A stretch of 64,000 nucleotides of DNA from Salinispira pacifica (lineage in GTDB: Bacteria; Spirochaetota; Spirochaetia; DSM-27196; Salinispiraceae). Below the pieces are notes generated by a model, which was not told where the DNA came from, did no database searches, and saw only the letters and a program-made list of their open reading frames with translations. The stretch spans positions 943,001 through 1,007,000 of the forward strand of contig NC_023035.1 of the NCBI RefSeq assembly GCF_000507245.1, in the 5' to 3' direction. The translations under genes and the position numbers were made by a program. Positions 1 to 64,000 of the stretch are shown here, piece after piece (position 1 is the first letter of the stretch; each line of letters opens with the position of its first letter).

Positions 1-227
1 CCAATGCGCCCCTGAAAAAGGGAAAGGTTGAAAAGGCGGTAATTGTACGAACCAAGTCATCCTACCGACGGCAGGATGGAACATATATCCGGTTCGATGA
101 GAATGCCTGCGTGATTATCGACGCAAACCACAATCCCAAGGGTAAGCGCATTTTCGGGCCTGTTGCCCGGGAGCTTCGTGATAGAGACTTCATGAAGATT
201 GTGTCTCTTGCACCGGAAGTATTGTAA
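1..227 (+). CDS. rplN: 50S ribosomal protein L14, 3' end (partial)
   Basis: This is the C-terminal part of L14; the 5' end lies outside the window. The readable frame begins at base 3 and gives 74 residues, ending ...[12 protein letters not shown] before TAA at 225-227. The segments [10 protein letters not shown] and GPVARELRD are typical of the L14 C-terminal half. L14 is a large-subunit protein that binds 23S rRNA near the interface with the small subunit. It is followed 17 bases later by rplX, the usual rplN-rplX-rplE order of the spc operon, so the window opens inside this operon. Family assignment is secure. Confidence 0.95.
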
Positions 228-244
228 GGATACGGGAGAACGCA

Positions 245-562
245 ATGAACACGTATACAACAAAGATTAAGAAGAATGACCAGGTAATGGTTGTTGCGGG
301 AAGAGAAAAGGGCAAGACCGGCCGTGTACTCCGGATCGATCTGAAGAACGGAAGAATCCTGATCGAAGGCGTGAACATGGTGAAAAAGGCTGTTCGCAAG
401 AAAAGCCAGAACGACCGCGGAGGCATCATGGAGGTGGAAGCACCTCTGCATATCTCCAATGTTCAGCTGGTGGGAAAGAACGGTAAGCCCGCGCGGGCCG
501 GCTTTAAGCTCGACGGCGATAAGAAGGTTCGCGTTAACGCGAAAACAGGAGAGGCTCTGTAA
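245..562 (+). CDS. rplX: 50S ribosomal protein L24
   Basis: L24 starts 50S assembly by binding the 5' part of 23S rRNA. The 105-residue product has the KOW motif early on ([24 protein letters not shown], about residues 8-31) and the conserved [10 protein letters not shown] segment after it, and its length is normal. The ATG at 245 is preceded by GGGAGAA at good spacing. The stop TAA shares its last base with the rplE start (TAATG), so the two genes are probably translationally coupled. Confidence 0.97.
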
Positions 563-1113
563 TGGCAAGTGCTGTACCTACATTAAAAGCTCTCTACACC
601 GATAAGGTGCGAAAAGAGCTTCAGGATGAGTTTGGATACAAAAGCTCCATGCAGCTTCCCCGTATTGAAAAAGTTATTGTCAGCATGGGTGTCGGCGATG
701 CTATCTCCAACAAAAAACTGTTGGACGTAGCGGTAAACGAGTTGACCCAGATTGCCGGACAGCGGGCCGTAAAGACCCGGGCCAAGAAGTCAATCTCTAA
801 CTTTAAGCTTCGGGAAGGCATGGAAGTGGGTGCGAAGGTCACGCTCCGTGGAAACAGAATGTATGAATTCATGGATCGTCTGATCAATATCGCCCTCCCC
901 CGGGTAAAAGACTTTCGGGGTGTGAATCCGAATGCGTTTGACGGTCATGGAAACTATTCGCTGGGTGTAACCGAACAGATCATATTTCCGGAAATTGTAT
1001 ATGACCGGATTGAACGGATCAGCGGGTTGAACATCGCGATTGTTACGACTGCCAAGACCGATGTCGAGGCGAAAAGCCTGCTTGGCAAGCTCGGAATGCC
1101 GTTCAGGAAATAG
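562..1113 (+). CDS. rplE: 50S ribosomal protein L5
   Basis: L5 binds 5S rRNA in the central protuberance of the 50S subunit. The 183-residue protein is of usual length. It contains the family segments [13 protein letters not shown] near the N-terminus and [27 protein letters not shown] in the second half. The start ATG overlaps the rplX stop by one base. The small zinc-type S14 gene follows eight bases after the stop, which is the standard spc-operon arrangement. Confidence 0.97.
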
Positions 1114-1121
1114 GGGGAGAC

Positions 1122-1307
1122 ATGGCGAAGAAATCAATGATAAACAAAGCGCAGCGCAAACCCAAATATATGACCAGAAGGGTTAATCGCTGTAAGGTCT
1201 GTGGACGTCCCCGGGGTTATATGAGGAAGTTCCAGATGTGTCGTGTGTGTTTCCGGAAGTATGCCAGTGAAGGCCTGATTCCCGGTGTAACAAAGTCCAG
1301 CTGGTAA
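1122..1307 (+). CDS. rpsN: 30S ribosomal protein S14, zinc-binding type
   Basis: This is the short (61-residue) zinc form of S14, a protein of the 30S head. Two CxxC pairs are visible, CKVC and CRVC, fifteen residues apart in the order [20 protein letters not shown], and these would hold one Zn2+. The start is preceded by GGGGGAGA. The zinc form is common in spirochaetes and Gram-positives; many proteobacteria use the longer form without cysteines. It sits between rplE and rpsH as expected. Confidence 0.97.
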
Positions 1308-1318
1308 GGGAGTTAAGA

Positions 1319-1717
1319 ATGAGTATTAGCGATCCTGTAGCAGATATGCTCACAAAAATCCGGAATGCCTCCATGGCAAGTTTTGAGAAGGTTGATGTGA
1401 CTCCCTCAAAGCTCAAACTGGAAATTGTGAAGATATTGAAGAACGAAGGCTACGTGAAGAACTTCAAGAAAGTGACCAAGGATGGCATCGATGTCATCAG
1501 GGTTTTCCTGAAGTATGATGAAAATGATAAGCCGATTATTCACGGCCTTCAGAAAATTTCGAAGCCCGGACGTCGGGTGTATTCGGGGTATAAAGAACTG
1601 CCCCGGATTCTGAATGGTTATGGTACCCTGATCGTTTCCACTTCCACCGGTGTAACAACCGGACGCAAGGCGAGTGAGAAAAAGGTCGGGGGAGAACTGA
1701 TCTGTTCAATCTGGTAA
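1319..1717 (+). CDS. rpsH: 30S ribosomal protein S8
   Basis: S8 is a primary 16S rRNA-binding protein of the 30S platform and, in E. coli, the translational repressor of the spc operon. The 132-residue product begins [17 protein letters not shown] and ends with the diagnostic [22 protein letters not shown]. Length is normal. It is 11 bases after rpsN and 10 bases before rplF. Whether it autoregulates here cannot be read from the sequence. Confidence 0.97.
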
Positions 1718-1727
1718 GGGGTAATAC

Positions 1728-2267
1728 ATGTCACGAATTGGAAAACTGCCTGTGGCGATCCCACAGGGTGTGGAAGTCAATGTAACCGACGACACCTTTA
1801 CCGTGAAGGGACCAAATGGAAGTCTGAGCCAGACATACAAGCCCCTGGTAAGTTTCAAATCTGAAGATAATCAGATTGTTGTAACCCGGAAGAATGAATC
1901 CAAAGAAGCAAAAAGTCTTCACGGACTCTACCGGAACCTTCTGAATAACATGGTTATTGGAGTTACCAAGGGTTTTGAACGCGCTTTGATTATAAATGGT
2001 GTTGGTTACCGTGCCGAAGTGAAGGGACAGAGCATTCTCATGAATCTTGGTTTTTCAAACCAGATCGAGTATGTAATCCCCGAAGGTGTTGAGGTACAGG
2101 TAGAGGGACAGAACAAGGTTATCATTAAAGGTAACGATAAAGTTCTGGTCGGTCGCGTTGCGTCGGAAATACGCTCATTAAGACCCCCCGAACCCTATAA
2201 GGGTAAGGGCGTACGTTATGAAGATGAGCGCATCCGCCGCAAGGAAGGAAAGACCGGTATCAAATAA
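1728..2267 (+). CDS. rplF: 50S ribosomal protein L6
   Basis: L6 lies near the sarcin-ricin loop of the 50S subunit and supports elongation-factor binding. The 179-residue protein begins MSRIGKLPVAIPQGVEV and carries the C-terminal signature RPPEPYKGKGVRYEDE, which includes the conserved PEPYKGKG. Both L6 repeats appear present. The start is preceded by AAGGGGTAA, and rplR follows 12 bases after the stop. Confidence 0.97.
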   Translation: MSRIGKLPVAIPQGVEVNVTDDTFTVKGPNGSLSQTYKPLVSFKSEDNQIVVTRKNESKEAKSLHGLYRNLLNNMVIGVTKGFERALIINGVGYRAEVKGQSILMNLGFSNQIEYVIPEGVEVQVEGQNKVIIKGNDKVLVGRVASEIRSLRPPEPYKGKGVRYEDERIRRKEGKTGIK

Positions 2268-2279
2268 TAGGGCATTGAT

Positions 2280-2639
2280 ATGAAGAGAATTGTTGAGAAA
2301 AAACAAAGACTGAATCGACGGAAAATGCGTGTCCGGAGAAAGATTACCGGTACCGCTGAACGTCCCCGTCTCACCGTTTACAAGAGTAACAAAAATATCT
2401 ATGCCCAGGTTATTGACGATGTAAAGGGTCATACCATTACATCGGTCTCTACCCAGGGAGGAGAGTACAGCGCTCTCAAGGTAAACGTTGAAGACGCCGC
2501 AAAGCTTGGTGAAGCCCTCGGTAACTCACTGAAGGAACTGAAGGTGACGGAAGTCGTTTTTGACAGAAATGGTAGACTGTATCACGGAGTCATTAAAGCC
2601 TTCGCTGATGGTGCCCGGAAGTCCGGTATCAAATTCTAG
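2280..2639 (+). CDS. rplR: 50S ribosomal protein L18
   Basis: L18 binds 5S rRNA together with L5. The 119-residue sequence has a very basic N-terminus ([25 protein letters not shown]) and the core segments [15 protein letters not shown] and [26 protein letters not shown]. Length is normal and the operon position between rplF and rpsE is standard. The stop is directly followed by the GGGAGG ribosome-binding site of rpsE. Confidence 0.97.
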
Positions 2640-2648
2640 GGAGGAATG

Positions 2649-3164
2649 ATGGATCGGAGAAACAGAGGTCGCGATCGCGATCAAGACAAAGAATTTAGTG
2701 AAAAGCTGATCCAGCTTAACCGGGTAGCAAAAGTTGTAAAGGGCGGACGCCGCTTCAGCTTTTCCGCTCTGGTGGTTGTGGGAGATAAAAAGGGCCGTGT
2801 CGGTTTCGGGTTCGGTAAAGCAAACGATGTGTCCGAAGCCATCCGGAAGGCCGTTGAGAAGGGTAAGAAAAGCCTGGTAGTTGTACCCATTAAGAATGGT
2901 ACGCTTCCCCACAAGATTACCGGCAAATACAAAAGCTCATCCATACTTATGAAGCCTGCCGCCCCCGGTGCGGGAGTAATCGCCGGCGGTGCTGTTCGTG
3001 CAATCCTCGAGCTTGGTGGTCTCAGTGACGTGCTCAGCAAGTCCCTGGGAAGTCAGAATGCAATTAACGTTGTAAAAGCCACCTTCAACGGTCTCGAGAA
3101 CGTAATGGATGCTAAGAAAATTGCCAGCGACCGGGGTAAATCCCTGAAGGAGCTGTGGGGTTAA
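2649..3164 (+). CDS. rpsE: 30S ribosomal protein S5
   Basis: S5 lies at the mRNA entry site of the 30S subunit and affects decoding accuracy. The product (about 171 residues) has the double-stranded RNA-binding S5 domain ([20 protein letters not shown]) and the C-terminal fold ([21 protein letters not shown]). Two adjacent ATGs are possible, at 2646 and 2649. The ribosome-binding site GGGAGG at 2639-2644 is only one base from the first but four from the second, so I prefer 2649. The N-terminus is short, Arg/Asp-rich and probably disordered. Confidence 0.95.
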
Positions 3165-3167
3165 GCT

Positions 3168-3350
3168 ATGAAGGTACGAATTACGTTGAAAAAGAGTCCC
3201 AACGGCCGGAAGCCCAGACACAGAGCTACTGTTGAAGCTCTGGGTCTGCGAAAGCTTAACCAGTCGATTGAGAAGGAACTGAATCCCATGATTCAGGGAA
3301 TGATCAATACAGTTGATTATCTCCTTGAGGTTGAGGAGCTGAAGAAATGA
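3168..3350 (+). CDS. rpmD: 50S ribosomal protein L30
   Basis: L30 is a small 50S protein absent from some bacterial lineages but kept here. The 60 residues ([33 protein letters not shown]...) match the family core, including the conserved segment ending in LRKLNQ. It begins three bases after rpsE and its TGA overlaps the rplO start (ATGA, 3347-3350), suggesting coupled translation. Confidence 0.95.
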
Positions 3351-3823
3351 GCATGTTGAAGAAACCTGAAGGTTCAACCCGTCGTCGCAAACGGGTCGGC
3401 AGGGGACAGGGCAGCGGCCTTGGTCTCACCGCCGGCCGGGGTGACAACGGTCAGAACGCACGCTCCGGCGGCGGAGTACGCCCGGGGTTTGAAGGTGGCC
3501 AGATGCCTCTGTACCGCCGGATTGCCCGCAGGGGTTTCAGTAACTATCCTTTCAAGACCAAGGTTGCCGTACTGAATCTGGACGCTCTGCAGCAGAATTA
3601 TAAAAGTGGAGAAACCGTATCCCTCGAAAGCCTTGCAAAAAAAGGCCTGATCAAGAGCAGGGAAAAGAACGTGAAGATACTGGGTAATGGTGAAATCAAG
3701 AAAAAACTCAGCGTCGAATACATTGCGGTTTCCGAGTCTGCCAAGGCAAAGATAGAAAAAGCCGGCGGAACTGTAACAGAACTCAAAGTACTTGATACAC
3801 AGGAACAGAACGATGGCGAATAA
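3347..3823 (+). CDS. rplO: 50S ribosomal protein L15
   Basis: L15 is a late-assembling 50S protein rich in Gly and basic residues at its N-terminus, which threads into 23S rRNA. The 158-residue product shows this tail ([18 protein letters not shown], then the [18 protein letters not shown] segment) and a globular C-terminal half. The ATG at 3347 overlaps the rpmD stop; a second in-frame ATG at 3353 is also possible. The 3' end overlaps the preferred secY start by 11 bases. Confidence 0.96.
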
Positions 3824-5135
3824 TGCGTTGCTCGACATATTCAGAATCAAGGATCTCCGGGACAGAATTTTATTCACCCTGGGTGTGCTGGTAATTTACC
3901 GGGTGGGAACATTTATTCCCATTCCCGGTATCAATGTCAGCGCCATTCAGAATGCAATAACCGCCTCCCAGGCGGGAAGCGGACTGAGCATCACCGGATA
4001 TCTGGATTTCTTCTCTGGCGGCGCATTCTCAAACTTTTCTGTTTTCATGTTGGGTATTATGCCCTACATCTCCATGTCAATTATCATGCAGCTGATGCTG
4101 CTGGTGTTCCCTTCCCTGAAGAAGCTTCAGATGGAAGAGGGCGGTTCCAAGAAGATTCAGCGGTATATCCGTTACGGAACCGTTGTGGTTGCACTCATGC
4201 AGTCTTTGGTAATTCGTCAGTATGCGAACAGCATTCCCGACGCCATTGCCCTGGATAACCGATTTGTGTTCACCATATTCGCCATGCTTTCAGTTACCGT
4301 GGGTACCATGTTTCTCATGTGGCTTGGAGAGCAGATCAATCAGAGAGGTATCGGTAACGGTATATCCCTGATCATATTCGCAGGTATTGTTGCGCGGATG
4401 CCCGGTGCATTCTGGTCACTGTATCAGGAAATGCTCAACGGGCTGAATCCGGTGTTTGTAATGCTTGCAATTCTGATGTTTGTCGCCGTAATTGTACTTG
4501 TTATTTATGAACAGCGGGGTCAGCGGAAAATTCCGGTGAACTATGCAAAGCGGGTTGTTGGACGCCGAATGTACGGGGCTCAGAGCACCTACATTCCATT
4601 CAAAATCAATCCGTCCGGGGTTATTCCGGTAATTTTTGCTTCTTCCATTCTGACATTTCCCATTCAGATCGCAAGCGGTCTGGCTGCGGATGTGAGATGG
4701 CTTCAGAGTTTGCAGAGATTCCTGAGTCCCGATGGAGCACCCTACATCATTATCTACACGCTCCTAATTGTCTTCTTTGCATACTTTTACACCCAGGTTT
4801 CCCTGAATCCCATTGAAATTTCTCGGCAGATAAGGGAGAATGGCGGTTCTATACCCGGTATCCGGGCGGAAAAGATGGAAGAGCATATGTCGAAGGTTCT
4901 CAATCGGATTATCCTTCCCGGCGCGCTCTTTCTGGCGTTCATAGCAGTCATACCAACCATCGCCCAGTCAGTTTTTGACTTTCCGGTTCAGGTTGCATAC
5001 CTGATGGGTGGTACTTCCCTGCTGATTCTTGTTGGTGTTGACCTTGATCTGATGAGTCAGATTGAAGGGCAACTGCGAATGCATCACCACGATGGTCTTA
5101 CAAAGAAGGGACGCATTAAGTCCCGGAACTTGTAA
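3813..5135 (+). CDS. secY: Preprotein translocase subunit SecY
   Basis: SecY is the channel-forming subunit of the Sec translocon in the inner membrane; it exports or inserts nearly all secreted and membrane proteins together with SecE, SecG and SecA. The 440-residue protein has about ten hydrophobic helices and the family segments GTFIPIPGIN, LGIMPYISMSIIMQL and GGSIPGIRAEKMEEH. A longer frame opens at 3792, but the product starting [23 protein letters not shown] at 3813 matches the usual SecY N-terminus. That start lies inside the last codons of rplO, implying coupling. infA and adk, often next to secY, are absent. Confidence 0.96.
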   Translation: MANNALLDIFRIKDLRDRILFTLGVLVIYRVGTFIPIPGINVSAIQNAITASQAGSGLSITGYLDFFSGGAFSNFSVFMLGIMPYISMSIIMQLMLLVFPSLKKLQMEEGGSKKIQRYIRYGTVVVALMQSLVIRQYANSIPDAIALDNRFVFTIFAMLSVTVGTMFLMWLGEQINQRGIGNGISLIIFAGIVARMPGAFWSLYQEMLNGLNPVFVMLAILMFVAVIVLVIYEQRGQRKIPVNYAKRVVGRRMYGAQSTYIPFKINPSGVIPVIFASSILTFPIQIASGLAADVRWLQSLQRFLSPDGAPYIIIYTLLIVFFAYFYTQVSLNPIEISRQIRENGGSIPGIRAEKMEEHMSKVLNRIILPGALFLAFIAVIPTIAQSVFDFPVQVAYLMGGTSLLILVGVDLDLMSQIEGQLRMHHHDGLTKKGRIKSRNL

Positions 5136-5152
5136 AGTAAAAAGGACGAATT

Positions 5153-5266
5153 ATGAAAGTACGGGTTAGTGTTAAGCCAATCTGTGACAATTGCAAAGTT
5201 ATTCGGCGGCGGGGGGTTGTACGCATTATCTGTGATAATCCCAAGCATAAGCAGAGACAGAAGTAG
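5153..5266 (+). CDS. rpmJ: 50S ribosomal protein L36
   Basis: This is a very short gene of 37 residues ([20 protein letters not shown]...[10 protein letters not shown]). It is the zinc-binding form of L36: two Cys (CDNC), a third Cys in RIICDNPKH and a His complete a C2CH zinc site. The ATG follows AAAGGACGAATT and the stop TAG is immediately followed by the GGAGGAG site of rpsM. L36 is one of the last proteins added to the 50S subunit. Position between secY and rpsM is standard for a spc/alpha junction. Confidence 0.95.
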
Positions 5267-5277
5267 GAGGAGTTTGA

Positions 5278-5643
5278 ATGGCTCGTATTGCCGGTGTAGA
5301 CTTACCGAATAAGCACATTGAAATAGCTCTTACGTATATTTACGGGATTGGCCATACTTCCGCACAGGAAATCTGTGACAAAGCAGGAATTCCCAGAAAT
5401 AAGCGTACAAATGAGCTTGATTCCGAAGAGACAAACGCTCTGCGCGGAATACTTGAAAGTGATTACAAAGTGGAAGGCCGCCTTCGGACGGAAATCAGTC
5501 TGAATATAAAGCGGCTTATGGATATCGGATCGTATCGCGGTCTTCGTCATCGAAGGGGACTTCCAGTCCGCGGGCAGCAGACACAGACAAATGCCCGAAC
5601 CCGAAAGGGTAAGCGGAAGACCGTTGCAGGCAAGAAAAAGTAG
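5278..5643 (+). CDS. rpsM: 30S ribosomal protein S13
   Basis: S13 is a 30S head protein that contacts the P-site tRNA and forms intersubunit bridges with L5. The 121 residues start [25 protein letters not shown]. They contain the helix-two-turn-helix region and end in the basic tail [29 protein letters not shown]. Length is normal. The start is preceded by GGAGGAG. It is the first gene of the alpha-operon block, followed by rpsK. Confidence 0.97.
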
Positions 5644-5663
5644 TTACCCTGGAGGGTTAATCA

Positions 5664-6047
5664 TTGGCTAAGGTTAGCAGAAAGAAGAAAGAGAAAAAGA
5701 CGGTACACGAAGGACAGGTTCATATTCAGGCCACCTTCAACAACACAATTGTTACCGTATCCGATCTTCGAGGTAATACCGTTTCCTGGGCGAGTGCCGG
5801 CGGACTGGGTTTCAAGGGAGCAAAAAAATCCACTCCCTATGCAGCTCAGACAACAGCTGAAACTGCAGCTCAAAAGGCAATGGATTACGGATTGAGAGAA
5901 GTACATGTGTATGTAAAGGGTCCCGGTGTGGGACGGGAATCTGCAATCCGTTCCTTGGGAAATCTGGGCCTTCGTGTGAAGAGCATCAAAGATGTAACTC
6001 CCATTCCTCATAACGGTTGTCGGCCGCGGAAGACTCGAAGAGTCTGA
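5664..6047 (+). CDS. rpsK: 30S ribosomal protein S11 (TTG start)
   Basis: S11 lies on the 30S platform near the mRNA exit region. The 127-residue product has the family core ([22 protein letters not shown]) and C-terminus ([40 protein letters not shown]). No ATG lies at the expected N-terminus; translation most likely starts at TTG 5664, seven bases after GGAGGG (5651-5656), giving [16 protein letters not shown] start for a highly expressed ribosomal protein is unusual. rpsD, which normally follows in many bacteria, is not present in the window. Confidence 0.95.
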
Positions 6048-6056
6048 TGCCATCGG

Positions 6057-6105
6057 GGGTCAGTGTATTCTTTAGTATACATCCTATGCTTCAGAATACC
6101 GACCC
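6057..6105 (+). ncRNA. Long imperfect stem-loop between rpsK and rpoA
   Basis: The rpsK-rpoA gap contains an extended hairpin. Arms GGGTC (6057) and GACCC (6101), TATTCT (6066) and AGAATA (6093), and the inner AGTATA and TATGCT (one G-U pair) face each other around a short loop. Only a small internal bulge and a two-base mismatch interrupt it, so about 17 pairs can form. There is no T-run after it, so it is not an ordinary terminator. It occupies the place where rpsD sits in many operons. Function unknown; possibilities are an autoregulatory site, an RNase site or a transcription pause. Confidence 0.5.
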
Positions 6106-6143
6106 TTCGCCGATAGTATGAGATAGAAGATCCAGTGGAACCA

Positions 6144-6179
6144 GGCGGGGTTCAGGTTCTTACAGTAATTAACCTCGCC
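6144..6179 (+). ncRNA. Second stem-loop just upstream of rpoA
   Basis: GGCGGGGTT (6144-6152) pairs with AACCTCGCC (6171-6179) with one G-U pair, around an 18-base loop. The hairpin ends about 20 bases before the rpoA ATG and just before its AAGGAG ribosome-binding site. It could tune rpoA translation or protect a processed 5' end, but this is inference. Confidence 0.4.
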
Positions 6180-6199
6180 TATACAACCAAGGAGCATAC

Positions 6200-7258
6200 A
6201 TGGCACGTAAAAACCTGTTAAAAGGTTTTAAAAAACCAAAGGGAATTACCTTCGAGCACAGTGAAGTTACTCCGGATTACGGTCGTTTTATTGCGTATCC
6301 TTTTGAACGGGGATACGGTACAACCATCGGAAATACCCTGAGGCGGATACTGTTGTCCAGCATACAGGGCTATGCTATCAGCGCGATCAGGATTACCTCC
6401 TACGATGCTGAAGGCAATGCTCACGTGCTGTCCAGTGAATATGAATCAATTCCCGAGGTTGTTGAAGATACATCAGATCTCATCAGCAGCCTCAAACAGC
6501 TTCAGATTAAACTCCCCGAAGACACTGAACAGAAAAATATTCTTGTTGAAGTGAAAGGCGAGGGAGAGATTACCGGAGCCAGTCTCGAAGTTGATTCTGA
6601 GATCGAAGTAATCAACAATGATCTTCATCTTCTTACGTGCATGCCGAATGCACATTTGGAGATAGAGGTTCAAATAGATCTCGGCCGGGGATATGTTCCA
6701 GCCGAGCTGAATGAAAACTATATCGAGATAATCGGAACCATTCCCATGGATGCAATTTTCTCGCCGATTAAGCGGGTTGTGTTCAAGACAGAGAATACCC
6801 GTGTAGGGAACCGGGCCGATTATGATAAGCTGACTCTTGAAATATGGACCGACGGAACTATCAAGCCTGACGATGCTCTGGCTGAAGCGGCGAAGATTGC
6901 CAAGGACCATTTTACCATATTTATCAACTTCGACGAGAACGATATTCTTGCCGAAGAAGATGTGGATGAAGAGAACGCCCGCATTCAGGCAATACTCGAG
7001 ACACCCGTGGAAGAACTGGAACTCTCGGTTCGGTCCAGCAATTGTCTCAAGAATGCGAACATCAAATCCATAGGTGATCTCACCTCAAAAACTGAAGATG
7101 AAATTGCAAAAACACGGAACTTCGGGAAGAAGTCGCTCCAGGAGATCAAGGAAAAACTCAAAGAGTGGAACCTGAGCCTCGGAATGACGGATTACAGTTC
7201 TCTTCGGGGAACCACCCGGGTACCGGAAAATAAGGAAGATGTAAACGATGAAGCATAG
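6200..7258 (+). CDS. rpoA: RNA polymerase alpha subunit
   Basis: The alpha dimer nucleates assembly of RNA polymerase. The 352-residue product has an N-terminal dimerisation domain ([20 protein letters not shown], residues about 32-51) and a C-terminal domain that contacts UP elements and activators ([19 protein letters not shown] and [16 protein letters not shown], about 275-325), joined by an acidic linker. Length is slightly above the usual 310-340 because of the N-terminal and C-terminal tails. AAGGAG precedes the ATG. The end overlaps the rplQ start by 11 bases. Confidence 0.97.
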
Positions 7259-7616
7259 AATCGGATTTAACCCCCTCGGCCGAAAGGCCAGTCACAGGGA
7301 GTCATTAACACGAAACATGGTTACATCTCTTTTTCGGTATGAGCGGATAAAAACTACCAAAACAAAGGCAATGGAAATCCGCCGGACTGCTGAAAAGATG
7401 ATAACCCGAGCAAAAGAAGATTCCGTACATAACAGACGGATGGTCGGACGGAGAATAAAAGACAAGGAAATTTTGTCCAAGCTTTTCACCGATCTTGGTC
7501 CCCGCTTCAAGGAACGCAACGGCGGCTATACCCGGGTATACAAACTGGGTCAGCGCCAGGGCGATGCAGCGGAGATGGTTATTCTCGAGCTGGTGGATCG
7601 CTCAACTGAAGAGTAA
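7248..7616 (+). CDS. rplQ: 50S ribosomal protein L17
   Basis: L17 lies near the exit of the peptide tunnel. The 122 residues begin [29 protein letters not shown], very close to the family consensus, and contain the conserved [18 protein letters not shown] and [10 protein letters not shown] segments. It starts inside the last codons of rpoA, so expression is probably coupled. It is the last gene of the operon and is followed by a strong terminator about 90 bases downstream. Confidence 0.97.
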
Positions 7617-7702
7617 TCGAACAGAGCAGCATCACACAGCATATACGGTGGTCTGTACGTCAGTTTTGTAACAAACCGGCACACATACACTACCGCCAAT
7701 CA

Positions 7703-7748
7703 AACCCCGGAGGATTCGTGGAATACGAAAAATCCGGGGTCTTTTTTT
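7703..7748 (+). terminator. Rho-independent terminator of the ribosomal operon
   Basis: ACCCCGGA (7704-7711) pairs with TCCGGGGT (7733-7740). Inner arms TTCGT and ACGAA extend the stem, and seven T residues follow. This is a classic intrinsic terminator 87 bases after rplQ. Confidence 0.88.
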
Positions 7749-7776
7749 GCAGCATTCGCTTCACCGAAAAAGAGTT

Positions 7777-7805
7777 TTGTATTCCCGGTAAAATGTCGAT
7801 ATAGT
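7777..7805 (+). promoter_or_regulatory. Likely sigma-70 promoter for the 1088-residue protein gene
   Basis: TTGTAT at 7777-7782 and TATAGT at 7800-7805 are separated by 17 bases. They lie just after the ribosomal terminator and 30 bases before the ATG at 7835. The expected transcript start is near 7812, giving a very short leader. Confidence 0.5.
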
Positions 7806-7834
7806 ATTAGAGGTGTTGTCCGGAATTAGTAACT

Positions 7835-10800
7835 ATGAGCAATATTAAAAAACTTCTGATAAGTTTCACAGTCGCATTGATTCTCACTGCCTCTTTTTTG
7901 GTACTAGGCCAAACCGGTCTGTTTCAGAAAATCGAAACCGAATTTTACAATAACCGTGTCCTGGAAACAGTCGATGAATCTCTGAACGAAGTAAATGAAG
8001 TTTTTTCTCAATATGAAAACGGCATGCTTGAAAGGTTTCAGGAAATTCTTTCCGATGAATCTATCAGAAGCAGTTATGCCGTGAATCAGGTTCAGGCTGA
8101 TATTAATAGAAGAACCGAAATTATCCAAAACCTGATCCGGGATTATCCGGCATTTGTCAGTTTCCGGGTTTTCGATGATGATTTTTCCCAACTGCATTAT
8201 TCAAGTCGCCTTTCCGATATCCAATCCCGGGGAGCCTCAGGAATTCGGTACCTGCCGGTTGAACAGTTGGATATCAGCGTCGACAGCCTACGGGAACGTG
8301 CATCTGAAGTGGATCTGCAGTCAGATGCAGGAAAACGCCATATCAACAGCGAATTTCAACTCATTGAATATATGTTTCCTGTGTATAACAATGTTGATAT
8401 ATTCTCCGGCTACGCACTGGCCTCAATCAATACCAGTTCCCTCAATAACATACTCACGCGAAACAGACTGATCCCCTACGGACAGACGGTAAAAATCTTC
8501 CCCCCTGACGGGATGATACTGAATCCCCCCGAACAGTCTGAGAATCTTCTTTCAACTCTGGAAACGCGCTGGAATGCACTGATGACCCAAGAGGATATCA
8601 CCTTGAATATTCAAAACCAGGGTGATGTGCTTGTCCGCATTGCTGAGGGTGAAAACATCAGCAGCGTATCTTTGATCCCTCTGGATGAACTTGAGTTTAC
8701 ATCAGCAATGAAAATCTTTTTATCTGCTACGCTGTTCTTTACCGGGTTTCTTGTACTGCTGTTATTGCTGAACCTCAGACAGGACAGTGAAGTTGTTGTG
8801 CGTGACAGAGTCAAACGATTCCAATTGGATCTGCTGAAAGAAGCGGTGGATAAAAAAGGCAACGTGGATCTTCAGAAATGGCAGACAGAATTGAGAGTTC
8901 GCAAGGACGATCTGAAGAAGCAGCTCACCAAAGGAATTTCCGACAGGGATTCCCAGCGATACGGCGAACTCATCGACAGCAGCTGGGAAGATATCCTGGA
9001 TGTTCTGGGCAGCAGGCAAATGAACAACCAGCTGCAAAGCAGTGCAAATGTGAACTTCGACCCCGCTCATCTGGAACAACTTGTTGAGAATATCCTTGCC
9101 AGATTGGAGCATACTGGCATAAATCCGCAATATCTGGGCCGATCCCCCGGATCAACCCAGGGGGCTGACGCCGGGAAGCCCGCCCCGCCTTCTTCCGCCG
9201 CTCCAGACGACAAGCTGGAAGAAATATCCGAGGCCGCGGACGACTTGCAGCCGGTGGAAGACCTTGAGGCCGCGGACGATTTGCAGCCGGTGGAAGATCT
9301 TGAGGCCGCCGATGATCTCCAGCCTGTGGAAGACCTTGAAGCCGCGGATGATCTCCAACCGGTTCAAGAGCTCAGCGATGAAATCGGTGAAGAGAGCAGT
9401 GAAAAATCAGCGGAAGAGCCGACGGAGGTGTTGGAAGAAATTTCCGAGGCCGTGTCCCACGGTGAAACTGAACCCATGGACGATGCAGTTGCTCTGATGG
9501 ATGTGGAAGGCGAGGATTATGCCGATTCCGGCGGCGATGATGACGGGAACCATGGACGGTATGAGAAGTATCTTTCAGAAAGCGGAAAAGAAGGTGCTGA
9601 AGGACTCCCTGCCTCTGCTATGGCGGATTCCGGAGATGGAATCGAGGAGCTTGTCAGCGGAACTGACTTTGATTTTCAGGAAACTTTTTCAGAGGATGCC
9701 CTGAGTGATGATGCCGATTATACCGATGTTGAACCTGAAACCGAGACCATCTATATCGATGAAGATGTAGAATTTGAGCAGGATGCTCAGGAAGAATCTC
9801 CCCGATACTTTGCGGATGATTCCCAACTGCAAAGCAGCCCCATTGTTCAGGCATTTAATGTGGATGAAGCTTTGGATAATATTCGTCTGGAACTGCCGGA
9901 TATTGCAGAGTTTGATTTGGATATGAGGCCTTCGGAAGCCCAAAACCTTCTTGAACAGATGGGGGAGGATTCGGTGGCTCCTGCTCATGATGTAGTTTCA
10001 CTGAAAAGCCCTGCTGTATATCATGGTATTTCCAGTCTTAAAGAGGGTGAATACCGTATGTTCGGCTTCGGAGGTCAGTCGACCATAGCAGTTCTTGATC
10101 AGGCGGTTGAAGCGGAGATAATCGGGTATGTGACTGATTTTGAACCCGACGATTATGCCGAACTTGAAGATTTGGATGAACTCCGGGATGTGGAGGATAT
10201 ATACACCGATGGAGCCGGTCTTGGCCAGCCAGAAGAATTGGAGGACGTTGAAGACCTGGAAGACCTGGAAGACCTGGAAGATCTTGAAGATCTGGGGGGT
10301 GTACAGCCCGCCCCGGGAGATAATGGCGAAGTTGTACTTCGGGTGAGCCTTGAAGATTTGCTCATGGAACAACATAGCCGCAGTCGTTCCGGTCCTGCCA
10401 TTCGGGAGGATGCTGAAGGGACTCCGTATGTTTCCGATGAATTGTACAGTTCAGGAATTGCACCCGGGCGGAGAGACTTTAAGGACTTGGTGGATGAGAT
10501 TGTTGGTTCTGATACTTCAGAGGATGATTCTGACAGTGATGAGTCCATACATAAGATTCTCCAGGCCGAGGAGTTGGATTTAGATGATATGCTTTCCCAG
10601 GAGCGTATTTCAGAAGGCGGAGATGATTTTGCCGATAAAGCCTTTTACCACCACCGCTCCTCCGAGGGCAGTCTCAGCACCTCTGAAAGAGGAATCGAGT
10701 ACGACGATTTTGAGAAACAGTTCTCCAACCCTGCCAGTAAGAAACTTCGATCCATGATGAAGCTCACCAGACAGGTGAACGCCCAGTCTGCTGTAATCAT

Positions 10801-11101
10801 CGATATTGATGAGGATGCTGATTTGAGCAATTCCATTGGTTTCAGCAAGGCGGATTTTTCAAGGATTTCAGCTGTCGATATCAACACCATGAAGCAGGTG
10901 GCCTCAGATCAGGAAATGCTCTATGTGGGCTCGTCCCGGCTTCATTCTCAGTTTCCCCTTTTTGCTTCTCAGAAGGAAAGGATTGCAGGTGCGTTTTTTG
11001 CTCCAGTCCACTATCAGGGGAAAACACAGGTGATGGTGCTGGGGTTAACTCATCCGGTTGACGACGTAAATGAGTTTGTCAAACGCAATTTTATGGTATA
11101 A
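7835..11101 (+). CDS. Large acidic membrane-anchored protein with internal repeats, unknown function
   Basis: I do not recognise a named family. An N-terminal membrane helix (about 7-26) is followed by a ~260-residue extracytoplasmic region, a second membrane helix (about 292-313) and a long cytoplasmic part, a layout like sensory receptors. From about 430 to 960 the chain is strongly acidic and low in complexity. It holds four 12-residue repeats EAADDLQPVEDL (466-513, last copy altered) and a run of LED/VED triplets near 803-820. The last ~125 residues (FSNPASKKLRSMMKLTRQVNAQ onwards) look globular, possibly GAF-like, with MVLGLTHPVDDVNEFVKRNF at the end. No kinase, methyl-accepting or HAMP motif is obvious. 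The gene is transcribed alone from its own promoter and is followed 29 bases later by the acyltransferase gene. Confidence 0.85.
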   Translation: MSNIKKLLISFTVALILTASFLVLGQTGLFQKIETEFYNNRVLETVDESLNEVNEVFSQYENGMLERFQEILSDESIRSSYAVNQVQADINRRTEIIQNLIRDYPAFVSFRVFDDDFSQLHYSSRLSDIQSRGASGIRYLPVEQLDISVDSLRERASEVDLQSDAGKRHINSEFQLIEYMFPVYNNVDIFSGYALASINTSSLNNILTRNRLIPYGQTVKIFPPDGMILNPPEQSENLLSTLETRWNALMTQEDITLNIQNQGDVLVRIAEGENISSVSLIPLDELEFTSAMKIFLSATLFFTGFLVLLLLLNLRQDSEVVVRDRVKRFQLDLLKEAVDKKGNVDLQKWQTELRVRKDDLKKQLTKGISDRDSQRYGELIDSSWEDILDVLGSRQMNNQLQSSANVNFDPAHLEQLVENILARLEHTGINPQYLGRSPGSTQGADAGKPAPPSSAAPDDKLEEISEAADDLQPVEDLEAADDLQPVEDLEAADDLQPVEDLEAADDLQPVQELSDEIGEESSEKSAEEPTEVLEEISEAVSHGETEPMDDAVALMDVEGEDYADSGGDDDGNHGRYEKYLSESGKEGAEGLPASAMADSGDGIEELVSGTDFDFQETFSEDALSDDADYTDVEPETETIYIDEDVEFEQDAQEESPRYFADDSQLQSSPIVQAFNVDEALDNIRLELPDIAEFDLDMRPSEAQNLLEQMGEDSVAPAHDVVSLKSPAVYHGISSLKEGEYRMFGFGGQSTIAVLDQAVEAEIIGYVTDFEPDDYAELEDLDELRDVEDIYTDGAGLGQPEELEDVEDLEDLEDLEDLEDLGGVQPAPGDNGEVVLRVSLEDLLMEQHSRSRSGPAIREDAEGTPYVSDELYSSGIAPGRRDFKDLVDEIVGSDTSEDDSDSDESIHKILQAEELDLDDMLSQERISEGGDDFADKAFYHHRSSEGSLSTSERGIEYDDFEKQFSNPASKKLRSMMKLTRQVNAQSAVIIDIDEDADLSNSIGFSKADFSRISAVDINTMKQVASDQEMLYVGSSRLHSQFPLFASQKERIAGAFFAPVHYQGKTQVMVLGLTHPVDDVNEFVKRNFMV
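9230..9373 (+). repeat. Four 36-bp tandem repeats inside the acidic protein gene
   Basis: Four in-frame units start at 9230, 9266, 9302 and 9338. Each encodes EAADDLQPVEDL; the fourth ends QPVQEL. The copies differ mainly at synonymous positions (gac/gat, ttg/ctc), so the repeat is kept at protein level and is not a very recent duplication. Confidence 0.9.
10241..10294 (+). repeat. Six 9-bp tandem repeats (E-D-L/V)
   Basis: Six consecutive nine-base units encode EDV then five EDL triplets. Units two to four are identical (GAAGACCTG), a pattern prone to slippage in steps of nine bases that keep the frame. Confidence 0.9.
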
Positions 11102-11130
11102 TCGAACTCAATTAAATATTTGAGGTCATT

Positions 11131-12333
11131 ATGCAGAAAACATGTCGACGTTTTTTAATTCAAAAACTGAGTTATATACTAATCCGCCCCTTCGCCTGGC
11201 TGTTTTTTATTACCCGATACCGGGTCAAGTTTGAAATACCCCCTGAAATCAGAGATCTGAAAGGTTCATATGTTCTGCTGGGTAACCATGTGAATAAATG
11301 GGATCCGTTTATCGCAACTATCGGCCTGAAACGATTGGTGAACTTTATCGCATCAGATTTCGTTTTCCGGAAACCCTTTCTCGCCTGGCTGTTGGGGTTG
11401 CTGGGGGCGGTACCGAAGGTAAAGTTTCGATCAGATATGGGGTCTCTCCGCACGTTGATGGATGTGCGAAGCTGCGGGGGCATTATCGGAATCTTTCCCG
11501 AGGGCCACACCAACTGGTCGGGCAAAACCATGGAGATAACCCCTTCAACGGGAAAACTCCTCCGCCTTCTCAGAGCGCCGGTGGTAGCCGTGAACATACA
11601 GGGCGGCTATATTTCCGAACCCCGCTGGCATAGAGGTATTCTCGCACCGGGAATAGTGATGAAGTTTTCCCTTCTCTTTACTGAGAATGAGGTCCGAAGT
11701 CTCAGCATTGCACAGCTGAATGCCCGTTTGCAAATTGCTTTGGAACATAACGAGTGGGATTACCTCAGAGAACATCCCAGGGAGCTTCCGGCTGTGGACA
11801 GGGCGAGGGGTATTGAGCATGCGGTGTTCATATGCCCGGACTGCGGTTCCATCGGCAGTCTTCGAAGCCGGAATAATTCCCTCAGGTGCACGGTGTGCTC
11901 AGGTGAGTTGGAGATTAATCGTTATGGGTTTCCATCCGAAGCAACGTTTCAAAACAGTTTTCCCGATATTGCCCTGTGGGATCAATGGCAGCAGGACAGG
12001 CTAATTTCACTTATATCAGGCCAAACAGGACAGGCCATTTTTGAAGACGGACCAGCACGTTTTGCCTACGCCCCTGATGGTAAAACTTTCAGCCGGTTTT
12101 CCCGGTGGGGTACCCTGAAATTCAGCGGAACATCCCTTGTTTTACACGGGGAGGAGTCAATTGAGTATGAGATCCGGACTCTCTCCGGAATCGGGGTGCA
12201 GAACAGTGAGCAGCTGGAATTTTATGTGAATAATACTCTGACCACCATCGAATTCAAAGAGGATTTTGTATCTCCCTATAAGTGGCTATCAGCACTGAAC
12301 CATGCACAGGTATTCCTGGGTGAAGAGGAGTAG
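11131..12333 (+). CDS. PlsC-like 1-acyl-glycerol-3-phosphate acyltransferase family protein with zinc ribbon
   Basis: The N-terminal ~220 residues are an LPLAT/PlsC domain, which transfers acyl groups to a lysophospholipid or similar acceptor at the inner membrane. The catalytic H-x4-D is NHVNKWD (His53, Asp58), and the acceptor-binding FPEGHTNW motif is present. A hydrophobic segment at 13-28 would anchor it. Unusually, a four-cysteine zinc ribbon follows (Cys235, Cys238, Cys253, Cys256) and then a ~130-residue C-terminal domain with a WGTLKFSGTSLVLHGEES segment. Family PlsC proteins are about 240 residues, so this one is a multidomain variant. The ATG at 11131 follows TTGAGGTCATT. The substrate is unknown. 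Confidence 0.8.
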   Translation: MQKTCRRFLIQKLSYILIRPFAWLFFITRYRVKFEIPPEIRDLKGSYVLLGNHVNKWDPFIATIGLKRLVNFIASDFVFRKPFLAWLLGLLGAVPKVKFRSDMGSLRTLMDVRSCGGIIGIFPEGHTNWSGKTMEITPSTGKLLRLLRAPVVAVNIQGGYISEPRWHRGILAPGIVMKFSLLFTENEVRSLSIAQLNARLQIALEHNEWDYLREHPRELPAVDRARGIEHAVFICPDCGSIGSLRSRNNSLRCTVCSGELEINRYGFPSEATFQNSFPDIALWDQWQQDRLISLISGQTGQAIFEDGPARFAYAPDGKTFSRFSRWGTLKFSGTSLVLHGEESIEYEIRTLSGIGVQNSEQLEFYVNNTLTTIEFKEDFVSPYKWLSALNHAQVFLGEEE

Positions 12334-12367
12334 GCAGGTGCAGGGGCAGACATGGTAGATTTTCCTT

Positions 12368-12385
12368 CACTGCCGAATGGCAGTG
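12368..12385. terminator. Small hairpin between convergent genes
   Basis: CACTGCC and GGCAGTG form a seven-pair stem with a GAAT loop, right after the stop of the minus-strand membrane protein gene and 35 bases after the acyltransferase stop. The following T content is poor on both strands, so terminator activity is uncertain. Confidence 0.35.
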
Positions 12386-12901
12386 TTATGTTTCATCATG
12401 TGCAGGGCGATTACTGCTGACATCCTCTTGTTCACCCAGCCGGGATGAGAGGTAGGAGATAATTGCCGACCTGCCTTCCAGGGTTTTCTTTTCAAATCCG
12501 GGAAGGGGGGCGATTTCCTGTACCAGCCGGTCAAAGTTGTGGAAATCGTTGGGAATGGTCAGAAGCTGATCATCATTCTCACAGTAAATATACAGCATTT
12601 TTCCCTGTTTCCCCTGGGCGAGGCCGCAGTGACTGATATCGGATTTGGTCATTCGAATTTCTGATCCGTTTGAAGTTTTACAGATGATTTTGTCTTCAGT
12701 GGTTTCCACATAGCTTTTTTTATGCTGCATGAAATATCTGAAAAGCAGAAAGGCTCCGGCCAGAGAGAGAAGCCCGAAAAGAAGGCCGGACTCGCCTCCC
12801 AGGGCGACAAGAAGAGTAAATGCCGTACTGATAAGGATAACCATGACTGCCACTGTGAGAATCGCACGAGGGTTCCCACTCACTTTAAATCTGTATACCA
12901 T
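12386..12901 (-). CDS. Small inner-membrane protein with two membrane helices, unknown function
   Basis: The 171-residue product has two closely spaced hydrophobic helices (about residues 15-34 and 39-58), then a soluble ~100-residue part with a PH-like feel (KKSYVETTEDKIICKTSNGSEIRMTKSDISHCGL). The C-terminus is polar. Similar two-helix plus PH-type architectures exist in many bacteria, but I cannot name a family. The start ATG at 12901 lacks a clear ribosome-binding site, so the N-terminus is uncertain. It is divergent from rnhA, with 47 bases between them, and convergent with the acyltransferase gene. Confidence 0.7.
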   Translation of the reverse strand: MVYRFKVSGNPRAILTVAVMVILISTAFTLLVALGGESGLLFGLLSLAGAFLLFRYFMQHKKSYVETTEDKIICKTSNGSEIRMTKSDISHCGLAQGKQGKMLYIYCENDDQLLTIPNDFHNFDRLVQEIAPLPGFEKKTLEGRSAIISYLSSRLGEQEDVSSNRPAHDET

Positions 12902-12948
12902 GGCTTCACATATTAATCACTTCAGGAATAGGATACAAGAGTAACAGT

Positions 12949-13386
12949 ATGAAAACAGAAATATTCACCGATGGAGGCTGCATCGGAAACCCCGGCCCGG
13001 GGGCCTGGGCATTCGTCATCGACCTGCCGGATTCCCCCATAGAAGATTCCGGTTTCGATCCGGATACCACCAACAATAGAATGGAACTTCAGGCGGTTAT
13101 CAGAGCCCTTGACTACTGCAGAGTGCACCAGATTGATCAGGTGCGGATCCACACTGATTCACAGTATGTGAAAAACGGAATTTCCGACTGGATTCATAAC
13201 TGGAAGCGCCGGGGCTGGCTTACCGCCGCAAAGAAGCCAGTGAAAAATCGGGATCTCTGGATGACCCTTGATGAGGTGAACGGCCATGTTCAGCCTGAAT
13301 GGAGGTGGGTCAAGGGCCATGCCGGAATTGAACTCAACGAACGCTGTGATCAACTGGTACAGCAATGTATCGCTGCAAATCGCTGA
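12949..13386 (+). CDS. rnhA: Ribonuclease HI
   Basis: RNase HI cuts the RNA strand of RNA-DNA hybrids, removing primers and R-loops. The 145-residue protein has the usual length and the full catalytic set: Asp8 (FTDGG), Glu46 (NNRMELQAV), Asp70 (HTDSQYV), His124 (KGHAG) and Asp134 (NERCDQL). The basic handle region WIHNWKRRGWLTAAKKPVKN is also present, which many short RNase H versions lack. It stands alone, with about 200 bases before the comM-like gene. Confidence 0.95.
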   Translation: MKTEIFTDGGCIGNPGPGAWAFVIDLPDSPIEDSGFDPDTTNNRMELQAVIRALDYCRVHQIDQVRIHTDSQYVKNGISDWIHNWKRRGWLTAAKKPVKNRDLWMTLDEVNGHVQPEWRWVKGHAGIELNERCDQLVQQCIAANR

Positions 13387-13599
13387 CTGACTTCCTCCGG
13401 ACGCATGCCGGGGGCAGACCATCCTTCCGCATCTGTTTTCCCCTCCCATCGATGTTCCCTTCCTATCGATTTTCCAAAGCGTGCAATCAGGGGAAGTCTT
13501 TTTCCGGTTAATGCTGTGAGGGTCCGTCACATGCCGAGGGTTGCATTTCACTCCCTGATATTGTAAAGCGGGCGGACGCTGAATGACGGGGGGTGATGG

Positions 13600-15189
13600 A
13601 TGGAGATTTTCAGTTTTTCCTCCACCGGCTATGAGGGAAAAATAGTCCAGGTGGAATGTGATATTCAGCCGGGACTTCCCAGCTTCACCATTGTAGGCCT
13701 GCCGGATTCCGCAGTGAAGGAGAGCAGGGAGCGTGTGCGTGCTGCCCTGGGTAGTCTCGGATGGAGATTCCCTCAAAAGAGAATATTGATCAACCTCAGT
13801 CCCTGCGATGTGAAAAAGATGGGCAGCGGATACGATTTCGCCGTGGCAATGGCGATTCTCAAGACTTCAGGGCAGATACGTAAGTGCTTTGAGAACGAGC
13901 GCTGGCTTTTTTGCGGAGAACTGGGGCTTACCGGGCTGTTGCGTTCATCCCGGGACGATCTCGCCGCCCTGCTGTCATCCCAGGCTCAGGCATTTCATCG
14001 GATATGCATTCCCCGTGAATCTTTGGAACGGGCTTCGGCGCTGAACATAACCGGCCTGCCTCTTACAGGCATGGAAAACCTGGAGGATGCCCTGCAGCCG
14101 GATTCAGCACCGGAGGGCTACGATTCGGACCCCGGCGCCGAACCCCGCATGGTGCAGTGCCGCGCTGCCTCGGCCGATCATATTGAGCCGGAGCTTTTCT
14201 CCCCTCTTCTCCGACTGAAGCTGGCTGTCTGTGCCGCAGGAATGCATAATCTCCTTCTGTATGGTGCGCCGGGGTCGGGGAAGACAACTGCCGTACGCTA
14301 TCTTTCCCGTCTCATGCCTCCTGCTCCGGGGGACCTGGTTCGGGAGCAGATGAAGATTCATCTGCGGAATTCGGATGCTCAATTCGGTACAACTGAAGAA
14401 TGCGGGAACTGTTTCCGTGAACCTCATCACAGCAGTTCAGCTCAGGGCCTGCTGGGAGGCGGCCGTTCCCTTGGACCGGGAGAAATATCTTTGGCCCATG
14501 GAGGAATTCTTCTGCTGGATGAGGCCCCTGAATTTCACAGAAACGTACTCCAGAATCTCCGTGAACCCATGGAACAGGGCCGCATACGGGTGGTGCGGGC
14601 GGAGAGCAGCAGCATGTATCCCTGTGTGGCCGTGTATGCGTTTACCATGAATGTCTGTCCCTGCGGAAACCGGGGGCGCAATGATGCGCTGTGTCTGTGC
14701 AGTGACCGTCAGCTCCACGGATACTGGAGCCGGCTTGGGGGGGCGGTGTATGACCGTATAGAACTGCGCCATTATTTCAGTTCAGCCGGGGAGGCGGATT
14801 TCAGCCGAGCTGATGAGATTCTTGATGCCCTGGCTTTACCCCGGGATGAACAGCAACTTGCAGCCAGAATCCGTCTTGCAAGGGATCGCCAGCTGGAAAG
14901 AACAGGTAAAGGGTATTTCAACGGATATGCCGGCTGGGTGGATATACAGAAGCCTGAGAATCTTTCCCCTGAAGGCAGGAAGGTGTTCTCTGAAATGAAG
15001 AAAAACGGCGCCCTCAGTTCCCGCAGAGCCCTGAACCTGCTGCGAATCAGCCTGACCCTTCGGGATCTGGCTCCCGAATCCGGCAAACCGGGAATAAATT
15101 CTGCTCAGTATGGCAGGGAAGTGGACAAAAGCCATATCAGCATGGCCAAAACCCTGCTGGAGCCCCAGGCATTTTCGGAATTTCTTTAA
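13600..15189 (+). CDS. comM: ComM/YifB family Mg-chelatase-like AAA+ ATPase
   Basis: ComM-type helicases promote branch migration during natural transformation in some bacteria. The 529-residue protein has the N-terminal ChlI-like domain (VECDIQPGLPSFTIVGLPDSAVKESRERV). A Walker A GAPGSGKT follows at 222-229, then a Walker B-like LLLDEAPEF near 305 and a cysteine-bearing segment (MNVCPCGNRG). The C-terminal domain is the family type (NGALSSRRALNLLRISLTLRDLA). Length matches YifB (about 500). GGGGGGTG precedes the ATG. Role in DNA uptake here is not established. Confidence 0.9.
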   Translation: MEIFSFSSTGYEGKIVQVECDIQPGLPSFTIVGLPDSAVKESRERVRAALGSLGWRFPQKRILINLSPCDVKKMGSGYDFAVAMAILKTSGQIRKCFENERWLFCGELGLTGLLRSSRDDLAALLSSQAQAFHRICIPRESLERASALNITGLPLTGMENLEDALQPDSAPEGYDSDPGAEPRMVQCRAASADHIEPELFSPLLRLKLAVCAAGMHNLLLYGAPGSGKTTAVRYLSRLMPPAPGDLVREQMKIHLRNSDAQFGTTEECGNCFREPHHSSSAQGLLGGGRSLGPGEISLAHGGILLLDEAPEFHRNVLQNLREPMEQGRIRVVRAESSSMYPCVAVYAFTMNVCPCGNRGRNDALCLCSDRQLHGYWSRLGGAVYDRIELRHYFSSAGEADFSRADEILDALALPRDEQQLAARIRLARDRQLERTGKGYFNGYAGWVDIQKPENLSPEGRKVFSEMKKNGALSSRRALNLLRISLTLRDLAPESGKPGINSAQYGREVDKSHISMAKTLLEPQAFSEFL

Positions 15190-15253
15190 AACCCCAGGGG
15201 TAACTGAACAGATCCCCATAGGAAAATGATCTTCTCTTTTGTATATTATTCCT

Positions 15254-16510
15254 ATGAGGAAGAAGGATTTACGACAAAACATCATGCTGGTGCTTCTGGG
15301 CGGGATGCTTACCCTGATCCTGGCCCTGGGCTTCGGGCTCATCAACCTGCCGTGGCTGAACCGGGACGAACCGGTAACTATCGCCCGGGATGGGACGGAA
15401 ACAGAGGGGAAATCCGTTCAGGGAATTCAGCCTGTGCTGGATCTGCAAAGCGATGACCCGTATATCAGGCCGGCGTTCGACGGAAGTGAGTCCCTCACTG
15501 AAGATGAATATAACAATATTCAGGTATATCAGATGAGGAATGAGGCGGTGGTAAACGTCAGCACCGAAGTGATTTCCTACTCATTCTTCTTCGAACCGGT
15601 TCCCCAGGAAGGGAGTACCGGCAGCGGCAGCATCATAGACAAACGGGGATATGTACTCACAAACGTACATGTCATTGAAGATGCGGTGGCCGTCTATGTC
15701 ACCCTTTCCGACGGCGAAAGGGTTGAGGCGGAAATCGTGGGAAGCGATCCGGAAAATGATCTGGCGGTTCTTAAATTCGATCCGGGCGACAGAGATCTGC
15801 AGACAATTCCCCTGGGAGATTCGTCGGAACTCAGGGTAGGGCAGAAGGTTCTCGCCATCGGAAATCCTTTCAGTTTTGATCGAACCCTCACCACCGGAGT
15901 AATTTCCGGTCTGGGACGACCCATCCAGAATTCAAACGGTACCATCATTCAGGGAATGATTCAGACGGATGCTTCCATTAATCCGGGTAATTCCGGAGGT
16001 CCGCTGCTGAATTCTTCCGGCAGTCTTATCGGTGTAAATACCATGATTTATTCGCCCAGCGGCGGAAGCGTGGGAGTGGGATTTGCCGTTCCCATTAATA
16101 CGGTGCGAAGGGTGCTTCCCGATCTTCTGGAATACGGTCAGGTGAACCGGGGCTGGCTCGACATTAACCCCATCCAGCTTTTTCCCGAACTGGTGAGCTA
16201 TGCGGATTTGCCGGTGGACCGGGGAATTCTGATCAGCAGAATAGATTCCGGAGGCGAAGCGGCTGAAGCCGGACTCCGGGGCGGCAGCAGAAACAACGCT
16301 GTACGGTACGGAAATACCATTATTTATCTTGGCGGGGATGTTATCGTTGAAATAGACGGAACCCCCACCTATACAATCGCCCATCTCTACGAAGCGCTGG
16401 AGGATAACCGGCCCGGGGATGTGGTGGATGTGGTGTACTACCGCGGCGGCCGCCGGAGGGAAACACAGGTTGAGCTGATAAAGCGCCCGGAACAGTTTCT
16501 GCTGAACTGA
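15254..16510 (+). CDS. htrA: HtrA/DegP-type periplasmic serine protease
   Basis: HtrA proteases degrade misfolded envelope proteins. The ~418-residue product has an N-terminal membrane helix (about 8-30) that anchors or exports it. The trypsin-like domain carries His139 (LTNVHVIED), Asp169 (ENDLAVLKF) and Ser247 in NPGNSGGP. A single PDZ domain follows (about 310-410, GILISRIDSGGEAAEAGL). One PDZ suggests a DegS-like rather than a two-PDZ DegP layout. A longer frame exists from TTG 15239, but ATG 15254 gives the natural MRKKDLRQN start; no strong ribosome-binding site is visible for either. A terminator follows directly. Confidence 0.93.
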   Translation: MRKKDLRQNIMLVLLGGMLTLILALGFGLINLPWLNRDEPVTIARDGTETEGKSVQGIQPVLDLQSDDPYIRPAFDGSESLTEDEYNNIQVYQMRNEAVVNVSTEVISYSFFFEPVPQEGSTGSGSIIDKRGYVLTNVHVIEDAVAVYVTLSDGERVEAEIVGSDPENDLAVLKFDPGDRDLQTIPLGDSSELRVGQKVLAIGNPFSFDRTLTTGVISGLGRPIQNSNGTIIQGMIQTDASINPGNSGGPLLNSSGSLIGVNTMIYSPSGGSVGVGFAVPINTVRRVLPDLLEYGQVNRGWLDINPIQLFPELVSYADLPVDRGILISRIDSGGEAAEAGLRGGSRNNAVRYGNTIIYLGGDVIVEIDGTPTYTIAHLYEALEDNRPGDVVDVVYYRGGRRRETQVELIKRPEQFLLN

Positions 16511-16518
16511 CGCAACAT

Positions 16519-16557
16519 ACCCGGCGGCTGTTGTACGCAGTCTGCGCCGGGTTTTTT
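16519..16557 (+). terminator. Rho-independent terminator after htrA
   Basis: ACCCGGCG (16519-16526) pairs with CGCCGGGT (16545-16552) and is followed by a run of six T residues. It lies nine bases after the htrA stop. Confidence 0.85.
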
Positions 16558-16634
16558 CGGTAATCTGGGCCGTAGGTGCAAAAACACCGGCACGGAGTGA
16601 ACACCAAACTACATCGGGAAACGCGGGGAAGTGA

Positions 16635-18617
16635 ATGAAGAAATTTCAGGTAACATCAGGATACGAACCTTCGGGTGACCAGCCGGCAGCAATCAAGTCT
16701 CTGGTGAAGGAGTTCAGGTCGGGCAGTCATTTTCAAACACTGAAAGGGGTCACCGGTTCGGGAAAAACCTTTACCATGGCCAAGGTTATCGAAGAGCTGC
16801 AGAAGCCCACCCTCGTGGTCTCCCACAATAAAACCCTGGCCGCCCAGCTGTACCGTGAGTTCAAGGAGTATTTTCCCGATAATGCGGTGGAGTATTTTGT
16901 ATCCTATTACGACTACTATCAGCCCGAGGCCTATGTTGCCAGTAAAGATTTGTACATTGAAAAAGACGCATCCATTAACGACGAGATCGAAAAACTCCGG
17001 CTGGCGGCCACCACCAGTCTCCTTGAGCGTCGGGATGTGATTGTGGTTTCCACCGTTTCCTGTATTTACGGACTGGGCAGCCCCCGGGATTACCGGGACA
17101 TGAGGGTCCGTCTCGATACCGGAACCCAGCTGAACCTCCAGGAATTCCGGAGAGAACTGGTCTCAATGCAGTATGAGCGGAATGATTCAGTGCCCCACCG
17201 GGGAGTTTTCCGCATACGGGGCGACGTGATCGAAATATTTCCCGCCTATTCGGAGGACGGATTCCGCATAGAGCTGGAGTGGGAGGAGATAACCCGAATC
17301 AGCCGGATACATCCGGTGAGCTTCGATGTTCTGGAAGAGCTGGAAACGCTGATGATATACCCCGCAAAACATTTTGTAATGCCCGAAGAGTTAATGAAGC
17401 AAAGTCTGTCGGTGATCAGAGAAGAGCTTGATCACTGGCACGAATCTCTTCTTTCCCAGAACAAGCTGGTTGAAGCTCAGAGAATTAAAAGCCGGACAGA
17501 GTATGATCTCGAAATGATGGAGGAGATGGGATACTGCTCGGGAATAGAAAATTACAGCCGCCATCTCACCGGCCGAACCGAAGGAGAACGTCCGGCGGTG
17601 CTGCTGGACTATTTCCCTGATGATTTTCTCACCATCATCGATGAGAGTCATGTCACCGTCCCCCAAATCGGCGGAATGTTTGCCGGGGACCGGTCAAGAA
17701 AACAGAACCTCGTGGATTTCGGATTCAGGCTGCCTTCAGCCCTGGACAACCGTCCCCTCTTTTATGCGGAGTTCGAAAATCTGTGCAATGATACCCTCTA
17801 TGTGAGCGCAACCCCGGGGAATCTTGAAGTTGAGAAAGCCGGCGGGGTGGTTGAACAGATTATCCGCCCCACGGGGCTTCTTGATCCGGAAATTGATGTG
17901 CGCCCCACCCGGGGGCAGATAGAGGACCTGTACGAGGAAATTAAGCTCCGGATCGCCGAATCCCAGCGGGTTCTTGTGACCACTCTGACAAAAAAAATGG
18001 CGGAGGATCTGACCGATTACCTGAATAATATGGGGCTGAGAGTCAGATACCTTCACTCTGAAATTGAAACCATCGAACGGGTGGAGATTCTTACTGAGCT
18101 GCGGCAGGGTAAATTTGATGTTCTGGTCGGGATCAACCTGCTCAGAGAGGGGCTGGATCTTCCCGAGGTATCACTGGTGGCCATTCTGGATGCGGACAAG
18201 ATCGGATTTCTCCGTTCGGCAACCAGTCTCATCCAGACCATCGGACGGGCCGCCAGAAATGAGAACGGACGGGTGATTATGTACGCCGACAGGGAATCCG
18301 ACGCCATGAAGGAAGCCATCTCCGAGACCAACCGCAGGCGGAGCATTCAGAAGGAATACAACCAGGCCCATGGAATAACACCCACAACCATCCGGAAGGC
18401 AATTCACGATATCCTCCAGAGAGAAAAAGAGGAAAAACGGGAGGATGAGCAGCGGAATATCGAAATTATCAAGTCCGATTTCAATATTATGGTGCCCGCC
18501 CAGCGTAAAAAACTGATCAAGGTGCTGGAGAATGAAATGCTGGAACATGCAAAAAATCTGGAGTTTGAGCAGGCCGCGGTGATCCGGGATGAAATAGAGC
18601 AATTACAAGAGATGTGA
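16635..18617 (+). CDS. uvrB: UvrABC system protein B
   Basis: UvrB is the damage-verifying subunit of nucleotide excision repair; it loads with UvrA and then recruits UvrC. The 660-residue protein has Walker [10 protein letters not shown] near residue 40 and the beta-hairpin region ([14 protein letters not shown]). The helicase motif [15 protein letters not shown] and motif [11 protein letters not shown] are also present. A C-terminal UVR motif ([18 protein letters not shown]) binds UvrC. Length is standard. It starts 125 bases after htrA behind its own ribosome-binding site GGGGAAGTG and converges with the caspase-like gene 14 bases beyond its stop. Confidence 0.97.
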
Positions 18618-18631
18618 TCCGTTTCTGCCTG

Positions 18632-19621
18632 CTACTGCCGCCACTCCAGCCGGAAAATTACCGGATCCACGGTTCCTCCGCTGATGTGGGGGTAGTACAC
18701 AGGATCATCCCCTCCTTCCGTGGTCTGAAACATGTTTTCCGGACTTCGCCAATATGAATTCCAGCTCTCATCCAGCCGGGTGAAGCTGTATGCGTAGGCT
18801 TCCTGAAGGGTGAGGGCTCCGTCGGAGTTGGCATCGCCGTTCATATGGCCCCGGTCATTCACTGCCGATGCTTCAAGAAAAAAACCGGTAAAAATACCGT
18901 TGTCACGGTACTCATCCGGAATGTTAAGCTTGTCGGCATAAAAATCGGTCCACTCATAGCTGAATTCATCCGCACCGGCCGCAGAGATCATGCTGATTCC
19001 CCTGTATCCGTCATGTGAAAAAAAATCCCGAAAGGCATCCAGGTACCCGCTGCTTCCATCATCCGAAGGCGCTATTGGATGGCGATAATCTGCGGGAAGA
19101 GCATCCACCCCGTAGGTATCGGGGGGGAGAAAGCCGCCGGAATTACAGGCATCCATTACAATGCTCGCATGAAGGGCTGCTATTCCGCTCAGTTCAGTGT
19201 AAAAATCATCTGTGGAAAGAAGCCCGTCACTGGAACCGCTGCTGTAGTCGGAAAAGACCAGGTATTCCGTACGCTGGAAATCTCCATCGGCATCCAGGAA
19301 TGTGCTCTGGCTTCCGTGTCCCGCATAATAAAAAAAGAGCACATCATGTTCGGTAATGCTGTCCGCAGCCATCCGGATATCCTCAAGCATTTCGCTCCTG
19401 GTGACTTGCGGACCGCTGTGGGTTGAGAGAATGGTATACCCCTGGGCTTCCAGGGTTTGGCGCATATCCACCCCGTCCTGGGCAGCAAAGGGCAGATCGT
19501 TGATATTGCTGTAACTGCCGATGCCGTATACCAGAGCATAGCGTTCCCCGCCAAACCCGCCGGTGAAGCTGCAGCCGGATAATATCAGCATACTCAGGGC
19601 GAACATTGCCGCAGTACGCAT
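18632..19621 (-). CDS. Caspase-like (C14-clan) lipoprotein with EF-hand-like loop
   Basis: The ~329-residue product begins with a lipoprotein signal peptide (MRTAAMFALSMLILSGC, lipid Cys17) and so should be anchored in a membrane. The rest is a caspase-hemoglobinase fold: a YALVYGIGSY start, the His of YYAGHGSQ (His102) and the Cys of VMDACNSGGF (Cys159) form the dyad. Near the C-terminus DANSDGALTLQEA fits a Ca2+-binding EF-hand loop. A longer frame runs back to 19849 but would overlap the upstream gene and bury the signal peptide. AAAGGAG lies just before ATG 19621, with tight spacing. It is downstream of an outer-membrane-type gene on the same strand. Substrate unknown; family members include metacaspase-like and CHAT-like peptidases. 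Confidence 0.8.
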   Translation of the reverse strand: MRTAAMFALSMLILSGCSFTGGFGGERYALVYGIGSYSNINDLPFAAQDGVDMRQTLEAQGYTILSTHSGPQVTRSEMLEDIRMAADSITEHDVLFFYYAGHGSQSTFLDADGDFQRTEYLVFSDYSSGSSDGLLSTDDFYTELSGIAALHASIVMDACNSGGFLPPDTYGVDALPADYRHPIAPSDDGSSGYLDAFRDFFSHDGYRGISMISAAGADEFSYEWTDFYADKLNIPDEYRDNGIFTGFFLEASAVNDRGHMNGDANSDGALTLQEAYAYSFTRLDESWNSYWRSPENMFQTTEGGDDPVYYPHISGGTVDPVIFRLEWRQ

Positions 19622-19694
19622 GCTCCTTTGAAAAAAGAGCTTCCACCCACCGGACCTGCAGCCGGGTTTCAGCCCGGAGGTCCGGGCATGCAGA

Positions 19695-20339
19695 TTACCA
19701 GGAAAATCCGGCACTTGCGCCTCCTGTAATGAGAAGAGAATCATCCCCGCGAATATCCCCCCGGAGAAAAATCCCGCTGCGAAGACGTCCGCTCCAGTGC
19801 AGCGGCTCCCGGGTGTTCCGGGGGTCCAGCTTCCCGGGAAAGGGAGCAAAGCGGAAGCGGACGGCGGCTCCGGGTGAAAAAAACAACACCTTGCTGTTCA
19901 GAAATTTCCCGAAATTGCCGTGAAATGACACACCAAGCCACATGGGGGCGGCCGGTGTTTTTTCTCCGCCGGCCAGCCTGAAATGAACTCCCAGCCCGGC
20001 ATCCAGCATGGTATCCCCCCGGACGCTGAGAACGGTACCTTCCGAAGCCCGTGGTGCAGGCGTGTAGTGAAAGGCAAGAGACGGAAATACAAAGAATCTT
20101 CCGGCCGCCTGACTGAAGGTAAGTCCTGCCCGTACATAGGCATTATATTGAACGGCCTTGAGGGACGGCCTGGAAAACAGGGTTACCCGGGCTGACTGCC
20201 CCAGTTCCCCGAATATCCCCAAATCCGGGGCCCTGCCATTGGAGGGCTGGGCGGAAAGTGCGGGGATGCTCAGTATGAACGCCATCAGGATCGCAGCTGC
20301 AGGCTTGCGGTATGTAGCAATTGAATTTATAGGCTTCAT
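19695..20339 (-). CDS. Secreted outer-membrane-type beta protein, unknown function
   Basis: The 214-residue product has a signal peptide (hydrophobic AAAILMAFILSIPALSAQ, cleavage likely after SAQ or LSA). It continues with alternating beta-like strands rich in Gly and aromatic residues and ends in a terminal Trp (ASAGFSW). Short beta-barrel outer-membrane proteins look like this. I cannot name a family. The gene is 73 bases upstream of the caspase-like lipoprotein gene and on the same strand, so the two are probably one transcript and may act together at the envelope. Confidence 0.7.
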   Translation of the reverse strand: MKPINSIATYRKPAAAILMAFILSIPALSAQPSNGRAPDLGIFGELGQSARVTLFSRPSLKAVQYNAYVRAGLTFSQAAGRFFVFPSLAFHYTPAPRASEGTVLSVRGDTMLDAGLGVHFRLAGGEKTPAAPMWLGVSFHGNFGKFLNSKVLFFSPGAAVRFRFAPFPGKLDPRNTREPLHWSGRLRSGIFLRGDIRGDDSLLITGGASAGFSW

Positions 20340-20409
20340 GTAATTTCCATTTTATCCTATACTGTTTCAGATTTCATCATCTATGAAAAATTGATCCGGA
20401 GGAATCGGG

Positions 20410-20835
20410 GTGCAGGCTGTAAAAGTTTTCCAACGTATATCCGTTTTCATGATGATACTGAGCATTCTGCTGATTTTAGGATCCTGCTCGGAAGAAAAGA
20501 TTCCTGAATTATCTCTCCCTCCGACCCCTGTCCTATCCCTCCGACAGGATTGGGCGGTTATCCGCTTCAGCTATCTTCCGCTGTATACTGAAGCATCCAT
20601 AGAATCCGAAGTGGCGGGGCTTGCCAGGCAGGGAGATGTCCACGAGCTCCTTGAACAGAGCCTGGAAACAGAACTGCTCTATTCCCGTCAGGATTACTGG
20701 TATAAAATCGCTCTGAATGATGATCACGGGGAGCATTCCTCTGCATGGGCTTTTGCAGCCGGGCTTGAGTTCTACTCAAGCAGAGACGAAGCGTTGAATG
20801 CATCCGGCCGGATGGCCGAGACCCAGGGGTTTTAA
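20410..20835 (+). CDS. Small lipoprotein with SH3-like region
   Basis: The 141-residue product has a signal peptide and lipobox (LILGSC, Cys at about 26). The body (WAVIRFSYLPLYTEASIESEVAGLARQGDVHELLEQ ... YSRQDYWYKIAL) resembles bacterial SH3-like domains often found in envelope proteins. Translation probably starts at GTG 20410 after GGAGGAATCGG. It is divergent from the outer-membrane-type gene and is followed four bases later by the DUF445 gene, suggesting one transcript. Function unknown. Confidence 0.7.
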   Translation: MQAVKVFQRISVFMMILSILLILGSCSEEKIPELSLPPTPVLSLRQDWAVIRFSYLPLYTEASIESEVAGLARQGDVHELLEQSLETELLYSRQDYWYKIALNDDHGEHSSAWAFAAGLEFYSSRDEALNASGRMAETQGF

Positions 20836-20839
20836 AGCT

Positions 20840-22513
20840 ATGGCCGTCCGCGAGATGCTGATTTATGCCTTGCCTCCGTTGCTGGGTGCGGTAATCGGAT
20901 ATGTTACCAATGCACTGGCAATCCGCATGCTGTTTCGTCCGCTCACCAGAAAATTCTTTCTCGGCATTCCGCTGCCCCTCACCCCCGGAATCATCCCGAG
21001 ACAACGGGAACAGCTTGCCCACAGCATTGCCCGGATGGTGAGCCGAAGTCTGTTCAATACCCAGGTGATACTCGGTCATATCCGCGGAGAAGCCTTTCAG
21101 CACGGGCTGGTGCTCCAGATCCGGCAGATTTTCACTCCAGGCAAGCAGGATCACCGGGGCGATTCCTCAACATTGGCCGGCGAAAACCCCCGGGGAAAAG
21201 CCGACGAAACACCCAGCGAAACATCAAACGAAACATCAAACGAAACGCCGGAAGCTGGGCCGCAGACCGTTGAAGATGTGGAGGCAAAAATCAGAAGCAT
21301 TGAAAAGCTCCTGGTTCCCCTCCTTACTGCGGATGTAACCCGGAATCTTCTGAGAGTTCTCATTGAGCGGCTGTCCGCAGGGCTGGGAAAACGGGGGCTG
21401 GACACAATTCTTCCTTCACGGCTCTATGAAAGCGATTCTCTGGAAACCCTGTTTCGAAATCTCATTGAGGGCAACGCATACCGAAAACTCAGCTGGGCAT
21501 TGGTGCTCTGGCTTCGCCGGCATGAATCTGAGAACACCAGAATCAGTGAATTTTTCACCAGGGTGCAGCTTTCCCGAACCATGCATGTCATTGACAGATT
21601 CTATACCCCCGGGGTCAACGGACTCATGGCGTTTCTCAGACGCCCGGATATCCGCAGGGAGCTGGTACGCCGGGGCAAACGGATTCTTTCAGATATTTTG
21701 CTCAGACTGCGGCCCGTACAGCGGATGATGCTCAGTGCAGGTCAGTACGATCGTACCCTTGAAGAGAACATGCCGGATATTGTCAGGGATCTTCTTCGCA
21801 CCCTGGAAGACACCCTCCGTTCCCGGGATAACCGGGAGAAAATCCTCATGGCCCTGCATCAGTTCATTGCAGAACTTCAGGGGCAGGGCCTGAAGGACGT
21901 GGAGAAAACCTACGGCATAGTTCTCAGCCGCAACCTGTACCGGATGCTCAACCGCTTCCGGAGTATTCTGCTCCAGGGGGATGCTCCCCGCAGGCTGGCA
22001 GATCTGGTGAGCAGGGGCGTACTGGGGAGCGGCAATGTGAACGACATACTCTTGCGCATAACATCCATGGACCTGGAGCACATCCTGATGAAGCTCTACA
22101 ACGGGTTCTATGAAGTGCTGGACTCCCCCGGTCGGAGAGAAGAGTTTCGCAGCCTCATCCAGGGAATTATTCTGGAAGCCCGGCAGCAGGGGGAAGCAAG
22201 CCAACAGTCACCACCCGCCGGCACAGACGGGACAAAAGGCGACGACAGAGATGTTCAGAAGGATTCCGAGCTTCCCGCAGCCGCAGCCTCAGTTATAACG
22301 GGAATTCTGGAGGGGGCGGTTCCCGTTCTGGTTGAGCGATTCGATGTGTACCGCATGGTGGTGGACAGGATCAACAGTCTGGACATAGAAGAAGTTGAGG
22401 GTCTGCTGCTGGGAATAATAGCCAGACATCTGAAGTATATTAATATTTTCGGGGCGGTGTTAGGTGCTCTCATCGGCGGACTGCAGGTGGTGCTGAGAAT
22501 CGCCGGTATTTAG
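20840..22513 (+). CDS. DUF445 family membrane protein
   Basis: The ~557-residue product has an N-terminal membrane helix with the family motif LLGAVIGYVTNALAIRMLFRP, then PLTPGIIPRQREQLA, and a C-terminal segment (IFGAVLGALIGGLQVVLRI) that is a second membrane helix. This pattern is DUF445, whose function is unknown. The centre is a long helical, probably coiled-coil region. A low-complexity insert (ETPSETSNETSNETPEA, about residues 123-139) is encoded by 12-bp repeats. A longer frame begins at 20798, but ATG 20840, four bases after the preceding gene, gives the natural start. Confidence 0.85.
   Translation: MAVREMLIYALPPLLGAVIGYVTNALAIRMLFRPLTRKFFLGIPLPLTPGIIPRQREQLAHSIARMVSRSLFNTQVILGHIRGEAFQHGLVLQIRQIFTPGKQDHRGDSSTLAGENPRGKADETPSETSNETSNETPEAGPQTVEDVEAKIRSIEKLLVPLLTADVTRNLLRVLIERLSAGLGKRGLDTILPSRLYESDSLETLFRNLIEGNAYRKLSWALVLWLRRHESENTRISEFFTRVQLSRTMHVIDRFYTPGVNGLMAFLRRPDIRRELVRRGKRILSDILLRLRPVQRMMLSAGQYDRTLEENMPDIVRDLLRTLEDTLRSRDNREKILMALHQFIAELQGQGLKDVEKTYGIVLSRNLYRMLNRFRSILLQGDAPRRLADLVSRGVLGSGNVNDILLRITSMDLEHILMKLYNGFYEVLDSPGRREEFRSLIQGIILEARQQGEASQQSPPAGTDGTKGDDRDVQKDSELPAAAASVITGILEGAVPVLVERFDVYRMVVDRINSLDIEEVEGLLLGIIARHLKYINIFGAVLGALIGGLQVVLRIAGI
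21206..21253 (+). repeat. Four 12-bp repeats in the DUF445 gene
   Basis: Units start at 21206, 21218, 21230 and 21242. The two central ones are identical (GAAACATCAAAC) and the outer ones are diverged. They encode the ETPS/ETSN/ETSN/ETPE insert and look like recent in-frame expansion. Confidence 0.85.
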
Positions 22514-22555
22514 CCGACTCCCGTATCAGCCCTGGAAGGCCGCAGGACGGTTAAT

Positions 22556-24388
22556 CTATGTGTCTGACTCCCGTCGGTATGGCAGAGAAATGGAGAAGCG
22601 GCTTCCTTTCCCGACTTCGCTTTCCACCGATACAGACCCTCCATGCACCTGGGCGATATGTTTCACAATGGCCAGACCCAGGCCCGTTCCGCCCAGAGAG
22701 CGGCTTCGGGCCCGGTCTACCCGGTAAAACCGCTCGAATAGACGGGGAAGATCCCTCTTTGGAATGCCCGGACCGTTATCCTGAACGGCAATGTTCAGGG
22801 TTTCCGGCTCCGCCGGTTGGGCCGGGTTGAGCTGAACTTCCAGAAGCACCTCGCCGCCGGGGGTGTTGTATTTTACTGCATTTTCCAGAAGGTTCACCAC
22901 CGCCTGCTCAACCAGAAACGGGTTGAGCATCAGCATGGGAAGATCGGGCATTTCAAGGCGAAGGTTCACCTCCCGATTCCGGGCTTCGTCTTCCACCAGC
23001 TCCAGGCATTCCTTCATCAGGCCGGCGATATTGCAGTCCTGCATATGAATGGTAGCTTCCTGCTGCTCAATTTTTGAAAGGGTGAGAAGATCGGTTACGA
23101 TATGTTCCATTCTGCGGGACTGCCGGAGAATGATGGCCATAAAGCGCTCAACTTCCTGGGGTTCTCTTGTTCCCGAGAGCAGGGTTTCACTGAAGCCCTG
23201 TATGCTTGTAATGGGGGTTTTGAGCTCATGAGATACATTTGAAACAAAATCCCGGCGGATTTTCTCAAGTCTGGTGATTTCGCTGATATCATGAAGAACA
23301 ATGAGAATTCGTCCCCCCGGGGTTTCAGGAGGGTCAACAAATACGCCGTTCATATACAGACTGCGGAAGCCTGAACCGTCAGGATCATATGACCGTATTT
23401 TCCGGGTCAGGTTTTTTCGGCCGTGCTCAAGAGCTTCAACGGCGGAGTTCAAATCCGAACTTCGGAAAATATCGGTGATGCGGTATCCCTGGCAGGTCTC
23501 TGCAGTTTTATGAATACCAAACATATCCAGAAAGGTCTGGTTGATCATGAGAATCCGCTCACCGTGATGGATTACCAGCACCCCTTCCTGCATATTGGAG
23601 AGAATGCTTTCAAGCTCTTCACGCTGATTCCGAAGGACTGAAATCCGCTTGTTAAGATTGGAAGACATCCTGTTCAGTGCTTCTCCCATTTTTTCCAGAC
23701 CGCTGTCTGAACGGATACGCAGTTTCCGGTCCAGTCGTCCCGCCGCATAATCTTCAATGGAATCCTGAATCAGGGTCAAAGGCTTGTTCACCGTATTAAG
23801 CACACGCAATGAAAAGACAACCAGGGCTGCAAGCTGGAACAGAAGAGTGAAACTGATCACTACGGCTGAGTACGCTGTGAGCTGAGAAATGTAGTTTTGG
23901 CTCACCACGCTGTGGGCCAGTATATCATCGCCGCCGCCGGATATGATTCGGGCCGCCCCGTACACATGGAAGCGGGGATCTTCACTGTCCCGTGAAGAAA
24001 AACCGTCTTCTCCCCGGACTGCTTCCCGAATCTCCTCAAGATTTCGCAGATAGTTATCGCTGGAGAGTAGGTCCTTAAGGAAATAAAACCGGGTCAGGCT
24101 GGAACTGTGTCCGCTCCCGGACCGGATATCCACCGGGTTTATCCGGGGAGCCAGACTGTTGGTCACATTATCCGGATTTGACTTCAGCTGCTGCATTTCC
24201 ATGCTGCCCAGAAGGGAAAAGAGACGGCCGCTGACCGAAATATGGTGATGCAGCACTTCCTCTATTTCCTGCTGAATCTTAACCTGAATCTGCACGGAAA
24301 TACTGCTGATGAGAATAAATGCAGCCAGAAGATGCACCGCGAACAGCAGGGGCAACAGCCTTTTTTTCAATGTGGTATCTAACATCAT
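22556..24388 (-). CDS. phoR: PhoR-type sensor histidine kinase
   Basis: The 610-residue kinase has two membrane helices (about 10-30 and 175-198) around a ~145-residue periplasmic region. A HAMP segment follows, then a PAS domain (LESILSNMQEGVLVIHHGERIL), HisKA with the phosphorylated His in SNVSHELKTPITS, and a HATPase domain (NLLENAVKYN, DNGPGIP, GTGLGLAIVKHI). This matches PhoR, which phosphorylates PhoB on phosphate starvation. It is the last gene of phoU-phoB-phoR and starts 34 bases after phoB. The extended periplasmic region suggests it also senses something outside, unlike E. coli PhoR. Confidence 0.9.
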   Translation of the reverse strand: MMLDTTLKKRLLPLLFAVHLLAAFILISSISVQIQVKIQQEIEEVLHHHISVSGRLFSLLGSMEMQQLKSNPDNVTNSLAPRINPVDIRSGSGHSSSLTRFYFLKDLLSSDNYLRNLEEIREAVRGEDGFSSRDSEDPRFHVYGAARIISGGGDDILAHSVVSQNYISQLTAYSAVVISFTLLFQLAALVVFSLRVLNTVNKPLTLIQDSIEDYAAGRLDRKLRIRSDSGLEKMGEALNRMSSNLNKRISVLRNQREELESILSNMQEGVLVIHHGERILMINQTFLDMFGIHKTAETCQGYRITDIFRSSDLNSAVEALEHGRKNLTRKIRSYDPDGSGFRSLYMNGVFVDPPETPGGRILIVLHDISEITRLEKIRRDFVSNVSHELKTPITSIQGFSETLLSGTREPQEVERFMAIILRQSRRMEHIVTDLLTLSKIEQQEATIHMQDCNIAGLMKECLELVEDEARNREVNLRLEMPDLPMLMLNPFLVEQAVVNLLENAVKYNTPGGEVLLEVQLNPAQPAEPETLNIAVQDNGPGIPKRDLPRLFERFYRVDRARSRSLGGTGLGLAIVKHIAQVHGGSVSVESEVGKGSRFSISLPYRRESDT

Positions 24389-24422
24389 ATGTTCCGCCGC
24401 TGGAAAAAGGGGTAATGGTTGA

Positions 24423-25124
24423 TTACTCTTCCTGGGGCTTCATCCGGTATCCCACGCCCCGGACCGTCTCTATGTAATCCCCGTGGGTACCCAACTTTTT
24501 TCTCAGACCGAGAATCTGAACGTCAACCGAGCGTTCGGTGACAGGATAATCCTTTCCCTTTACCGCATCGATGATTTTATTTCTGGAGAACACCCAGCCG
24601 GGGCTGCGTGCCAGGAATTCCAGGATTGCGAATTCTGTGGCCGAAAGGTCGATTGCTTCAGCACCCATAAAAACTTCATGACGGCTTACATCTATCAGAA
24701 TATCATGAATCTTTATCCGGTCCTCCTGGCTGAGGGTTTCAACCTCACCCCGGACCCGTCGTAAAACAGATCGGATTCGGGCAATAAGTACTTTCGGTGA
24801 GAACGGTTTGCTGAGGTAATCGTCGGCTCCCACCTCCAGACCGGTGATTATATCAGAATCTTCGGTTTTTGCAGTGAGCATAATCACAGGAATATGCGAG
24901 AGCATATGATCCTTTTTCAGCCGCCGGCATACTTCCAGGCCGTCCAGTCCCGGCAGCATCAAGTCCAGGAGGATCAGTGCCGGGTGATGGGAAGCTGCCA
25001 TGGAGAGGCCTTTTTCGCCGGTATCTGCGGTAAAAACAGTGTATCCTTCCCGTTCCAGATTGTACCGGATCAGCTCCAGAATATCCGGTTCATCTTCAAC
25101 GCACAGTATGCTCTCCTTGGCCAC
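24423..25124 (-). CDS. phoB: PhoB-type response regulator
   Basis: The 233-residue protein has a receiver domain with acidic residues near the N-terminus (ILCVEDEPD), the phospho-acceptor Asp54 (LLDLMLPGLDG) and Lys in LSKPF. An OmpR-type winged-helix domain follows (LSATEFAILEFLARSPGWVFSRNKIIDAVKGKD, then VDVQILGLRKKLG and TVRGVGYRM). It most likely binds the Pho-box-like array upstream of phoU. It lies between phoU and phoR, and the stop and start codons are well separated from both. Confidence 0.92.
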   Translation of the reverse strand: MAKESILCVEDEPDILELIRYNLEREGYTVFTADTGEKGLSMAASHHPALILLDLMLPGLDGLEVCRRLKKDHMLSHIPVIMLTAKTEDSDIITGLEVGADDYLSKPFSPKVLIARIRSVLRRVRGEVETLSQEDRIKIHDILIDVSRHEVFMGAEAIDLSATEFAILEFLARSPGWVFSRNKIIDAVKGKDYPVTERSVDVQILGLRKKLGTHGDYIETVRGVGYRMKPQEE

Positions 25125-25171
25125 ATCCTCTCCTTCTGCAAAGTGTAATCAGCCTGCACTGCAGGGTTTCG

Positions 25172-25828
25172 TCAGTTCAGTTCCGAGTGATTTCCGCTGC
25201 TGGCATACACAATCCATTCACAAATGTTCGTGACATGGTCGCCCAGCCGCTCCAGGAAACGGTTGAGAAACAGAAGCGTGCCTCCGGCCTCAACTTTATC
25301 CGGATCCTGTTTCATCATGCTGATAATTTTGTTGTACAGCAGCTTGTGCTGCTCATCCAGCTGATCGTCCATCTCTGCAGTTTTTCTTGCCAGTCGTGAA
25401 TCGAATCGGGAAAAAGCAGTGAGGCTTTGATGTACCATCTCAATGCCTTTTTTGGTCATCTTTTCAATATCAGGCAGCAGGCTGTCCATGGTGGCCTGGT
25501 CAATGCTTTCCAGGCTTCTTGCCAGATGCCGGGCATGATCCCCGATCCGTTCCAGATCGGAAACAATCTTAATTACTGTCACGAGATTTCGCAGGTCGCT
25601 GGCCACCGGCTGCTCGGTAGCAATGATCTTGGTGCAGTGATCTTCGATTGTGCTCTGATACGTATCAATCTGAAAATCATTCGTAATCACCTGTTCAGCG
25701 AGTTCCGCATCCCGATGTATTAATGCATTAATTGCTTTCTGAAGGGATTCTTCCACCAAGGTTCCCATCTTCAATACCTGCTGATAAACCGCGGTAAGTT
25801 CTTCATTCAGCTTTAATCGATAATCCAT
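25172..25828 (-). CDS. phoU: Phosphate signalling protein PhoU
   Basis: PhoU is a three-helix-bundle repeat protein that links the Pst phosphate transporter to PhoR and keeps the Pho regulon off when phosphate is plentiful. The 218-residue sequence has both repeats, with the motifs VTVIKIVSDLERIGDHARH and LLFLNRFLERLGDHVTNICEW; the E-x-(R/L)-x-x-D residues that bind metals are present. GAGGAGAGGAT precedes the ATG. It is the first gene of the operon. No pst genes occur in the window, so the transporter must be elsewhere. Confidence 0.95.
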   Translation of the reverse strand: MDYRLKLNEELTAVYQQVLKMGTLVEESLQKAINALIHRDAELAEQVITNDFQIDTYQSTIEDHCTKIIATEQPVASDLRNLVTVIKIVSDLERIGDHARHLARSLESIDQATMDSLLPDIEKMTKKGIEMVHQSLTAFSRFDSRLARKTAEMDDQLDEQHKLLYNKIISMMKQDPDKVEAGGTLLFLNRFLERLGDHVTNICEWIVYASSGNHSELN

Positions 25829-25867
25829 ATCCTCTCCTCAGAAGCAGCTCACATGTAACAATATTCA

Positions 25868-25907
25868 TGTTAGGACAATTGTTAGGAATATGTTAGAATT
25901 CTGTTAG
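25868..25907 (-). promoter_or_regulatory. Pho-box-like array upstream of phoU
   Basis: Four CTAACA elements lie on the minus strand at 25902-25907, 25891-25896, 25880-25885 and 25868-25873, with gaps of 5, 5 and 6 bases. This is the layout of PhoP/PhoB boxes (TTAACA-type hexamers with about 11-bp period, as in Bacillus). It ends 40 bases before the phoU ATG. The upstream elements overlap the last codons and stop of the preceding gene. Confidence 0.65.
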
Positions 25908-26834
25908 ATAGAGCTGTCTTGAAAACCAAGTATACAGCGCTGTCATCCGGTTGTAAAAACTATTGCTCAGTTTATTCTGAATGCCGAAGATTTTCGGGGC
26001 TCTGAGACTGGAAAATGCATAGAAAAGCAAGTGATCTCCCATGGGAATGATTCGCAGCTGCAGCTCCAGCGCTCCCGGGGCGGCAATGCGGATAAAATTA
26101 TAGGTCATTGGATTGATGTTGCGAATGGATATTACACCCGGGGTGATTTCCACCGAGTACAGATTATCCCCGAAACTTGCATCCTCCTGACGCATGGTAA
26201 ACCGGCTCGCTTCCTGAAGGGAGCTGAACACCGGGTCCGGCAGCGCAGTCATATCATCCTCGCTCTCCACGATGGTTGAACTGAGATAAAACTCCCGCAT
26301 CCGTCCTCTGCTGGCGGAAAAGTAATCCAGACCCGCAAGGGTGGATATCCTGTGCAGGAGATTGAAAATTTCCAGTTCAAGTTCGTCGGCACTGAGCTCC
26401 CGGGCCATATTTTCCGGAAGCTTCAACGCCATGAGCATTTCGATGGCGAAATTGTTGTTTTCCATCAGGTGCTGATTCCTGACCTGTCGGGCTGCCCGCC
26501 GGTCCGGCAGAACCCGGGGGATAAAATCTTTTCCATGCCGGTAAATCAGTTCTCCTGACTCCAGAAAGCTGCTTCGCTCAACTGGGCTGAGCTCAGGCAG
26601 GGCTTCAAGAATGTTTCCCTCAAGAGGAAGAGCGGCGTTCACCCGGAAATCCCCCCGGGGTATTCCTTCAGGGGCCAGCCGGGAGGCATCCTCGGCCAGG
26701 GGCTGCTGGCTTAAAGCGGTCACCGGCAAAAGAAACAAAATAACTGATACAATCGGCAGATACGGGGTTTTACCCGGGCTCCTGTGCAGTAGTGCTGATT
26801 CCCGTCCTGTTCTGCGGGATGAAAAGTAATCCAC
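25893..26834 (-). CDS. Secreted protein of unknown function (GTG start)
   Basis: The frame is open back to 27026, but a GTG at 26834 follows AAGGAG at five bases spacing, and the resulting protein has a signal peptide. After a basic N-terminus comes a hydrophobic stretch (YLPIVSVILFLLPVTALSQQ) ending in a plausible cleavage site. The mature part, about 265 residues, has no motif I recognise; it carries helices such as ELSADELELEIFNLLHRISTLAGLDYFSASRGRM. It may be a periplasmic or lipid-associated protein conserved in spirochaetes, but that is a guess. Its stop codon lies within the phoU upstream array, so the two genes are close neighbours on one strand. Confidence 0.65.
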   Translation of the reverse strand: MDYFSSRRTGRESALLHRSPGKTPYLPIVSVILFLLPVTALSQQPLAEDASRLAPEGIPRGDFRVNAALPLEGNILEALPELSPVERSSFLESGELIYRHGKDFIPRVLPDRRAARQVRNQHLMENNNFAIEMLMALKLPENMARELSADELELEIFNLLHRISTLAGLDYFSASRGRMREFYLSSTIVESEDDMTALPDPVFSSLQEASRFTMRQEDASFGDNLYSVEITPGVISIRNINPMTYNFIRIAAPGALELQLRIIPMGDHLLFYAFSSLRAPKIFGIQNKLSNSFYNRMTALYTWFSRQLYLTEF

Positions 26835-26893
26835 GTATGCTCCTTGGGTATGATGATTATGTGGTGGTTCCGGGCTGAGACAATGCATTTCGG

Positions 26894-26919
26894 CCTGGAA
26901 GCGGAAAGCCGCTTCCAGG
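26894..26919. repeat. Perfect 11-bp stem hairpin in the divergent spacer
   Basis: CCTGGAAGCGG (26894) and CCGCTTCCAGG (26909) form a perfect inverted repeat around AAAG. It lacks a T-run in either direction, so it is not a typical terminator. It sits between the secreted-protein gene and murG promoter region; role unknown. Confidence 0.75.
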
Positions 26920-26937
26920 AAACTCAATACAGAATTA

Positions 26938-26966
26938 TTGAGTGTTTGCCGCTTCAATGCTACTAT
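26938..26966 (+). promoter_or_regulatory. Likely sigma-70 promoter for the murG operon
   Basis: TTGAGT at 26938-26943 and TACTAT at 26961-26966 are 17 bases apart. The inverted repeat ACTCAAT-N8-ATTGAGT (26922-26943) ends within the -35 element, the position expected for a repressor or activator operator. The predicted transcript would have a leader of about 210 bases. Confidence 0.45.
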
Positions 26967-27184
26967 CCAGCAATATCCTGAGAAATATAACGCAAATATG
27001 GAAAAAAAATCACCGGACTTGATCATGAAGCAATCCCGAAAACGGACATATGAATTTGATGGAAACTGCAGGGATGAAAACCGGGATGAGAACCGTGTTA
27101 AGAACCGCAGGGATGTAATCCCCAGGGCCGATTAACGTGGATCACAATGGAGCGTATCATGATGAAGACGGGAAACGGAAAGAT

Positions 27185-28339
27185 ATGAATGATAATACAC
27201 AGAGGTCAAACACCCGGAAAAACCCCTCCCGTCCGCTGATGGCCTTTACCGGCGGGGGGAGCGGGGGTCACGTATTTCCTGCCCTGGGGGTGCTGGATGA
27301 ACTGGGGTCAGATTTTTCCCGGAAGTACCGCCTTATCTGGCTGGGATCATCCGGAGGAATTGAGGAGCGGATCGTCACGGAACAGGGGATCAATTTCAAA
27401 GGCCTGCCAGCGGGGAAGCTTCGCCGCTATCTCTCCCTGAGAAACCTCTTTGATGCCCTGAAATTCTTTTCCGGCATTGTTCTTGCGCTGCTCTATTTTC
27501 TGAAAAACAGACCTGTTCTGCTTTTTTCCAAGGGAGGATTTGTATCCGTCGCTCCGGTAATCGCCGCAGGACTGCTGGGCATACCGGTAATCTCCCACGA
27601 GTCGGATGTGGACCCGGGGCTGGCCACCCGGATCAACCGGCGCTTCACCAAAGTTCAGTGCATCCCTTTTCCCGAATCGGCCCGGTTCTACCCTGCCGGT
27701 CTTCGGGTGGAGACAACCGGAAATCCCGTGAGAAAAGACATTCTCCGGGGGGAGAGGTCCCAGGGGCTGAAGATTGCCGGCTTCGACGGTACCCGCCCGG
27801 TTCTCCTGGTCCAGGGGGGCAGCCTCGGAGCCCGGCAGATCAACAGCTTTATCCGTGAACACCGGGAGGAGCTGCTTGCCCATATGGATATTATTCACCA
27901 AACCGGGGAAAAGGATTCACAACGGCTCTCCTCGACGGAGGACTTCCAGGGGTATTTTGCCCGGCCCTTTTTCTCCCGGGAATATCCGCATATCCTTGCC
28001 GCAGCGGATCTTGTCCTTTCCCGTTCCGGGGCCGGTTCGCTCTGGGAGCTGGGGATCACCGGGAAACCTTCATTTTTCATTCCTCTGACAGAGGGGGCCC
28101 GGGGAGATCAGATGCGGAACGCCAGGTATGCAGAGGAACGGGGAGTGGCCCGGGTGTTTCACCAGAAAGATCCCGGCTGCAAAGGCCTGGATGAACTCGC
28201 AGGGGCCCTGATCACGGCTGCCGGTGATGCCGAGCTGCGGAAAACCATGGCCCTGCCATGGAGCGAAGTGGTGCATCCCCATGGCGGAAGAAACATTGCC
28301 GAAATAGTGCGGGAATTTCTTCCCGAGGAGGAAGTATGA
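27185..28339 (+). CDS. murG: UDP-N-acetylglucosamine transferase MurG
   Basis: MurG adds GlcNAc to lipid I to make lipid II, the last cytosolic step of peptidoglycan synthesis, at the inner membrane. The product (about 384 residues from the preferred start) has the N-terminal GGGSGGHVFPAL loop, the HESDVDPGLATR segment, the second Gly-rich loop VQGGSLGARQIN and the donor-binding LSRSGAGSLWEL region. The frame is open from GTG 27137, but ATG 27185 follows a purine-rich GGAAAG and gives a shorter polar tail before PLMAFTGGG. Its stop overlaps the cvpA-like start. Confidence 0.92.
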   Translation: MNDNTQRSNTRKNPSRPLMAFTGGGSGGHVFPALGVLDELGSDFSRKYRLIWLGSSGGIEERIVTEQGINFKGLPAGKLRRYLSLRNLFDALKFFSGIVLALLYFLKNRPVLLFSKGGFVSVAPVIAAGLLGIPVISHESDVDPGLATRINRRFTKVQCIPFPESARFYPAGLRVETTGNPVRKDILRGERSQGLKIAGFDGTRPVLLVQGGSLGARQINSFIREHREELLAHMDIIHQTGEKDSQRLSSTEDFQGYFARPFFSREYPHILAAADLVLSRSGAGSLWELGITGKPSFFIPLTEGARGDQMRNARYAEERGVARVFHQKDPGCKGLDELAGALITAAGDAELRKTMALPWSEVVHPHGGRNIAEIVREFLPEEEV

Positions 28340-28818
28340 ACATGAGTCCCCTGGATATCGTCTTTTTACTGGTTCTTGCTGTGATAGTGATCCGGGCAAT
28401 GATACGCGGGTTTGTGGAAGAGTTCGGCTCGGTGGCAGCCTTCTTTCTGGGGGTGATGGCGGCTTTTCTGTTCAGCGGTCTTGTGGCTCAGCTGCTGGAA
28501 GGAGTTATGGGGCAGACGGTCTGGAATCAGGTTGTGGCCTTCCTGGGGCTGTTTATCCTCACCTATCTTCTGGTCAAACTGTTCGAGGCCGGGCTCCGGA
28601 ACCTCATTGAGCGTGCTGAGCTGGAAAACCTTGATCGGGCTCTGGGCTTTTTTCTGGGCCTGGTGGAAGCGGTGCTGGTGGTGTTTATTCTGGTATTCCT
28701 GCTGTACATTCAGCCTTTTTTCGAGGTTGATGCCCTGATAATGGAGAGCTGGTTCGGCAGGGTTCTTTCACCCTTCTTTCCATACGCAGCAGAAATGATC
28801 ACCGGAGGTCGCGGCTGA
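28336..28818 (+). CDS. CvpA family membrane protein
   Basis: The 160-residue product has four hydrophobic helices and the CvpA opening (MSPLDIVFLLVLAVIVIRAMIRGFVEEF), including the MIRGF-type motif. CvpA proteins of proteobacteria are linked to colicin V export and envelope homeostasis; the precise job is unclear. The ATG at 28336 lies in the murG stop (ATGA). A longer frame from 28258 would overlap murG and lacks support. Its TGA overlaps the next gene by one base, so it sits in a tightly coupled chain. Confidence 0.85.
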   Translation: MNMSPLDIVFLLVLAVIVIRAMIRGFVEEFGSVAAFFLGVMAAFLFSGLVAQLLEGVMGQTVWNQVVAFLGLFILTYLLVKLFEAGLRNLIERAELENLDRALGFFLGLVEAVLVVFILVFLLYIQPFFEVDALIMESWFGRVLSPFFPYAAEMITGGRG

Positions 28819-29978
28819 TGTTTGAAAACATTCTGCATCAGAAACGGACGGTGGGTGTTCTTTCACATGATATTCAGTCGGGAACCCTGCCCAATTCCAT
28901 ACTCATTACCGGAGGAATTCACAGCGGCAAGCTCACCGCTGCGCTGGAGCTGGTGCGCACCCTGAGCTGCAGTCAGCCTGATGCTCCCTGGAGCTGCGGC
29001 TGCTCCTCCTGCCGCCAGCACCGCCTTCTGGACAGCCCCTATCTGCTGCTCACCGGAAGCCGATATTTTGCGGATGAGATCCGGGCGGGGGCTCATATGC
29101 TCCGGAACCGGGATTCTCTTCCCCTCCGCTTTCTCTTTTACCGGAATGTGAAAAAGCTGATCCGAAGGTTCGACCCGGTACTTTGGCAGGACGACGCGTC
29201 CAAACTGAATAAGGCGGAAAAACTCATCGAGAAACTGGAGGAGCTTGCAGCCCCGGTACATCCCGAAAACGGTGCCGGGGAAGGCAGCGTGGAGGTGCCG
29301 GATCCCGACGCCCTGGAATCTCTGGTGGATGAGATAGTGAAGCTTCTCCCCGCAGACGGGGTGAATGTGGATATGATCCGCCGGGCAAACTACTGGGCCC
29401 ATACTGCGGATACCAGCAGAATCAAGGCGGTGATTATTGAAAACGCCCATGAAATGAACGACGCCGCGCGAAACGCATTTCTCAAGACCCTTGAGGAACC
29501 TCCCTCCTCGGTGTATTTCATTCTTCTCAGCGACCGCCCCGGCGCACTTATTCCTACAATCCGCAGCAGGCTGCGGCAGTATTCTCTGGCACCCAGGGGA
29601 CGGAGCGAATATCAGGATATTATTTCCCGGATATACCGGGCGGAACATCCCGGAGATTACAGCAGCCTCCAGTCCTTCTTCATTGACTGCGCCAAAGGCG
29701 GTCTTGAAGCACGGAAGCATCAGATAGAACTGATGTTCACCATTCTGGATGCCGAACCTTCCCGTGCCATCCGGGCCAGAGACGAACTGGCTGAGATTCT
29801 GGGTTCAGACCGGAGCGAACTGCGCCGCCTGGTGATTCTCTGTCTGGACGAGCTGAAGGAGGCGGGTGTGCATACATCCCGGGTGCACGCCCTGCAGAGA
29901 AGACTGGAAGAAATCCACTTTTCCAGTGAAATCTACAATATCCCGGTAGCCTCAGCCCTGGAACATGGGTATATTTGA
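28818..29978 (+). CDS. holB: DNA polymerase III delta' subunit-like protein
   Basis: Delta' is part of the clamp loader that places the beta sliding clamp on DNA. The 386-residue protein has a degenerate P-loop (TGGIHSGK), a zinc-module Cys cluster (SCGCSSCRQH, with a Cys about eight residues earlier) and the helical sensor region VIIENAHEMNDAARNAFLKTLEEPPSSVYFIL, close to the family consensus NALLKTLEEPP. A ~50-residue insert (residues about 115-170) seems specific to this lineage. The ATG shares one base with the stop before it. The C-terminal half is less conserved, as usual. Confidence 0.88.
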   Translation: MFENILHQKRTVGVLSHDIQSGTLPNSILITGGIHSGKLTAALELVRTLSCSQPDAPWSCGCSSCRQHRLLDSPYLLLTGSRYFADEIRAGAHMLRNRDSLPLRFLFYRNVKKLIRRFDPVLWQDDASKLNKAEKLIEKLEELAAPVHPENGAGEGSVEVPDPDALESLVDEIVKLLPADGVNVDMIRRANYWAHTADTSRIKAVIIENAHEMNDAARNAFLKTLEEPPSSVYFILLSDRPGALIPTIRSRLRQYSLAPRGRSEYQDIISRIYRAEHPGDYSSLQSFFIDCAKGGLEARKHQIELMFTILDAEPSRAIRARDELAEILGSDRSELRRLVILCLDELKEAGVHTSRVHALQRRLEEIHFSSEIYNIPVASALEHGYI

Positions 29979-29986
29979 CACAGATT

Positions 29987-31204
29987 ATGCGAAAATTCAT
30001 ACAGCGAGCCCTGAACAAGCTTTCCAAACTCGATAAGCAGCAGATTCATGCTCTGATTTACGACCTGGCCAGGGAAAACGAGCACATGGAAGTTGTGCTG
30101 GATTCCCTCACCGACGGAGTTCTGGTTTCCGACAAGGATAACAGACTCATACTCAGTAACAAGGCCGCCGAACGGATGATCCCGTTTCGGGAATACGATA
30201 TGTATGAGAAGATAATCTGGGACGTGGTGGCCGACCGGGATATTGCCGAATTCATTCAAACCACCATTGAGCGTGAGGAAAGCATACGGGACAGGGAATT
30301 TACCCTGGATAATCTGGGGAATACCCGCATTCTTGCCCTGAGCATCATGCCCCTGGTACGCAGAGGCAGGGTCCGTGGAAATGTTGTCCACATCGAAGAT
30401 ATCTCCGAAAAGCGCTGGAGCGAGGCAAGGCTCAGACGGGCCGAAAGTCTCGCCAGTCTCACCACCCTTGCCGCCGGGGTGGCCCACGAGATTAAAAATC
30501 CATTGGGGAGCATCGGCATCCATATTCAGCTGATGCAGCGTACCCTGGACGCCAACGAATCGGTGAAGTCCGATGATGTGCGCTCCTATCTGGATATCGT
30601 GAATGAAGAAGTTGAGCGGCTGAACCGTATTGTGATGGATTTTCTCTTTGCGGTCCGCCCCATGGATATTCATCTGGAAGATCATGATCTGAATGCTCTG
30701 CTTCATGAGATCATGGATTTCATGAAATACGAAGTGGAAGAAAGCGGTATTCAGCTGAAAGAGGATTATCAGGTGGATATCCCCCATATCCTGCTGGACG
30801 AAAAGTTTATTAAGCAGGCCATTCTGAATATCGTGAAGAACGCCATCAATGCCATGAGTGACGGGGGCAATCTCACCCTCTCCACCCGATGCCGGGGGGA
30901 TGAGGTGATCCTGCGCATTATCGATACCGGGGTGGGCATGAGTGAAGAGGTGATGGAGAAGATATTTGAGCCCTATTTCACCACCAAGGATTTCGGCAGC
31001 GGCATAGGACTTACCATAGTGTATAAAATTATGAAGGAACACCGGGGCGATATTTCGGTGATCAGTCAGGAGGGCAGGGGAACCACCTTTACTCTGAGTT
31101 TCCCCGTGCCTCCGGGCCAGCAGAACCTCATCGGCGAGACCCCGGGCGAGGCCGGGAACATCGAGAACTCCGGGAACAGAGACAGCTCCGGGGAGGATCA
31201 ATGA
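29987..31204 (+). CDS. NtrB-like soluble sensor histidine kinase with PAS domain
   Basis: The ~405-residue kinase has no membrane helix and should be cytosolic. An N-terminal segment is followed by a PAS domain (LDSLTDGVLVSDKDNRLILSN, about 33-130). HisKA follows with His167 in GVAHEIKNPLGSIG, then HATPase (NIVKNAINAMSDGG, DTGVGMSE, GSGIGLTIVYKIM). It is the partner of the NtrC-type regulator that follows, overlapping by four bases. A TTG start at 29975 inside the holB stop is also possible; I prefer ATG 29987. The domain set and context fit spirochaetal AtoS/Hk2-like kinases. Confidence 0.9.
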   Translation: MRKFIQRALNKLSKLDKQQIHALIYDLARENEHMEVVLDSLTDGVLVSDKDNRLILSNKAAERMIPFREYDMYEKIIWDVVADRDIAEFIQTTIEREESIRDREFTLDNLGNTRILALSIMPLVRRGRVRGNVVHIEDISEKRWSEARLRRAESLASLTTLAAGVAHEIKNPLGSIGIHIQLMQRTLDANESVKSDDVRSYLDIVNEEVERLNRIVMDFLFAVRPMDIHLEDHDLNALLHEIMDFMKYEVEESGIQLKEDYQVDIPHILLDEKFIKQAILNIVKNAINAMSDGGNLTLSTRCRGDEVILRIIDTGVGMSEEVMEKIFEPYFTTKDFGSGIGLTIVYKIMKEHRGDISVISQEGRGTTFTLSFPVPPGQQNLIGETPGEAGNIENSGNRDSSGEDQ

Positions 31205-32553
31205 AATTCAGAATTCTTGTTGTAGACGATGAAAAAAATATCCGGGAGGGGCTTGGAAAGAGTCTCGAACTTGACGGATATGAGACGGTACTGGCGGAAG
31301 ACGGAACCTCAGCCCTGAATATCATGGAAGAGGATGAGATTGATCTGGTGATCACCGACCTGAAGATGCCGGGAATGTCCGGGGATGAACTGCTGAGGCG
31401 GGTTGTTTCCGACTGGCCCAGTGTTTCGGTAATAATACTCACCGGCCACGGAACCATAGAAACTGCGGTCCAGTCCATGCGCAACGGAGCCTTCGATTTT
31501 CTCACCAAACCGGTGAACCTGGAACGTCTCTCCATGCTGGTGAAGCGGGCCCTTTCCTCCAGGGAGCTGGTACTCCAGCACAGAGCCCTTCAGGAGGAGC
31601 TGAATCAGCGCAGACAGAGCTCGAAAATTCTGGGCAAGAGTCCCCAGATGCGCAAGATTCTCGATCTGATCCGGCAGGTTGCCCCCACCCGGGCCTCGGT
31701 GCTGATCACCGGCGACAGCGGGGTGGGGAAGGAACTGGTTGCGGATGCCCTCCATGCCATGAGCGACAGACGGGAAAAATCTTTTGTGAAAGTCCACTGC
31801 GCCGCCCTCTCCGAATCTCTTTTGGAAAGTGAGCTGTTCGGTCACGAAAAAGGAGCCTTCACCGGAGCGGTGAACCGCAAGCGGGGGCGCTTTGAGCTGG
31901 CCCACATGGGCAGCATCTTCCTGGATGAGATTGGTGAAATCAACCAGACGGTTCAGATCAAAATTCTCCGGGTTCTTCAGGAGAAACAGTTTGAACGGGT
32001 GGGCGGCGAACAGACCGTGGACGTGGATGTGCGTCTTATTGCCGCCACCAACCGTGATCTGAAAGCTGAAATTGAAGAAGGAACCTTCCGGGAAGATCTC
32101 TATTACCGGCTGAACGTAGTGAACATTCATGTGCCGCCCCTGCGTGAAAGGAAGGAAGATATTCCGCTTCTGGTGAGTGCCTTCCTGAAAGAGTTCAGTG
32201 AAGAAAACGGTAAGAGCATAATGGGGATTGATAACAAAGCGAAGGCGGCCCTCTATAATTACGAATGGCCGGGAAATGTGAGGGAGCTTCGAAACAGCAT
32301 CGAATCGGCGGTTGTGATGAGCAGAGGGGATTTTATCACCCCCGATGACCTGCCCCCTCACATCGGAGGGGCCGGGGACGAGGATTACATCCGGCTGCGG
32401 ATGGGAGTTTCTCTTCCCGAGGCGGAGAAACAGATTATCAAGGAGACCCTGCTGGCGGAACGTGGCAACAAGAGCCGGACCGCCGAGGTTCTGGGCATAG
32501 GAAGAAAGACACTGCACAGAAAGATCAACGAGTACGGTATCGAATCGCCCTGA
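31201..32553 (+). CDS. NtrC-family sigma-54-dependent response regulator
   Basis: This activator would open sigma-54 promoters by ATP hydrolysis. Domains in order: receiver (phospho-acceptor Asp53 in ITDLKMPGMSG; Lys in LTKPV), AAA+ domain with Walker A GDSGVGKE (171-178) and the sigma-54 contact loop GAFTGA (218-223), and a C-terminal Fis-type helix-turn-helix (RGNKSRTAEVLGIGRKTLHRKINEYGI). All catalytic elements are intact. It overlaps the kinase gene by four bases (ATGA). Its likely targets in this window are the -24/-12 promoters at 39893 and 43515, but that is inference. The domain architecture matches Borrelia Rrp2 and treponemal AtoC. Confidence 0.95.
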   Translation: MKFRILVVDDEKNIREGLGKSLELDGYETVLAEDGTSALNIMEEDEIDLVITDLKMPGMSGDELLRRVVSDWPSVSVIILTGHGTIETAVQSMRNGAFDFLTKPVNLERLSMLVKRALSSRELVLQHRALQEELNQRRQSSKILGKSPQMRKILDLIRQVAPTRASVLITGDSGVGKELVADALHAMSDRREKSFVKVHCAALSESLLESELFGHEKGAFTGAVNRKRGRFELAHMGSIFLDEIGEINQTVQIKILRVLQEKQFERVGGEQTVDVDVRLIAATNRDLKAEIEEGTFREDLYYRLNVVNIHVPPLRERKEDIPLLVSAFLKEFSEENGKSIMGIDNKAKAALYNYEWPGNVRELRNSIESAVVMSRGDFITPDDLPPHIGGAGDEDYIRLRMGVSLPEAEKQIIKETLLAERGNKSRTAEVLGIGRKTLHRKINEYGIESP

Positions 32554-32554
32554 T

Positions 32555-32980
32555 CTACCCTCCGGCTTTCAGAATCTCAATAATGCGTTTATACGATTCG
32601 TTCAATTTGGTGGTCACCTCGGTGGCAATGGCCTGCTTCTCGGGGCTTCCGGCGAATTTGTCGGGATGATACTTGATCAGCAGCCGCTTATAGCTTTTTC
32701 GTACATCTTCCTCGGCTGCTCCGGGTTTGAGCTCCAGATTGGCATAATCCCTGGCCAAACCTTCGGCCTGCTTTCTCCGCAGGTCCTCCTGCCAGGCCCG
32801 GTCGCCGGTTGAGTCACTGCTCTGCCTGCGGCCATCGTCTCCCGGAAAACTGTGGTTTTCGGTTCCCAGAAAACTGTCGAGCTCAGACCAGGCATCCTGG
32901 AAGTCAGCATCCGGCTCACGGGTAAAATCGGAAATAACGCTTCTGGCCAGACGGCCCAGCCGGTTAAACATTTCGCTCAT
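32555..32980 (-). CDS. J-domain protein (C-terminal DnaJ-like)
   Basis: The ~141-residue product has a variable N-terminal half and a C-terminal J domain (LKPGAAEEDVRKSYKRLLIKYHPDKFAGSPE) with the HPD tripeptide that stimulates DnaK. The zinc and Gly/Phe regions of full DnaJ are missing, so it is a DnaK-targeting co-chaperone of type III. The frame opens at GTG 32998, but ATG 32980 follows GGAG at seven bases spacing. It is convergent with the NtrC-type gene, one base from its stop. The client process is unknown. Confidence 0.85.
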   Translation of the reverse strand: MSEMFNRLGRLARSVISDFTREPDADFQDAWSELDSFLGTENHSFPGDDGRRQSSDSTGDRAWQEDLRRKQAEGLARDYANLELKPGAAEEDVRKSYKRLLIKYHPDKFAGSPEKQAIATEVTTKLNESYKRIIEILKAGG

Positions 32981-33068
32981 CTGAAAACTCCATTGCACTC
33001 AACGGATCCGTTTACCGGAGGCTCCGTTACGGCTTCATACTGATATTTCATTCCCGCAAACCCGCTCA

Positions 33069-34409
33069 TCAGTCGGCAAAGAGGGCGTCATGCAGACTCT
33101 GTATGGCGCTGTCCAGCTGATCCTCGGGAACCACCAGGCTCAGGTTGATATCCGAGCTTCCCAGGCTGATCATCCGCACCGGAATATCCACCAGGGCCGA
33201 AAACACCCGGGCGGTGAACCTGGACTGCTTCCACAAATCCTGCCCCACCAGGGAGATGATCGCCTTGTCCCGTTCCACGGTGACCGTGGAAAACTCTTCC
33301 AAAGCGGATTTTACTTCGGATATCCGCTCTGCGTCTTCGATGGTCAGGGATACAGAAACTTCTGAAGTGGCCACAAGGTCCACGGGAACGCGGTATGTTT
33401 CGAACACCTCAAAAATCCGCCTGAGAAAACCGTATGCGTTGAGCATCCGGGATGAGCGTACGTTGATGAGGGTTACGGCCTTCTTGCCGGCAATGGCCTG
33501 AATTCCCGTGTTGCTGCCGCTGATATGAATGCGGCTTGCCGGTCCTTCGGGATCCCCGGTGTTTTTCACCCACACCGGAATCCGTTTCTCCACCGCAGGC
33601 TGAATGGTTGAGGGATGAATCACCTTTGCACCGAAATAGCTCAATTCTGCGGCTTCGTCGTAGCTCAGCTCACCGATGGTTCTGGCGTTGGGAATGAGTC
33701 TGGGGTCTGAGGTCATAATGCCGTTCACATCGGTCCAGATCTGAACTTCCTCCGCTTCCAGGGCAGCACCGATAATCGTGGCGCTGTAGTCCGATCCTCC
33801 CCTGCCCAGGGTGGTGGTTGATCCCTCGCTGTCGGAGGCGATAAACCCCTGGGCCACAAAGAGCAGGCCGGGGCCTGTTTTGATCCGGGTTGTAATGGCC
33901 TGGCGGGTTTCCTCTTCCAGTACGCCGGCTTTTCCGTGGCGGCTGTCAGTCTTGATGATCTGCCGGCTGTCGATGAAATGTACATTCAGGCCCTTCTGAA
34001 GAGCCCGGTAATATATGAGCGTAGTGGAAAGCCGTTCCCCGAAACTGAGAAGGGTGTCCATGGATCTGGGACTCACCTCCTGGATGAGACTCAGACCGTA
34101 CATGAGGCTTTCCAGTTCCCGGAACAGCCTGTCCACTGCGCCTTTGCCCTCCTCGTACAGGGGAACCTCCAGGAGATCCACCAGTGCCGAGTAGTGCATG
34201 TTCCGCAGATTGTCCAGTTCACCGCCGGCGCTGTCCGCCTCACCCCGCTCGGCCAGTCCGGCCATCCGAAGCAGGGCATCTGTGGTTTTGCCCATGGCCG
34301 AAGCCACCAGCACCACTCCCCGGGACAGTTCTTTCTCCGCAATATCGAGAACCTGGTTAATCCGCCTGGCGGAACCAACACTGGTTCCGCCGAATTTCTG
34401 TACAATCAA
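33069..34409 (-). CDS. lysC: Aspartokinase (TTG start)
   Basis: Aspartokinase makes aspartyl phosphate, the first step toward lysine, threonine, methionine and diaminopimelate. The product of about 446 residues starts MIVQKFGGTSVGSARR, the standard N-terminus, if translation begins at TTG 34409. That TTG has AGGA eight bases upstream, overlapping the asd stop. FIASDSEGSTTTLGRGGSDYSATI and WTDVNGIMTSDPR mark the kinase domain, and two ACT domains follow (from about residue 310) for feedback control. A frame extending to 34457 runs into asd and is not needed. It follows asd with about 10 bases between the genes. Confidence 0.93.
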   Translation of the reverse strand: MIVQKFGGTSVGSARRINQVLDIAEKELSRGVVLVASAMGKTTDALLRMAGLAERGEADSAGGELDNLRNMHYSALVDLLEVPLYEEGKGAVDRLFRELESLMYGLSLIQEVSPRSMDTLLSFGERLSTTLIYYRALQKGLNVHFIDSRQIIKTDSRHGKAGVLEEETRQAITTRIKTGPGLLFVAQGFIASDSEGSTTTLGRGGSDYSATIIGAALEAEEVQIWTDVNGIMTSDPRLIPNARTIGELSYDEAAELSYFGAKVIHPSTIQPAVEKRIPVWVKNTGDPEGPASRIHISGSNTGIQAIAGKKAVTLINVRSSRMLNAYGFLRRIFEVFETYRVPVDLVATSEVSVSLTIEDAERISEVKSALEEFSTVTVERDKAIISLVGQDLWKQSRFTARVFSALVDIPVRMISLGSSDINLSLVVPEDQLDSAIQSLHDALFAD

Positions 34410-34419
34410 TGCGGGTATC

Positions 34420-35457
34420 CTATGAAATATACCCCAAGGCCACCATGGCTTCGGCATTCAGAATCGCCGCACCTGCTGCGCCCCGGACGGTATTGTGACC
34501 GAGAATGGTCATTTTAATATCCAGTACCGGGCATTCTCTCACCCGTCCGACCACTGTGCTCATTCCCCCCTGTAGCCAGATATCCCTGGCGGGCTGGGGC
34601 CGGTCTTCCTGCTCAGTTACCAGTATAGGAAATTCCGGTGCTGAATGCAGCTTCTTCTCCTGAGGCATACCCCGGAAATTTCTCAAAACTTCCTTCACTT
34701 CATCCACAGACGCCTTTTTCCCCAGCTTGATGGAAAGGGTTTCGGTGTGACCGTCGAAAACCGGTACACGGGTGCACTGGGCGCTAACGGGGAAGGGGGC
34801 ATGATCAATGTGATCCCCCGCCAGGGTACCCAGAATTTTCTGGGGCTCGGTTTCTACCTTGTCTTCCTCACCGCCGATGAAGGGTACAACATTTCCCAGA
34901 ATGTCGATGCTGGGAACACCGGGGTATCCGGCTCCGCTGATGGCCTGCATGGTGGTTGCCTGTACGGCTTCAACGCCGAAGGCCTTGTGTAGGGGTGCAA
35001 GGGCCATGGCGATAAACATGGTTGAGCAGTTGGAATTTGTGATAATTGCACCCTTGTAGGGCTGCTTGCGGATAATCTCGAAATGATCGGGATTGATTTC
35101 CGGAATCACCAGGGGCACATCTTTATCCATCCGGTGATTTTTTGAGTTGGAAATGACGAAATGTCCTGCTTCGGCGAAGCGGGTTTCGGCCTCTCCGGCT
35201 ACGGAGCTGTCCAGTCCGGAGAAAAGGATGGTGCTCTCCAGAGTTTCATCCAGGGATTTTACAATTTTTCCGGCAATATCTTCGGGAACCGGTATGTCCT
35301 GTTTCCAGCTTGCCGCTTCGGCATAGGGTTTGCCCGCAGAGCGGGGGGATGCCACCAGTTCGCGGATTTCGAAATGGGGATGGTTTTGAAGCAGCACAAT
35401 AAACTTTTGGCCCACAGTACCTGTGGCGCCGAGAATGGCAACGGGTATCTTACTCAT
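34420..35457 (-). CDS. asd: Aspartate-semialdehyde dehydrogenase, archaeal/fungal type
   Basis: The enzyme reduces aspartyl phosphate to aspartate semialdehyde with NADPH. The 345-residue protein starts MSKIPVAILGATGTVGQKF (NADP-binding loop). The catalytic Cys is in TNSNCSTMFIAMALAPL and other active-site residues fall in TTMQAISGAGYPGV. The SNCST sequence and segment order match the archaeal/fungal subfamily and differ from the E. coli type (GGNCTVS). ATTATACCTCC on the plus strand shows GGAGGT before the ATG. It is the first gene of asd-lysC and is divergent from the purine phosphorylase gene. Confidence 0.93.
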   Translation of the reverse strand: MSKIPVAILGATGTVGQKFIVLLQNHPHFEIRELVASPRSAGKPYAEAASWKQDIPVPEDIAGKIVKSLDETLESTILFSGLDSSVAGEAETRFAEAGHFVISNSKNHRMDKDVPLVIPEINPDHFEIIRKQPYKGAIITNSNCSTMFIAMALAPLHKAFGVEAVQATTMQAISGAGYPGVPSIDILGNVVPFIGGEEDKVETEPQKILGTLAGDHIDHAPFPVSAQCTRVPVFDGHTETLSIKLGKKASVDEVKEVLRNFRGMPQEKKLHSAPEFPILVTEQEDRPQPARDIWLQGGMSTVVGRVRECPVLDIKMTILGHNTVRGAAGAAILNAEAMVALGYIS

Positions 35458-35517
35458 TATACCTCCAATGGTTTTGAGATCCGTATTTGTCTACCTGTTA
35501 TATGCAAATATGCTAAC

Positions 35518-35545
35518 TTTATACGTCAACATTGCTCATTGTCAA
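35518..35545 (-). promoter_or_regulatory. Likely promoter of asd-lysC, overlapping the opposite one
   Basis: On the minus strand TTGACA (35545-35540) and TATAAA (35523-35518) are 16 bases apart. The -35 element lies on top of that of the divergent promoter. Confidence 0.5.
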
Positions 35546-35567
35546 TGTAGGCCTCGGGGAGTATACT
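35539..35567 (+). promoter_or_regulatory. Likely promoter of the purine nucleoside phosphorylase gene
   Basis: TTGTCA (35539-35544) and TATACT (35562-35567) are 17 bases apart. An inverted repeat ACATTG-N8-CAATGT (35529-35548) covers the shared -35 region. Confidence 0.55.
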
Positions 35568-35662
35568 CACCTGAAACGTGAACAAATGAAGGAATGTCCG
35601 GACAGCCGCGTAAACCTGTCCATATTCCCGGCAAGTCCGGGGTTCACTCTTTGGAGGCTATC

Positions 35663-36481
35663 ATGAAATCGGAATTTATTGCAGATGTGTACCACGCAGC
35701 CGCTGAAATCAGCAAAACCACCGGCTACCGTCCCAAACTGGGAATGATTCTGGGCTCGGGACTGTCCAGTCTGGCGGAAAGCTATGAGTGCACCAAGGTT
35801 CCCTACGGTGATATTCCGGTACTGCCCAAACCGACCGTGGAAGGGCATCGGGGCGAACTCTATATAAATGAGGATATTGCAATCTGCTCCGGCCGTTTTC
35901 ACTACTATGAAGGGCACAGTCCGGATAATGTGGTGAGCACAGTGGCCCTGCTGAAGGGGCTGGGCTGTGAACGGCTAATTGTCACCAATGCCGCAGGGGG
36001 AATCAACACCGGGTTTTCTCCTGGGGATATTATGATCATTGAGGATCATATTAATCATCTGGGATTTAATCCACTCATGGGACCCAACCCGCAAATAGAC
36101 GGAACCGATCTGGGCGCCCGCTTCCCGGATATGTCCCGGGTCTACAGTCCCGCTTTCGCCGCAAAAGCACAGGAGCTGGACGGTGATCTGAAACAGGGCG
36201 TGTACATTGCGGTTACCGGTCCAAGCTATGAGACACCCGCTGAAATCCGGGCCTTCTCCGCCATGGGCGCAGATGCGGTGGGCATGTCCACCGTGCCGGA
36301 AGCCATTTTCGCCCGGTATCTGGGCATGGAAGTGGGGGGCTTGAGTCTCATTACCAACTTCGCCGCCGGTCTGGGCCACGAGGAACTGCATCACGATGAA
36401 GTGGTGGAAATCGGCCGGAAAGCCGCTGACAGAATGAAAAAACTGGTGGCCGGTCTGGTGGACTGGTGGCTGAAGGAATAG
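35663..36481 (+). CDS. punA: Purine nucleoside phosphorylase (trimeric type)
   Basis: The enzyme splits inosine or guanosine with phosphate to base and ribose 1-phosphate in purine salvage. The 272-residue protein has the family motifs GMILGSGLSSLAE, VEGHRGELY, CSGRFHYYEGHS and the long signature LIVTNAAGGIN. The later segment GPSYETPAEIRAFSAMGADAVGMSTVPE is also diagnostic. These mark the trimeric, mammalian-like class. A frame opens at 35594, but ATG 35663 has GGAGG at six bases spacing. It stops about 30 bases before the JAMM-helicase gene, so the two may be co-transcribed. Confidence 0.94.
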   Translation: MKSEFIADVYHAAAEISKTTGYRPKLGMILGSGLSSLAESYECTKVPYGDIPVLPKPTVEGHRGELYINEDIAICSGRFHYYEGHSPDNVVSTVALLKGLGCERLIVTNAAGGINTGFSPGDIMIIEDHINHLGFNPLMGPNPQIDGTDLGARFPDMSRVYSPAFAAKAQELDGDLKQGVYIAVTGPSYETPAEIRAFSAMGADAVGMSTVPEAIFARYLGMEVGGLSLITNFAAGLGHEELHHDEVVEIGRKAADRMKKLVAGLVDWWLKE

Positions 36482-36511
36482 GCCGGGCCTGCCCCCCTCT
36501 CCGCCGAAACC

Positions 36512-38983
36512 ATGGTATCCGCTGATTCACGAATTCCCCAGCATATCGCACATCTCATGAGGGAGACCGTATCCCAGGCCCGGAACCGGGAGGTGCTGTT
36601 CGTCTGTACCCAGGACGAGGAAGGCATGCTTGCCAGCGCCAGGGCTGTGGCCCGGGGTAACGACGGCATGGTTCCGGCTCCCGAACCCCATATGCGGGAA
36701 GGTCAGGTAATCGTCCATAATCATCCTTCCGGAACCCTGAATCCCAGCGACGCCGATGTGTCTGTGGCCGCACGGCTGGCCTCACAGGGTATCGGAAGCT
36801 GGATCGTGGATAACAGCGTGCGGAATCTCTACATCATCACTGAAGCGTATGAAGCGCCGAAAAAAACCGAGCTGGACTTGCAGCGTCTGGCGGACATGCT
36901 GCTGCCCGGCGGCGGTTTATCCAGGCTTCAGCCCGATTTTGAGCCCCGGGACCCTCAGCTTGAAATGCTTGAAGAGGTGGTGAAAGCTTTCAATGAAAAT
37001 CTGATAGTAGTCAGCGAAGCGGGCACCGGGGTGGGAAAGAGTCTGGCGTATCTCATCCCGGCAGCCGCCTGGGTGCTCCAGAACCGTGAACGGGTGGTTA
37101 TCTCCACCGCAACCATCAACCTGCAGCAGCAGATTCTCGAGAAGGATATCCCCACGGTTCGCCGGCTCTTCAAGGATTCCGGGGGTGATGAGATCAAGGT
37201 GGTGCTGGCCAAGGGGCGCAACCAGTATCTCTGCCAGAGCCGGCTGCAGGAACTTATTGAGGAAGAGGGGCTGTTCGGCGAAGAGCAGCTGGATGAGATC
37301 AGGCGATGGGCGGAGGTAACCGAGACAGGGGACCGCAGCGACCTGCCGTTTAACCCCGATCCTTCCCTGTGGGCCCGGGTGAACTCCGACGCCGATGCCT
37401 GCAGCGAACTACGCTGTTCCCGCCGGGGAAGCTGTTTTCTCCAGAAGGCCCGGAAGGCTGCCGCCTCCGCTCATATCGTGGTGACCAACCATCACCTGCT
37501 GTTCGCCGACCTGGCCATTCGAAAGGAAGGGTTCGGACAGGATGCAACTGTCATTCTGCCGGCTTTTCAACGACTGATTATCGACGAGGCCCACAATGTG
37601 GAGGGAGCGGCAACCAGCTATTTCAGCGAGGAATTCAACCGCTTCACCCTGCATAAATACGCCAATATGCTCCTGCGCCAGCGACGCAGCCGGGCTGGGG
37701 GAATTATCCCCTCCCTCCGAAAAAGCGCCGGCGTCCGTTTTGAGGGTGCGGAGGCATTGCTCCAGTCCATGCGCAGCAGGGTGCAGGAACTGGACGACGC
37801 CCTTCTTCCCTTCCTGGATCAGCAGAACTCCCTGCGCTTGGCGGCGGATCCCAATGAGCTTCCCGGAAATCATGAAAAGAGCGAGCTGGAGACCGTGCTC
37901 TTTGAGCAGCTCGGAAGATTTCAGCAGTCTGTTCTGGATACCGTGGAGCTCCTGGCTGACGAGTTCAAAAGTCTTGACGATTCGGACAGCGACGAGCCCA
38001 GAATCGCAGAGCTGCGGATCATGATCCGCCGTCTGGAGGGGGTGGCAAAAATCTGCGGGGATTTCCGGGAATATGCCACCCGCCCGGACCTGGTGTACTG
38101 GCTGGACCGGCGACGAAGCTCCGCCGGGGATCGCTTTGTTCACTTCACCGCAACCCCCATCGAAGTTGGACCGATTCTTCAGGAAGCCATGTTTGACCAG
38201 TACGAAAGCATCGTGCTCACAAGTGCAACCCTTTCGGTGAACAAATCGATCCAGTACTGGCAGCGGAGGGTGGGGCTGTTGAACAACGACAGGCTCGTGT
38301 TTAAAAGCATGGAGAGTCCGTTCGATTACAGCCGCCGGGTGCTGCTGGGGGTTCCCAACGATGCCCCCAGCCCGTCGTCGGGGGAACAGTACTCCTCCTG
38401 GCTCCAGGGTTTTGTGATGCGGATGCTGGATATCTCCGAGGGCCACGCGTTGATTCTGTTCACCAGCTACTCCATGCTCACCCAGGTGTACGAGTACTGC
38501 AAACCCCTGCTAGTTCAACGGGGTATCACCTGCTTCAGGCAGGGGGACGATGACCGCAACCGTCTGATGAGCAGCTTTCAGAAGGAAGTAAGCTCGGTGC
38601 TCTTTGCAACCCACAGTTTCTGGGAAGGTATCGACGCCCCCGGCGACGCCCTGAAACTGCTGATCATCAGCAGACTGCCGTTCCGGGTACCCACGGAACC
38701 GGTGCTACTGGCCAGAACAGATGCAATTCAGAGCCGGGGGGGGAATCCCTTTTTCGAATTGAGTCTGCCCGAGGCGGTGATGAAGCTGAAGCAGGGATTC
38801 GGAAGGCTGATGCGCCGGAAGAGTGACAGGGGCGTGGTGCTGATTACCGATAACCGGGTGATTACCAAACGCTACGGGCGGAACTTCATCGACTCTCTGC
38901 CTCCGGCCCGGCTGGTTGTGGAATCTTCAGACCGTCTGGCGGGGGAAGTTGAGCGGGTTCTCTACGAGGATATGGATTCCTGA
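36512..38983 (+). CDS. DinG/XPD-type Fe-S helicase with N-terminal RadC/JAMM-like domain
   Basis: The 823-residue protein has two parts. Residues about 1-125 are a JAMM/RadC-like domain with VHNHPSGTLNPSDADVSVAARL, which fits H-x-H-P-S-G-x3-P-S-x2-D. From about 150 on it is a superfamily-2 helicase of the DinG/XPD group: Walker A AGTGVGKSL, four cysteines in NQYLCQSR and DACSELRCSRRGSC for a 4Fe-4S cluster, IIDEAHNVE, and motif VI QGFGRLMRRKSDRG. It probably unwinds DNA or R-loops. Fusion to a JAMM domain is unusual. The ATG at 36512 lacks a strong ribosome-binding site; it may be coupled to the phosphorylase gene. Confidence 0.88.
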   Translation: MVSADSRIPQHIAHLMRETVSQARNREVLFVCTQDEEGMLASARAVARGNDGMVPAPEPHMREGQVIVHNHPSGTLNPSDADVSVAARLASQGIGSWIVDNSVRNLYIITEAYEAPKKTELDLQRLADMLLPGGGLSRLQPDFEPRDPQLEMLEEVVKAFNENLIVVSEAGTGVGKSLAYLIPAAAWVLQNRERVVISTATINLQQQILEKDIPTVRRLFKDSGGDEIKVVLAKGRNQYLCQSRLQELIEEEGLFGEEQLDEIRRWAEVTETGDRSDLPFNPDPSLWARVNSDADACSELRCSRRGSCFLQKARKAAASAHIVVTNHHLLFADLAIRKEGFGQDATVILPAFQRLIIDEAHNVEGAATSYFSEEFNRFTLHKYANMLLRQRRSRAGGIIPSLRKSAGVRFEGAEALLQSMRSRVQELDDALLPFLDQQNSLRLAADPNELPGNHEKSELETVLFEQLGRFQQSVLDTVELLADEFKSLDDSDSDEPRIAELRIMIRRLEGVAKICGDFREYATRPDLVYWLDRRRSSAGDRFVHFTATPIEVGPILQEAMFDQYESIVLTSATLSVNKSIQYWQRRVGLLNNDRLVFKSMESPFDYSRRVLLGVPNDAPSPSSGEQYSSWLQGFVMRMLDISEGHALILFTSYSMLTQVYEYCKPLLVQRGITCFRQGDDDRNRLMSSFQKEVSSVLFATHSFWEGIDAPGDALKLLIISRLPFRVPTEPVLLARTDAIQSRGGNPFFELSLPEAVMKLKQGFGRLMRRKSDRGVVLITDNRVITKRYGRNFIDSLPPARLVVESSDRLAGEVERVLYEDMDS

Positions 38984-39136
38984 GCCCCCATTCGAACCGC
39001 GTCCGACCGCCGGTCTTAACCACGTCCGGCCGCCGTACTTCACTGTAGTCATAAAGCCCAACCCCCATACCGGAACGAAGTTCCACCCGGGCTCTGAAAG
39101 CAGATAAACTGAAAAGCACACAAGCCGGAAAAGCAC

Positions 39137-39171
39137 AAAAAAAGAGCTGCCTGATAATATCAGACAGCTCT
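39137..39171 (-). terminator. Rho-independent terminator downstream of groES
   Basis: AGAGCTG and CAGCTCT form a stem that continues through CTGATA and its partner, with single mismatches. On the minus strand a run of seven T residues (A-run at 39137-39143 on the plus strand) follows. It ends groES transcription 67 bases after the stop. Confidence 0.8.
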
Positions 39172-39194
39172 GTTCCGCATCACATGGGATGCAG

Positions 39195-39233
39195 GGACAC
39201 TTTCAAAAATCATGATTTTTGAAAGATGTGTCC
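39195..39233. repeat. Long palindrome right after the groES stop
   Basis: A perfect 24-base palindrome (39201-39224; half-site TTTCAAAAATCA) is flanked by GGACAC and GTGTCC. It lies five bases beyond the groES stop, between it and the terminator. It may be a second hairpin that stabilises the groES mRNA end or an operator; no copy is seen elsewhere in the window. Confidence 0.8.
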
Positions 39234-39237
39234 GGGG

Positions 39238-39504
39238 CTACTTAATGATTGCAATAATGTCGGAGAAGCTCACGATGAGGTGATCATCACCGTCAATTTT
39301 TACCTGGGTTCCTGCATATTTGTCATACATTACCCGGTCCCCCACCTTCACAGTGATCACATCGGTGTCATCACCGATTGCAGTTACTACCGCAGTTTGG
39401 GTCTTTTCCTGGGCAGTCTGAGGGATAAACAGACCTCCGGAAGTTTTTTCTTCGCCGGCTTCTGTCTTAAGAAGTACCCGGTCGCCTAGGGGCTGTACGT
39501 TCAT
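39238..39504 (-). CDS. groS: Co-chaperonin GroES
   Basis: GroES is the lid of the GroEL folding chamber. The 88-residue product is shorter than the usual ~95. It has the opening NVQPLGDRVLLKTEAGEEKTSGGLFIP, including the mobile loop that contacts GroEL, and ends DDHLIVSFSDIIAIIK. groEL is not next to it, as is known for some spirochaetes. TCAGGAGGACGGGT precedes the ATG. A sigma-70-type promoter lies about 50 bases upstream and no CIRCE element is visible. The neighbouring divergent gene encodes a sigma factor. Confidence 0.95.
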   Translation of the reverse strand: MNVQPLGDRVLLKTEAGEEKTSGGLFIPQTAQEKTQTAVVTAIGDDTDVITVKVGDRVMYDKYAGTQVKIDGDDHLIVSFSDIIAIIK

Positions 39505-39554
39505 ACCCGTCCTCCTGATTGAGTATACATGACGTTGTCTATTTGTATGGTGGA

Positions 39555-39583
39555 AATATACGCAACATGGCTTTGTTGGTCAA
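39555..39583 (-). promoter_or_regulatory. Likely sigma-70 promoter of groES
   Basis: On the minus strand TTGACC (39583-39578) and TATATT (39560-39555) are 17 bases apart. The start site would be about 40 bases before the groES ATG. Confidence 0.6.
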
Positions 39584-39797
39584 GAAAAAGCGTACCTCAG
39601 AGGACTCTTTCAAAACAGCACTCTGAACATCCGTCCGGAGAAGGTGTGCCGGGCCGCTCCCCGCTCTATCTTACATATGAGGCGTAAATATAAGGCATTT
39701 TGCCTCCGATGACCCACAATTACCCCGCTCCCCAACCAGATGAGTCATTATGATACAACTCTTTGCAGCTGTGTATGCTCTGTGTCAATATTCCGCA

Positions 39798-39836
39798 TTG
39801 TGATATTATCAGTGGATAGCAATCACAAAACGTGAT
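39798..39836 (+). promoter_or_regulatory. Inverted repeats upstream of the -24/-12 promoter (candidate activator sites)
   Basis: TTGTGAT (39798-39804) faces ATCACAA (39822-39828), and ATCAC-N5-GTGAT spans 39822-39836. They lie about 60-95 bases upstream of the -24 element, a distance at which NtrC-type activators bind. That they are activator sites is inference. Confidence 0.35.
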
Positions 39837-39892
39837 ATAGATAAGTTGTTGTATGGTAGGCATATATCAGAAATAAACAAAAAAATCAGACT

Positions 39893-39908
39893 TGGCACGG
39901 CAATTGCA
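39893..39908 (+). promoter_or_regulatory. Sigma-54 (-24/-12) promoter of the sigma factor gene
   Basis: TGGCAC at 39893-39898 and TTGCA at 39904-39908 are five bases apart, in the longer string TTGGCACGGCAATTGCAT. This matches the consensus TGGCACG-N4-TTGCW with GG and GC exactly 12 bases apart. Transcription should start near 39919, leaving a short leader with the AGGAGG site before ATG 39936. Confidence 0.85.
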
Positions 39909-39935
39909 TTAAATGTTGATATACAGGAGGACTTC

Positions 39936-40811
39936 ATGAGCCAGGCAACAGAAAAGCGTATTAACGGTAACACCAAAAGTAATGATGAAAATATTCTTAC
40001 CATGTATCTGAAAGAAATAAATAAAATCCCCCTTCTCTCCCGTGAAGAAGAAGTGGACCTTGCCACCCGTGCCCGGGACGGTGAACAGGCGGCCAAGGAC
40101 AAACTTGTCCAGGCAAACCTTCGCTTTGTTGTGAATGTTGCGAAAAAGTATCAGAATCAGGGCCTTCCCCTCACTGACCTCATCAGTGAAGGAAATATCG
40201 GCCTTCTGAATGCCATTGAGCGTTTCGATGTGGATAAAGGCTTTCATTTTATCTCCTATGCAGTATGGTGGATTCGTCAGGCCATCCTCAAGGCGATCTG
40301 CGAAAAGAGCCGGATGATCCGTCTGCCGCTGAACAGAGCCAATGAACTTGTACAAATAGAGAAAGCCCGAAAAGGCATTTCCGGACGGGTGGGTGAAACC
40401 GAAGAGATTCGGGAGATCGCCCGGACACTGAACATGGACGAAGAACATGTAACCGACCTGGTGAATATCAGCCGGGAACATGTTTCCCTGGAAACACCGG
40501 TATACAAGGAAAAAGACAGCTCCATGCTCAGCGACTTTGTTGAAGACAATGTGAATGCACTGCCTGAGGATCTGGTACTTCATGATTCACTGAAAAATGA
40601 TATCAACAACATCCTCACCACCCTTACCGAGAAGGAAGCTGAAATTATTCAATTCCGTTTCGGATTGAACGGCTATGCTCCAATGAGTCTCAAGGAGATT
40701 GGTGACCGTTACAACCTTACCAAGGAACGGATCAGACAGATTGAGAAAAAGGCCATAAAGCGGCTTCAGCATCCCACCAGAAGCCGATATCTCTCCTCCT
40801 ATGTTGCCTGA
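39936..40811 (+). CDS. Group-2 sigma-70 family RNA polymerase sigma factor (RpoS-like)
   Basis: The 291-residue protein has regions 1.2 to 4.2 but lacks region 1.1. Region 2 is ANLRFVVNVAKKYQNQGLPLTDLISEGNIGLLNAIERFDVDKGF with the -10 recognition helix FISYAVWWIRQAIL. Region 4.2 is MSLKEIGDRYNLTKERIRQIEKKAIKRL. It should recognise promoters like those of RpoD. The size and lack of 1.1 fit RpoS-type group-2 factors. AGGAGG at six bases spacing fixes ATG 39936; the longer frame from 39846 is not supported. A sigma-54 promoter lies directly upstream, as for Borrelia rpoS. A terminator follows. Confidence 0.93.
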   Translation: MSQATEKRINGNTKSNDENILTMYLKEINKIPLLSREEEVDLATRARDGEQAAKDKLVQANLRFVVNVAKKYQNQGLPLTDLISEGNIGLLNAIERFDVDKGFHFISYAVWWIRQAILKAICEKSRMIRLPLNRANELVQIEKARKGISGRVGETEEIREIARTLNMDEEHVTDLVNISREHVSLETPVYKEKDSSMLSDFVEDNVNALPEDLVLHDSLKNDINNILTTLTEKEAEIIQFRFGLNGYAPMSLKEIGDRYNLTKERIRQIEKKAIKRLQHPTRSRYLSSYVA

Positions 40812-40845
40812 TTGCATCTGATTTTCCCCGTTCTTGTATGTACGG

Positions 40846-40882
40846 CAGCCTCCGGTATCCTTTTCCGGAGGCTGTTTTTTTT
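40846..40882 (+). terminator. Rho-independent terminator after the sigma factor gene
   Basis: CAGCCTCCGG (40846-40855) pairs with CCGGAGGCTG (40865-40874), followed by eight T residues. It lies 35 bases after the stop and makes the sigma factor gene monocistronic. Confidence 0.9.
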
Positions 40883-40908
40883 ACCGGATATTCACTATTC
40901 TGATCGAT

Positions 40909-42105
40909 ATGAGCGATCCATATTTTCGGGTGCTGATCAATCCCCATCGGTATCCCCGTTACATCAAACGCCTGAAGAAAAAGATCAGGAAGGTACCCGG
41001 CGGGCGGATTCAGGAAGCCGGAAGCAAGGAAGATTTTTCCCGGGGCATCCGAGACTTCCTGTACAGTGATGAGAAGTACCTTCTGGTTTGGGGGGGCGAC
41101 GGTACCGCCCATCTGGCCATCAACAGCTGGATGAAGCATCTTGAGGAAAACGATCTACCCGGTGATTCCGGCGGAGGTAAACCCGGCGGCCCGAACAGCA
41201 GCGGTGAGACCGGCAAAGGCGACACCGGCCGAAGTAATTCCGGCGGCGGCGCTGCCCTGCCCATGGATCAGAAAGCCATAGGTTTTCTCCGGGGCGGCAG
41301 CGGAAACGGCATACAGGACTCCTATGAAGTTCCCTTCCTTCTCTCCAGTCAGATATCAACCTACCTGCAAAGCATGCAGCAGGGCTACACCCAGCAGGTG
41401 GATCTGCTCACAGTAGGCAGCGGCCGGGAGCTGCGGTATGCCCAGTTGGCGGGCACCGGTTTCGATGCGGAACTGCTGAGAAGACGGGAAGCGGCTCTTG
41501 CACGGCGGGGCGGAAGGCCCAGCGGTCTCGCCCAGTATCTTAAGGGAGGTCTTTCCCTTTTCCGGGAAGATTTTCTTGCCCGGCGAAACAGCTTCCATCT
41601 GATCATGGAAAATGGAAAGTACGCCCTGCGCAGCACCCGGGCCAATGCCGAGCTGGGCTTCACCCGGCTTGAGTACGAACAGACCCCTCTGATGATCGAA
41701 GCGGGAACCCGCCCGTTTTACGGCCGGATGTTCAAGGTCTGTCCCGATGTGGTGTGCAATGACGGCAGGATGGACGTGTATCAATTCATGTTTGAAAACA
41801 AATGGCAGATCCTCTCCAACCTTCTGCCTCTCTGGAACGGGTGGCATAACCGGATCAACCGGAACCAGGCGGAGAAGGGACGCCCTCTCATCGAACGCTA
41901 TGAAGTGGAACGGCTGAAAATAATATCTGCTACCCCGTTTTTGTATCATATTGACGGTGAATTGGAAGAATGCAGGGAACAAAACGGAGAATACTCCCTT
42001 AGTCTGGGAATTGCTCCCGGTGCAATCCGTTTTCTGGTTCCCGGGAGCTTCCACAGAAAATTTCACCCCGAGAACCTGTATCATCAGGGAAAGGTATGGA
42101 AGTGA
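40909..42105 (+). CDS. Diacylglycerol/lipid kinase family protein
   Basis: The ~398-residue protein belongs to the DAGK catalytic (LCB5/YegS) family, which phosphorylates diacylglycerol or other lipids with ATP. The nucleotide loop is LLVWGGDGTAHLAIN and a second loop is GFLRGGSGNGIQDS, a variant of the usual GGTxN motif. The C-terminal half has YHIDGELEECREQNGEYSLSL. A Gly/Ser-rich insert (about residues 83-116) lies between the two loops, probably a flexible surface loop. The frame is open from 40834, across the terminator, but ATG 40909 is the reasonable start. It converges with the small heat-shock operon. Confidence 0.82.
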   Translation: MSDPYFRVLINPHRYPRYIKRLKKKIRKVPGGRIQEAGSKEDFSRGIRDFLYSDEKYLLVWGGDGTAHLAINSWMKHLEENDLPGDSGGGKPGGPNSSGETGKGDTGRSNSGGGAALPMDQKAIGFLRGGSGNGIQDSYEVPFLLSSQISTYLQSMQQGYTQQVDLLTVGSGRELRYAQLAGTGFDAELLRRREAALARRGGRPSGLAQYLKGGLSLFREDFLARRNSFHLIMENGKYALRSTRANAELGFTRLEYEQTPLMIEAGTRPFYGRMFKVCPDVVCNDGRMDVYQFMFENKWQILSNLLPLWNGWHNRINRNQAEKGRPLIERYEVERLKIISATPFLYHIDGELEECREQNGEYSLSLGIAPGAIRFLVPGSFHRKFHPENLYHQGKVWK

Positions 42106-42121
42106 GCTTGTTCCGCTTCGG

Positions 42122-42145
42122 AAAAGCCGCCGGAGATCCGGCGGC
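42122..42145 (-). terminator. Terminator of the small heat-shock operon
   Basis: GCCGCCGG and CCGGCGGC form an eight-pair stem with an ATCT loop on the minus strand, followed by TTTT. It lies about 55 bases after the last Hsp20 stop. The short T-run makes it moderate. Confidence 0.6.
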
Positions 42146-42198
42146 CCGGTTGTGTCAGACTCAGAGCGGATATTTCAACAATGCGTATCGCAGGGTGA

Positions 42199-42585
42199 CT
42201 ATTTCAGTTCGATCTGAATCTTTTTGGTTTTCTTGTTTTCCTTCTTGGGAAGGGTGAGGATCAGGCTGCCGTTATCGTATTGGGCGCTGATATTTCCGCT
42301 GTCCACCGTTTCTCCCAGTTCAAAACTTCTTTTGTATCCGGAAAACTGCATTTCTTCCCTGAGCATATCATAGCCTTCGCCCGGTGCTTTGCTGCATTCG
42401 GCACTCAGATTCAGCACATTCTGTTCCACTGTGATATTCACATCCTTCTTTTCCACACCCGGCAGATCGAAGATCATCAGGTAGCTGTTTTCGTTTTCAT
42501 GGATATCGCAGGCAGGTGTCCGGAAGCTGTTTCCCCGGGTGCTTTCAACCTGCCGGTCCTTTGATTCTTTTTTTGCAAGATTCAT
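42199..42585 (-). CDS. Hsp20 family small heat-shock protein (third of three)
   Basis: Small heat-shock proteins hold unfolding proteins as large oligomers. The 128-residue protein has the alpha-crystallin domain with YLMIFDLPGVEKKDVNITVEQNVLNLSAE. It has the GYKRSFELGETVDSGNISAQYDNGSLILTLPK segment and lacks the strict I-x-I tail, ending KKIQIELK. It is the last of three tandem copies, 11 bases after the middle one. The copies are quite different, so it is an old duplication. Confidence 0.92.
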   Translation of the reverse strand: MNLAKKESKDRQVESTRGNSFRTPACDIHENENSYLMIFDLPGVEKKDVNITVEQNVLNLSAECSKAPGEGYDMLREEMQFSGYKRSFELGETVDSGNISAQYDNGSLILTLPKKENKKTKKIQIELK

Positions 42586-42596
42586 GACGTCCCTCC

Positions 42597-43001
42597 TTAC
42601 TGTATTTCGATCTTTTTCGGTTTGGACTCCGGTGATTTCGGCAGACGGATAATGAGCAGTCCGTTCTCTGTTTCCGCCTTGATGTGATCCGTATCGATCC
42701 GTTCGTTCAGCAGAAAATTCCGCTGAAAATCTCCCTGAAACCGTTCATTCAGATGTATTTTCATGTTTTCCTGCTGATCCTTCTTCCGTGAGCCGGAGAT
42801 ACTCAGGGTGTTGTCCTGGATGCTCACTTCGATATCATCCCTGGACATGCCGGGAACCTTGGAAACGAGCACATAACTTTCCTTGTTTTCGTACATGTTG
42901 GTCTCCGGCCAGGCTCCATAACCCCGGTATCCGGTGCCGTTAAAAATCCGGTTCATTTCCCGGTTCAATTCAAACAGGTCATCCAATACGCTTTGATACA
43001 T
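42597..43001 (-). CDS. Hsp20 family small heat-shock protein (second of three)
   Basis: The 134-residue protein has an alpha-crystallin domain (ESYVLVSKVPGMSRDDIEVSIQDNTLSISGSRK, then GDFQRNFLLNERIDTDHIKAETENGLLIIRLPK) and ends KPKKIEIQ. The N-terminal region is short and aromatic (FNGTGYRGYGAWPETNMYE). It is transcribed after the 146-residue copy and before the 128-residue copy, with 21- and 11-base gaps. AAGGAGGAAGTC precedes the start. Mixed oligomers with its neighbours are plausible. Confidence 0.92.
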   Translation of the reverse strand: MYQSVLDDLFELNREMNRIFNGTGYRGYGAWPETNMYENKESYVLVSKVPGMSRDDIEVSIQDNTLSISGSRKKDQQENMKIHLNERFQGDFQRNFLLNERIDTDHIKAETENGLLIIRLPKSPESKPKKIEIQ

Positions 43002-43022
43002 GACTTCCTCCTTGTAATTTCA

Positions 43023-43463
43023 TCATGAAATGCTGATATGATGCGGCCGGGCCTCTTCGGTCTTCGGCACGTTGATATTCAGCACTCCGTCCCGCAGCTC
43101 AGCATTGATTTTCGATTCGTCTGCGCCCCGCACGGTGAAACTCCGGGTAAAACTCCCCTGACTCCGTTCAAAGCGGGAGTTCTTGCCCAGACCCTTCTTT
43201 TTTTCCTGCTTCCGTTCCCAGGAAACGGTGAGAACATCGTTTCTCAGCTCAATTTCAACCTCTTTTTTCTTTACCCCCGGAAGTTCCAGTTCAATCCGGT
43301 AAGAATCCTCCCGGTCCTGGAAGTCGCATTTGGCATTGAGCATCTTTCGCATGTTCCCTGAGATGTCGCTGGAAAGATGTCCCGGAAGATTGTTCCAGTC
43401 CGCATCAAGCATGGAAGGAACATCGTTCCAGAAGTCTCTGAACAGGCTCAGTTCACGACTCAT
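43023..43463 (-). CDS. Hsp20 family small heat-shock protein (first of three)
   Basis: The 146-residue protein has the alpha-crystallin domain (DSYRIELELPGVKKKEVEIELRNDVLTVSWERK, then QGSFTRSFTVRGADESKINAELRDGVLNINVPK) and the C-terminal HHISIS, which holds an I-x-I-like anchor. It is the promoter-proximal gene of the operon. Its ATG follows GAGGAGGTACATT. A sigma-54 promoter lies about 50 bases upstream, so induction would depend on an NtrC-type activator and not on a heat-shock sigma. Confidence 0.92.
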   Translation of the reverse strand: MSRELSLFRDFWNDVPSMLDADWNNLPGHLSSDISGNMRKMLNAKCDFQDREDSYRIELELPGVKKKEVEIELRNDVLTVSWERKQEKKKGLGKNSRFERSQGSFTRSFTVRGADESKINAELRDGVLNINVPKTEEARPHHISIS

Positions 43464-43514
43464 AATGTACCTCCTCTCATATGGTTTCCGGTATCAACCG
43501 GTTATTAATGATAT

Positions 43515-43530
43515 TGCAAAATATGTGCCA
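43515..43530 (-). promoter_or_regulatory. Sigma-54 (-24/-12) promoter of the Hsp20 operon
   Basis: On the minus strand TGGCAC (43530-43525) and TTGCA (43519-43515) are separated by five bases (ATATT), within TTGGCACATATTTTGCAAT. GG and GC are 12 bases apart as the consensus requires. Transcription would start near 43504, about 40 bases before the first Hsp20 ATG. The leader holds a small CCGGT/ACCGG hairpin. Confidence 0.82.
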
Positions 43531-43790
43531 ATTTTTATCCTGCATGCACAGGTTTATAAAATACTATATTGTATTAAGATACGTAGATTCATCAGGGCGG
43601 TTCGCTCTGACGGAACGGGGTGGAGCGGGGGGTGATCCGGGCAAAAATGCTACATCCTGAAATTTCATCCCGATCCCTTCTGGGTAAAAATGACACAGAA
43701 ATCCGGTGGCGGATCTGACGAATGGAGCATCTTTTCAGCCTGTCAGCGGCTTCCCTGTGGGGGAGCAGATAGATCGGTGGAAGTTTTCTT

Positions 43791-43819
43791 TTGACAGCAT
43801 TCATAAAGGGGGTTAGTCT
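43791..43819 (+). promoter_or_regulatory. Likely sigma-70 promoter of ppdK
   Basis: TTGACA (43791-43796) and TAGTCT (43814-43819) are 17 bases apart. The transcript would start near 43826 and have an unusually long leader of about 250 bases. Confidence 0.5.
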
Positions 43820-44078
43820 TTTTATTAGAGCTATGAAAATCTGTGTAGTACATCCAATGCGTCACACATCTCATTCCACTCAAGCAACATCAATGGGGCG
43901 CCTCAGGAAACGCCGTTTGGACTTCACCGGTATGTTTCCGCCGCTTCCGAGACATCGAATGACGGGCAGGGTATTACCCGCATCCGGTACCAAAGAATCG
44001 ACGAAAACACTGCCGGGAGATATGTACAAGCGAAGTTCCTGATGCGTTCTGTAACGACATTTCAGGAGGAATTGTACG

Positions 44079-46742
<2,664 letters not shown>

Positions 46743-46846
46743 GTCATTGAAACCGGCCACAGAAAAGGCCGCTGAAAAAGACCACTGAATAAAATCATAG
46801 AAACACGCTGAAATGATGCTGCTGCTGCCCCGGGGCAGGGCAGCCG

Positions 46847-46878
46847 CCGCCGGGACTCTGCTCCCGGCGGTTTTTTTT
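46847..46878 (+). terminator. Rho-independent terminator after ppdK
   Basis: CCGCCGGG (46847-46854) pairs with CCCGGCGG (46863-46870), followed by eight T residues. A 14-base palindrome CTGCCCCGGGGCAG (46825-46838) lies just before it. Confidence 0.88.
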
Positions 46879-47039
46879 GAGGCTATGATGAAACAGGTTT
46901 GTGATGGAATTTTGAATGAGTTTCCGCTAATCTGAAGATATCGAACAACATACCACCCATACCCGGAGTATCACGGAATTCCTGCCAAGGGGGCAGAGTC
47001 CCGGTATGAGCAGCCCCAAGTGGGGAACAGGATAACAGT

Positions 47040-47582
47040 ATGCTGAAATCAATATCGCGGTTTTTCGCCGCCATCAACGGCTACCAGCGGCCAGGGGAGC
47101 TGGCTGCCGGAGCTGCCTGCGGGGTGATTCTGGGAGTGCTTCCCGGAGGAAACGCCAGCTGGTGGATTCTCTTTATTGTATTTGCATTGGTAAAAATCAA
47201 TAAGGGTGCAATGATTCTGGTGATGCTACTTTTCATGTGGCTTGCAAGCAGTCTGGATCCCCTGCTTCACAGTCTGGGATATGGAATTCTCACCGCTCCG
47301 GCCCTGAATCCTCTTTTCACCCGAATGGCGTCACTTCCTCTGGTTCCATTGACCCGCTTCAATAACACTCTGGTAATGGGAGGTCTGGCCGCTGCCCTGC
47401 CTCTGTGGCTGATCAGTTACGCTGTGTTCCGTCTGCTGGTGAAATTCTACCGAAGCTACATCCGGGACACTATTATTCGTCCCCGACTTCTCCCCTGGAT
47501 TAAACGGGTACCGATTCTCCGGCATATGTACCGGGCATTGGAGATTCTCTTCGGCGCAGGGGAGGGTGTATGGCGGTCATGA
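47040..47582 (+). CDS. TIGR03546-like membrane protein
   Basis: The 180-residue product has about four hydrophobic helices and begins MLKSISRFFAAINGYQRPGELAAGAACGVILGVLPGGNASWW, similar to DUF2062/TIGR03546 proteins. That family is known from diderm bacteria and is usually encoded next to a TIGR03545 protein, as here. Function unknown; its paired gene suggests a joint envelope role. The stop lies inside the start region of the next gene, so the two are coupled. Family naming is from memory of the pattern, not a search. Confidence 0.7.
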   Translation: MLKSISRFFAAINGYQRPGELAAGAACGVILGVLPGGNASWWILFIVFALVKINKGAMILVMLLFMWLASSLDPLLHSLGYGILTAPALNPLFTRMASLPLVPLTRFNNTLVMGGLAAALPLWLISYAVFRLLVKFYRSYIRDTIIRPRLLPWIKRVPILRHMYRALEILFGAGEGVWRS

Positions 47583-49870
47583 AAAAGAAGTACACGCCTC
47601 GGAAATTCGAAAAGATGCTCAGGAATCTCCACAGTCCCCGACACGTTGAAGCCGTACGGAAGCTCTACCGTGAGGAGGGCAGGGGGTACGTTCTCAGGCA
47701 GGATCTGAATAAAGAAGAAAAGAAGCTTCTCAAAGAGGCCCGGGGTATTCTGAAGAAAAACCGGGGAACCATACGGCTGGCACGTGTGGTGCTACTTGGG
47801 ATTATTTTGGGAGGCCTGATCGTATTTTTCACCGTCTTCCTCAACCCCCTGGTGACCCGGGGAATTCAGAGTGGAATGCAGGCAGTATTTTCCGCCAGAA
47901 CCGAGATCTCGGGTCTGAATGTCCGACCGTTCCAGCCCTCCATCAGCATAGACTATCTTGCCCAGGGAGATTCATCCCGGCCCTTCCGGAATCTGTTTGA
48001 GGTGAGGGATGTGGAAATAGCCCTGAACGGCAGGGCTCTGCTTTCCCGCTCCCTGGTGATCGAAAACATCCAGTTCAGAGATTTGCGATGGGGTGGAGAG
48101 CGCACCCGGTCAGCCGCCCTTGACCCCGCCGGGGATGAGACTTCGGAGAACGGTTCCGCCGGGGAGAATACCCGGGGCGGAGATTCCGGTTCTCCCGAAG
48201 AGTCCGCTCCTGCGGGACAGCTCGGCGACGATCTGCTCCAGGCTCTCAGCCTGGATCCCGAGCAAGCCTTTCAGGAGTTTCAGGCCGGATTTGCCGCCCC
48301 CCGGGCCATTGAAGAGTTTTCTACGGACATGCAGGATCGGGTTGAAGCATGGGGCGGCCGGGCCAATGATATTGAGACGGAGGTTCGATCGTTTACCGGC
48401 CAGTACTCGGATCTTTTAGATACCCGGCCGGAGGATCTCAGGGAGCCGGAAAAGCTTCGCTCCCTGGCCGGCCGTGTGCAGGATGCGGTTCAGGATGCAT
48501 CGGAGCTGGAGAGCAGTCTTCAATCCAGGGTTACCCAGCTGCAGGAGGAATACGCCGACACCCTGGCCAGGGCGGATGCACTGAGAGAACAGATCAATGC
48601 AGACATAGAATCGGTTCGGACAGAAATCGCCGACGTCCGGGATACCGGCGCAGCCGGCCTGGTCCGGGGATTTCTTCAATCCGGACTGGAGGCGCTGTTC
48701 GGTGAGAAGAGTGCAATAGTGTACCGGGGCCTGGATATCTACAGGAATTTCAAAGCAAATCAGGATGCTGCAGCGGCTCCGGGCCTGCCGGGCGGGAGGA
48801 GACGCCCTCCGTTCAGGGAGGGGGGCGTGGACATTCAGTTCGCCCGGTCAAGCTATCCGGCATTCTGGCTCAAACGGGCGGAAGGAGGGGCATCTCCGGA
48901 GAACGGTACACCCCAGCGACTGGAACTGCGGAATCTGAGCAGCCGGCCGGAAATCGGCGGCGGTTCAGAGGATGGCGGATTTCGGCTCACCTATGAGGGT
49001 AGTATCGGGGTGCCCATGAACCTTGAGGTGACAAGGGGTGCCAATGAACTGGAAGAGTTCCAGATTCGACTGAATGCCAGTGAACTGAACAGCCGGGTTG
49101 AACAGTTGCCGGATTTTTTCCGCATCAGCCATATACGCACCAGTGGAACCTTCCAGGGAAACGTGGTGCTGGCTTCCCAAGGCCGATTGAACCTGGATAC
49201 CGAGTTCCGCTTTTCCCAGGTTGATGTGACCCCGGCTCAGCAGACGGAGAACGCAAATAATGAGTCACCCGGCTCGGAGCTGCTGAACTCCCTGCCCATA
49301 CGAATTGCCCAAAGCCTGGAAGCCGCAGATGAGCTGAATATCGCATTCAAGGGAAGAAGGATGGAGGATGCCTGGGAAAGCACCAGTTTGGAGAGCAACA
49401 TCCCGGGAATTCTCTCGGGGACCGTGGATGAAATTATCAGTCAGCAGCTGGAGCTTTTCAGGGAAGAACTGAACGCACGGATCGAATCATACAGACAGGA
49501 ATTGGCAACCCGTCTTGAAAATATCTATGCCCCCGCAGGAGATATCATCCGGGAGGCCGAGCTGGATCTGGAAAATCTGGAAGATACCCGTGCAGAACTG
49601 CAGGACCTCCGGGAACAGGCTCTCAACAGGGTGGAAAACATAATCGCCGAACAGGCGGCGGCAGTTGAAGAGGCCGCCCGGGAAGCAGCCAGAGAGGCCG
49701 AAGAGACCGCCCGTAGACAGGCCGAGGAAGCCGAAGAAGCGGCCAGAGAAGCTGCCAAAGAAGCAGCCAGAGAAGCAGCCAGAGAAGCAGCCAGAGAAGC
49801 AGCCAGAGAGGCGGCCGAGCGGGCAGCCGAAGAAGCCGAATCCAGACTGCCCTCCCTGCCGGGGTTTTAA
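47570..49870 (+). CDS. TIGR03545-like large envelope protein with Glu/Ala/Arg-rich tail
   Basis: The 766-residue protein has one membrane helix near the N-terminus (about 64-86, LARVVLLGIILGGLIVFFTVFL) and a long extracytoplasmic part. This includes an AsmA-like opening (SGLNVRPFQPSISIDYL, then VRDVEIALNGRALLSRSLVIENIQF), helical coiled-coil stretches and a beta-rich middle (MNLEVTRGANELEEFQIRLNASELN). The last ~70 residues are an E-A-A-R coiled tail. AsmA-type and TIGR03545 proteins share this look and may help move lipids across the periplasm, which is inference. Starts at 47570 and 47579 are both possible; GGAGGG is close to the first. Confidence 0.72.
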   Translation: MAVMKKKYTPRKFEKMLRNLHSPRHVEAVRKLYREEGRGYVLRQDLNKEEKKLLKEARGILKKNRGTIRLARVVLLGIILGGLIVFFTVFLNPLVTRGIQSGMQAVFSARTEISGLNVRPFQPSISIDYLAQGDSSRPFRNLFEVRDVEIALNGRALLSRSLVIENIQFRDLRWGGERTRSAALDPAGDETSENGSAGENTRGGDSGSPEESAPAGQLGDDLLQALSLDPEQAFQEFQAGFAAPRAIEEFSTDMQDRVEAWGGRANDIETEVRSFTGQYSDLLDTRPEDLREPEKLRSLAGRVQDAVQDASELESSLQSRVTQLQEEYADTLARADALREQINADIESVRTEIADVRDTGAAGLVRGFLQSGLEALFGEKSAIVYRGLDIYRNFKANQDAAAAPGLPGGRRRPPFREGGVDIQFARSSYPAFWLKRAEGGASPENGTPQRLELRNLSSRPEIGGGSEDGGFRLTYEGSIGVPMNLEVTRGANELEEFQIRLNASELNSRVEQLPDFFRISHIRTSGTFQGNVVLASQGRLNLDTEFRFSQVDVTPAQQTENANNESPGSELLNSLPIRIAQSLEAADELNIAFKGRRMEDAWESTSLESNIPGILSGTVDEIISQQLELFREELNARIESYRQELATRLENIYAPAGDIIREAELDLENLEDTRAELQDLREQALNRVENIIAEQAAAVEEAAREAAREAEETARRQAEEAEEAAREAAKEAAREAAREAAREAAREAAERAAEEAESRLPSLPGF
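49760..49807 (+). repeat. Four identical 12-bp repeats in the C-terminal tail
   Basis: GAAGCAGCCAGA occurs four times in a row and encodes EAAR each time, flanked by diverged copies. Perfect identity over 48 bases suggests recent slippage, and copy number may vary between strains. Confidence 0.9.
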
Positions 49871-49886
49871 TCCGGGACCGGATATA

Positions 49887-50756
49887 TTAATCCGAGCCCG
49901 AACGAACGGCTGAGCTGACCGGGGTATCCGGGTGATTCCCCCATTCCAGCCACGACCCTGCATAATTTTTCACCTCAGAATATCCCAGATACCTGAGGGT
50001 GAAGTAGCTGTGTGAGGAGCGGGTTCCGCTTCGGCAGTATACAATTACGTTCTGACCGGGTGTAACGCCCCTGGATTCATAGAGCTTTCGCAGATCCTCT
50101 TTGGGTTTGAATCTGGGGGTGAGAATATCCTCAAGATGCTCCTGCCATTCAATATGAACCGCTCCGGGAATGTGGCCGTTTTTTTCGGCAGTCACCGTTT
50201 CGCCGCTGTATTCACCGGCGCTTCGGGCATCCACGATGGCGGTGTCGCCGGCATTCAGTACATTCAGGACATCCTCCAGCTCTGCAGTGGCCGTATTCTC
50301 TCCGGACCGGGTAAACAGGCCGTCCGGGTTTGCCGCCTCCGTTTCTGACGCTGCGGAGCCGTTTGTTACATTCTCATTACCGGTCTCTTCGGGAAGATTC
50401 TGCTGCCGCCAGGCCGGCCAGCCTCCGTCCAACAGGCTGATATTCTTCCGTCCCAGACTTTCAAGGATCCAGAACAGCTTGGCGGAGGGCACCAGCCCGC
50501 TTTCATCGTAGAGCAGAAGGCGGCGGCTGCTGTCGATTCCCGCATGACGGATTGTCCGGATCAGTTCTTCTTCCGGGAGCAGATCTCCCGCGGGAGACTC
50601 GGGATCCTGGAGTCCTGCTACGCTGATGCAGGCCGCACCGGGGATGTGTCCCCGGGAATACTGGTCTTTCCCGCGGCAATCAACCGGGAGGATTGCTCCT
50701 TCCCTGATCAGGCGCCTTGCTTCATCTGTGTGTATGAGCAGTTTGTTGATTTCCAT
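49887..50756 (-). CDS. Cytosolic tandem rhodanese (thiosulfate/3-mercaptopyruvate sulfurtransferase)
   Basis: The 289-residue protein has two rhodanese domains. The N-terminal one lacks the catalytic Cys (LLYDESGLVPSAKLF); the C-terminal one has it in VIVYCRSGTRSSHSYF. There is no signal peptide, so it should move sulfane sulfur inside the cell, for example from imported thiosulfate. The frame opens at 50795, but ATG 50756 follows AAAGGA with seven bases spacing. It is the last gene of the thiosulfate cluster. The active-site loop CRSGTR fits thiosulfate sulfurtransferases. Confidence 0.9.
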   Translation of the reverse strand: MEINKLLIHTDEARRLIREGAILPVDCRGKDQYSRGHIPGAACISVAGLQDPESPAGDLLPEEELIRTIRHAGIDSSRRLLLYDESGLVPSAKLFWILESLGRKNISLLDGGWPAWRQQNLPEETGNENVTNGSAASETEAANPDGLFTRSGENTATAELEDVLNVLNAGDTAIVDARSAGEYSGETVTAEKNGHIPGAVHIEWQEHLEDILTPRFKPKEDLRKLYESRGVTPGQNVIVYCRSGTRSSHSYFTLRYLGYSEVKNYAGSWLEWGNHPDTPVSSAVRSGSD

Positions 50757-50820
50757 GTATTGATCCTTTCCGGGGCGTGTTTCATCGGACTGCAATAATC
50801 TGCCGTTGTCCAGGGTTCTG

Positions 50821-51069
50821 CTATTCCGCCTTCTCTATGAGCACCTTCCAGTGCCCCCGGCCCAGTTTGTCCACACTGAGTACTTTATGTCCTTCCAGGT
50901 CCAGGCTGCGGGGTACGTTGGCCGCAGATTCGCTGTTTCCAAGGTGAACCTCAAGAATCTGCCCGTTTTCCAGTTCCTGAAGACCCTGCTGGGATTTTGC
51001 CAGGGTGAACGGACACACTTCGTCCCTGAGTTCCAGTGTTTTATTGCTTTGAATATCTGTCTTTGACAT
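50821..51069 (-). CDS. tsuB: TusA/TsuB family sulfur carrier
   Basis: The 82-residue protein has the TusA fold: LELRDEVCPFTLAKSQQGLQEL with the sulfur-carrying Cys19 in the C-P motif and a beta strand QILEVHLGNSESAANVPR. TusA-like proteins next to YeeE transporters (called TsuB) receive sulfur from thiosulfate. It lies between two rhodanese genes, with a strong hairpin upstream of it. The name tsuB rests on context. Confidence 0.85.
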   Translation of the reverse strand: MSKTDIQSNKTLELRDEVCPFTLAKSQQGLQELENGQILEVHLGNSESAANVPRSLDLEGHKVLSVDKLGRGHWKVLIEKAE

Positions 51070-51091
51070 AATTTTCTCCCCGGCAGTCTTA

Positions 51092-51128
51092 TTTTCCCGG
51101 CCCTGGCCTCCAGGCCGGGCCGGGAAAA
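51092..51128. repeat. Perfect 12-bp inverted repeat within the thiosulfate operon
   Basis: TTTTCCCGGCCC (51092-51103) faces GGGCCGGGAAAA (51117-51128) and a further CCTGG/CCAGG fold lies inside. T residues precede and A residues follow the stem on both strands, so it is not a standard terminator. It would form a very stable mRNA hairpin between the exported rhodanese and tsuB genes. Confidence 0.7.
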
Positions 51129-51175
51129 AAGCTGCCTGCTGATCGGGTTGCTATGACCCTGCAGTTGGTGCTGCG

Positions 51176-52093
51176 TTATGATTCCACTGCTGTGTCGGGA
51201 TGGTTGCCCCAGTCCGCCCAGGATCCGTCGTAGAGCCGGACATTCTGGTATCCCGCCACCCGCAGCGCCAGGTAGCTGTGAGCTCCCCGTACGCCGGTCT
51301 GGCAAAGAGTTACCGCCTCAACTTCTTCTGAGCTCAATGCCGTTTCATACAGGTTTTTCAGGGATTCAGAATCCAGGAATCCCCCTTCGCTGCTCTGGTT
51401 TGCCGTCCACTCCAGATGAACGGACCCGGGGATGTGGCCGCCTTTTTCCGCCCTCACGTCGCTGCCGCTGTACTCATCGGCGCTGCGGGTATCGATTACC
51501 ACCAGGTTCTCATCATCCAGCCTGCTGCTGATGTACTCCCGGTCTGCAATCAGTTCGCTCTGAACGTCAGCGGTAAAATCACCGGTTTCCGGCAGCACTG
51601 CCTGGGTGGACAGTTCGAGGCCCGCTTCCTGCCAGGCTGCAAGACCGCCGTCCAGTACGTGCACATTTCCATGGCCCAGGTATTCCAGAGCCCAGAACAC
51701 ACGTGACGCCCACAAGCCGTGTCCGGCGTCATAAATCAGCACCGGCGTGTCATTCGATACTCCGATATCCCTGAAATTCCTGGCGACCTGTTCAGGATCA
51801 GGCAGCATTCCGGGAATGCCGTCCACCTCAGCCCACACCAGAGACCGGCCGGCCTGAACTGCTCCCGGGATGTGTCCTGCCCGGTAATCTTCGAGACTCC
51901 GGGCCGCATCGATAATGGTAATATCCCCGCTGAAATCTGCGACCCATTGGGGGCTCACAAGAATTTCATCTGAAGCCGTCCGCTCTGCTCCCGGGGAGGA
52001 GCATGCCACGGCGCTCAGTAAGAAAAATGCGGCAGCAGCGATCATTCCGGTTTTCCGGAAATTTCCCAAATGTAATGTGTGTACCTTCGCCAT
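51176..52093 (-). CDS. Exported rhodanese lipoprotein
   Basis: The ~305-residue product has a lipoprotein signal peptide (MAKVHTLHLGNFRKTGMIAAAAFFLLSAVAC, lipid Cys31) and should sit in a membrane facing the periplasm. Two rhodanese domains follow; the first lacks a Cys (LIYDAGHGLWASRVF) and the second has it in VTLCQTGVRGAHSYLAL. It could handle thiosulfate or polysulfide outside the inner membrane, before uptake. The ATG at 52093 follows GGAGGAGG. The longer frame to 52195 is not needed. It is transcribed after tsuA and before tsuB. Confidence 0.88.
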   Translation of the reverse strand: MAKVHTLHLGNFRKTGMIAAAAFFLLSAVACSSPGAERTASDEILVSPQWVADFSGDITIIDAARSLEDYRAGHIPGAVQAGRSLVWAEVDGIPGMLPDPEQVARNFRDIGVSNDTPVLIYDAGHGLWASRVFWALEYLGHGNVHVLDGGLAAWQEAGLELSTQAVLPETGDFTADVQSELIADREYISSRLDDENLVVIDTRSADEYSGSDVRAEKGGHIPGSVHLEWTANQSSEGGFLDSESLKNLYETALSSEEVEAVTLCQTGVRGAHSYLALRVAGYQNVRLYDGSWADWGNHPDTAVES

Positions 52094-52130
52094 GATGTAC
52101 CTCCTCCGGCGAATAAATATATTTTGCAGT

Positions 52131-53180
52131 CTATGCGACTGCCTGTGGCCCTTTAGCGGCCTTTTTCGATCCGTTGAAAACAAACCAGGTGGCAACCCAG
52201 CATCCTGCCATGATGCTCAGCACACCCAGGGCGGAGCCAATACTCAGGGCTGAAACACCGCTGATACCGTGACCGATATTGCAGCCGCCCCCCAGTGCTG
52301 CCCCGCTGCCCATGAGAAGACCTCCGGCACTCTGTCGCACCAGGGTTGATCCCGGGGGCAGGGAAAGCCGGGTCTCCCCCTCGATCCAGGCTGATATGTA
52401 TGAGCCCAGGGGAACGCCCAGAAGAATATAGAGGGGCAATCCAACCCCCGAACCGTCACCGTCGGTGATGACATCCATGAACGCCCAGCTGGGCTGGGTG
52501 AACGAAAGACCGAAGTTTCTTCCCAAGGCTCCGGAAACCGCCCATACTGCCAGGGCAAGAACTCCCACCAGGATGCCGGTCTTTTTCCAGCCCCAGCCGA
52601 TCACGAAATTCTGCCGCGGCGCCCGCAACAGCGGAATAATCAGGGCAGTGAGAAGAACTCCCACAACAAGCCATTGGGCGGCAGGAGTCTCGGCTCCCGC
52701 AAGATCAAAGAGGGTTGGAGCGCTGCCGTCGCCGCTGAGAGAACCCAGAATTCTGGGGCGGCGAAGCGCAGTCTGCAGCGGATTCAGTATTCCCCCGTTC
52801 ATCATCTCCGTTCCCAGCAGAAAGAACAGCAAAGCCGCCCAGGAACCCAGCATGCCCCGTCCCGCCCGGTAATATGTTCCGCTGGCGCATCCGCCTGCCA
52901 GAACCATCCCTGCGCCGAATATCAGCCCGCCGATTATCAGAGCTGGCCAGAAGACCGGTGCCACCGAGGGGGTAACCACCCCGATCTGAGAAAGCAGGGT
53001 CACGCCGGGAATATTTATCAGCAGCACAATCAGCCAGCTTCTCAGCAGACTCCGGTCTTTCTCGAACAGAATGCTTCGGAAGGCGGTATTCATGCAGAAC
53101 CCCCCTTTCTGAAGCACCCAGCCCAGGGCCGTTCCCAGTGTCAGCCCGGCAATAATGGTGATAAGCGTGTTCGATTCCAT
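52131..53180 (-). CDS. tsuA: YeeE/YedE-family thiosulfate transporter TsuA
   Basis: TsuA imports thiosulfate through the inner membrane by passing it between cysteines. The 349-residue protein is very hydrophobic with about nine to ten helices and has the three conserved Cys regions: GGFCMNT (Cys29), AGGCASGTYYR (Cys98) and GGGCNIGHG (Cys300). The Spirochaeta thermophila homologue is a structurally characterised member of this family. It is the second gene of a cluster with two rhodaneses and a TusA-like carrier, which supports a thiosulfate role. GGAGGAACC precedes the ATG. Confidence 0.92.
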   Translation of the reverse strand: MESNTLITIIAGLTLGTALGWVLQKGGFCMNTAFRSILFEKDRSLLRSWLIVLLINIPGVTLLSQIGVVTPSVAPVFWPALIIGGLIFGAGMVLAGGCASGTYYRAGRGMLGSWAALLFFLLGTEMMNGGILNPLQTALRRPRILGSLSGDGSAPTLFDLAGAETPAAQWLVVGVLLTALIIPLLRAPRQNFVIGWGWKKTGILVGVLALAVWAVSGALGRNFGLSFTQPSWAFMDVITDGDGSGVGLPLYILLGVPLGSYISAWIEGETRLSLPPGSTLVRQSAGGLLMGSGAALGGGCNIGHGISGVSALSIGSALGVLSIMAGCWVATWFVFNGSKKAAKGPQAVA

Positions 53181-53235
53181 TGGTTCCTCCGTTTTCAGTT
53201 GTTCCGGTCCGGAATTCGTTCAAAAACCCGACGGG

Positions 53236-54366
53236 TTAAAAACATGCGAAGCTGCCGTCCCTGCGGATTACTGCGGTACGGAAGAGATCCCCGGCCGTAT
53301 CAGAAACCGCAGCTGTATCAGAGGCTGCATCCGTATCAGAATCAAAAAGACGGATGAGCTCTCTGCCGCCGGAAATGCCGTACCATTGCCCGGAATCTCC
53401 GGGTATCAGCACGCCTGAAGCACCGCTGACCAGGCTCCGGGCAGTCCCAGGCAGTGCAATACGTGCCCCGGGCTGGGGGATTCCCTGTTCCTTCCATGCA
53501 TCCGGATTTCTTCCGGCGGAATACACATCCACACCGGTTCGGTCAGCGGTTAATGCGTATATCCGGCCATTGTGCTCGATTATGTCCCCGGAATAGCCGG
53601 GTGAAGCCGGATCGGTCTTTTCTGTTGAGGTCCCGGACTGGTTTTCGGTATGTTCCAGGGACCTGGGATCCAAAACCCGCAATTCTCCCCGGGAAACGGC
53701 CAGCAAAACTTCACCCTTTGAAGCCTGAATAAGTCCCTCCACAGGTTCTCCATAGCGGGCAATCTCCTGAAGATTTGCGGTAAAAATGCTTCTGAGGCCG
53801 TTTTCCCCCCAGGTGTAGATCAGGCGTCCGCTGCCGCCCATCAGTCCCCTGTTGTGAATATCACCAGCAGGAGCATTCAGCGAAGGACGAATCTCAAGCA
53901 TTTCGTGTTGATATTCCTGAACTGTGCTTCCCCGGGTTTCATCTTCAAAAAAAGCATAGAGTCTGCTGCCGTCGGAAGAAAAAACCAGTTCTTCAACCCC
54001 AGATGCAGAGATCTCATTGCGTCGTTGAAACTCAAAGGTTTCGGTGCTGAATACATCCAGGTAGGGGGCATCCTTGTATGCCACAAAAACAGATACTCCC
54101 CCCGGGGTGGGGCGCAACACCGACGGCCTGAATTCCAGCGTTCTGCTGGCCAGATGCCTGCCGTTCCCGCCGTCATAGAAGCTGAGTTTTTTCTCCTCTT
54201 CGGAAATGGCGGTTATGACATGAGTCTCGGCGGCGGATACAAATCCGGTCCCGCCGGGATGACGGGCAACCCCTGCAGCTGAAATGCTGAGAAGGATGGT
54301 GACTGCTGCTGCGATCACAGGTCCCAGGGGAAATGCGATGCCGTGCTTCCTGCTTTGTCCTGACAT
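53236..54366 (-). CDS. Secreted beta-propeller-like protein of the thiosulfate cluster
   Basis: The 376-residue product has an N-terminal hydrophobic export segment (LGPVIAAAVTILLSISAAGVA). It continues with repeated beta-strand units of the YVTN/WD-like kind (ELVFSSDGSRLYAFFED, VFVAYKDAPYLDVFSTETFEF, IYALTADRTGVDVYSAG). It may be a periplasmic binding or scaffold protein for sulfur handling, but no motif proves that. It ends in ...DGSFACF, with a Cys next to the end. GGAGGTTTTC precedes the ATG. It is first in the operon, 55 bases before tsuA. Confidence 0.75.
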   Translation of the reverse strand: MSGQSRKHGIAFPLGPVIAAAVTILLSISAAGVARHPGGTGFVSAAETHVITAISEEEKKLSFYDGGNGRHLASRTLEFRPSVLRPTPGGVSVFVAYKDAPYLDVFSTETFEFQRRNEISASGVEELVFSSDGSRLYAFFEDETRGSTVQEYQHEMLEIRPSLNAPAGDIHNRGLMGGSGRLIYTWGENGLRSIFTANLQEIARYGEPVEGLIQASKGEVLLAVSRGELRVLDPRSLEHTENQSGTSTEKTDPASPGYSGDIIEHNGRIYALTADRTGVDVYSAGRNPDAWKEQGIPQPGARIALPGTARSLVSGASGVLIPGDSGQWYGISGGRELIRLFDSDTDAASDTAAVSDTAGDLFRTAVIRRDGSFACF

Positions 54367-54503
54367 GAAAACCTCCGGGGAAGTCCCTCTGCGCTATGAA
54401 TCCAATGAACCCGGCATTCAAGAACCAAAGTTGAAAAGGCTGATGCTCCGGGCTCCCGTTCTCTCAATTCACAATGCCTGCTTCAAACTTAACAATGTCA
54501 GTA

Positions 54504-54531
54504 AGTATACTAAACAAAGTAATAAGGTCAA
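54504..54531 (-). promoter_or_regulatory. Likely sigma-70 promoter of the thiosulfate operon
   Basis: On the minus strand TTGACC (54531-54526) and TATACT (54509-54504) are 16 bases apart. The leader to ATG 54366 would be about 130 bases. The repeated AAGTATA sequence near 54504 and 54530 could be an operator. Confidence 0.5.
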
Positions 54532-54646
54532 GTATATTGAGAGGGGTTTTTCAATTTTTCGGGTTTATGAGGATGAAACGGTAAAAAATACTTGTAGATG
54601 CAACATTTTGCTTTCTCACAGAGCCGGTCAATAGTATATTTATGGC

Positions 54647-55201
54647 ATGGATAAGCCCAGGTATCCCGACGAACCACAGCAGCCGGTTTCTCGTGCCACC
54701 GTACCGGTGCAGTTTATCAAATCCCTGTTCACCGCCTGGGCGGCGTTTTTCCTGGATTGGCTGGTTCTGGAGATACTTATTGATCTTACCGGGCTGGTTC
54801 CCAGCATTCTCAAACCCGCGAGCTACATTACCGCACTGATCTTCACCTTCCTGCTGTCAAAATACTGGATATTCAAACCCCGGGGACGGCATGCCACAGC
54901 CACCGAATCTCTTCTGTATGTCCTGGGAGCCGTGGTTTCTCTGGGGATTGCCGCAATGAGCATTCATACCCTCTCCGAACGCTATGCCGTTTTGGATTAC
55001 CGCCTTGCCAACGCACTGGGTATGGCTCTGGTGTTTGTCTGGAATTTTTTCTACCGGAGAGTGGTGGTGTTTCCCGCCTCATCCGCCCCCTCATCCGCAG
55101 GTGCCCCGGCAGCAGGACCAGTAGCAGGACCAGTAACAGAAGCAGTAGGAGGACGAATAACAGGACGTGAAACAGCAGCGGGAGATACGGATTTGGTATG
55201 A
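54647..55201 (+). CDS. GtrA-like membrane protein
   Basis: The 184-residue product has four hydrophobic helices and the GtrA family pattern (ITALIFTFLLSKYWIFKP; LANALGMALVFVWNFFYRRVVVF). GtrA-type proteins are thought to flip polyprenyl-phosphate sugars or related carriers. A variable Ala/Gly/Pro-rich tail (about residues 148-184) contains short near-repeats (AGPVAGPVTEAVGGRITG). It starts 280 bases after the thiosulfate promoter region and is divergent from it. coaBC follows 46 bases later. Confidence 0.8.
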   Translation: MDKPRYPDEPQQPVSRATVPVQFIKSLFTAWAAFFLDWLVLEILIDLTGLVPSILKPASYITALIFTFLLSKYWIFKPRGRHATATESLLYVLGAVVSLGIAAMSIHTLSERYAVLDYRLANALGMALVFVWNFFYRRVVVFPASSAPSSAGAPAAGPVAGPVTEAVGGRITGRETAAGDTDLV

Positions 55202-55247
55202 TACAATAATCCCCGGATGCAGATCATACAATACAGGGAGTTTCAGC

Positions 55248-56606
55248 ATGAGAACCAGGCAAATCCTTTTAGGTGTTACCGGAAGCATTGCGGCATACAA
55301 GTCCGCCGAACTTGTACGATGTTTTATCAAGGCAGGTGCGGATGTGAAAGTTGTGATGACCCCTGCGGCCGGAGATTTTATCACCCCCCTTACTCTTTCC
55401 TCCCTCTCCAAAAACCCGGTGAGCAGCGCGTATTTTGATCCGGAAACCGGTGAATGGGACAGTCATGTTGAACTGGGCCTGTGGGCTGATGCAATGGTGA
55501 TTGCACCGGCGTCGGCTAATACCCTTTCGTCCATGGCTGCAGGCGGCTGCGACAATCTCCTGCTGGCTGCCTATCTTTCCGCACGCTGTCCGGTGTATGC
55601 CGCTCCTGCAATGGATCTTGATATGTATGCCCACCCTGCAACCAGGCGCAGCCTTTCCATACTCCGGGAAGACGGGGTGCGGATTATCGAACCCGCCGAA
55701 GGCGAACTGGCCAGCGGACTCAGCGGTAAGGGCCGGATGGAGGAGCCTGAAACTATTGCCGCCCGGATCCTGGAAGACCTGGATAACGGCTCCCGCGCCG
55801 CCGATGCTGCCGGTTCAGCTCCCGGGGATCATGATCGTTCTGACCCGGGGCCGCCCCAGTTGTCGAAGTCCGCCTCCCTTAAGGGGCGAAAGGCCATGGT
55901 TACCGCCGGCCCCAGCTATGAGGACATAGACCCTGTCCGCTACATCGGCAACCGCTCCACGGGCAAAATGGGCTATGCAATCGCCGAAGCACTGGCATCT
56001 GCGGGCGCCGATGTGACCCTGATCAGCGGTCCCTCCCGCATGAGTACCGCCCATCCCGGGATCCGGCGGATCGATGTTCGTTCGGCACAGCAGATGTACG
56101 AGGCTGCACGGGATCACTTCCCCGATTCGGATATTGCCGTTCTGGCTGCTGCGGTGGCGGATTACCGCCCGGCCTTTCCCCACCGGCACAAGATGAAAAA
56201 GCAGTCCGGAGCCATGAGTCTGGAACTTGAGCGCACCGTGGATATTGCCGGCTCTCTGGCTGAAATCCGCAGGGATCATCAGTTCATTGTGGGGTTTGCT
56301 CTGGAAACCCGGGATGAAGAGGAAAATGCCCTCACCAAACTCCGGAAGAAGCGGTTTGATATGATTGTGCTCAACAGTCTCAACACCCCGGGGGCGGGGT
56401 TCGCCCACGATACCAATTCGGTAACCATCTATTTTTCCGACGGAAGCAGAGAGGAGGGGGCGCTGAAATCCAAAATACGGGTAGCCGAAGATATTGTCTG
56501 CCACATAGTCGAACGCCTCCCTTCCGTTTCTCACAGCGGTTCCGGTGTCGTACTCAAAAGCGGGCTGGACGGTTCTTCAGCGGATGAATCGGGAGGCAGG
56601 GCATGA
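55248..56606 (+). CDS. coaBC: Bifunctional CoaBC (phosphopantothenoylcysteine synthase/decarboxylase)
   Basis: CoaBC makes 4'-phosphopantetheine precursors for coenzyme A: CoaB joins phosphopantothenate with Cys and CoaC decarboxylates. The ~452-residue protein starts MRTRQILLGVTGSIAAYKSAELVR (flavin domain, residues 1-180) with the CoaC segment APAMDLDMYAHPATRR, the family's APAMN-type motif with Asp in place of Asn. The CoaB half includes TAGPSYEDIDPVRYIGNRSTGKMG and DIAVLAAAVADYRP. ATG 55248 follows GGGAG with good spacing. The next gene overlaps by four bases. Confidence 0.94.
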   Translation: MRTRQILLGVTGSIAAYKSAELVRCFIKAGADVKVVMTPAAGDFITPLTLSSLSKNPVSSAYFDPETGEWDSHVELGLWADAMVIAPASANTLSSMAAGGCDNLLLAAYLSARCPVYAAPAMDLDMYAHPATRRSLSILREDGVRIIEPAEGELASGLSGKGRMEEPETIAARILEDLDNGSRAADAAGSAPGDHDRSDPGPPQLSKSASLKGRKAMVTAGPSYEDIDPVRYIGNRSTGKMGYAIAEALASAGADVTLISGPSRMSTAHPGIRRIDVRSAQQMYEAARDHFPDSDIAVLAAAVADYRPAFPHRHKMKKQSGAMSLELERTVDIAGSLAEIRRDHQFIVGFALETRDEEENALTKLRKKRFDMIVLNSLNTPGAGFAHDTNSVTIYFSDGSREEGALKSKIRVAEDIVCHIVERLPSVSHSGSGVVLKSGLDGSSADESGGRA

Positions 56607-57511
56607 GCGAACCATCCTTCTCCGGAAAGCCCGACGCAGAACACCCCCAGGTGCAAAGATCCGCCGGCAGCGGACCCAGGCCTCTGCACCAACTGTCCGG
56701 CATCGATATGCGCAGGATTATCGCGGGAAAAAATCCCTCCCTGGCTGCGAAAATCCCCGCCGTGCTGCTTCGCCGCCTTGAATCCCTGCTGCATGTCCGT
56801 GAGTTGAATGACGCCCTTGCCCGCTTCGGACATTTGCGGGGGGCGGATTTCATCAATGCCGCACTTGATTATTTTGAGGTGAAAATAACCATCCGCGGGG
56901 AAGAACATATTGCAGGCCTTACCCGTCCGGTACTGGTTGCCAACCATCCCCTGGGAGGCCTGGACGGGCTGGTTCTTCTTTCCGTACTCTCCCGGCATTA
57001 CCCTGAAGTGAAGCTGATGGTGAATGATTTCCTTATGAATATTCCCAATCTCAGAGAGCTCTTCGTCCCGGTGAATAAACTCGGGGGAAACCGGCAGAAC
57101 CAGCAGCTGTACCGGGACCTGTTTGCCTCCCAGGCAGCCCTGCTTCACTTCCCGGCCGGCCTGTGCAGCAGAAAAAAAGGCGGAAAACTCAGGGATCTTC
57201 CCTGGAACCGAAGTTATGTCCGTCTGGCCCGGGATACCGGTCGTCCTGTCGTTCCGGCGTTTTTCGCCGGCACCAACCGGAATCTCTTTTATAGAACGGC
57301 AAATCTGAGGCGATGGTTCGGTATCGGATTCAATATCGAAATGCTTCTGCTGGTGGATGAAATGTTCCGAAAGCGGGGCAGGGTACTGGAGACTCGAATC
57401 GGGAGAGGATATTCGGCGGACGAATTGAAAGAGGGGGATATTAATGAATGGAACCGGCGGATCCGCCGGGATCTGTATTCTCTTGATATTTCCGCCGGGA
57501 GAAGAATATGA
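56603..57511 (+). CDS. LPLAT-type acyltransferase
   Basis: The 302-residue product belongs to the lysophospholipid acyltransferase superfamily, with the active-site motif VLVANHPLGGLDGLVLL (NHPxGGLDG-type; His and Asp catalytic) and a later FPAGLCSRKKGGKLRDLPW segment. This variant is found in ornithine-lipid and hemolysin-type acyltransferases. It probably acylates a lipid intermediate. The ATG at 56603 lies within the coaBC stop (ATGA), and the downstream ATP-grasp gene overlaps its own stop by four bases, so the three genes are coupled. Confidence 0.8.
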   Translation: MSEPSFSGKPDAEHPQVQRSAGSGPRPLHQLSGIDMRRIIAGKNPSLAAKIPAVLLRRLESLLHVRELNDALARFGHLRGADFINAALDYFEVKITIRGEEHIAGLTRPVLVANHPLGGLDGLVLLSVLSRHYPEVKLMVNDFLMNIPNLRELFVPVNKLGGNRQNQQLYRDLFASQAALLHFPAGLCSRKKGGKLRDLPWNRSYVRLARDTGRPVVPAFFAGTNRNLFYRTANLRRWFGIGFNIEMLLLVDEMFRKRGRVLETRIGRGYSADELKEGDINEWNRRIRRDLYSLDISAGRRI

Positions 57512-58518
57512 GGCTTCCCAAGTTCCTGAAATGGGAATTCTGGCCCTTCCCCCTGGTGTATATCCCCGTGTACTTCAGCATTCTCTTTCACGGAATTGCC
57601 CGGGGAAAGCTGACCTATTTCCTGGCGGCCAACCCGGGAATGAAGTTCGGCGGATTTGTGGAGTATTCAAAATACGAATCCCTGAAAGTTCTTCCGCAAC
57701 GGTATCTGCCGAAAACCCTGTTCTTTCCATCCCCTCCCGATATGGATGAACTCCTGGAAGCCATGGCCGATTCCCGGCTGGAATTTCCCGTAATTCTCAA
57801 ACCGGATGTGGGAGAGAGAGGATACGGAGTGGAAAAAATCCGTGATACCGTGGAAGCCCGGAACTATCTGAATGTTGCCCGGCGGGCGCTTCTCCTGCAG
57901 GAATACATCCCGGATGAACTGGAATACGGGGTAATGCTCGTACAGGATCCCCGGAGCAGGGAATTGAGAATCACATCCATCGTACAGAAGCAGGGACTGG
58001 AGGTTACCGGCGACGGCACACGGAGTCTTGAAGAATTGGTGAAGGCCGACGACCGCTGCAGATATCATATCAGCATGCTGAAACGGCGCTATGCAGAGCG
58101 CTGGGAGCAGATTCTCCCGGCGGATGAGCGGTTCAGGCTTACAGAAATCGGCAATCACGCCCGGGGTGCCACCTTCCTGGATGCAAACCGGCTTATCTCA
58201 CCATCCCTGGCGGAGACATTCGCACCCCTTGCGGCGGCAATGCCCGGGTTTTATCTGGGAAGGCTGGATATCAAGACAAAGAGCGAACATTCCCTGCTCC
58301 GGGGAGATTTCAAAGTGATTGAGGTGAACGGGGTTAACAGCGAGCCGGCTCATATCTACGACCCGAATTACGGCCTTCTCAGGGGCTGGAAGGATCTCCT
58401 GACACATTGGAAAGACGTGGCGATAATCTCAAAAGCCAATATGGAAGCCGGTCATTCTCCTGAATCTGCCCGCCGCCTGTTCAAGGAAATCCGAAGCCAT
58501 TACTGGCAGAAAAAATGA
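57508..58518 (+). CDS. Membrane-associated ATP-grasp protein
   Basis: The 336-residue product begins with a hydrophobic, aromatic N-terminus (LKWEFWPFPLVYIPVYFSILFHGI) followed by an ATP-grasp fold. It has a substrate/ATP loop FPVILKPDVGERGYGVEKI, LLQEYIPDELEYGVM, and a metal-binding end KVIEVNGVNSEPAHIYDP. ATP-grasp enzymes join a carboxylate to an amine or thiol. Together with the acyltransferase before it, a lipid or peptidyl-lipid modification is possible, but the substrate is unknown. It overlaps the preceding gene by four bases. Confidence 0.8.
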   Translation: MRLPKFLKWEFWPFPLVYIPVYFSILFHGIARGKLTYFLAANPGMKFGGFVEYSKYESLKVLPQRYLPKTLFFPSPPDMDELLEAMADSRLEFPVILKPDVGERGYGVEKIRDTVEARNYLNVARRALLLQEYIPDELEYGVMLVQDPRSRELRITSIVQKQGLEVTGDGTRSLEELVKADDRCRYHISMLKRRYAERWEQILPADERFRLTEIGNHARGATFLDANRLISPSLAETFAPLAAAMPGFYLGRLDIKTKSEHSLLRGDFKVIEVNGVNSEPAHIYDPNYGLLRGWKDLLTHWKDVAIISKANMEAGHSPESARRLFKEIRSHYWQKK

Positions 58519-58567
58519 AACCTCCGAAAGGAATACCTGAAAATTACATTCGGAAAAGGAGCCATAT

Positions 58568-59047
58568 ATGAAGACTCATATGAATTGGAAACGAATAGCA
58601 GCTTTGCTGCTTGTTTGCTGCATAGTCAGTATGAATACGGTGAATCTGTTTTCCCAGGGGGGGATGGTTTCAAGAGGCGAACCAGCCTTGAAAGGATACG
58701 ATCCGGTTGCCTATTTCACCTTGGGAGAGGCCCGGGAGGGGGATCCTGAAATCACCCGCATGTATGACGGCAGGACCTACCGCTTCATTTCACAGGAGCA
58801 TCGGCAGATGTTCATTGCCGATCCACAGGCGTATCTGCCGGAATACGATTCATACTGCGCCTATGCAGTGGCTGGCGGTTCCCTTGCTCCGGTGGATCCC
58901 GAGCAGTGGGTTATTCACCAGGGGCGCCTGTTTCTGAATTTCAACCGGAGAACACAGCGGAGATTTGTGAATGATCTGGAGGGCATGATCAATTCTGCGG
59001 ATGAGAACTGGCCTGCACTGCAACCCCGTAGCTCAGAGGATCAGTAA
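58568..59047 (+). CDS. Secreted YHS-domain protein
   Basis: The 159-residue product has a signal peptide (IAALLLVCCIVSMNTVNLFSQ) and a YHS domain (ALKGYDPVAYFTLGEAREGDPEITRMYDGRTYRFISQEHRQMFIADPQAYLPEYDSYCAYAV). YHS domains are found in metal-linked proteins and copper ATPase accessory proteins; this group (YHS with a YDPVAYF start) is of unknown function. GGAG stands before the ATG at 58568. Its 3' end overlaps the converging NRDE gene by 59 bases, so the genes are convergent and antisense there. Confidence 0.85.
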   Translation: MKTHMNWKRIAALLLVCCIVSMNTVNLFSQGGMVSRGEPALKGYDPVAYFTLGEAREGDPEITRMYDGRTYRFISQEHRQMFIADPQAYLPEYDSYCAYAVAGGSLAPVDPEQWVIHQGRLFLNFNRRTQRRFVNDLEGMINSADENWPALQPRSSEDQ

Positions 59048-59750
59048 ACGGAGGATCCGGGTAATAGTGCAGCAGGGCTTCATTCTGATCCAGGCAAATT
59101 TCGGAAATTGATACGGTGTGAGCGTCGCTTCTGCTCATGCAGATGGCTTCATCCGGCCGGCGGGAGGATGTACGCCGATGAAAGTCTGCAAACTTTTTCG
59201 GATCCCACTGAGGTCCGGCGCCGCCGGCTTCACCCAGGAAGCGTTGAAACTGCTCTTTCCGCTGCGCTGTAATCCGGCCATGCTCAATTCCGCTGCTGGA
59301 GATAATTCCCGGCCTGTCACCAGGTACATCAAGTGTTGTGATCATGCTTCCGTCCCACTCCCATGCCCGGGTCAGCCGCTGTCCAAGCAGAACCAGAAAA
59401 AACGGGGCATACTCGTGGTTCCGGATTTGCCGTTCAATATCCGGGTGGAGGGGCGGCCGGCCTGATTCCAGCAGGTCCCGAATGAGCAGACCCCGGGACC
59501 GCATCCCCGGATCTCTGATGATTTGGTCCCCGGGGTAATTGTTGATTAATGCAAGAAAAAAGCCGTTGCTGTGCACTCCCATCCAGCTTCCGCCGCTGTC
59601 GGGGTCCACGGGCATGAGGTAATCACCGCCCCTGCCGTTGAACAGCCTCGGCGGTTCGGCCCGCCCTCTGGTCCTTTGTTCGTCCCTGTTGAAGAAGATC
59701 CATCGGGGTGTTCCGCCTGCTGTTTCTGGAAAAAACGTCATGGTACACAT
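58989..59750 (-). CDS. NRDE (TANGO2-like) family protein
   Basis: The 253-residue product starts MCTMTFFPETAGGTPRWIFFNRDEQRTRGRAEPP, the NRDE motif at the N-terminus that defines the family; members have an N-terminal Cys and a predicted N-terminal nucleophile hydrolase-like fold. The role is unclear (Golgi/secretion in eukaryotes; haem-related suggestions). CGGAGC precedes the start. The 3' end overlaps the YHS gene by 59 bases in antisense. The DinB-like gene follows on the same strand. Confidence 0.85.
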   Translation of the reverse strand: MCTMTFFPETAGGTPRWIFFNRDEQRTRGRAEPPRLFNGRGGDYLMPVDPDSGGSWMGVHSNGFFLALINNYPGDQIIRDPGMRSRGLLIRDLLESGRPPLHPDIERQIRNHEYAPFFLVLLGQRLTRAWEWDGSMITTLDVPGDRPGIISSSGIEHGRITAQRKEQFQRFLGEAGGAGPQWDPKKFADFHRRTSSRRPDEAICMSRSDAHTVSISEICLDQNEALLHYYPDPPFTDPLSYGVAVQASSHPQN

Positions 59751-59825
59751 GCATTGCTCCGGGTAGTTGAGGTTTTTATCGGGCCGGGAATGGAATTTCC
59801 GGAACCGTGTTCATGGAGTTGATAT

Positions 59826-60425
59826 TTATCTCCTGCCCAAAAATGCCAGGGTGGAGGGGGCTATGCCGAACTCCGGCGGCACGGGAATATTTCTGGAATT
59901 GAGAACCATGGAAATAATGGCATAGTGGTGCAGACTGTGTTCAAGAACAAATTTCAGCTCTCTCTCCAGAGAACTTTCCATACGATGCATGCTTTCAGAA
60001 CCGTTTCCTATTGCTATAACGATCGACTGTTCCCGGGAACCCCCGGGGTTGCGCCATTCATTCAGCATGGATTCTATGTCACCCAGAAGCTTGAGAGCGG
60101 ACTCGGGCCTGTTCTCCACATCCGGATCCCGAATGCGCGTATCGTAATTCAGCACACCCTCGGTGTGTTCACACAGATTCTGATAAAAATTCAGCACATG
60201 GCGAAAATGCTTTCCCACGGTTCCGGCGGCACGGGTTCCCTCCAGCGGGCGGGAGTACTCCCCTGCGCTGAGGGAGGCAATCACTTCTCTTCCCTGTTTC
60301 AACAACCCCAGATTTTCGTCGATCAGGAAGGTCCGAAGCTCCCCGGCCTCCTGCCCGGCGGAACCTGAGACGCTGTCTGCCCGCCGGGTTTGATGGGTGT
60401 TTGTACTCCTGTTTATATCTGACAT
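59826..60425 (-). CDS. DinB-like four-helix protein
   Basis: The 199-residue product resembles DinB/YfiT family proteins: helical, with a His-rich metal site at GTVGKHFRHVLNFY and LEHSLHHYAIIS. Members often act as metal-dependent thiol transferases or have no known function. A Ser/Thr-rich N-terminal extension of about 25 residues is present. GGAGGG precedes the ATG. It lies between the NRDE and hydrolase genes, all on one strand. Confidence 0.75.
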   Translation of the reverse strand: MSDINRSTNTHQTRRADSVSGSAGQEAGELRTFLIDENLGLLKQGREVIASLSAGEYSRPLEGTRAAGTVGKHFRHVLNFYQNLCEHTEGVLNYDTRIRDPDVENRPESALKLLGDIESMLNEWRNPGGSREQSIVIAIGNGSESMHRMESSLERELKFVLEHSLHHYAIISMVLNSRNIPVPPEFGIAPSTLAFLGRR

Positions 60426-60455
60426 TTTACCCTCCGCGAATTTGATTTCCGGACG

Positions 60456-61358
60456 TCAGTATTTCATTATACTCCGGATCTGCTTCCGCTGTATTTCTTC
60501 AATTAATTCTATCATCCGGGATTTCTCCGACCAAAGGATGAAATGATTTTCACCTATAAGTGTGTGAAGCGTTGCTCTTCCCCGGGGGATCATGCTCATG
60601 GCATACAGGGAGTTTTCATAAGGTACAAGACGGTCCCGGGTGCCGTGAACCAGCACAGCCCTGCCTTTCATCGAATCCCATAACGGTTGGAACTTCCTCA
60701 GTTCTTCCTGGTATGCCAGTTTCTCTGCATTTGCCGACTTCCAGGCTCCGGAAAGCATCCAGTTGAAAGGCAGCCAGGAAGCGGGACGGTTAAAGAAGAA
60801 CAGTTTCTGATCCTCCGGGGATAGGGCCCCTGCGATTATCAGACCGCCGGCAACATCTCCGCCGTAATCCAGAAGCATCCGCATGGCCACCGACCCGCCG
60901 AAGGAATGCCCCACCACAAGGGCACCCGGCTCCACAAGGTCTCGGGCAACCCGGGCCTGTGCTTCAAGATCCACAACCGGCTCTCCGTATGCGGAAAACC
61001 CGTAGCCCGGCCGGTCATAGGCAACAAGCCGGTATTCTTCCCATAATCCGCTTTCGGTGAAATAGGGCAGGCTGTCATCCAGGGATCCCGGAGCGCCGTG
61101 AATGAACAAAATCTGAGGTGCTCCGGGGACTGCACCGGTACTCCGGAGAACCCGCACAGCCTGACCCCCTGCTTCCTCCATACCCAGGGTGAACGGCACC
61201 TGGGACCGGGTAAGCCGGGATTCAAGCTTTCTGTCGCTCATCCGGAACGTACCGCAGCCCATGCTCAATAGTAGCAACAGCACTACCGCCACAAAAAGAA
61301 TCCTGGACACCGCCGCCCGGGGGAAAGAAGGGTTGGATGTATATACAAGGGTTGCCAT
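60456..61358 (-). CDS. Alpha/beta-hydrolase lipoprotein
   Basis: The 300-residue product has a lipoprotein-type signal (LFVAVVLLLLLSMGC) and an alpha/beta hydrolase fold. The oxyanion region is LFIHGAPGSLDDS, the nucleophile Ser lies in VVGHSFGGSVAM, the acid in VHGTRDRLVP and the His in IGENHFILWS. It may be an esterase or lipase on the cell surface or in the periplasm. The start at 61358 has no clear ribosome-binding site, and a downstream start is possible. Substrate unknown. Confidence 0.8.
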   Translation of the reverse strand: MATLVYTSNPSFPRAAVSRILFVAVVLLLLLSMGCGTFRMSDRKLESRLTRSQVPFTLGMEEAGGQAVRVLRSTGAVPGAPQILFIHGAPGSLDDSLPYFTESGLWEEYRLVAYDRPGYGFSAYGEPVVDLEAQARVARDLVEPGALVVGHSFGGSVAMRMLLDYGGDVAGGLIIAGALSPEDQKLFFFNRPASWLPFNWMLSGAWKSANAEKLAYQEELRKFQPLWDSMKGRAVLVHGTRDRLVPYENSLYAMSMIPRGRATLHTLIGENHFILWSEKSRMIELIEEIQRKQIRSIMKY

Positions 61359-61509
61359 GGTTCAAATATATGGGTTTTTATAATCAGATCAAGGCATTTT
61401 TGGAATGCCCCAAAGAATGTGGAATAAGCCGGAGAGCGCACATCATGGATTGCCTGCCGGTGAGAGTCGTCCATGTGCATTGCACGGCAGTTCACCTCTA
61501 TTCCGTATA

Positions 61510-61538
61510 TTGAAAAACCCCCAGCCTCCTGCTACTAT
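61510..61538 (+). promoter_or_regulatory. Likely promoter of the lipoprotein gene at 61564
   Basis: TTGAAA (61510-61515) and TACTAT (61533-61538) are 17 bases apart. The start would be about 20 bases before GTG 61564. Confidence 0.4.
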
Positions 61539-61563
61539 TTGAATATACATTAGGGGGCTTTCT

Positions 61564-62421
61564 GTGAAACGTTTTCCGTATTTTCTTGCCGTACTCACCG
61601 TGATTTTTTCCGGGCTGCTCATCTCATCCTGCGACGTCTTGGGGTTTACCCAGGTTCCCCTTGTCCCCCTTGGGGCCGAAGGCCGGGTACTCAGCGAAGT
61701 GGTGTACTACGGAAGTTATGAAGAAACGGTATTTTCCCCCGACGGGACATATGTGGAAAAATATTATGACTATGAGGATGAAGCCTCGGATCTGGACGGA
61801 GACCTGGAGACCGGCGAGGGGAGAGTTTTGGTTGAAACCTACTCCGGAACCTACGCATTTAACCGGGAAAACCGCACATTAGGCCTCTCGTTGGCAGAAT
61901 ACAGTGCCGCACCCTTTGAAACCAGCATGGAGCTGGAAGTCACGGCCACCTTCAACGCACTCCCCGGAAAAGACGGCTTGTATCAGGTTTATCTGAAAAA
62001 TGAAGATGGGGAATGGGTGTATTCAGAGGATATCCTGGACGGGGAATTCAGGGATGTTTTTGTTCAGACCTATACCATTGAAAACGGTGAGCGCATTACC
62101 CGCCTGGATTATTATGAAGATAACTACAGCGGGCCCGATGGTGAGCTTGAACCCTACGGGGAGCAGGAGACGGTCTACGGCATAACCCGGCAGTTTCCCG
62201 GGGGATTCCGCAGGGGCACTACCACCACCTTCTACACCGAAGTGACCGGCGACCGGGTGCGAATGTACGACTATTCCAGCGACAGCTGGGGTTCGTGGTC
62301 CGACATACTCACCCCCGGGCTGAACAGCTTTGTATTCACCCACGGCGGCGATTATATGTTCGCTGCCGACACCCACCTGATGGCCACCCGGGGCCTGGCC
62401 TCAGCCCGGACGCTCAGGTAG
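61564..62421 (+). CDS. Lipoprotein of unknown function (GTG start)
   Basis: The 285-residue product has a lipoprotein signal peptide (MKRFPYFLAVLTVIFSGLLISSC, lipid Cys23). The mature part is acidic, rich in Tyr, Asp and Glu, and seems beta-rich (RVLSEVVYYGSYEETVFSPDGTYVEKYYDYED). I do not recognise a family. GTG 61564 follows AGGGGGCTTTCT. The 3' end overlaps the aminotransferase gene on the other strand by eight bases. Confidence 0.75.
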   Translation: MKRFPYFLAVLTVIFSGLLISSCDVLGFTQVPLVPLGAEGRVLSEVVYYGSYEETVFSPDGTYVEKYYDYEDEASDLDGDLETGEGRVLVETYSGTYAFNRENRTLGLSLAEYSAAPFETSMELEVTATFNALPGKDGLYQVYLKNEDGEWVYSEDILDGEFRDVFVQTYTIENGERITRLDYYEDNYSGPDGELEPYGEQETVYGITRQFPGGFRRGTTTTFYTEVTGDRVRMYDYSSDSWGSWSDILTPGLNSFVFTHGGDYMFAADTHLMATRGLASARTLR

Positions 62422-63604
62422 TCTCAAACGCCCGGCGGAATCCGGGCAGACTCCCCTGAATGATCCGTTCATCCACACAGTAGGAGATTCGGAAATAGCC
62501 GGGCATGGCGAAGCCGCTTCCCGGCACGGTAAGAATTTTCTCCTCCACCAGCCGTTCGCAGAATGCCATATCATCGTCCCCGCCGTATCCCCGGGGTACT
62601 TTGGGAAACATGTAGAAAGCTCCTTGAGGAAGTTCGAACTCATAGCCGATCTCCCTGAGCCCGTCGGCCAGCAGATCCCTCCGTCGGCGGTATCGTTCCA
62701 CATCAACTGCACATCCGTCTATTTCTCCCACAATTCTCTGCATGAGTGCCGGGGCATTGGTGTAGCCCATGTTCAGGGTTGCTCCGGTCATTCCCGCAAC
62801 GATTTTGTCCCGGTCCTCGGCCAGAGGATGCACGGCCGCCCAGCCGATCCTCTCCCCGGGAATGGAAAGGGACTTTGAGTAGGAATAGCAGATGATGCTG
62901 TGGGGGTAGGCCTGAAACACCGGAGGCACGGGTTCTTTCCGGTAGATGATTTCTCTGTAGGGCTCATCGCTTATGAGATATATTCGCCTGCCGTGGAGTC
63001 TGCTCAGGCGTTCCAGCAGTTGTCCAAGATCAGCCAGGCTTTTCTCCGGGTAGATGGTTCCGCTGGGATTGTTCGGCGAGTTGATAATTACCGCAGCAGT
63101 TGTTTCATCAATCATTTCCTCAAGAGCGTTCAGATCTATGGAGAAATCCGGCAGTCCGGGCACGATTTCCAGAACACCGCCGTGTACGCTCAGATAGTTG
63201 CGGTAGGCCACAAATGCCGGTGCAGGAACCAGTACCCGGTCGCCGGGGTTGACCAGGCAATGAAATGCCAGACTCAAGGCGCTTCCGGCTCCCACGGTCA
63301 TAATTATACCGCCGGCGGAAATATCCACATCCTGCTCCCTCCGCACCCGTTGGGCGATTTTCTCCCGTACCTCGACCAGCCCGGCATTGTTCATGTAGGC
63401 GTGTTTTCCCGGAATGGATTCACCGAGAATTTTCTCAGCTGCGCGGTAAAACTCCGGCGGCGGGGAGAGATCCGGATTGCCGATGCTCAGATCAAACACA
63501 TTGTCCGCACCGTAGCGTTCCTTCAGCTGCTGTCCCTGGTTGAACATCCTGCGGATCAACGAACCGCCGGATAGTAATTGATCTATTCTTCGCGCCACTG
63601 CCAT
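62414..63604 (-). CDS. Class I/II pyridoxal-phosphate aminotransferase
   Basis: The 396-residue protein has the fold-type I aminotransferase pattern: FDLSIGNPDLSPP near the N-terminus, INSPNNPSG, DEPYREI, the PLP lysine in SYSKSLSIPGERIGW, and a C-terminal YFRISYCVD. It is in the aspartate aminotransferase superfamily, close to the alanine/aspartate group; the exact amino acid is not clear from the sequence. AAAGGATGATAC precedes the ATG. It lies downstream of the butyrate kinase gene on the same strand, 113 bases away. Confidence 0.85.
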   Translation of the reverse strand: MAVARRIDQLLSGGSLIRRMFNQGQQLKERYGADNVFDLSIGNPDLSPPPEFYRAAEKILGESIPGKHAYMNNAGLVEVREKIAQRVRREQDVDISAGGIIMTVGAGSALSLAFHCLVNPGDRVLVPAPAFVAYRNYLSVHGGVLEIVPGLPDFSIDLNALEEMIDETTAAVIINSPNNPSGTIYPEKSLADLGQLLERLSRLHGRRIYLISDEPYREIIYRKEPVPPVFQAYPHSIICYSYSKSLSIPGERIGWAAVHPLAEDRDKIVAGMTGATLNMGYTNAPALMQRIVGEIDGCAVDVERYRRRRDLLADGLREIGYEFELPQGAFYMFPKVPRGYGGDDDMAFCERLVEEKILTVPGSGFAMPGYFRISYCVDERIIQGSLPGFRRAFETT

Positions 63605-63717
63605 GTATCATCCTTTCCCGGAGGGGCTTAACCGGGTGAAAATGGGCCCCGTCCAATTCAATTATCATAAATCCCTGAGTGCTCCGAATTCCGTAGCTGT
63701 GGCTAATCCGGGACCAC

Positions 63718-64000
63718 TCAGTAATCAAGCAACACTTCTCCGTCGAACACATGCCTGGCCGCCGCCCGGGCCAGGGCAAGCAGTTCCATTTCTCCGGGAT
63801 AAATACGAATCCCGGCGATCCAGGAGCAGTGCTCTGCAATCCAGTCAGAAAGGGGCGGCCTTGGAAGACCCCCGGTGAGAATGATGGCGTCAACCCGGCC
63901 CTTCAACACGGCGGCCATGGCCCCGATCTCCTTGGAAATCTGGTACGCCATTGCCCGGTACACACTCTGCGCATTTTCGTCACCGTCCTTTATGCGCCGG
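63718..64000 (-). CDS. buk: Butyrate kinase, C-terminal part (partial)
   Basis: The 5' end is outside the window; 94 residues are seen. The segments AIILTGGLPRPPLSDWI and IRIYPGEMELLALARAA are typical of the butyrate kinase C-terminus (ASKHA superfamily; LTGG and YPGE motifs). The enzyme makes ATP from butyryl phosphate in fermentation. phosphotransbutyrylase is often encoded next to it but would lie outside the window. Acetate or propionate kinase relatives are less likely because of the YPGE segment. Confidence 0.85.
   Translation of the reverse strand, partial: RRIKDGDENAQSVYRAMAYQISKEIGAMAAVLKGRVDAIILTGGLPRPPLSDWIAEHCSWIAGIRIYPGEMELLALARAAARHVFDGEVLLDY

Follow-up and report, generated by a model that had tools for sequence, protein, structure and literature searches.

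What controls the three tandem small heat-shock genes of Salinispira pacifica, and does the sigma-54-type element that faces them belong to a larger circuit? The question arose from a first-pass annotation of a 64,000-nucleotide stretch of DNA (hereafter the window; bases 943001-1007000 within a single contig of 3,782,798 bases), which had placed a minus-strand TGGCAC-N5-TTGCA element about 50 bases before the first Hsp20 gene. The placement was accurate: the element runs from 43530 to 43515, with the -24 GG at 43529-43528 and the -12 GC at 43517-43516 separated by the canonical 10-nt gap, and 52 nt lie between the -12 C and the ATG at 43463, so that transcription is predicted to start at about 43504. 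All three tandem open reading frames encode Hsp20/alpha-crystallin proteins (PF00011). The second exact element lies 28 nt from the ATG (39936) of a gene for a sigma-70-family factor. Both elements are correctly oriented towards their genes, as had been claimed, and both fit GG-N10-GC inside TGGCAY-N5-TTGCW, the pattern taken as the mark of sigma-54 promoters. Between the sigma factor gene and the hsp20 operon, positions 40909-42102 encode a diverged lipid-kinase-like protein (DAGK/YegS, under the Pfam cut-offs) with a Gly/Ser-rich insert. The coordinates of all features are collected in the table.

Features of the window that are discussed in the text, with positions counted from its first base
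Feature	Position	Strand	Remarks
PAS-HisKA-HATPase histidine kinase, Borrelia Hk2 orthologue	29987..31204	+	36% identity, same gene order (G148/L502)
REC-AAA+(GAFTGA)-Fis HTH bEBP, Borrelia Rrp2 orthologue, proposed activator	31201..32553	+	54% identity to the Borrelia protein
UAS 1 of sigma factor gene	39739..39759	+	GATGAGTCATTATGATACAAC; centre 144 nt upstream of -24; score 21.1
UAS 2 of sigma factor gene	39779..39799	+	TCTGTGTCAATATTCCGCATT; centre 104 nt upstream of -24; score 16.7
-24/-12 sigma-54 promoter of sigma factor gene	39893..39908	+	TGGCACGGCAATTGCA; exact consensus
Sigma-70-family sigma factor, regions 1.2-4, 291 aa	39936..40811	+	class-wide clade distinct from Borrelia RpoS
hsp20 gene 3, 128 aa	42199..42585	-	PF00011, E 2e-20
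hsp20 gene 2, 134 aa	42597..43001	-	PF00011, E 4e-23
hsp20 gene 1, 146 aa	43023..43463	-	PF00011, E 4.5e-22
Predicted hsp20 5' leader with small hairpin	43464..43504	-	CCGGTTGATACCGG; fold z -1.4
-24/-12 sigma-54 promoter of hsp20 operon	43515..43530	-	TGGCACATATTTTGCA; exact consensus
UAS of hsp20	43679..43699	-	TCTGTGTCATTTTTACCCAGA; centre 159 nt upstream of -24; best site in the window

The window holds two exact copies of TGGCAC-N5-TTGCA, against a mean of 0.04 in shuffled sequence and with two copies in none of 100 shuffles, which agrees with the earlier contention that such a pair is unlikely to be chance. The genome-wide scan for TGGCAC-N5-TTGC that had been proposed alongside it returned nine exact matches, compared with two for the reversed pattern, and most of the nine face genes for two sigma factors, hsp20, a peroxiredoxin and a receiver-domain protein whose neighbour is an ammonium transporter. 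One rpoN and about eight bEBPs with full-domain matches are encoded in the genome. As for the usual forms of heat-shock control, CIRCE (TTAGCACTC-N9-GAGTGCTAA) had no match in the window with up to three mismatches allowed, and gained no support as a control of hsp20. An Rfam search of known families around the hsp20 genes found no ROSE or FourU thermometer, its sole hit being below threshold and attributable to chance; a thermometer of a known family thus gained no support, nor did the fold of the predicted leader, in which the AGGAGG ribosome site lies outside the hairpin, speak for one, although a thermometer of some other kind may exist. The first-pass statement that neither CIRCE/HrcA nor ROSE-type control is visible thus held up.

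A lone 16-mer proves nothing by itself, and the element could be a chance or decayed, functionless site while Hsp20 is transcribed from an unrecognised sigma-70 promoter. To be set against this is the conservation of the site. The genome groups with Spirochaetia, and its named relatives are Spirochaetales, Treponema, Marispirochaeta and Breznakiella. About 60 relatives were searched with the first Hsp20 and the sigma factor, and the 250 nt before each start codon, picked by script, were scored with a weight matrix that was self-written from the known consensus and gives approximate numbers (cut-off of at least 14 bits). Although counts among relatives are not independent draws, a -24/-12 site was found before 51 of 51 sigma factor orthologues (0.05 in shuffles, one on the reverse strand) and before 65 of the 67 Hsp20 genes (0.05 in shuffles, none on the reverse strand). 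The scan of the collection used the sigma factor alignment, the Hsp20 alignment being too diverse. Among the named sigma factor loci, many of whose assemblies overlap the first set, 75 of 79 had the site, and the background in these loci outside the sigma promoters was 0.0027 sites per 250 nt. An apparent loss of the promoter before the sigma factor gene in T. lecithinolyticum, one of the named loci counted as lacking it, and in G156 turned out to reflect a wrong choice of start codon, and the sites are present together with the upstream palindrome described below.

When sampling was widened to the phylum, the site was found before 37 of another 43 Hsp20 genes from the class; of those without it, four are Borrelia-like (f26), one belongs to a truncated contig and one is a second copy. 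Of 83 Hsp20 genes from outside the class, 22 had it, namely all those sampled from families f39 and f51 and the leading genes of f35, presumably Brachyspira, while f43 (0/13), f49 (0/9), f33 (0/4) and other families had none. With whole families at zero (0/13, 0/9), the promoter scan was not permissive, and these families serve as internal negative controls. Since the site is kept in dozens of genera within diverged surroundings, at a fixed orientation and distance and together with an enhancer, and since no sigma-70-type match was found on the Hsp20 strand between 42100 and 44100, a functionless site is barely credible. In the Borrelia-like group, a degenerate -24/-12 (TTGGTAT or TTGGTAC, N5, TTGCA) precedes hsp20 at four loci (L300, L301, L342 and L343), and hsp20 is possibly a second sigma-54 target in several of these genomes; in two other Borrelia-like upstream regions (L302, L341) the site is broken or absent.

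The region from -24 to 200 nt upstream was searched de novo by counting spaced word pairs with no prior motif. Inverted GTCA/TGAC words emerged from both the sigma factor and the Hsp20 promoter sets, and refinement by expectation-maximisation gave TGtGTCA-tWa-TGACaCA, a 17-bp palindrome of the form TGtGTCA-N3-TGACaCA (hereafter UAS). It was present in 50 of 50 sigma factor promoters and 59 of 65 Hsp20 promoters, with centres 60-200 nt upstream, leaving six Hsp20 promoters without a scored UAS within 200 nt. Cross-training recovered the same numbers: a model trained on Hsp20 promoters found the palindrome in all 50 sigma factor promoters (1.2 in shuffled sequence), and a model trained on sigma factor promoters found it in 59 of the 65 Hsp20 promoters (shuffled 1.05). 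Copies were usually paired and the commonest spacing between neighbours was exactly 40 bp (51 of 96 cases), which is about four helical turns and would place paired copies on one face of the DNA; the two copies before the sigma factor gene of the window are spaced in this way. In the named loci, the density of the palindrome was 9.0 per kb in promoter regions and 0.118 elsewhere. In the wider Hsp20 set, where the matches from f35 and f26 are AT-rich and weak, it occurred in 57 of 59 sigma-54-positive promoters and in one of 38 out-of-class sigma-54-negative ones.

Only four sites in the window scored 12 or more (shuffle mean 0.6): one before hsp20, two before the sigma factor gene and one where the kinase gene begins. 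The distances of the first three from their -24 elements fit the range of about 80-200 nt that is used as a criterion for sigma-54 activator sites. The fourth (29964-29984) raised the idea that the kinase gene regulates itself through a UAS; this was discarded, as the site is absent in 29 relatives and is probably a chance or species-specific palindrome. Taken alone, the pattern was not enriched genome-wide (35 hits, compared with 41 for the reversed control), and it is thus informative only near -24/-12 sites. There, the palindrome is a candidate enhancer common to the sigma factor and hsp20 genes.

Which protein might bind it is suggested by the genes upstream. The kinase, in which no membrane segment was apparent by eye, and the adjacent bEBP resemble the Hk2-Rrp2 pair of Borrelia, and the order murG, cvpA-like, holB, kinase, bEBP is alike in the window and in the Borrelia-like G148 (L502), where rpoS lies a few kb from the kinase and bEBP genes; similarity and gene order together identify the window pair as Hk2-Rrp2. 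Most of the same order (murG, holB, a kinase ORF, bEBP) is found in the 1.14-Mb treponeme G110 (L503), whose T. pallidum-like bEBP is 60% identical to that of the window; identities across the class are 55-76%. The treponeme kinase gene (L503 12503-13441) appears shortened in comparison with its relatives, encoding 312 aa and not adjoining the bEBP gene, and is possibly decayed or frameshifted. In the window, 7.4 kb separate the Rrp2 orthologue from the sigma factor gene downstream of it, and in 31 of the 32 genomes that have both on one contig the orthologue is likewise upstream and on the same strand, at a distance of 3.4-12.1 kb. The recognition-helix stretch of the orthologue, GIGRKTLHRK, is invariant among the relatives shown, as would suit an enhancer that varies so little. 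The Rrp2 orthologue is therefore the likely activator of the hsp20 and sigma factor promoters, and would act by binding the enhancer. Against this stands the report that Borrelia Rrp2 did not bind the rpoS promoter and acts there independently of an enhancer (PMC1976401), so that the DNA-binding role of the family is putative.

Another bEBP could bind the shared enhancer and serve these sigma-54 promoters, and the likeliest such protein is the REC-AAA+-HTH protein linked to rpoN (G000 3556900-3558246). It is widespread in the class at 43-48% identity, and in several genomes this second class-wide bEBP is encoded no more than about 6 kb from rpoN. It is, however, without the linkage to the target genes that marks the Rrp2 orthologue, and in G056 the only bEBP match at E 1e-60 is the Rrp2 orthologue, yet the UAS is kept before both genes. 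This alternative was accordingly judged unlikely, and the Rrp2 orthologue was retained as the candidate. The conserved promoters, the shared enhancer palindrome and the linked Rrp2 orthologue all speak for the earlier suggestion that a single sigma-54 activator may govern both the sigma factor and the holdases.

The signal to which such a circuit responds may be approached through its genes. Among the loci examined in this genome, the combination of -24/-12 and UAS also stands before a second hsp20 gene, and sigma-54-like sites with the same UAS lie upstream of an HtpX-like M48 protease (G000:C1:2272964(-), L441) and of a TolC-like outer-membrane protein (1137152(+), L047). In G205, presumably T. 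denticola ATCC 35405, hsp20 has a -24/-12 site and a UAS, and the sigma factor orthologue (62%), which is divergent from groES, keeps the UAS with a degenerate -24 (TTAGCAT). The window has the same arrangement, with groES at 39238-39504(-) divergent from the sigma factor gene at 39936-40811(+) and no CIRCE. Arrays of T. denticola placed TDE0937 (sigma-70-family) and TDE1029 (Hsp20) together in a core stress set, with respective inductions of 2.8- and 9.5-fold by heat, 21.8- and 8.5-fold by oxygen, and 14.0- and 6.7-fold by osmotic downshift; TDE0937 lies near groES (TDE0934) and was flagged as a possible stress regulator (PMC2965109). This co-induction, together with the UAS-linked genes, led me to take the circuit for a response to protein stress, and the first-pass term "stress regulon" gains substance from the orthologous genes of T. 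denticola.

The promoters might instead be real sigma-54 promoters for nutrient or growth-phase control, in which case the heat-shock name of the genes would mislead. Elsewhere in the genome, sigma-54 sites do stand before glutamate synthase and before an ammonium-transporter operon, and EbpA-RpoN of Leptospira promotes survival in water and the use of nitrogen (PMC12655853), but in the loci that were examined the UAS recurs at the HtpX-like protease and the second hsp20 gene and not at the nitrogen genes, and the T. denticola orthologues respond to heat, oxygen and osmotic shift. A nutritional role for these promoters is on this evidence distinctly improbable. The glutamate synthase site (1518821(+), L027) and that before a receiver-domain gene preceding the ammonium transporter (1668351(+), L008), both without the stress UAS, probably form a separate nitrogen regulon. 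The gene of a 1-Cys-type peroxiredoxin (G000:C1:1105815(-), L004/L013) also has a perfect sigma-54 site; a GAF-domain bEBP is encoded divergently from it and may be its activator.

It is thus likely that the hsp20 element is a working sigma-54 promoter and that the Hk2-Rrp2 pair, acting through the UAS, drives hsp20 and the sigma factor gene under stress. Proteotoxic stress would activate the kinase/response regulator pair (29987-32553), and the phosphorylated bEBP would bind TGTGTCA-N3-TGACACA 100-160 nt upstream of the promoters; DNA looping would then bring it into contact with sigma-54 RNA polymerase at -24/-12, which would be opened. At hsp20, the result would be a burst of Hsp20 holdases, while the same activator would drive the sigma factor, which in turn may switch on further genes. 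From the promoter sites and their conservation, the shared enhancer and the orthology and linkage of the activator, all of them features of sequence, I infer the dependence on sigma-54, the pairing of activator and enhancer, the signal and the existence of targets of the sigma factor.

Small heat-shock genes under sigma-54 have precedents. Escherichia coli ibpB has both a sigma-32 and a sigma-54 promoter, whereas the window is without CIRCE or a known thermometer and the sigma-54 site is here nearly universal in the class. A 2025 survey reports, for Bacteroidota and Planctomycetota, an enrichment of COG0071 small heat-shock proteins among genes with predicted sigma-54 control; where its main text mentions Spirochaetia, other gene groups are concerned, and neither an activator nor an enhancer of chaperone genes was noticed in it (PMC12316311). 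Among spirochaetes, Leptospira also combines sigma-54 with bEBPs (EbpA/EbpB-RpoN), but the reported targets there are amtB and lipoproteins (PMC12655853). Neither of two Hsp20 genes from the sampled f31 genomes, which are possibly Leptospira-related, had the site. Among open papers, none was found that deals with sigma-54 acting on Hsp20 genes of spirochaetes or with the palindromic enhancer.

The closest known system is the Rrp2-RpoN-RpoS cascade of Borrelia burgdorferi (PMC3037356, PMC1976401, PMC11109971), with which the window shares an orthologous kinase and bEBP, the order murG-cvpA-holB-hk-bEBP, and, a few kb away, a gene for a sigma-70-family factor that in the window is putatively driven by sigma-54. 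The target sigma factors differ. In a phylogenetic tree, the window factor falls in a well supported clade separate from Borrelia RpoS, and its being RpoS was rejected; another sigma factor encoded in the genome (G000:C1:1503439; L006, L432) matches RpoS better and groups near it (support 94/89, on a long Borrelia branch). This second factor is 40% identical to Borrelia RpoS, has a perfect sigma-54 site and follows flgG/flgJ-like genes, as Borrelia rpoS does. No UAS was found before its gene or before Borrelia rpoS (0/5), the latter in agreement with the enhancer-independent, non-binding action reported for Rrp2 (PMC1976401). The hsp20 genes would be targets here, and a strong paired enhancer is present, in contrast to Borrelia, where rpoS lacks an enhancer of this type; in B. 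burgdorferi, rpoS has been termed the sole known sigma-54-type promoter (PMC11109971).

The promoter and enhancer sites, kept across nearly the whole class, suggest an old and largely unrecognised stress circuit. It also offers a possible control mechanism for a stress sigma factor of spirochaetes (TDE0937 of T. denticola, PMC2965109). In the Lyme spirochaete, Rrp2 occupies a central regulatory position and has kept its DNA-binding domain, yet no site for it was found at its best-known target (PMC1976401); a conserved enhancer beside conserved targets provides a candidate DNA site for Rrp2 and points to protein quality control as its likely original task. An ancestral protein-stress regulon of Spirochaetia, in which Hk2-Rrp2 orthologues, the 17-bp enhancer and sigma-54 would drive Hsp20 and a group-2 sigma factor, is a reasonably probable origin for both systems, and if this is true, the virulence cascade of Borrelia is a derived remnant that has lost the rpoS enhancer and works through another sigma factor.
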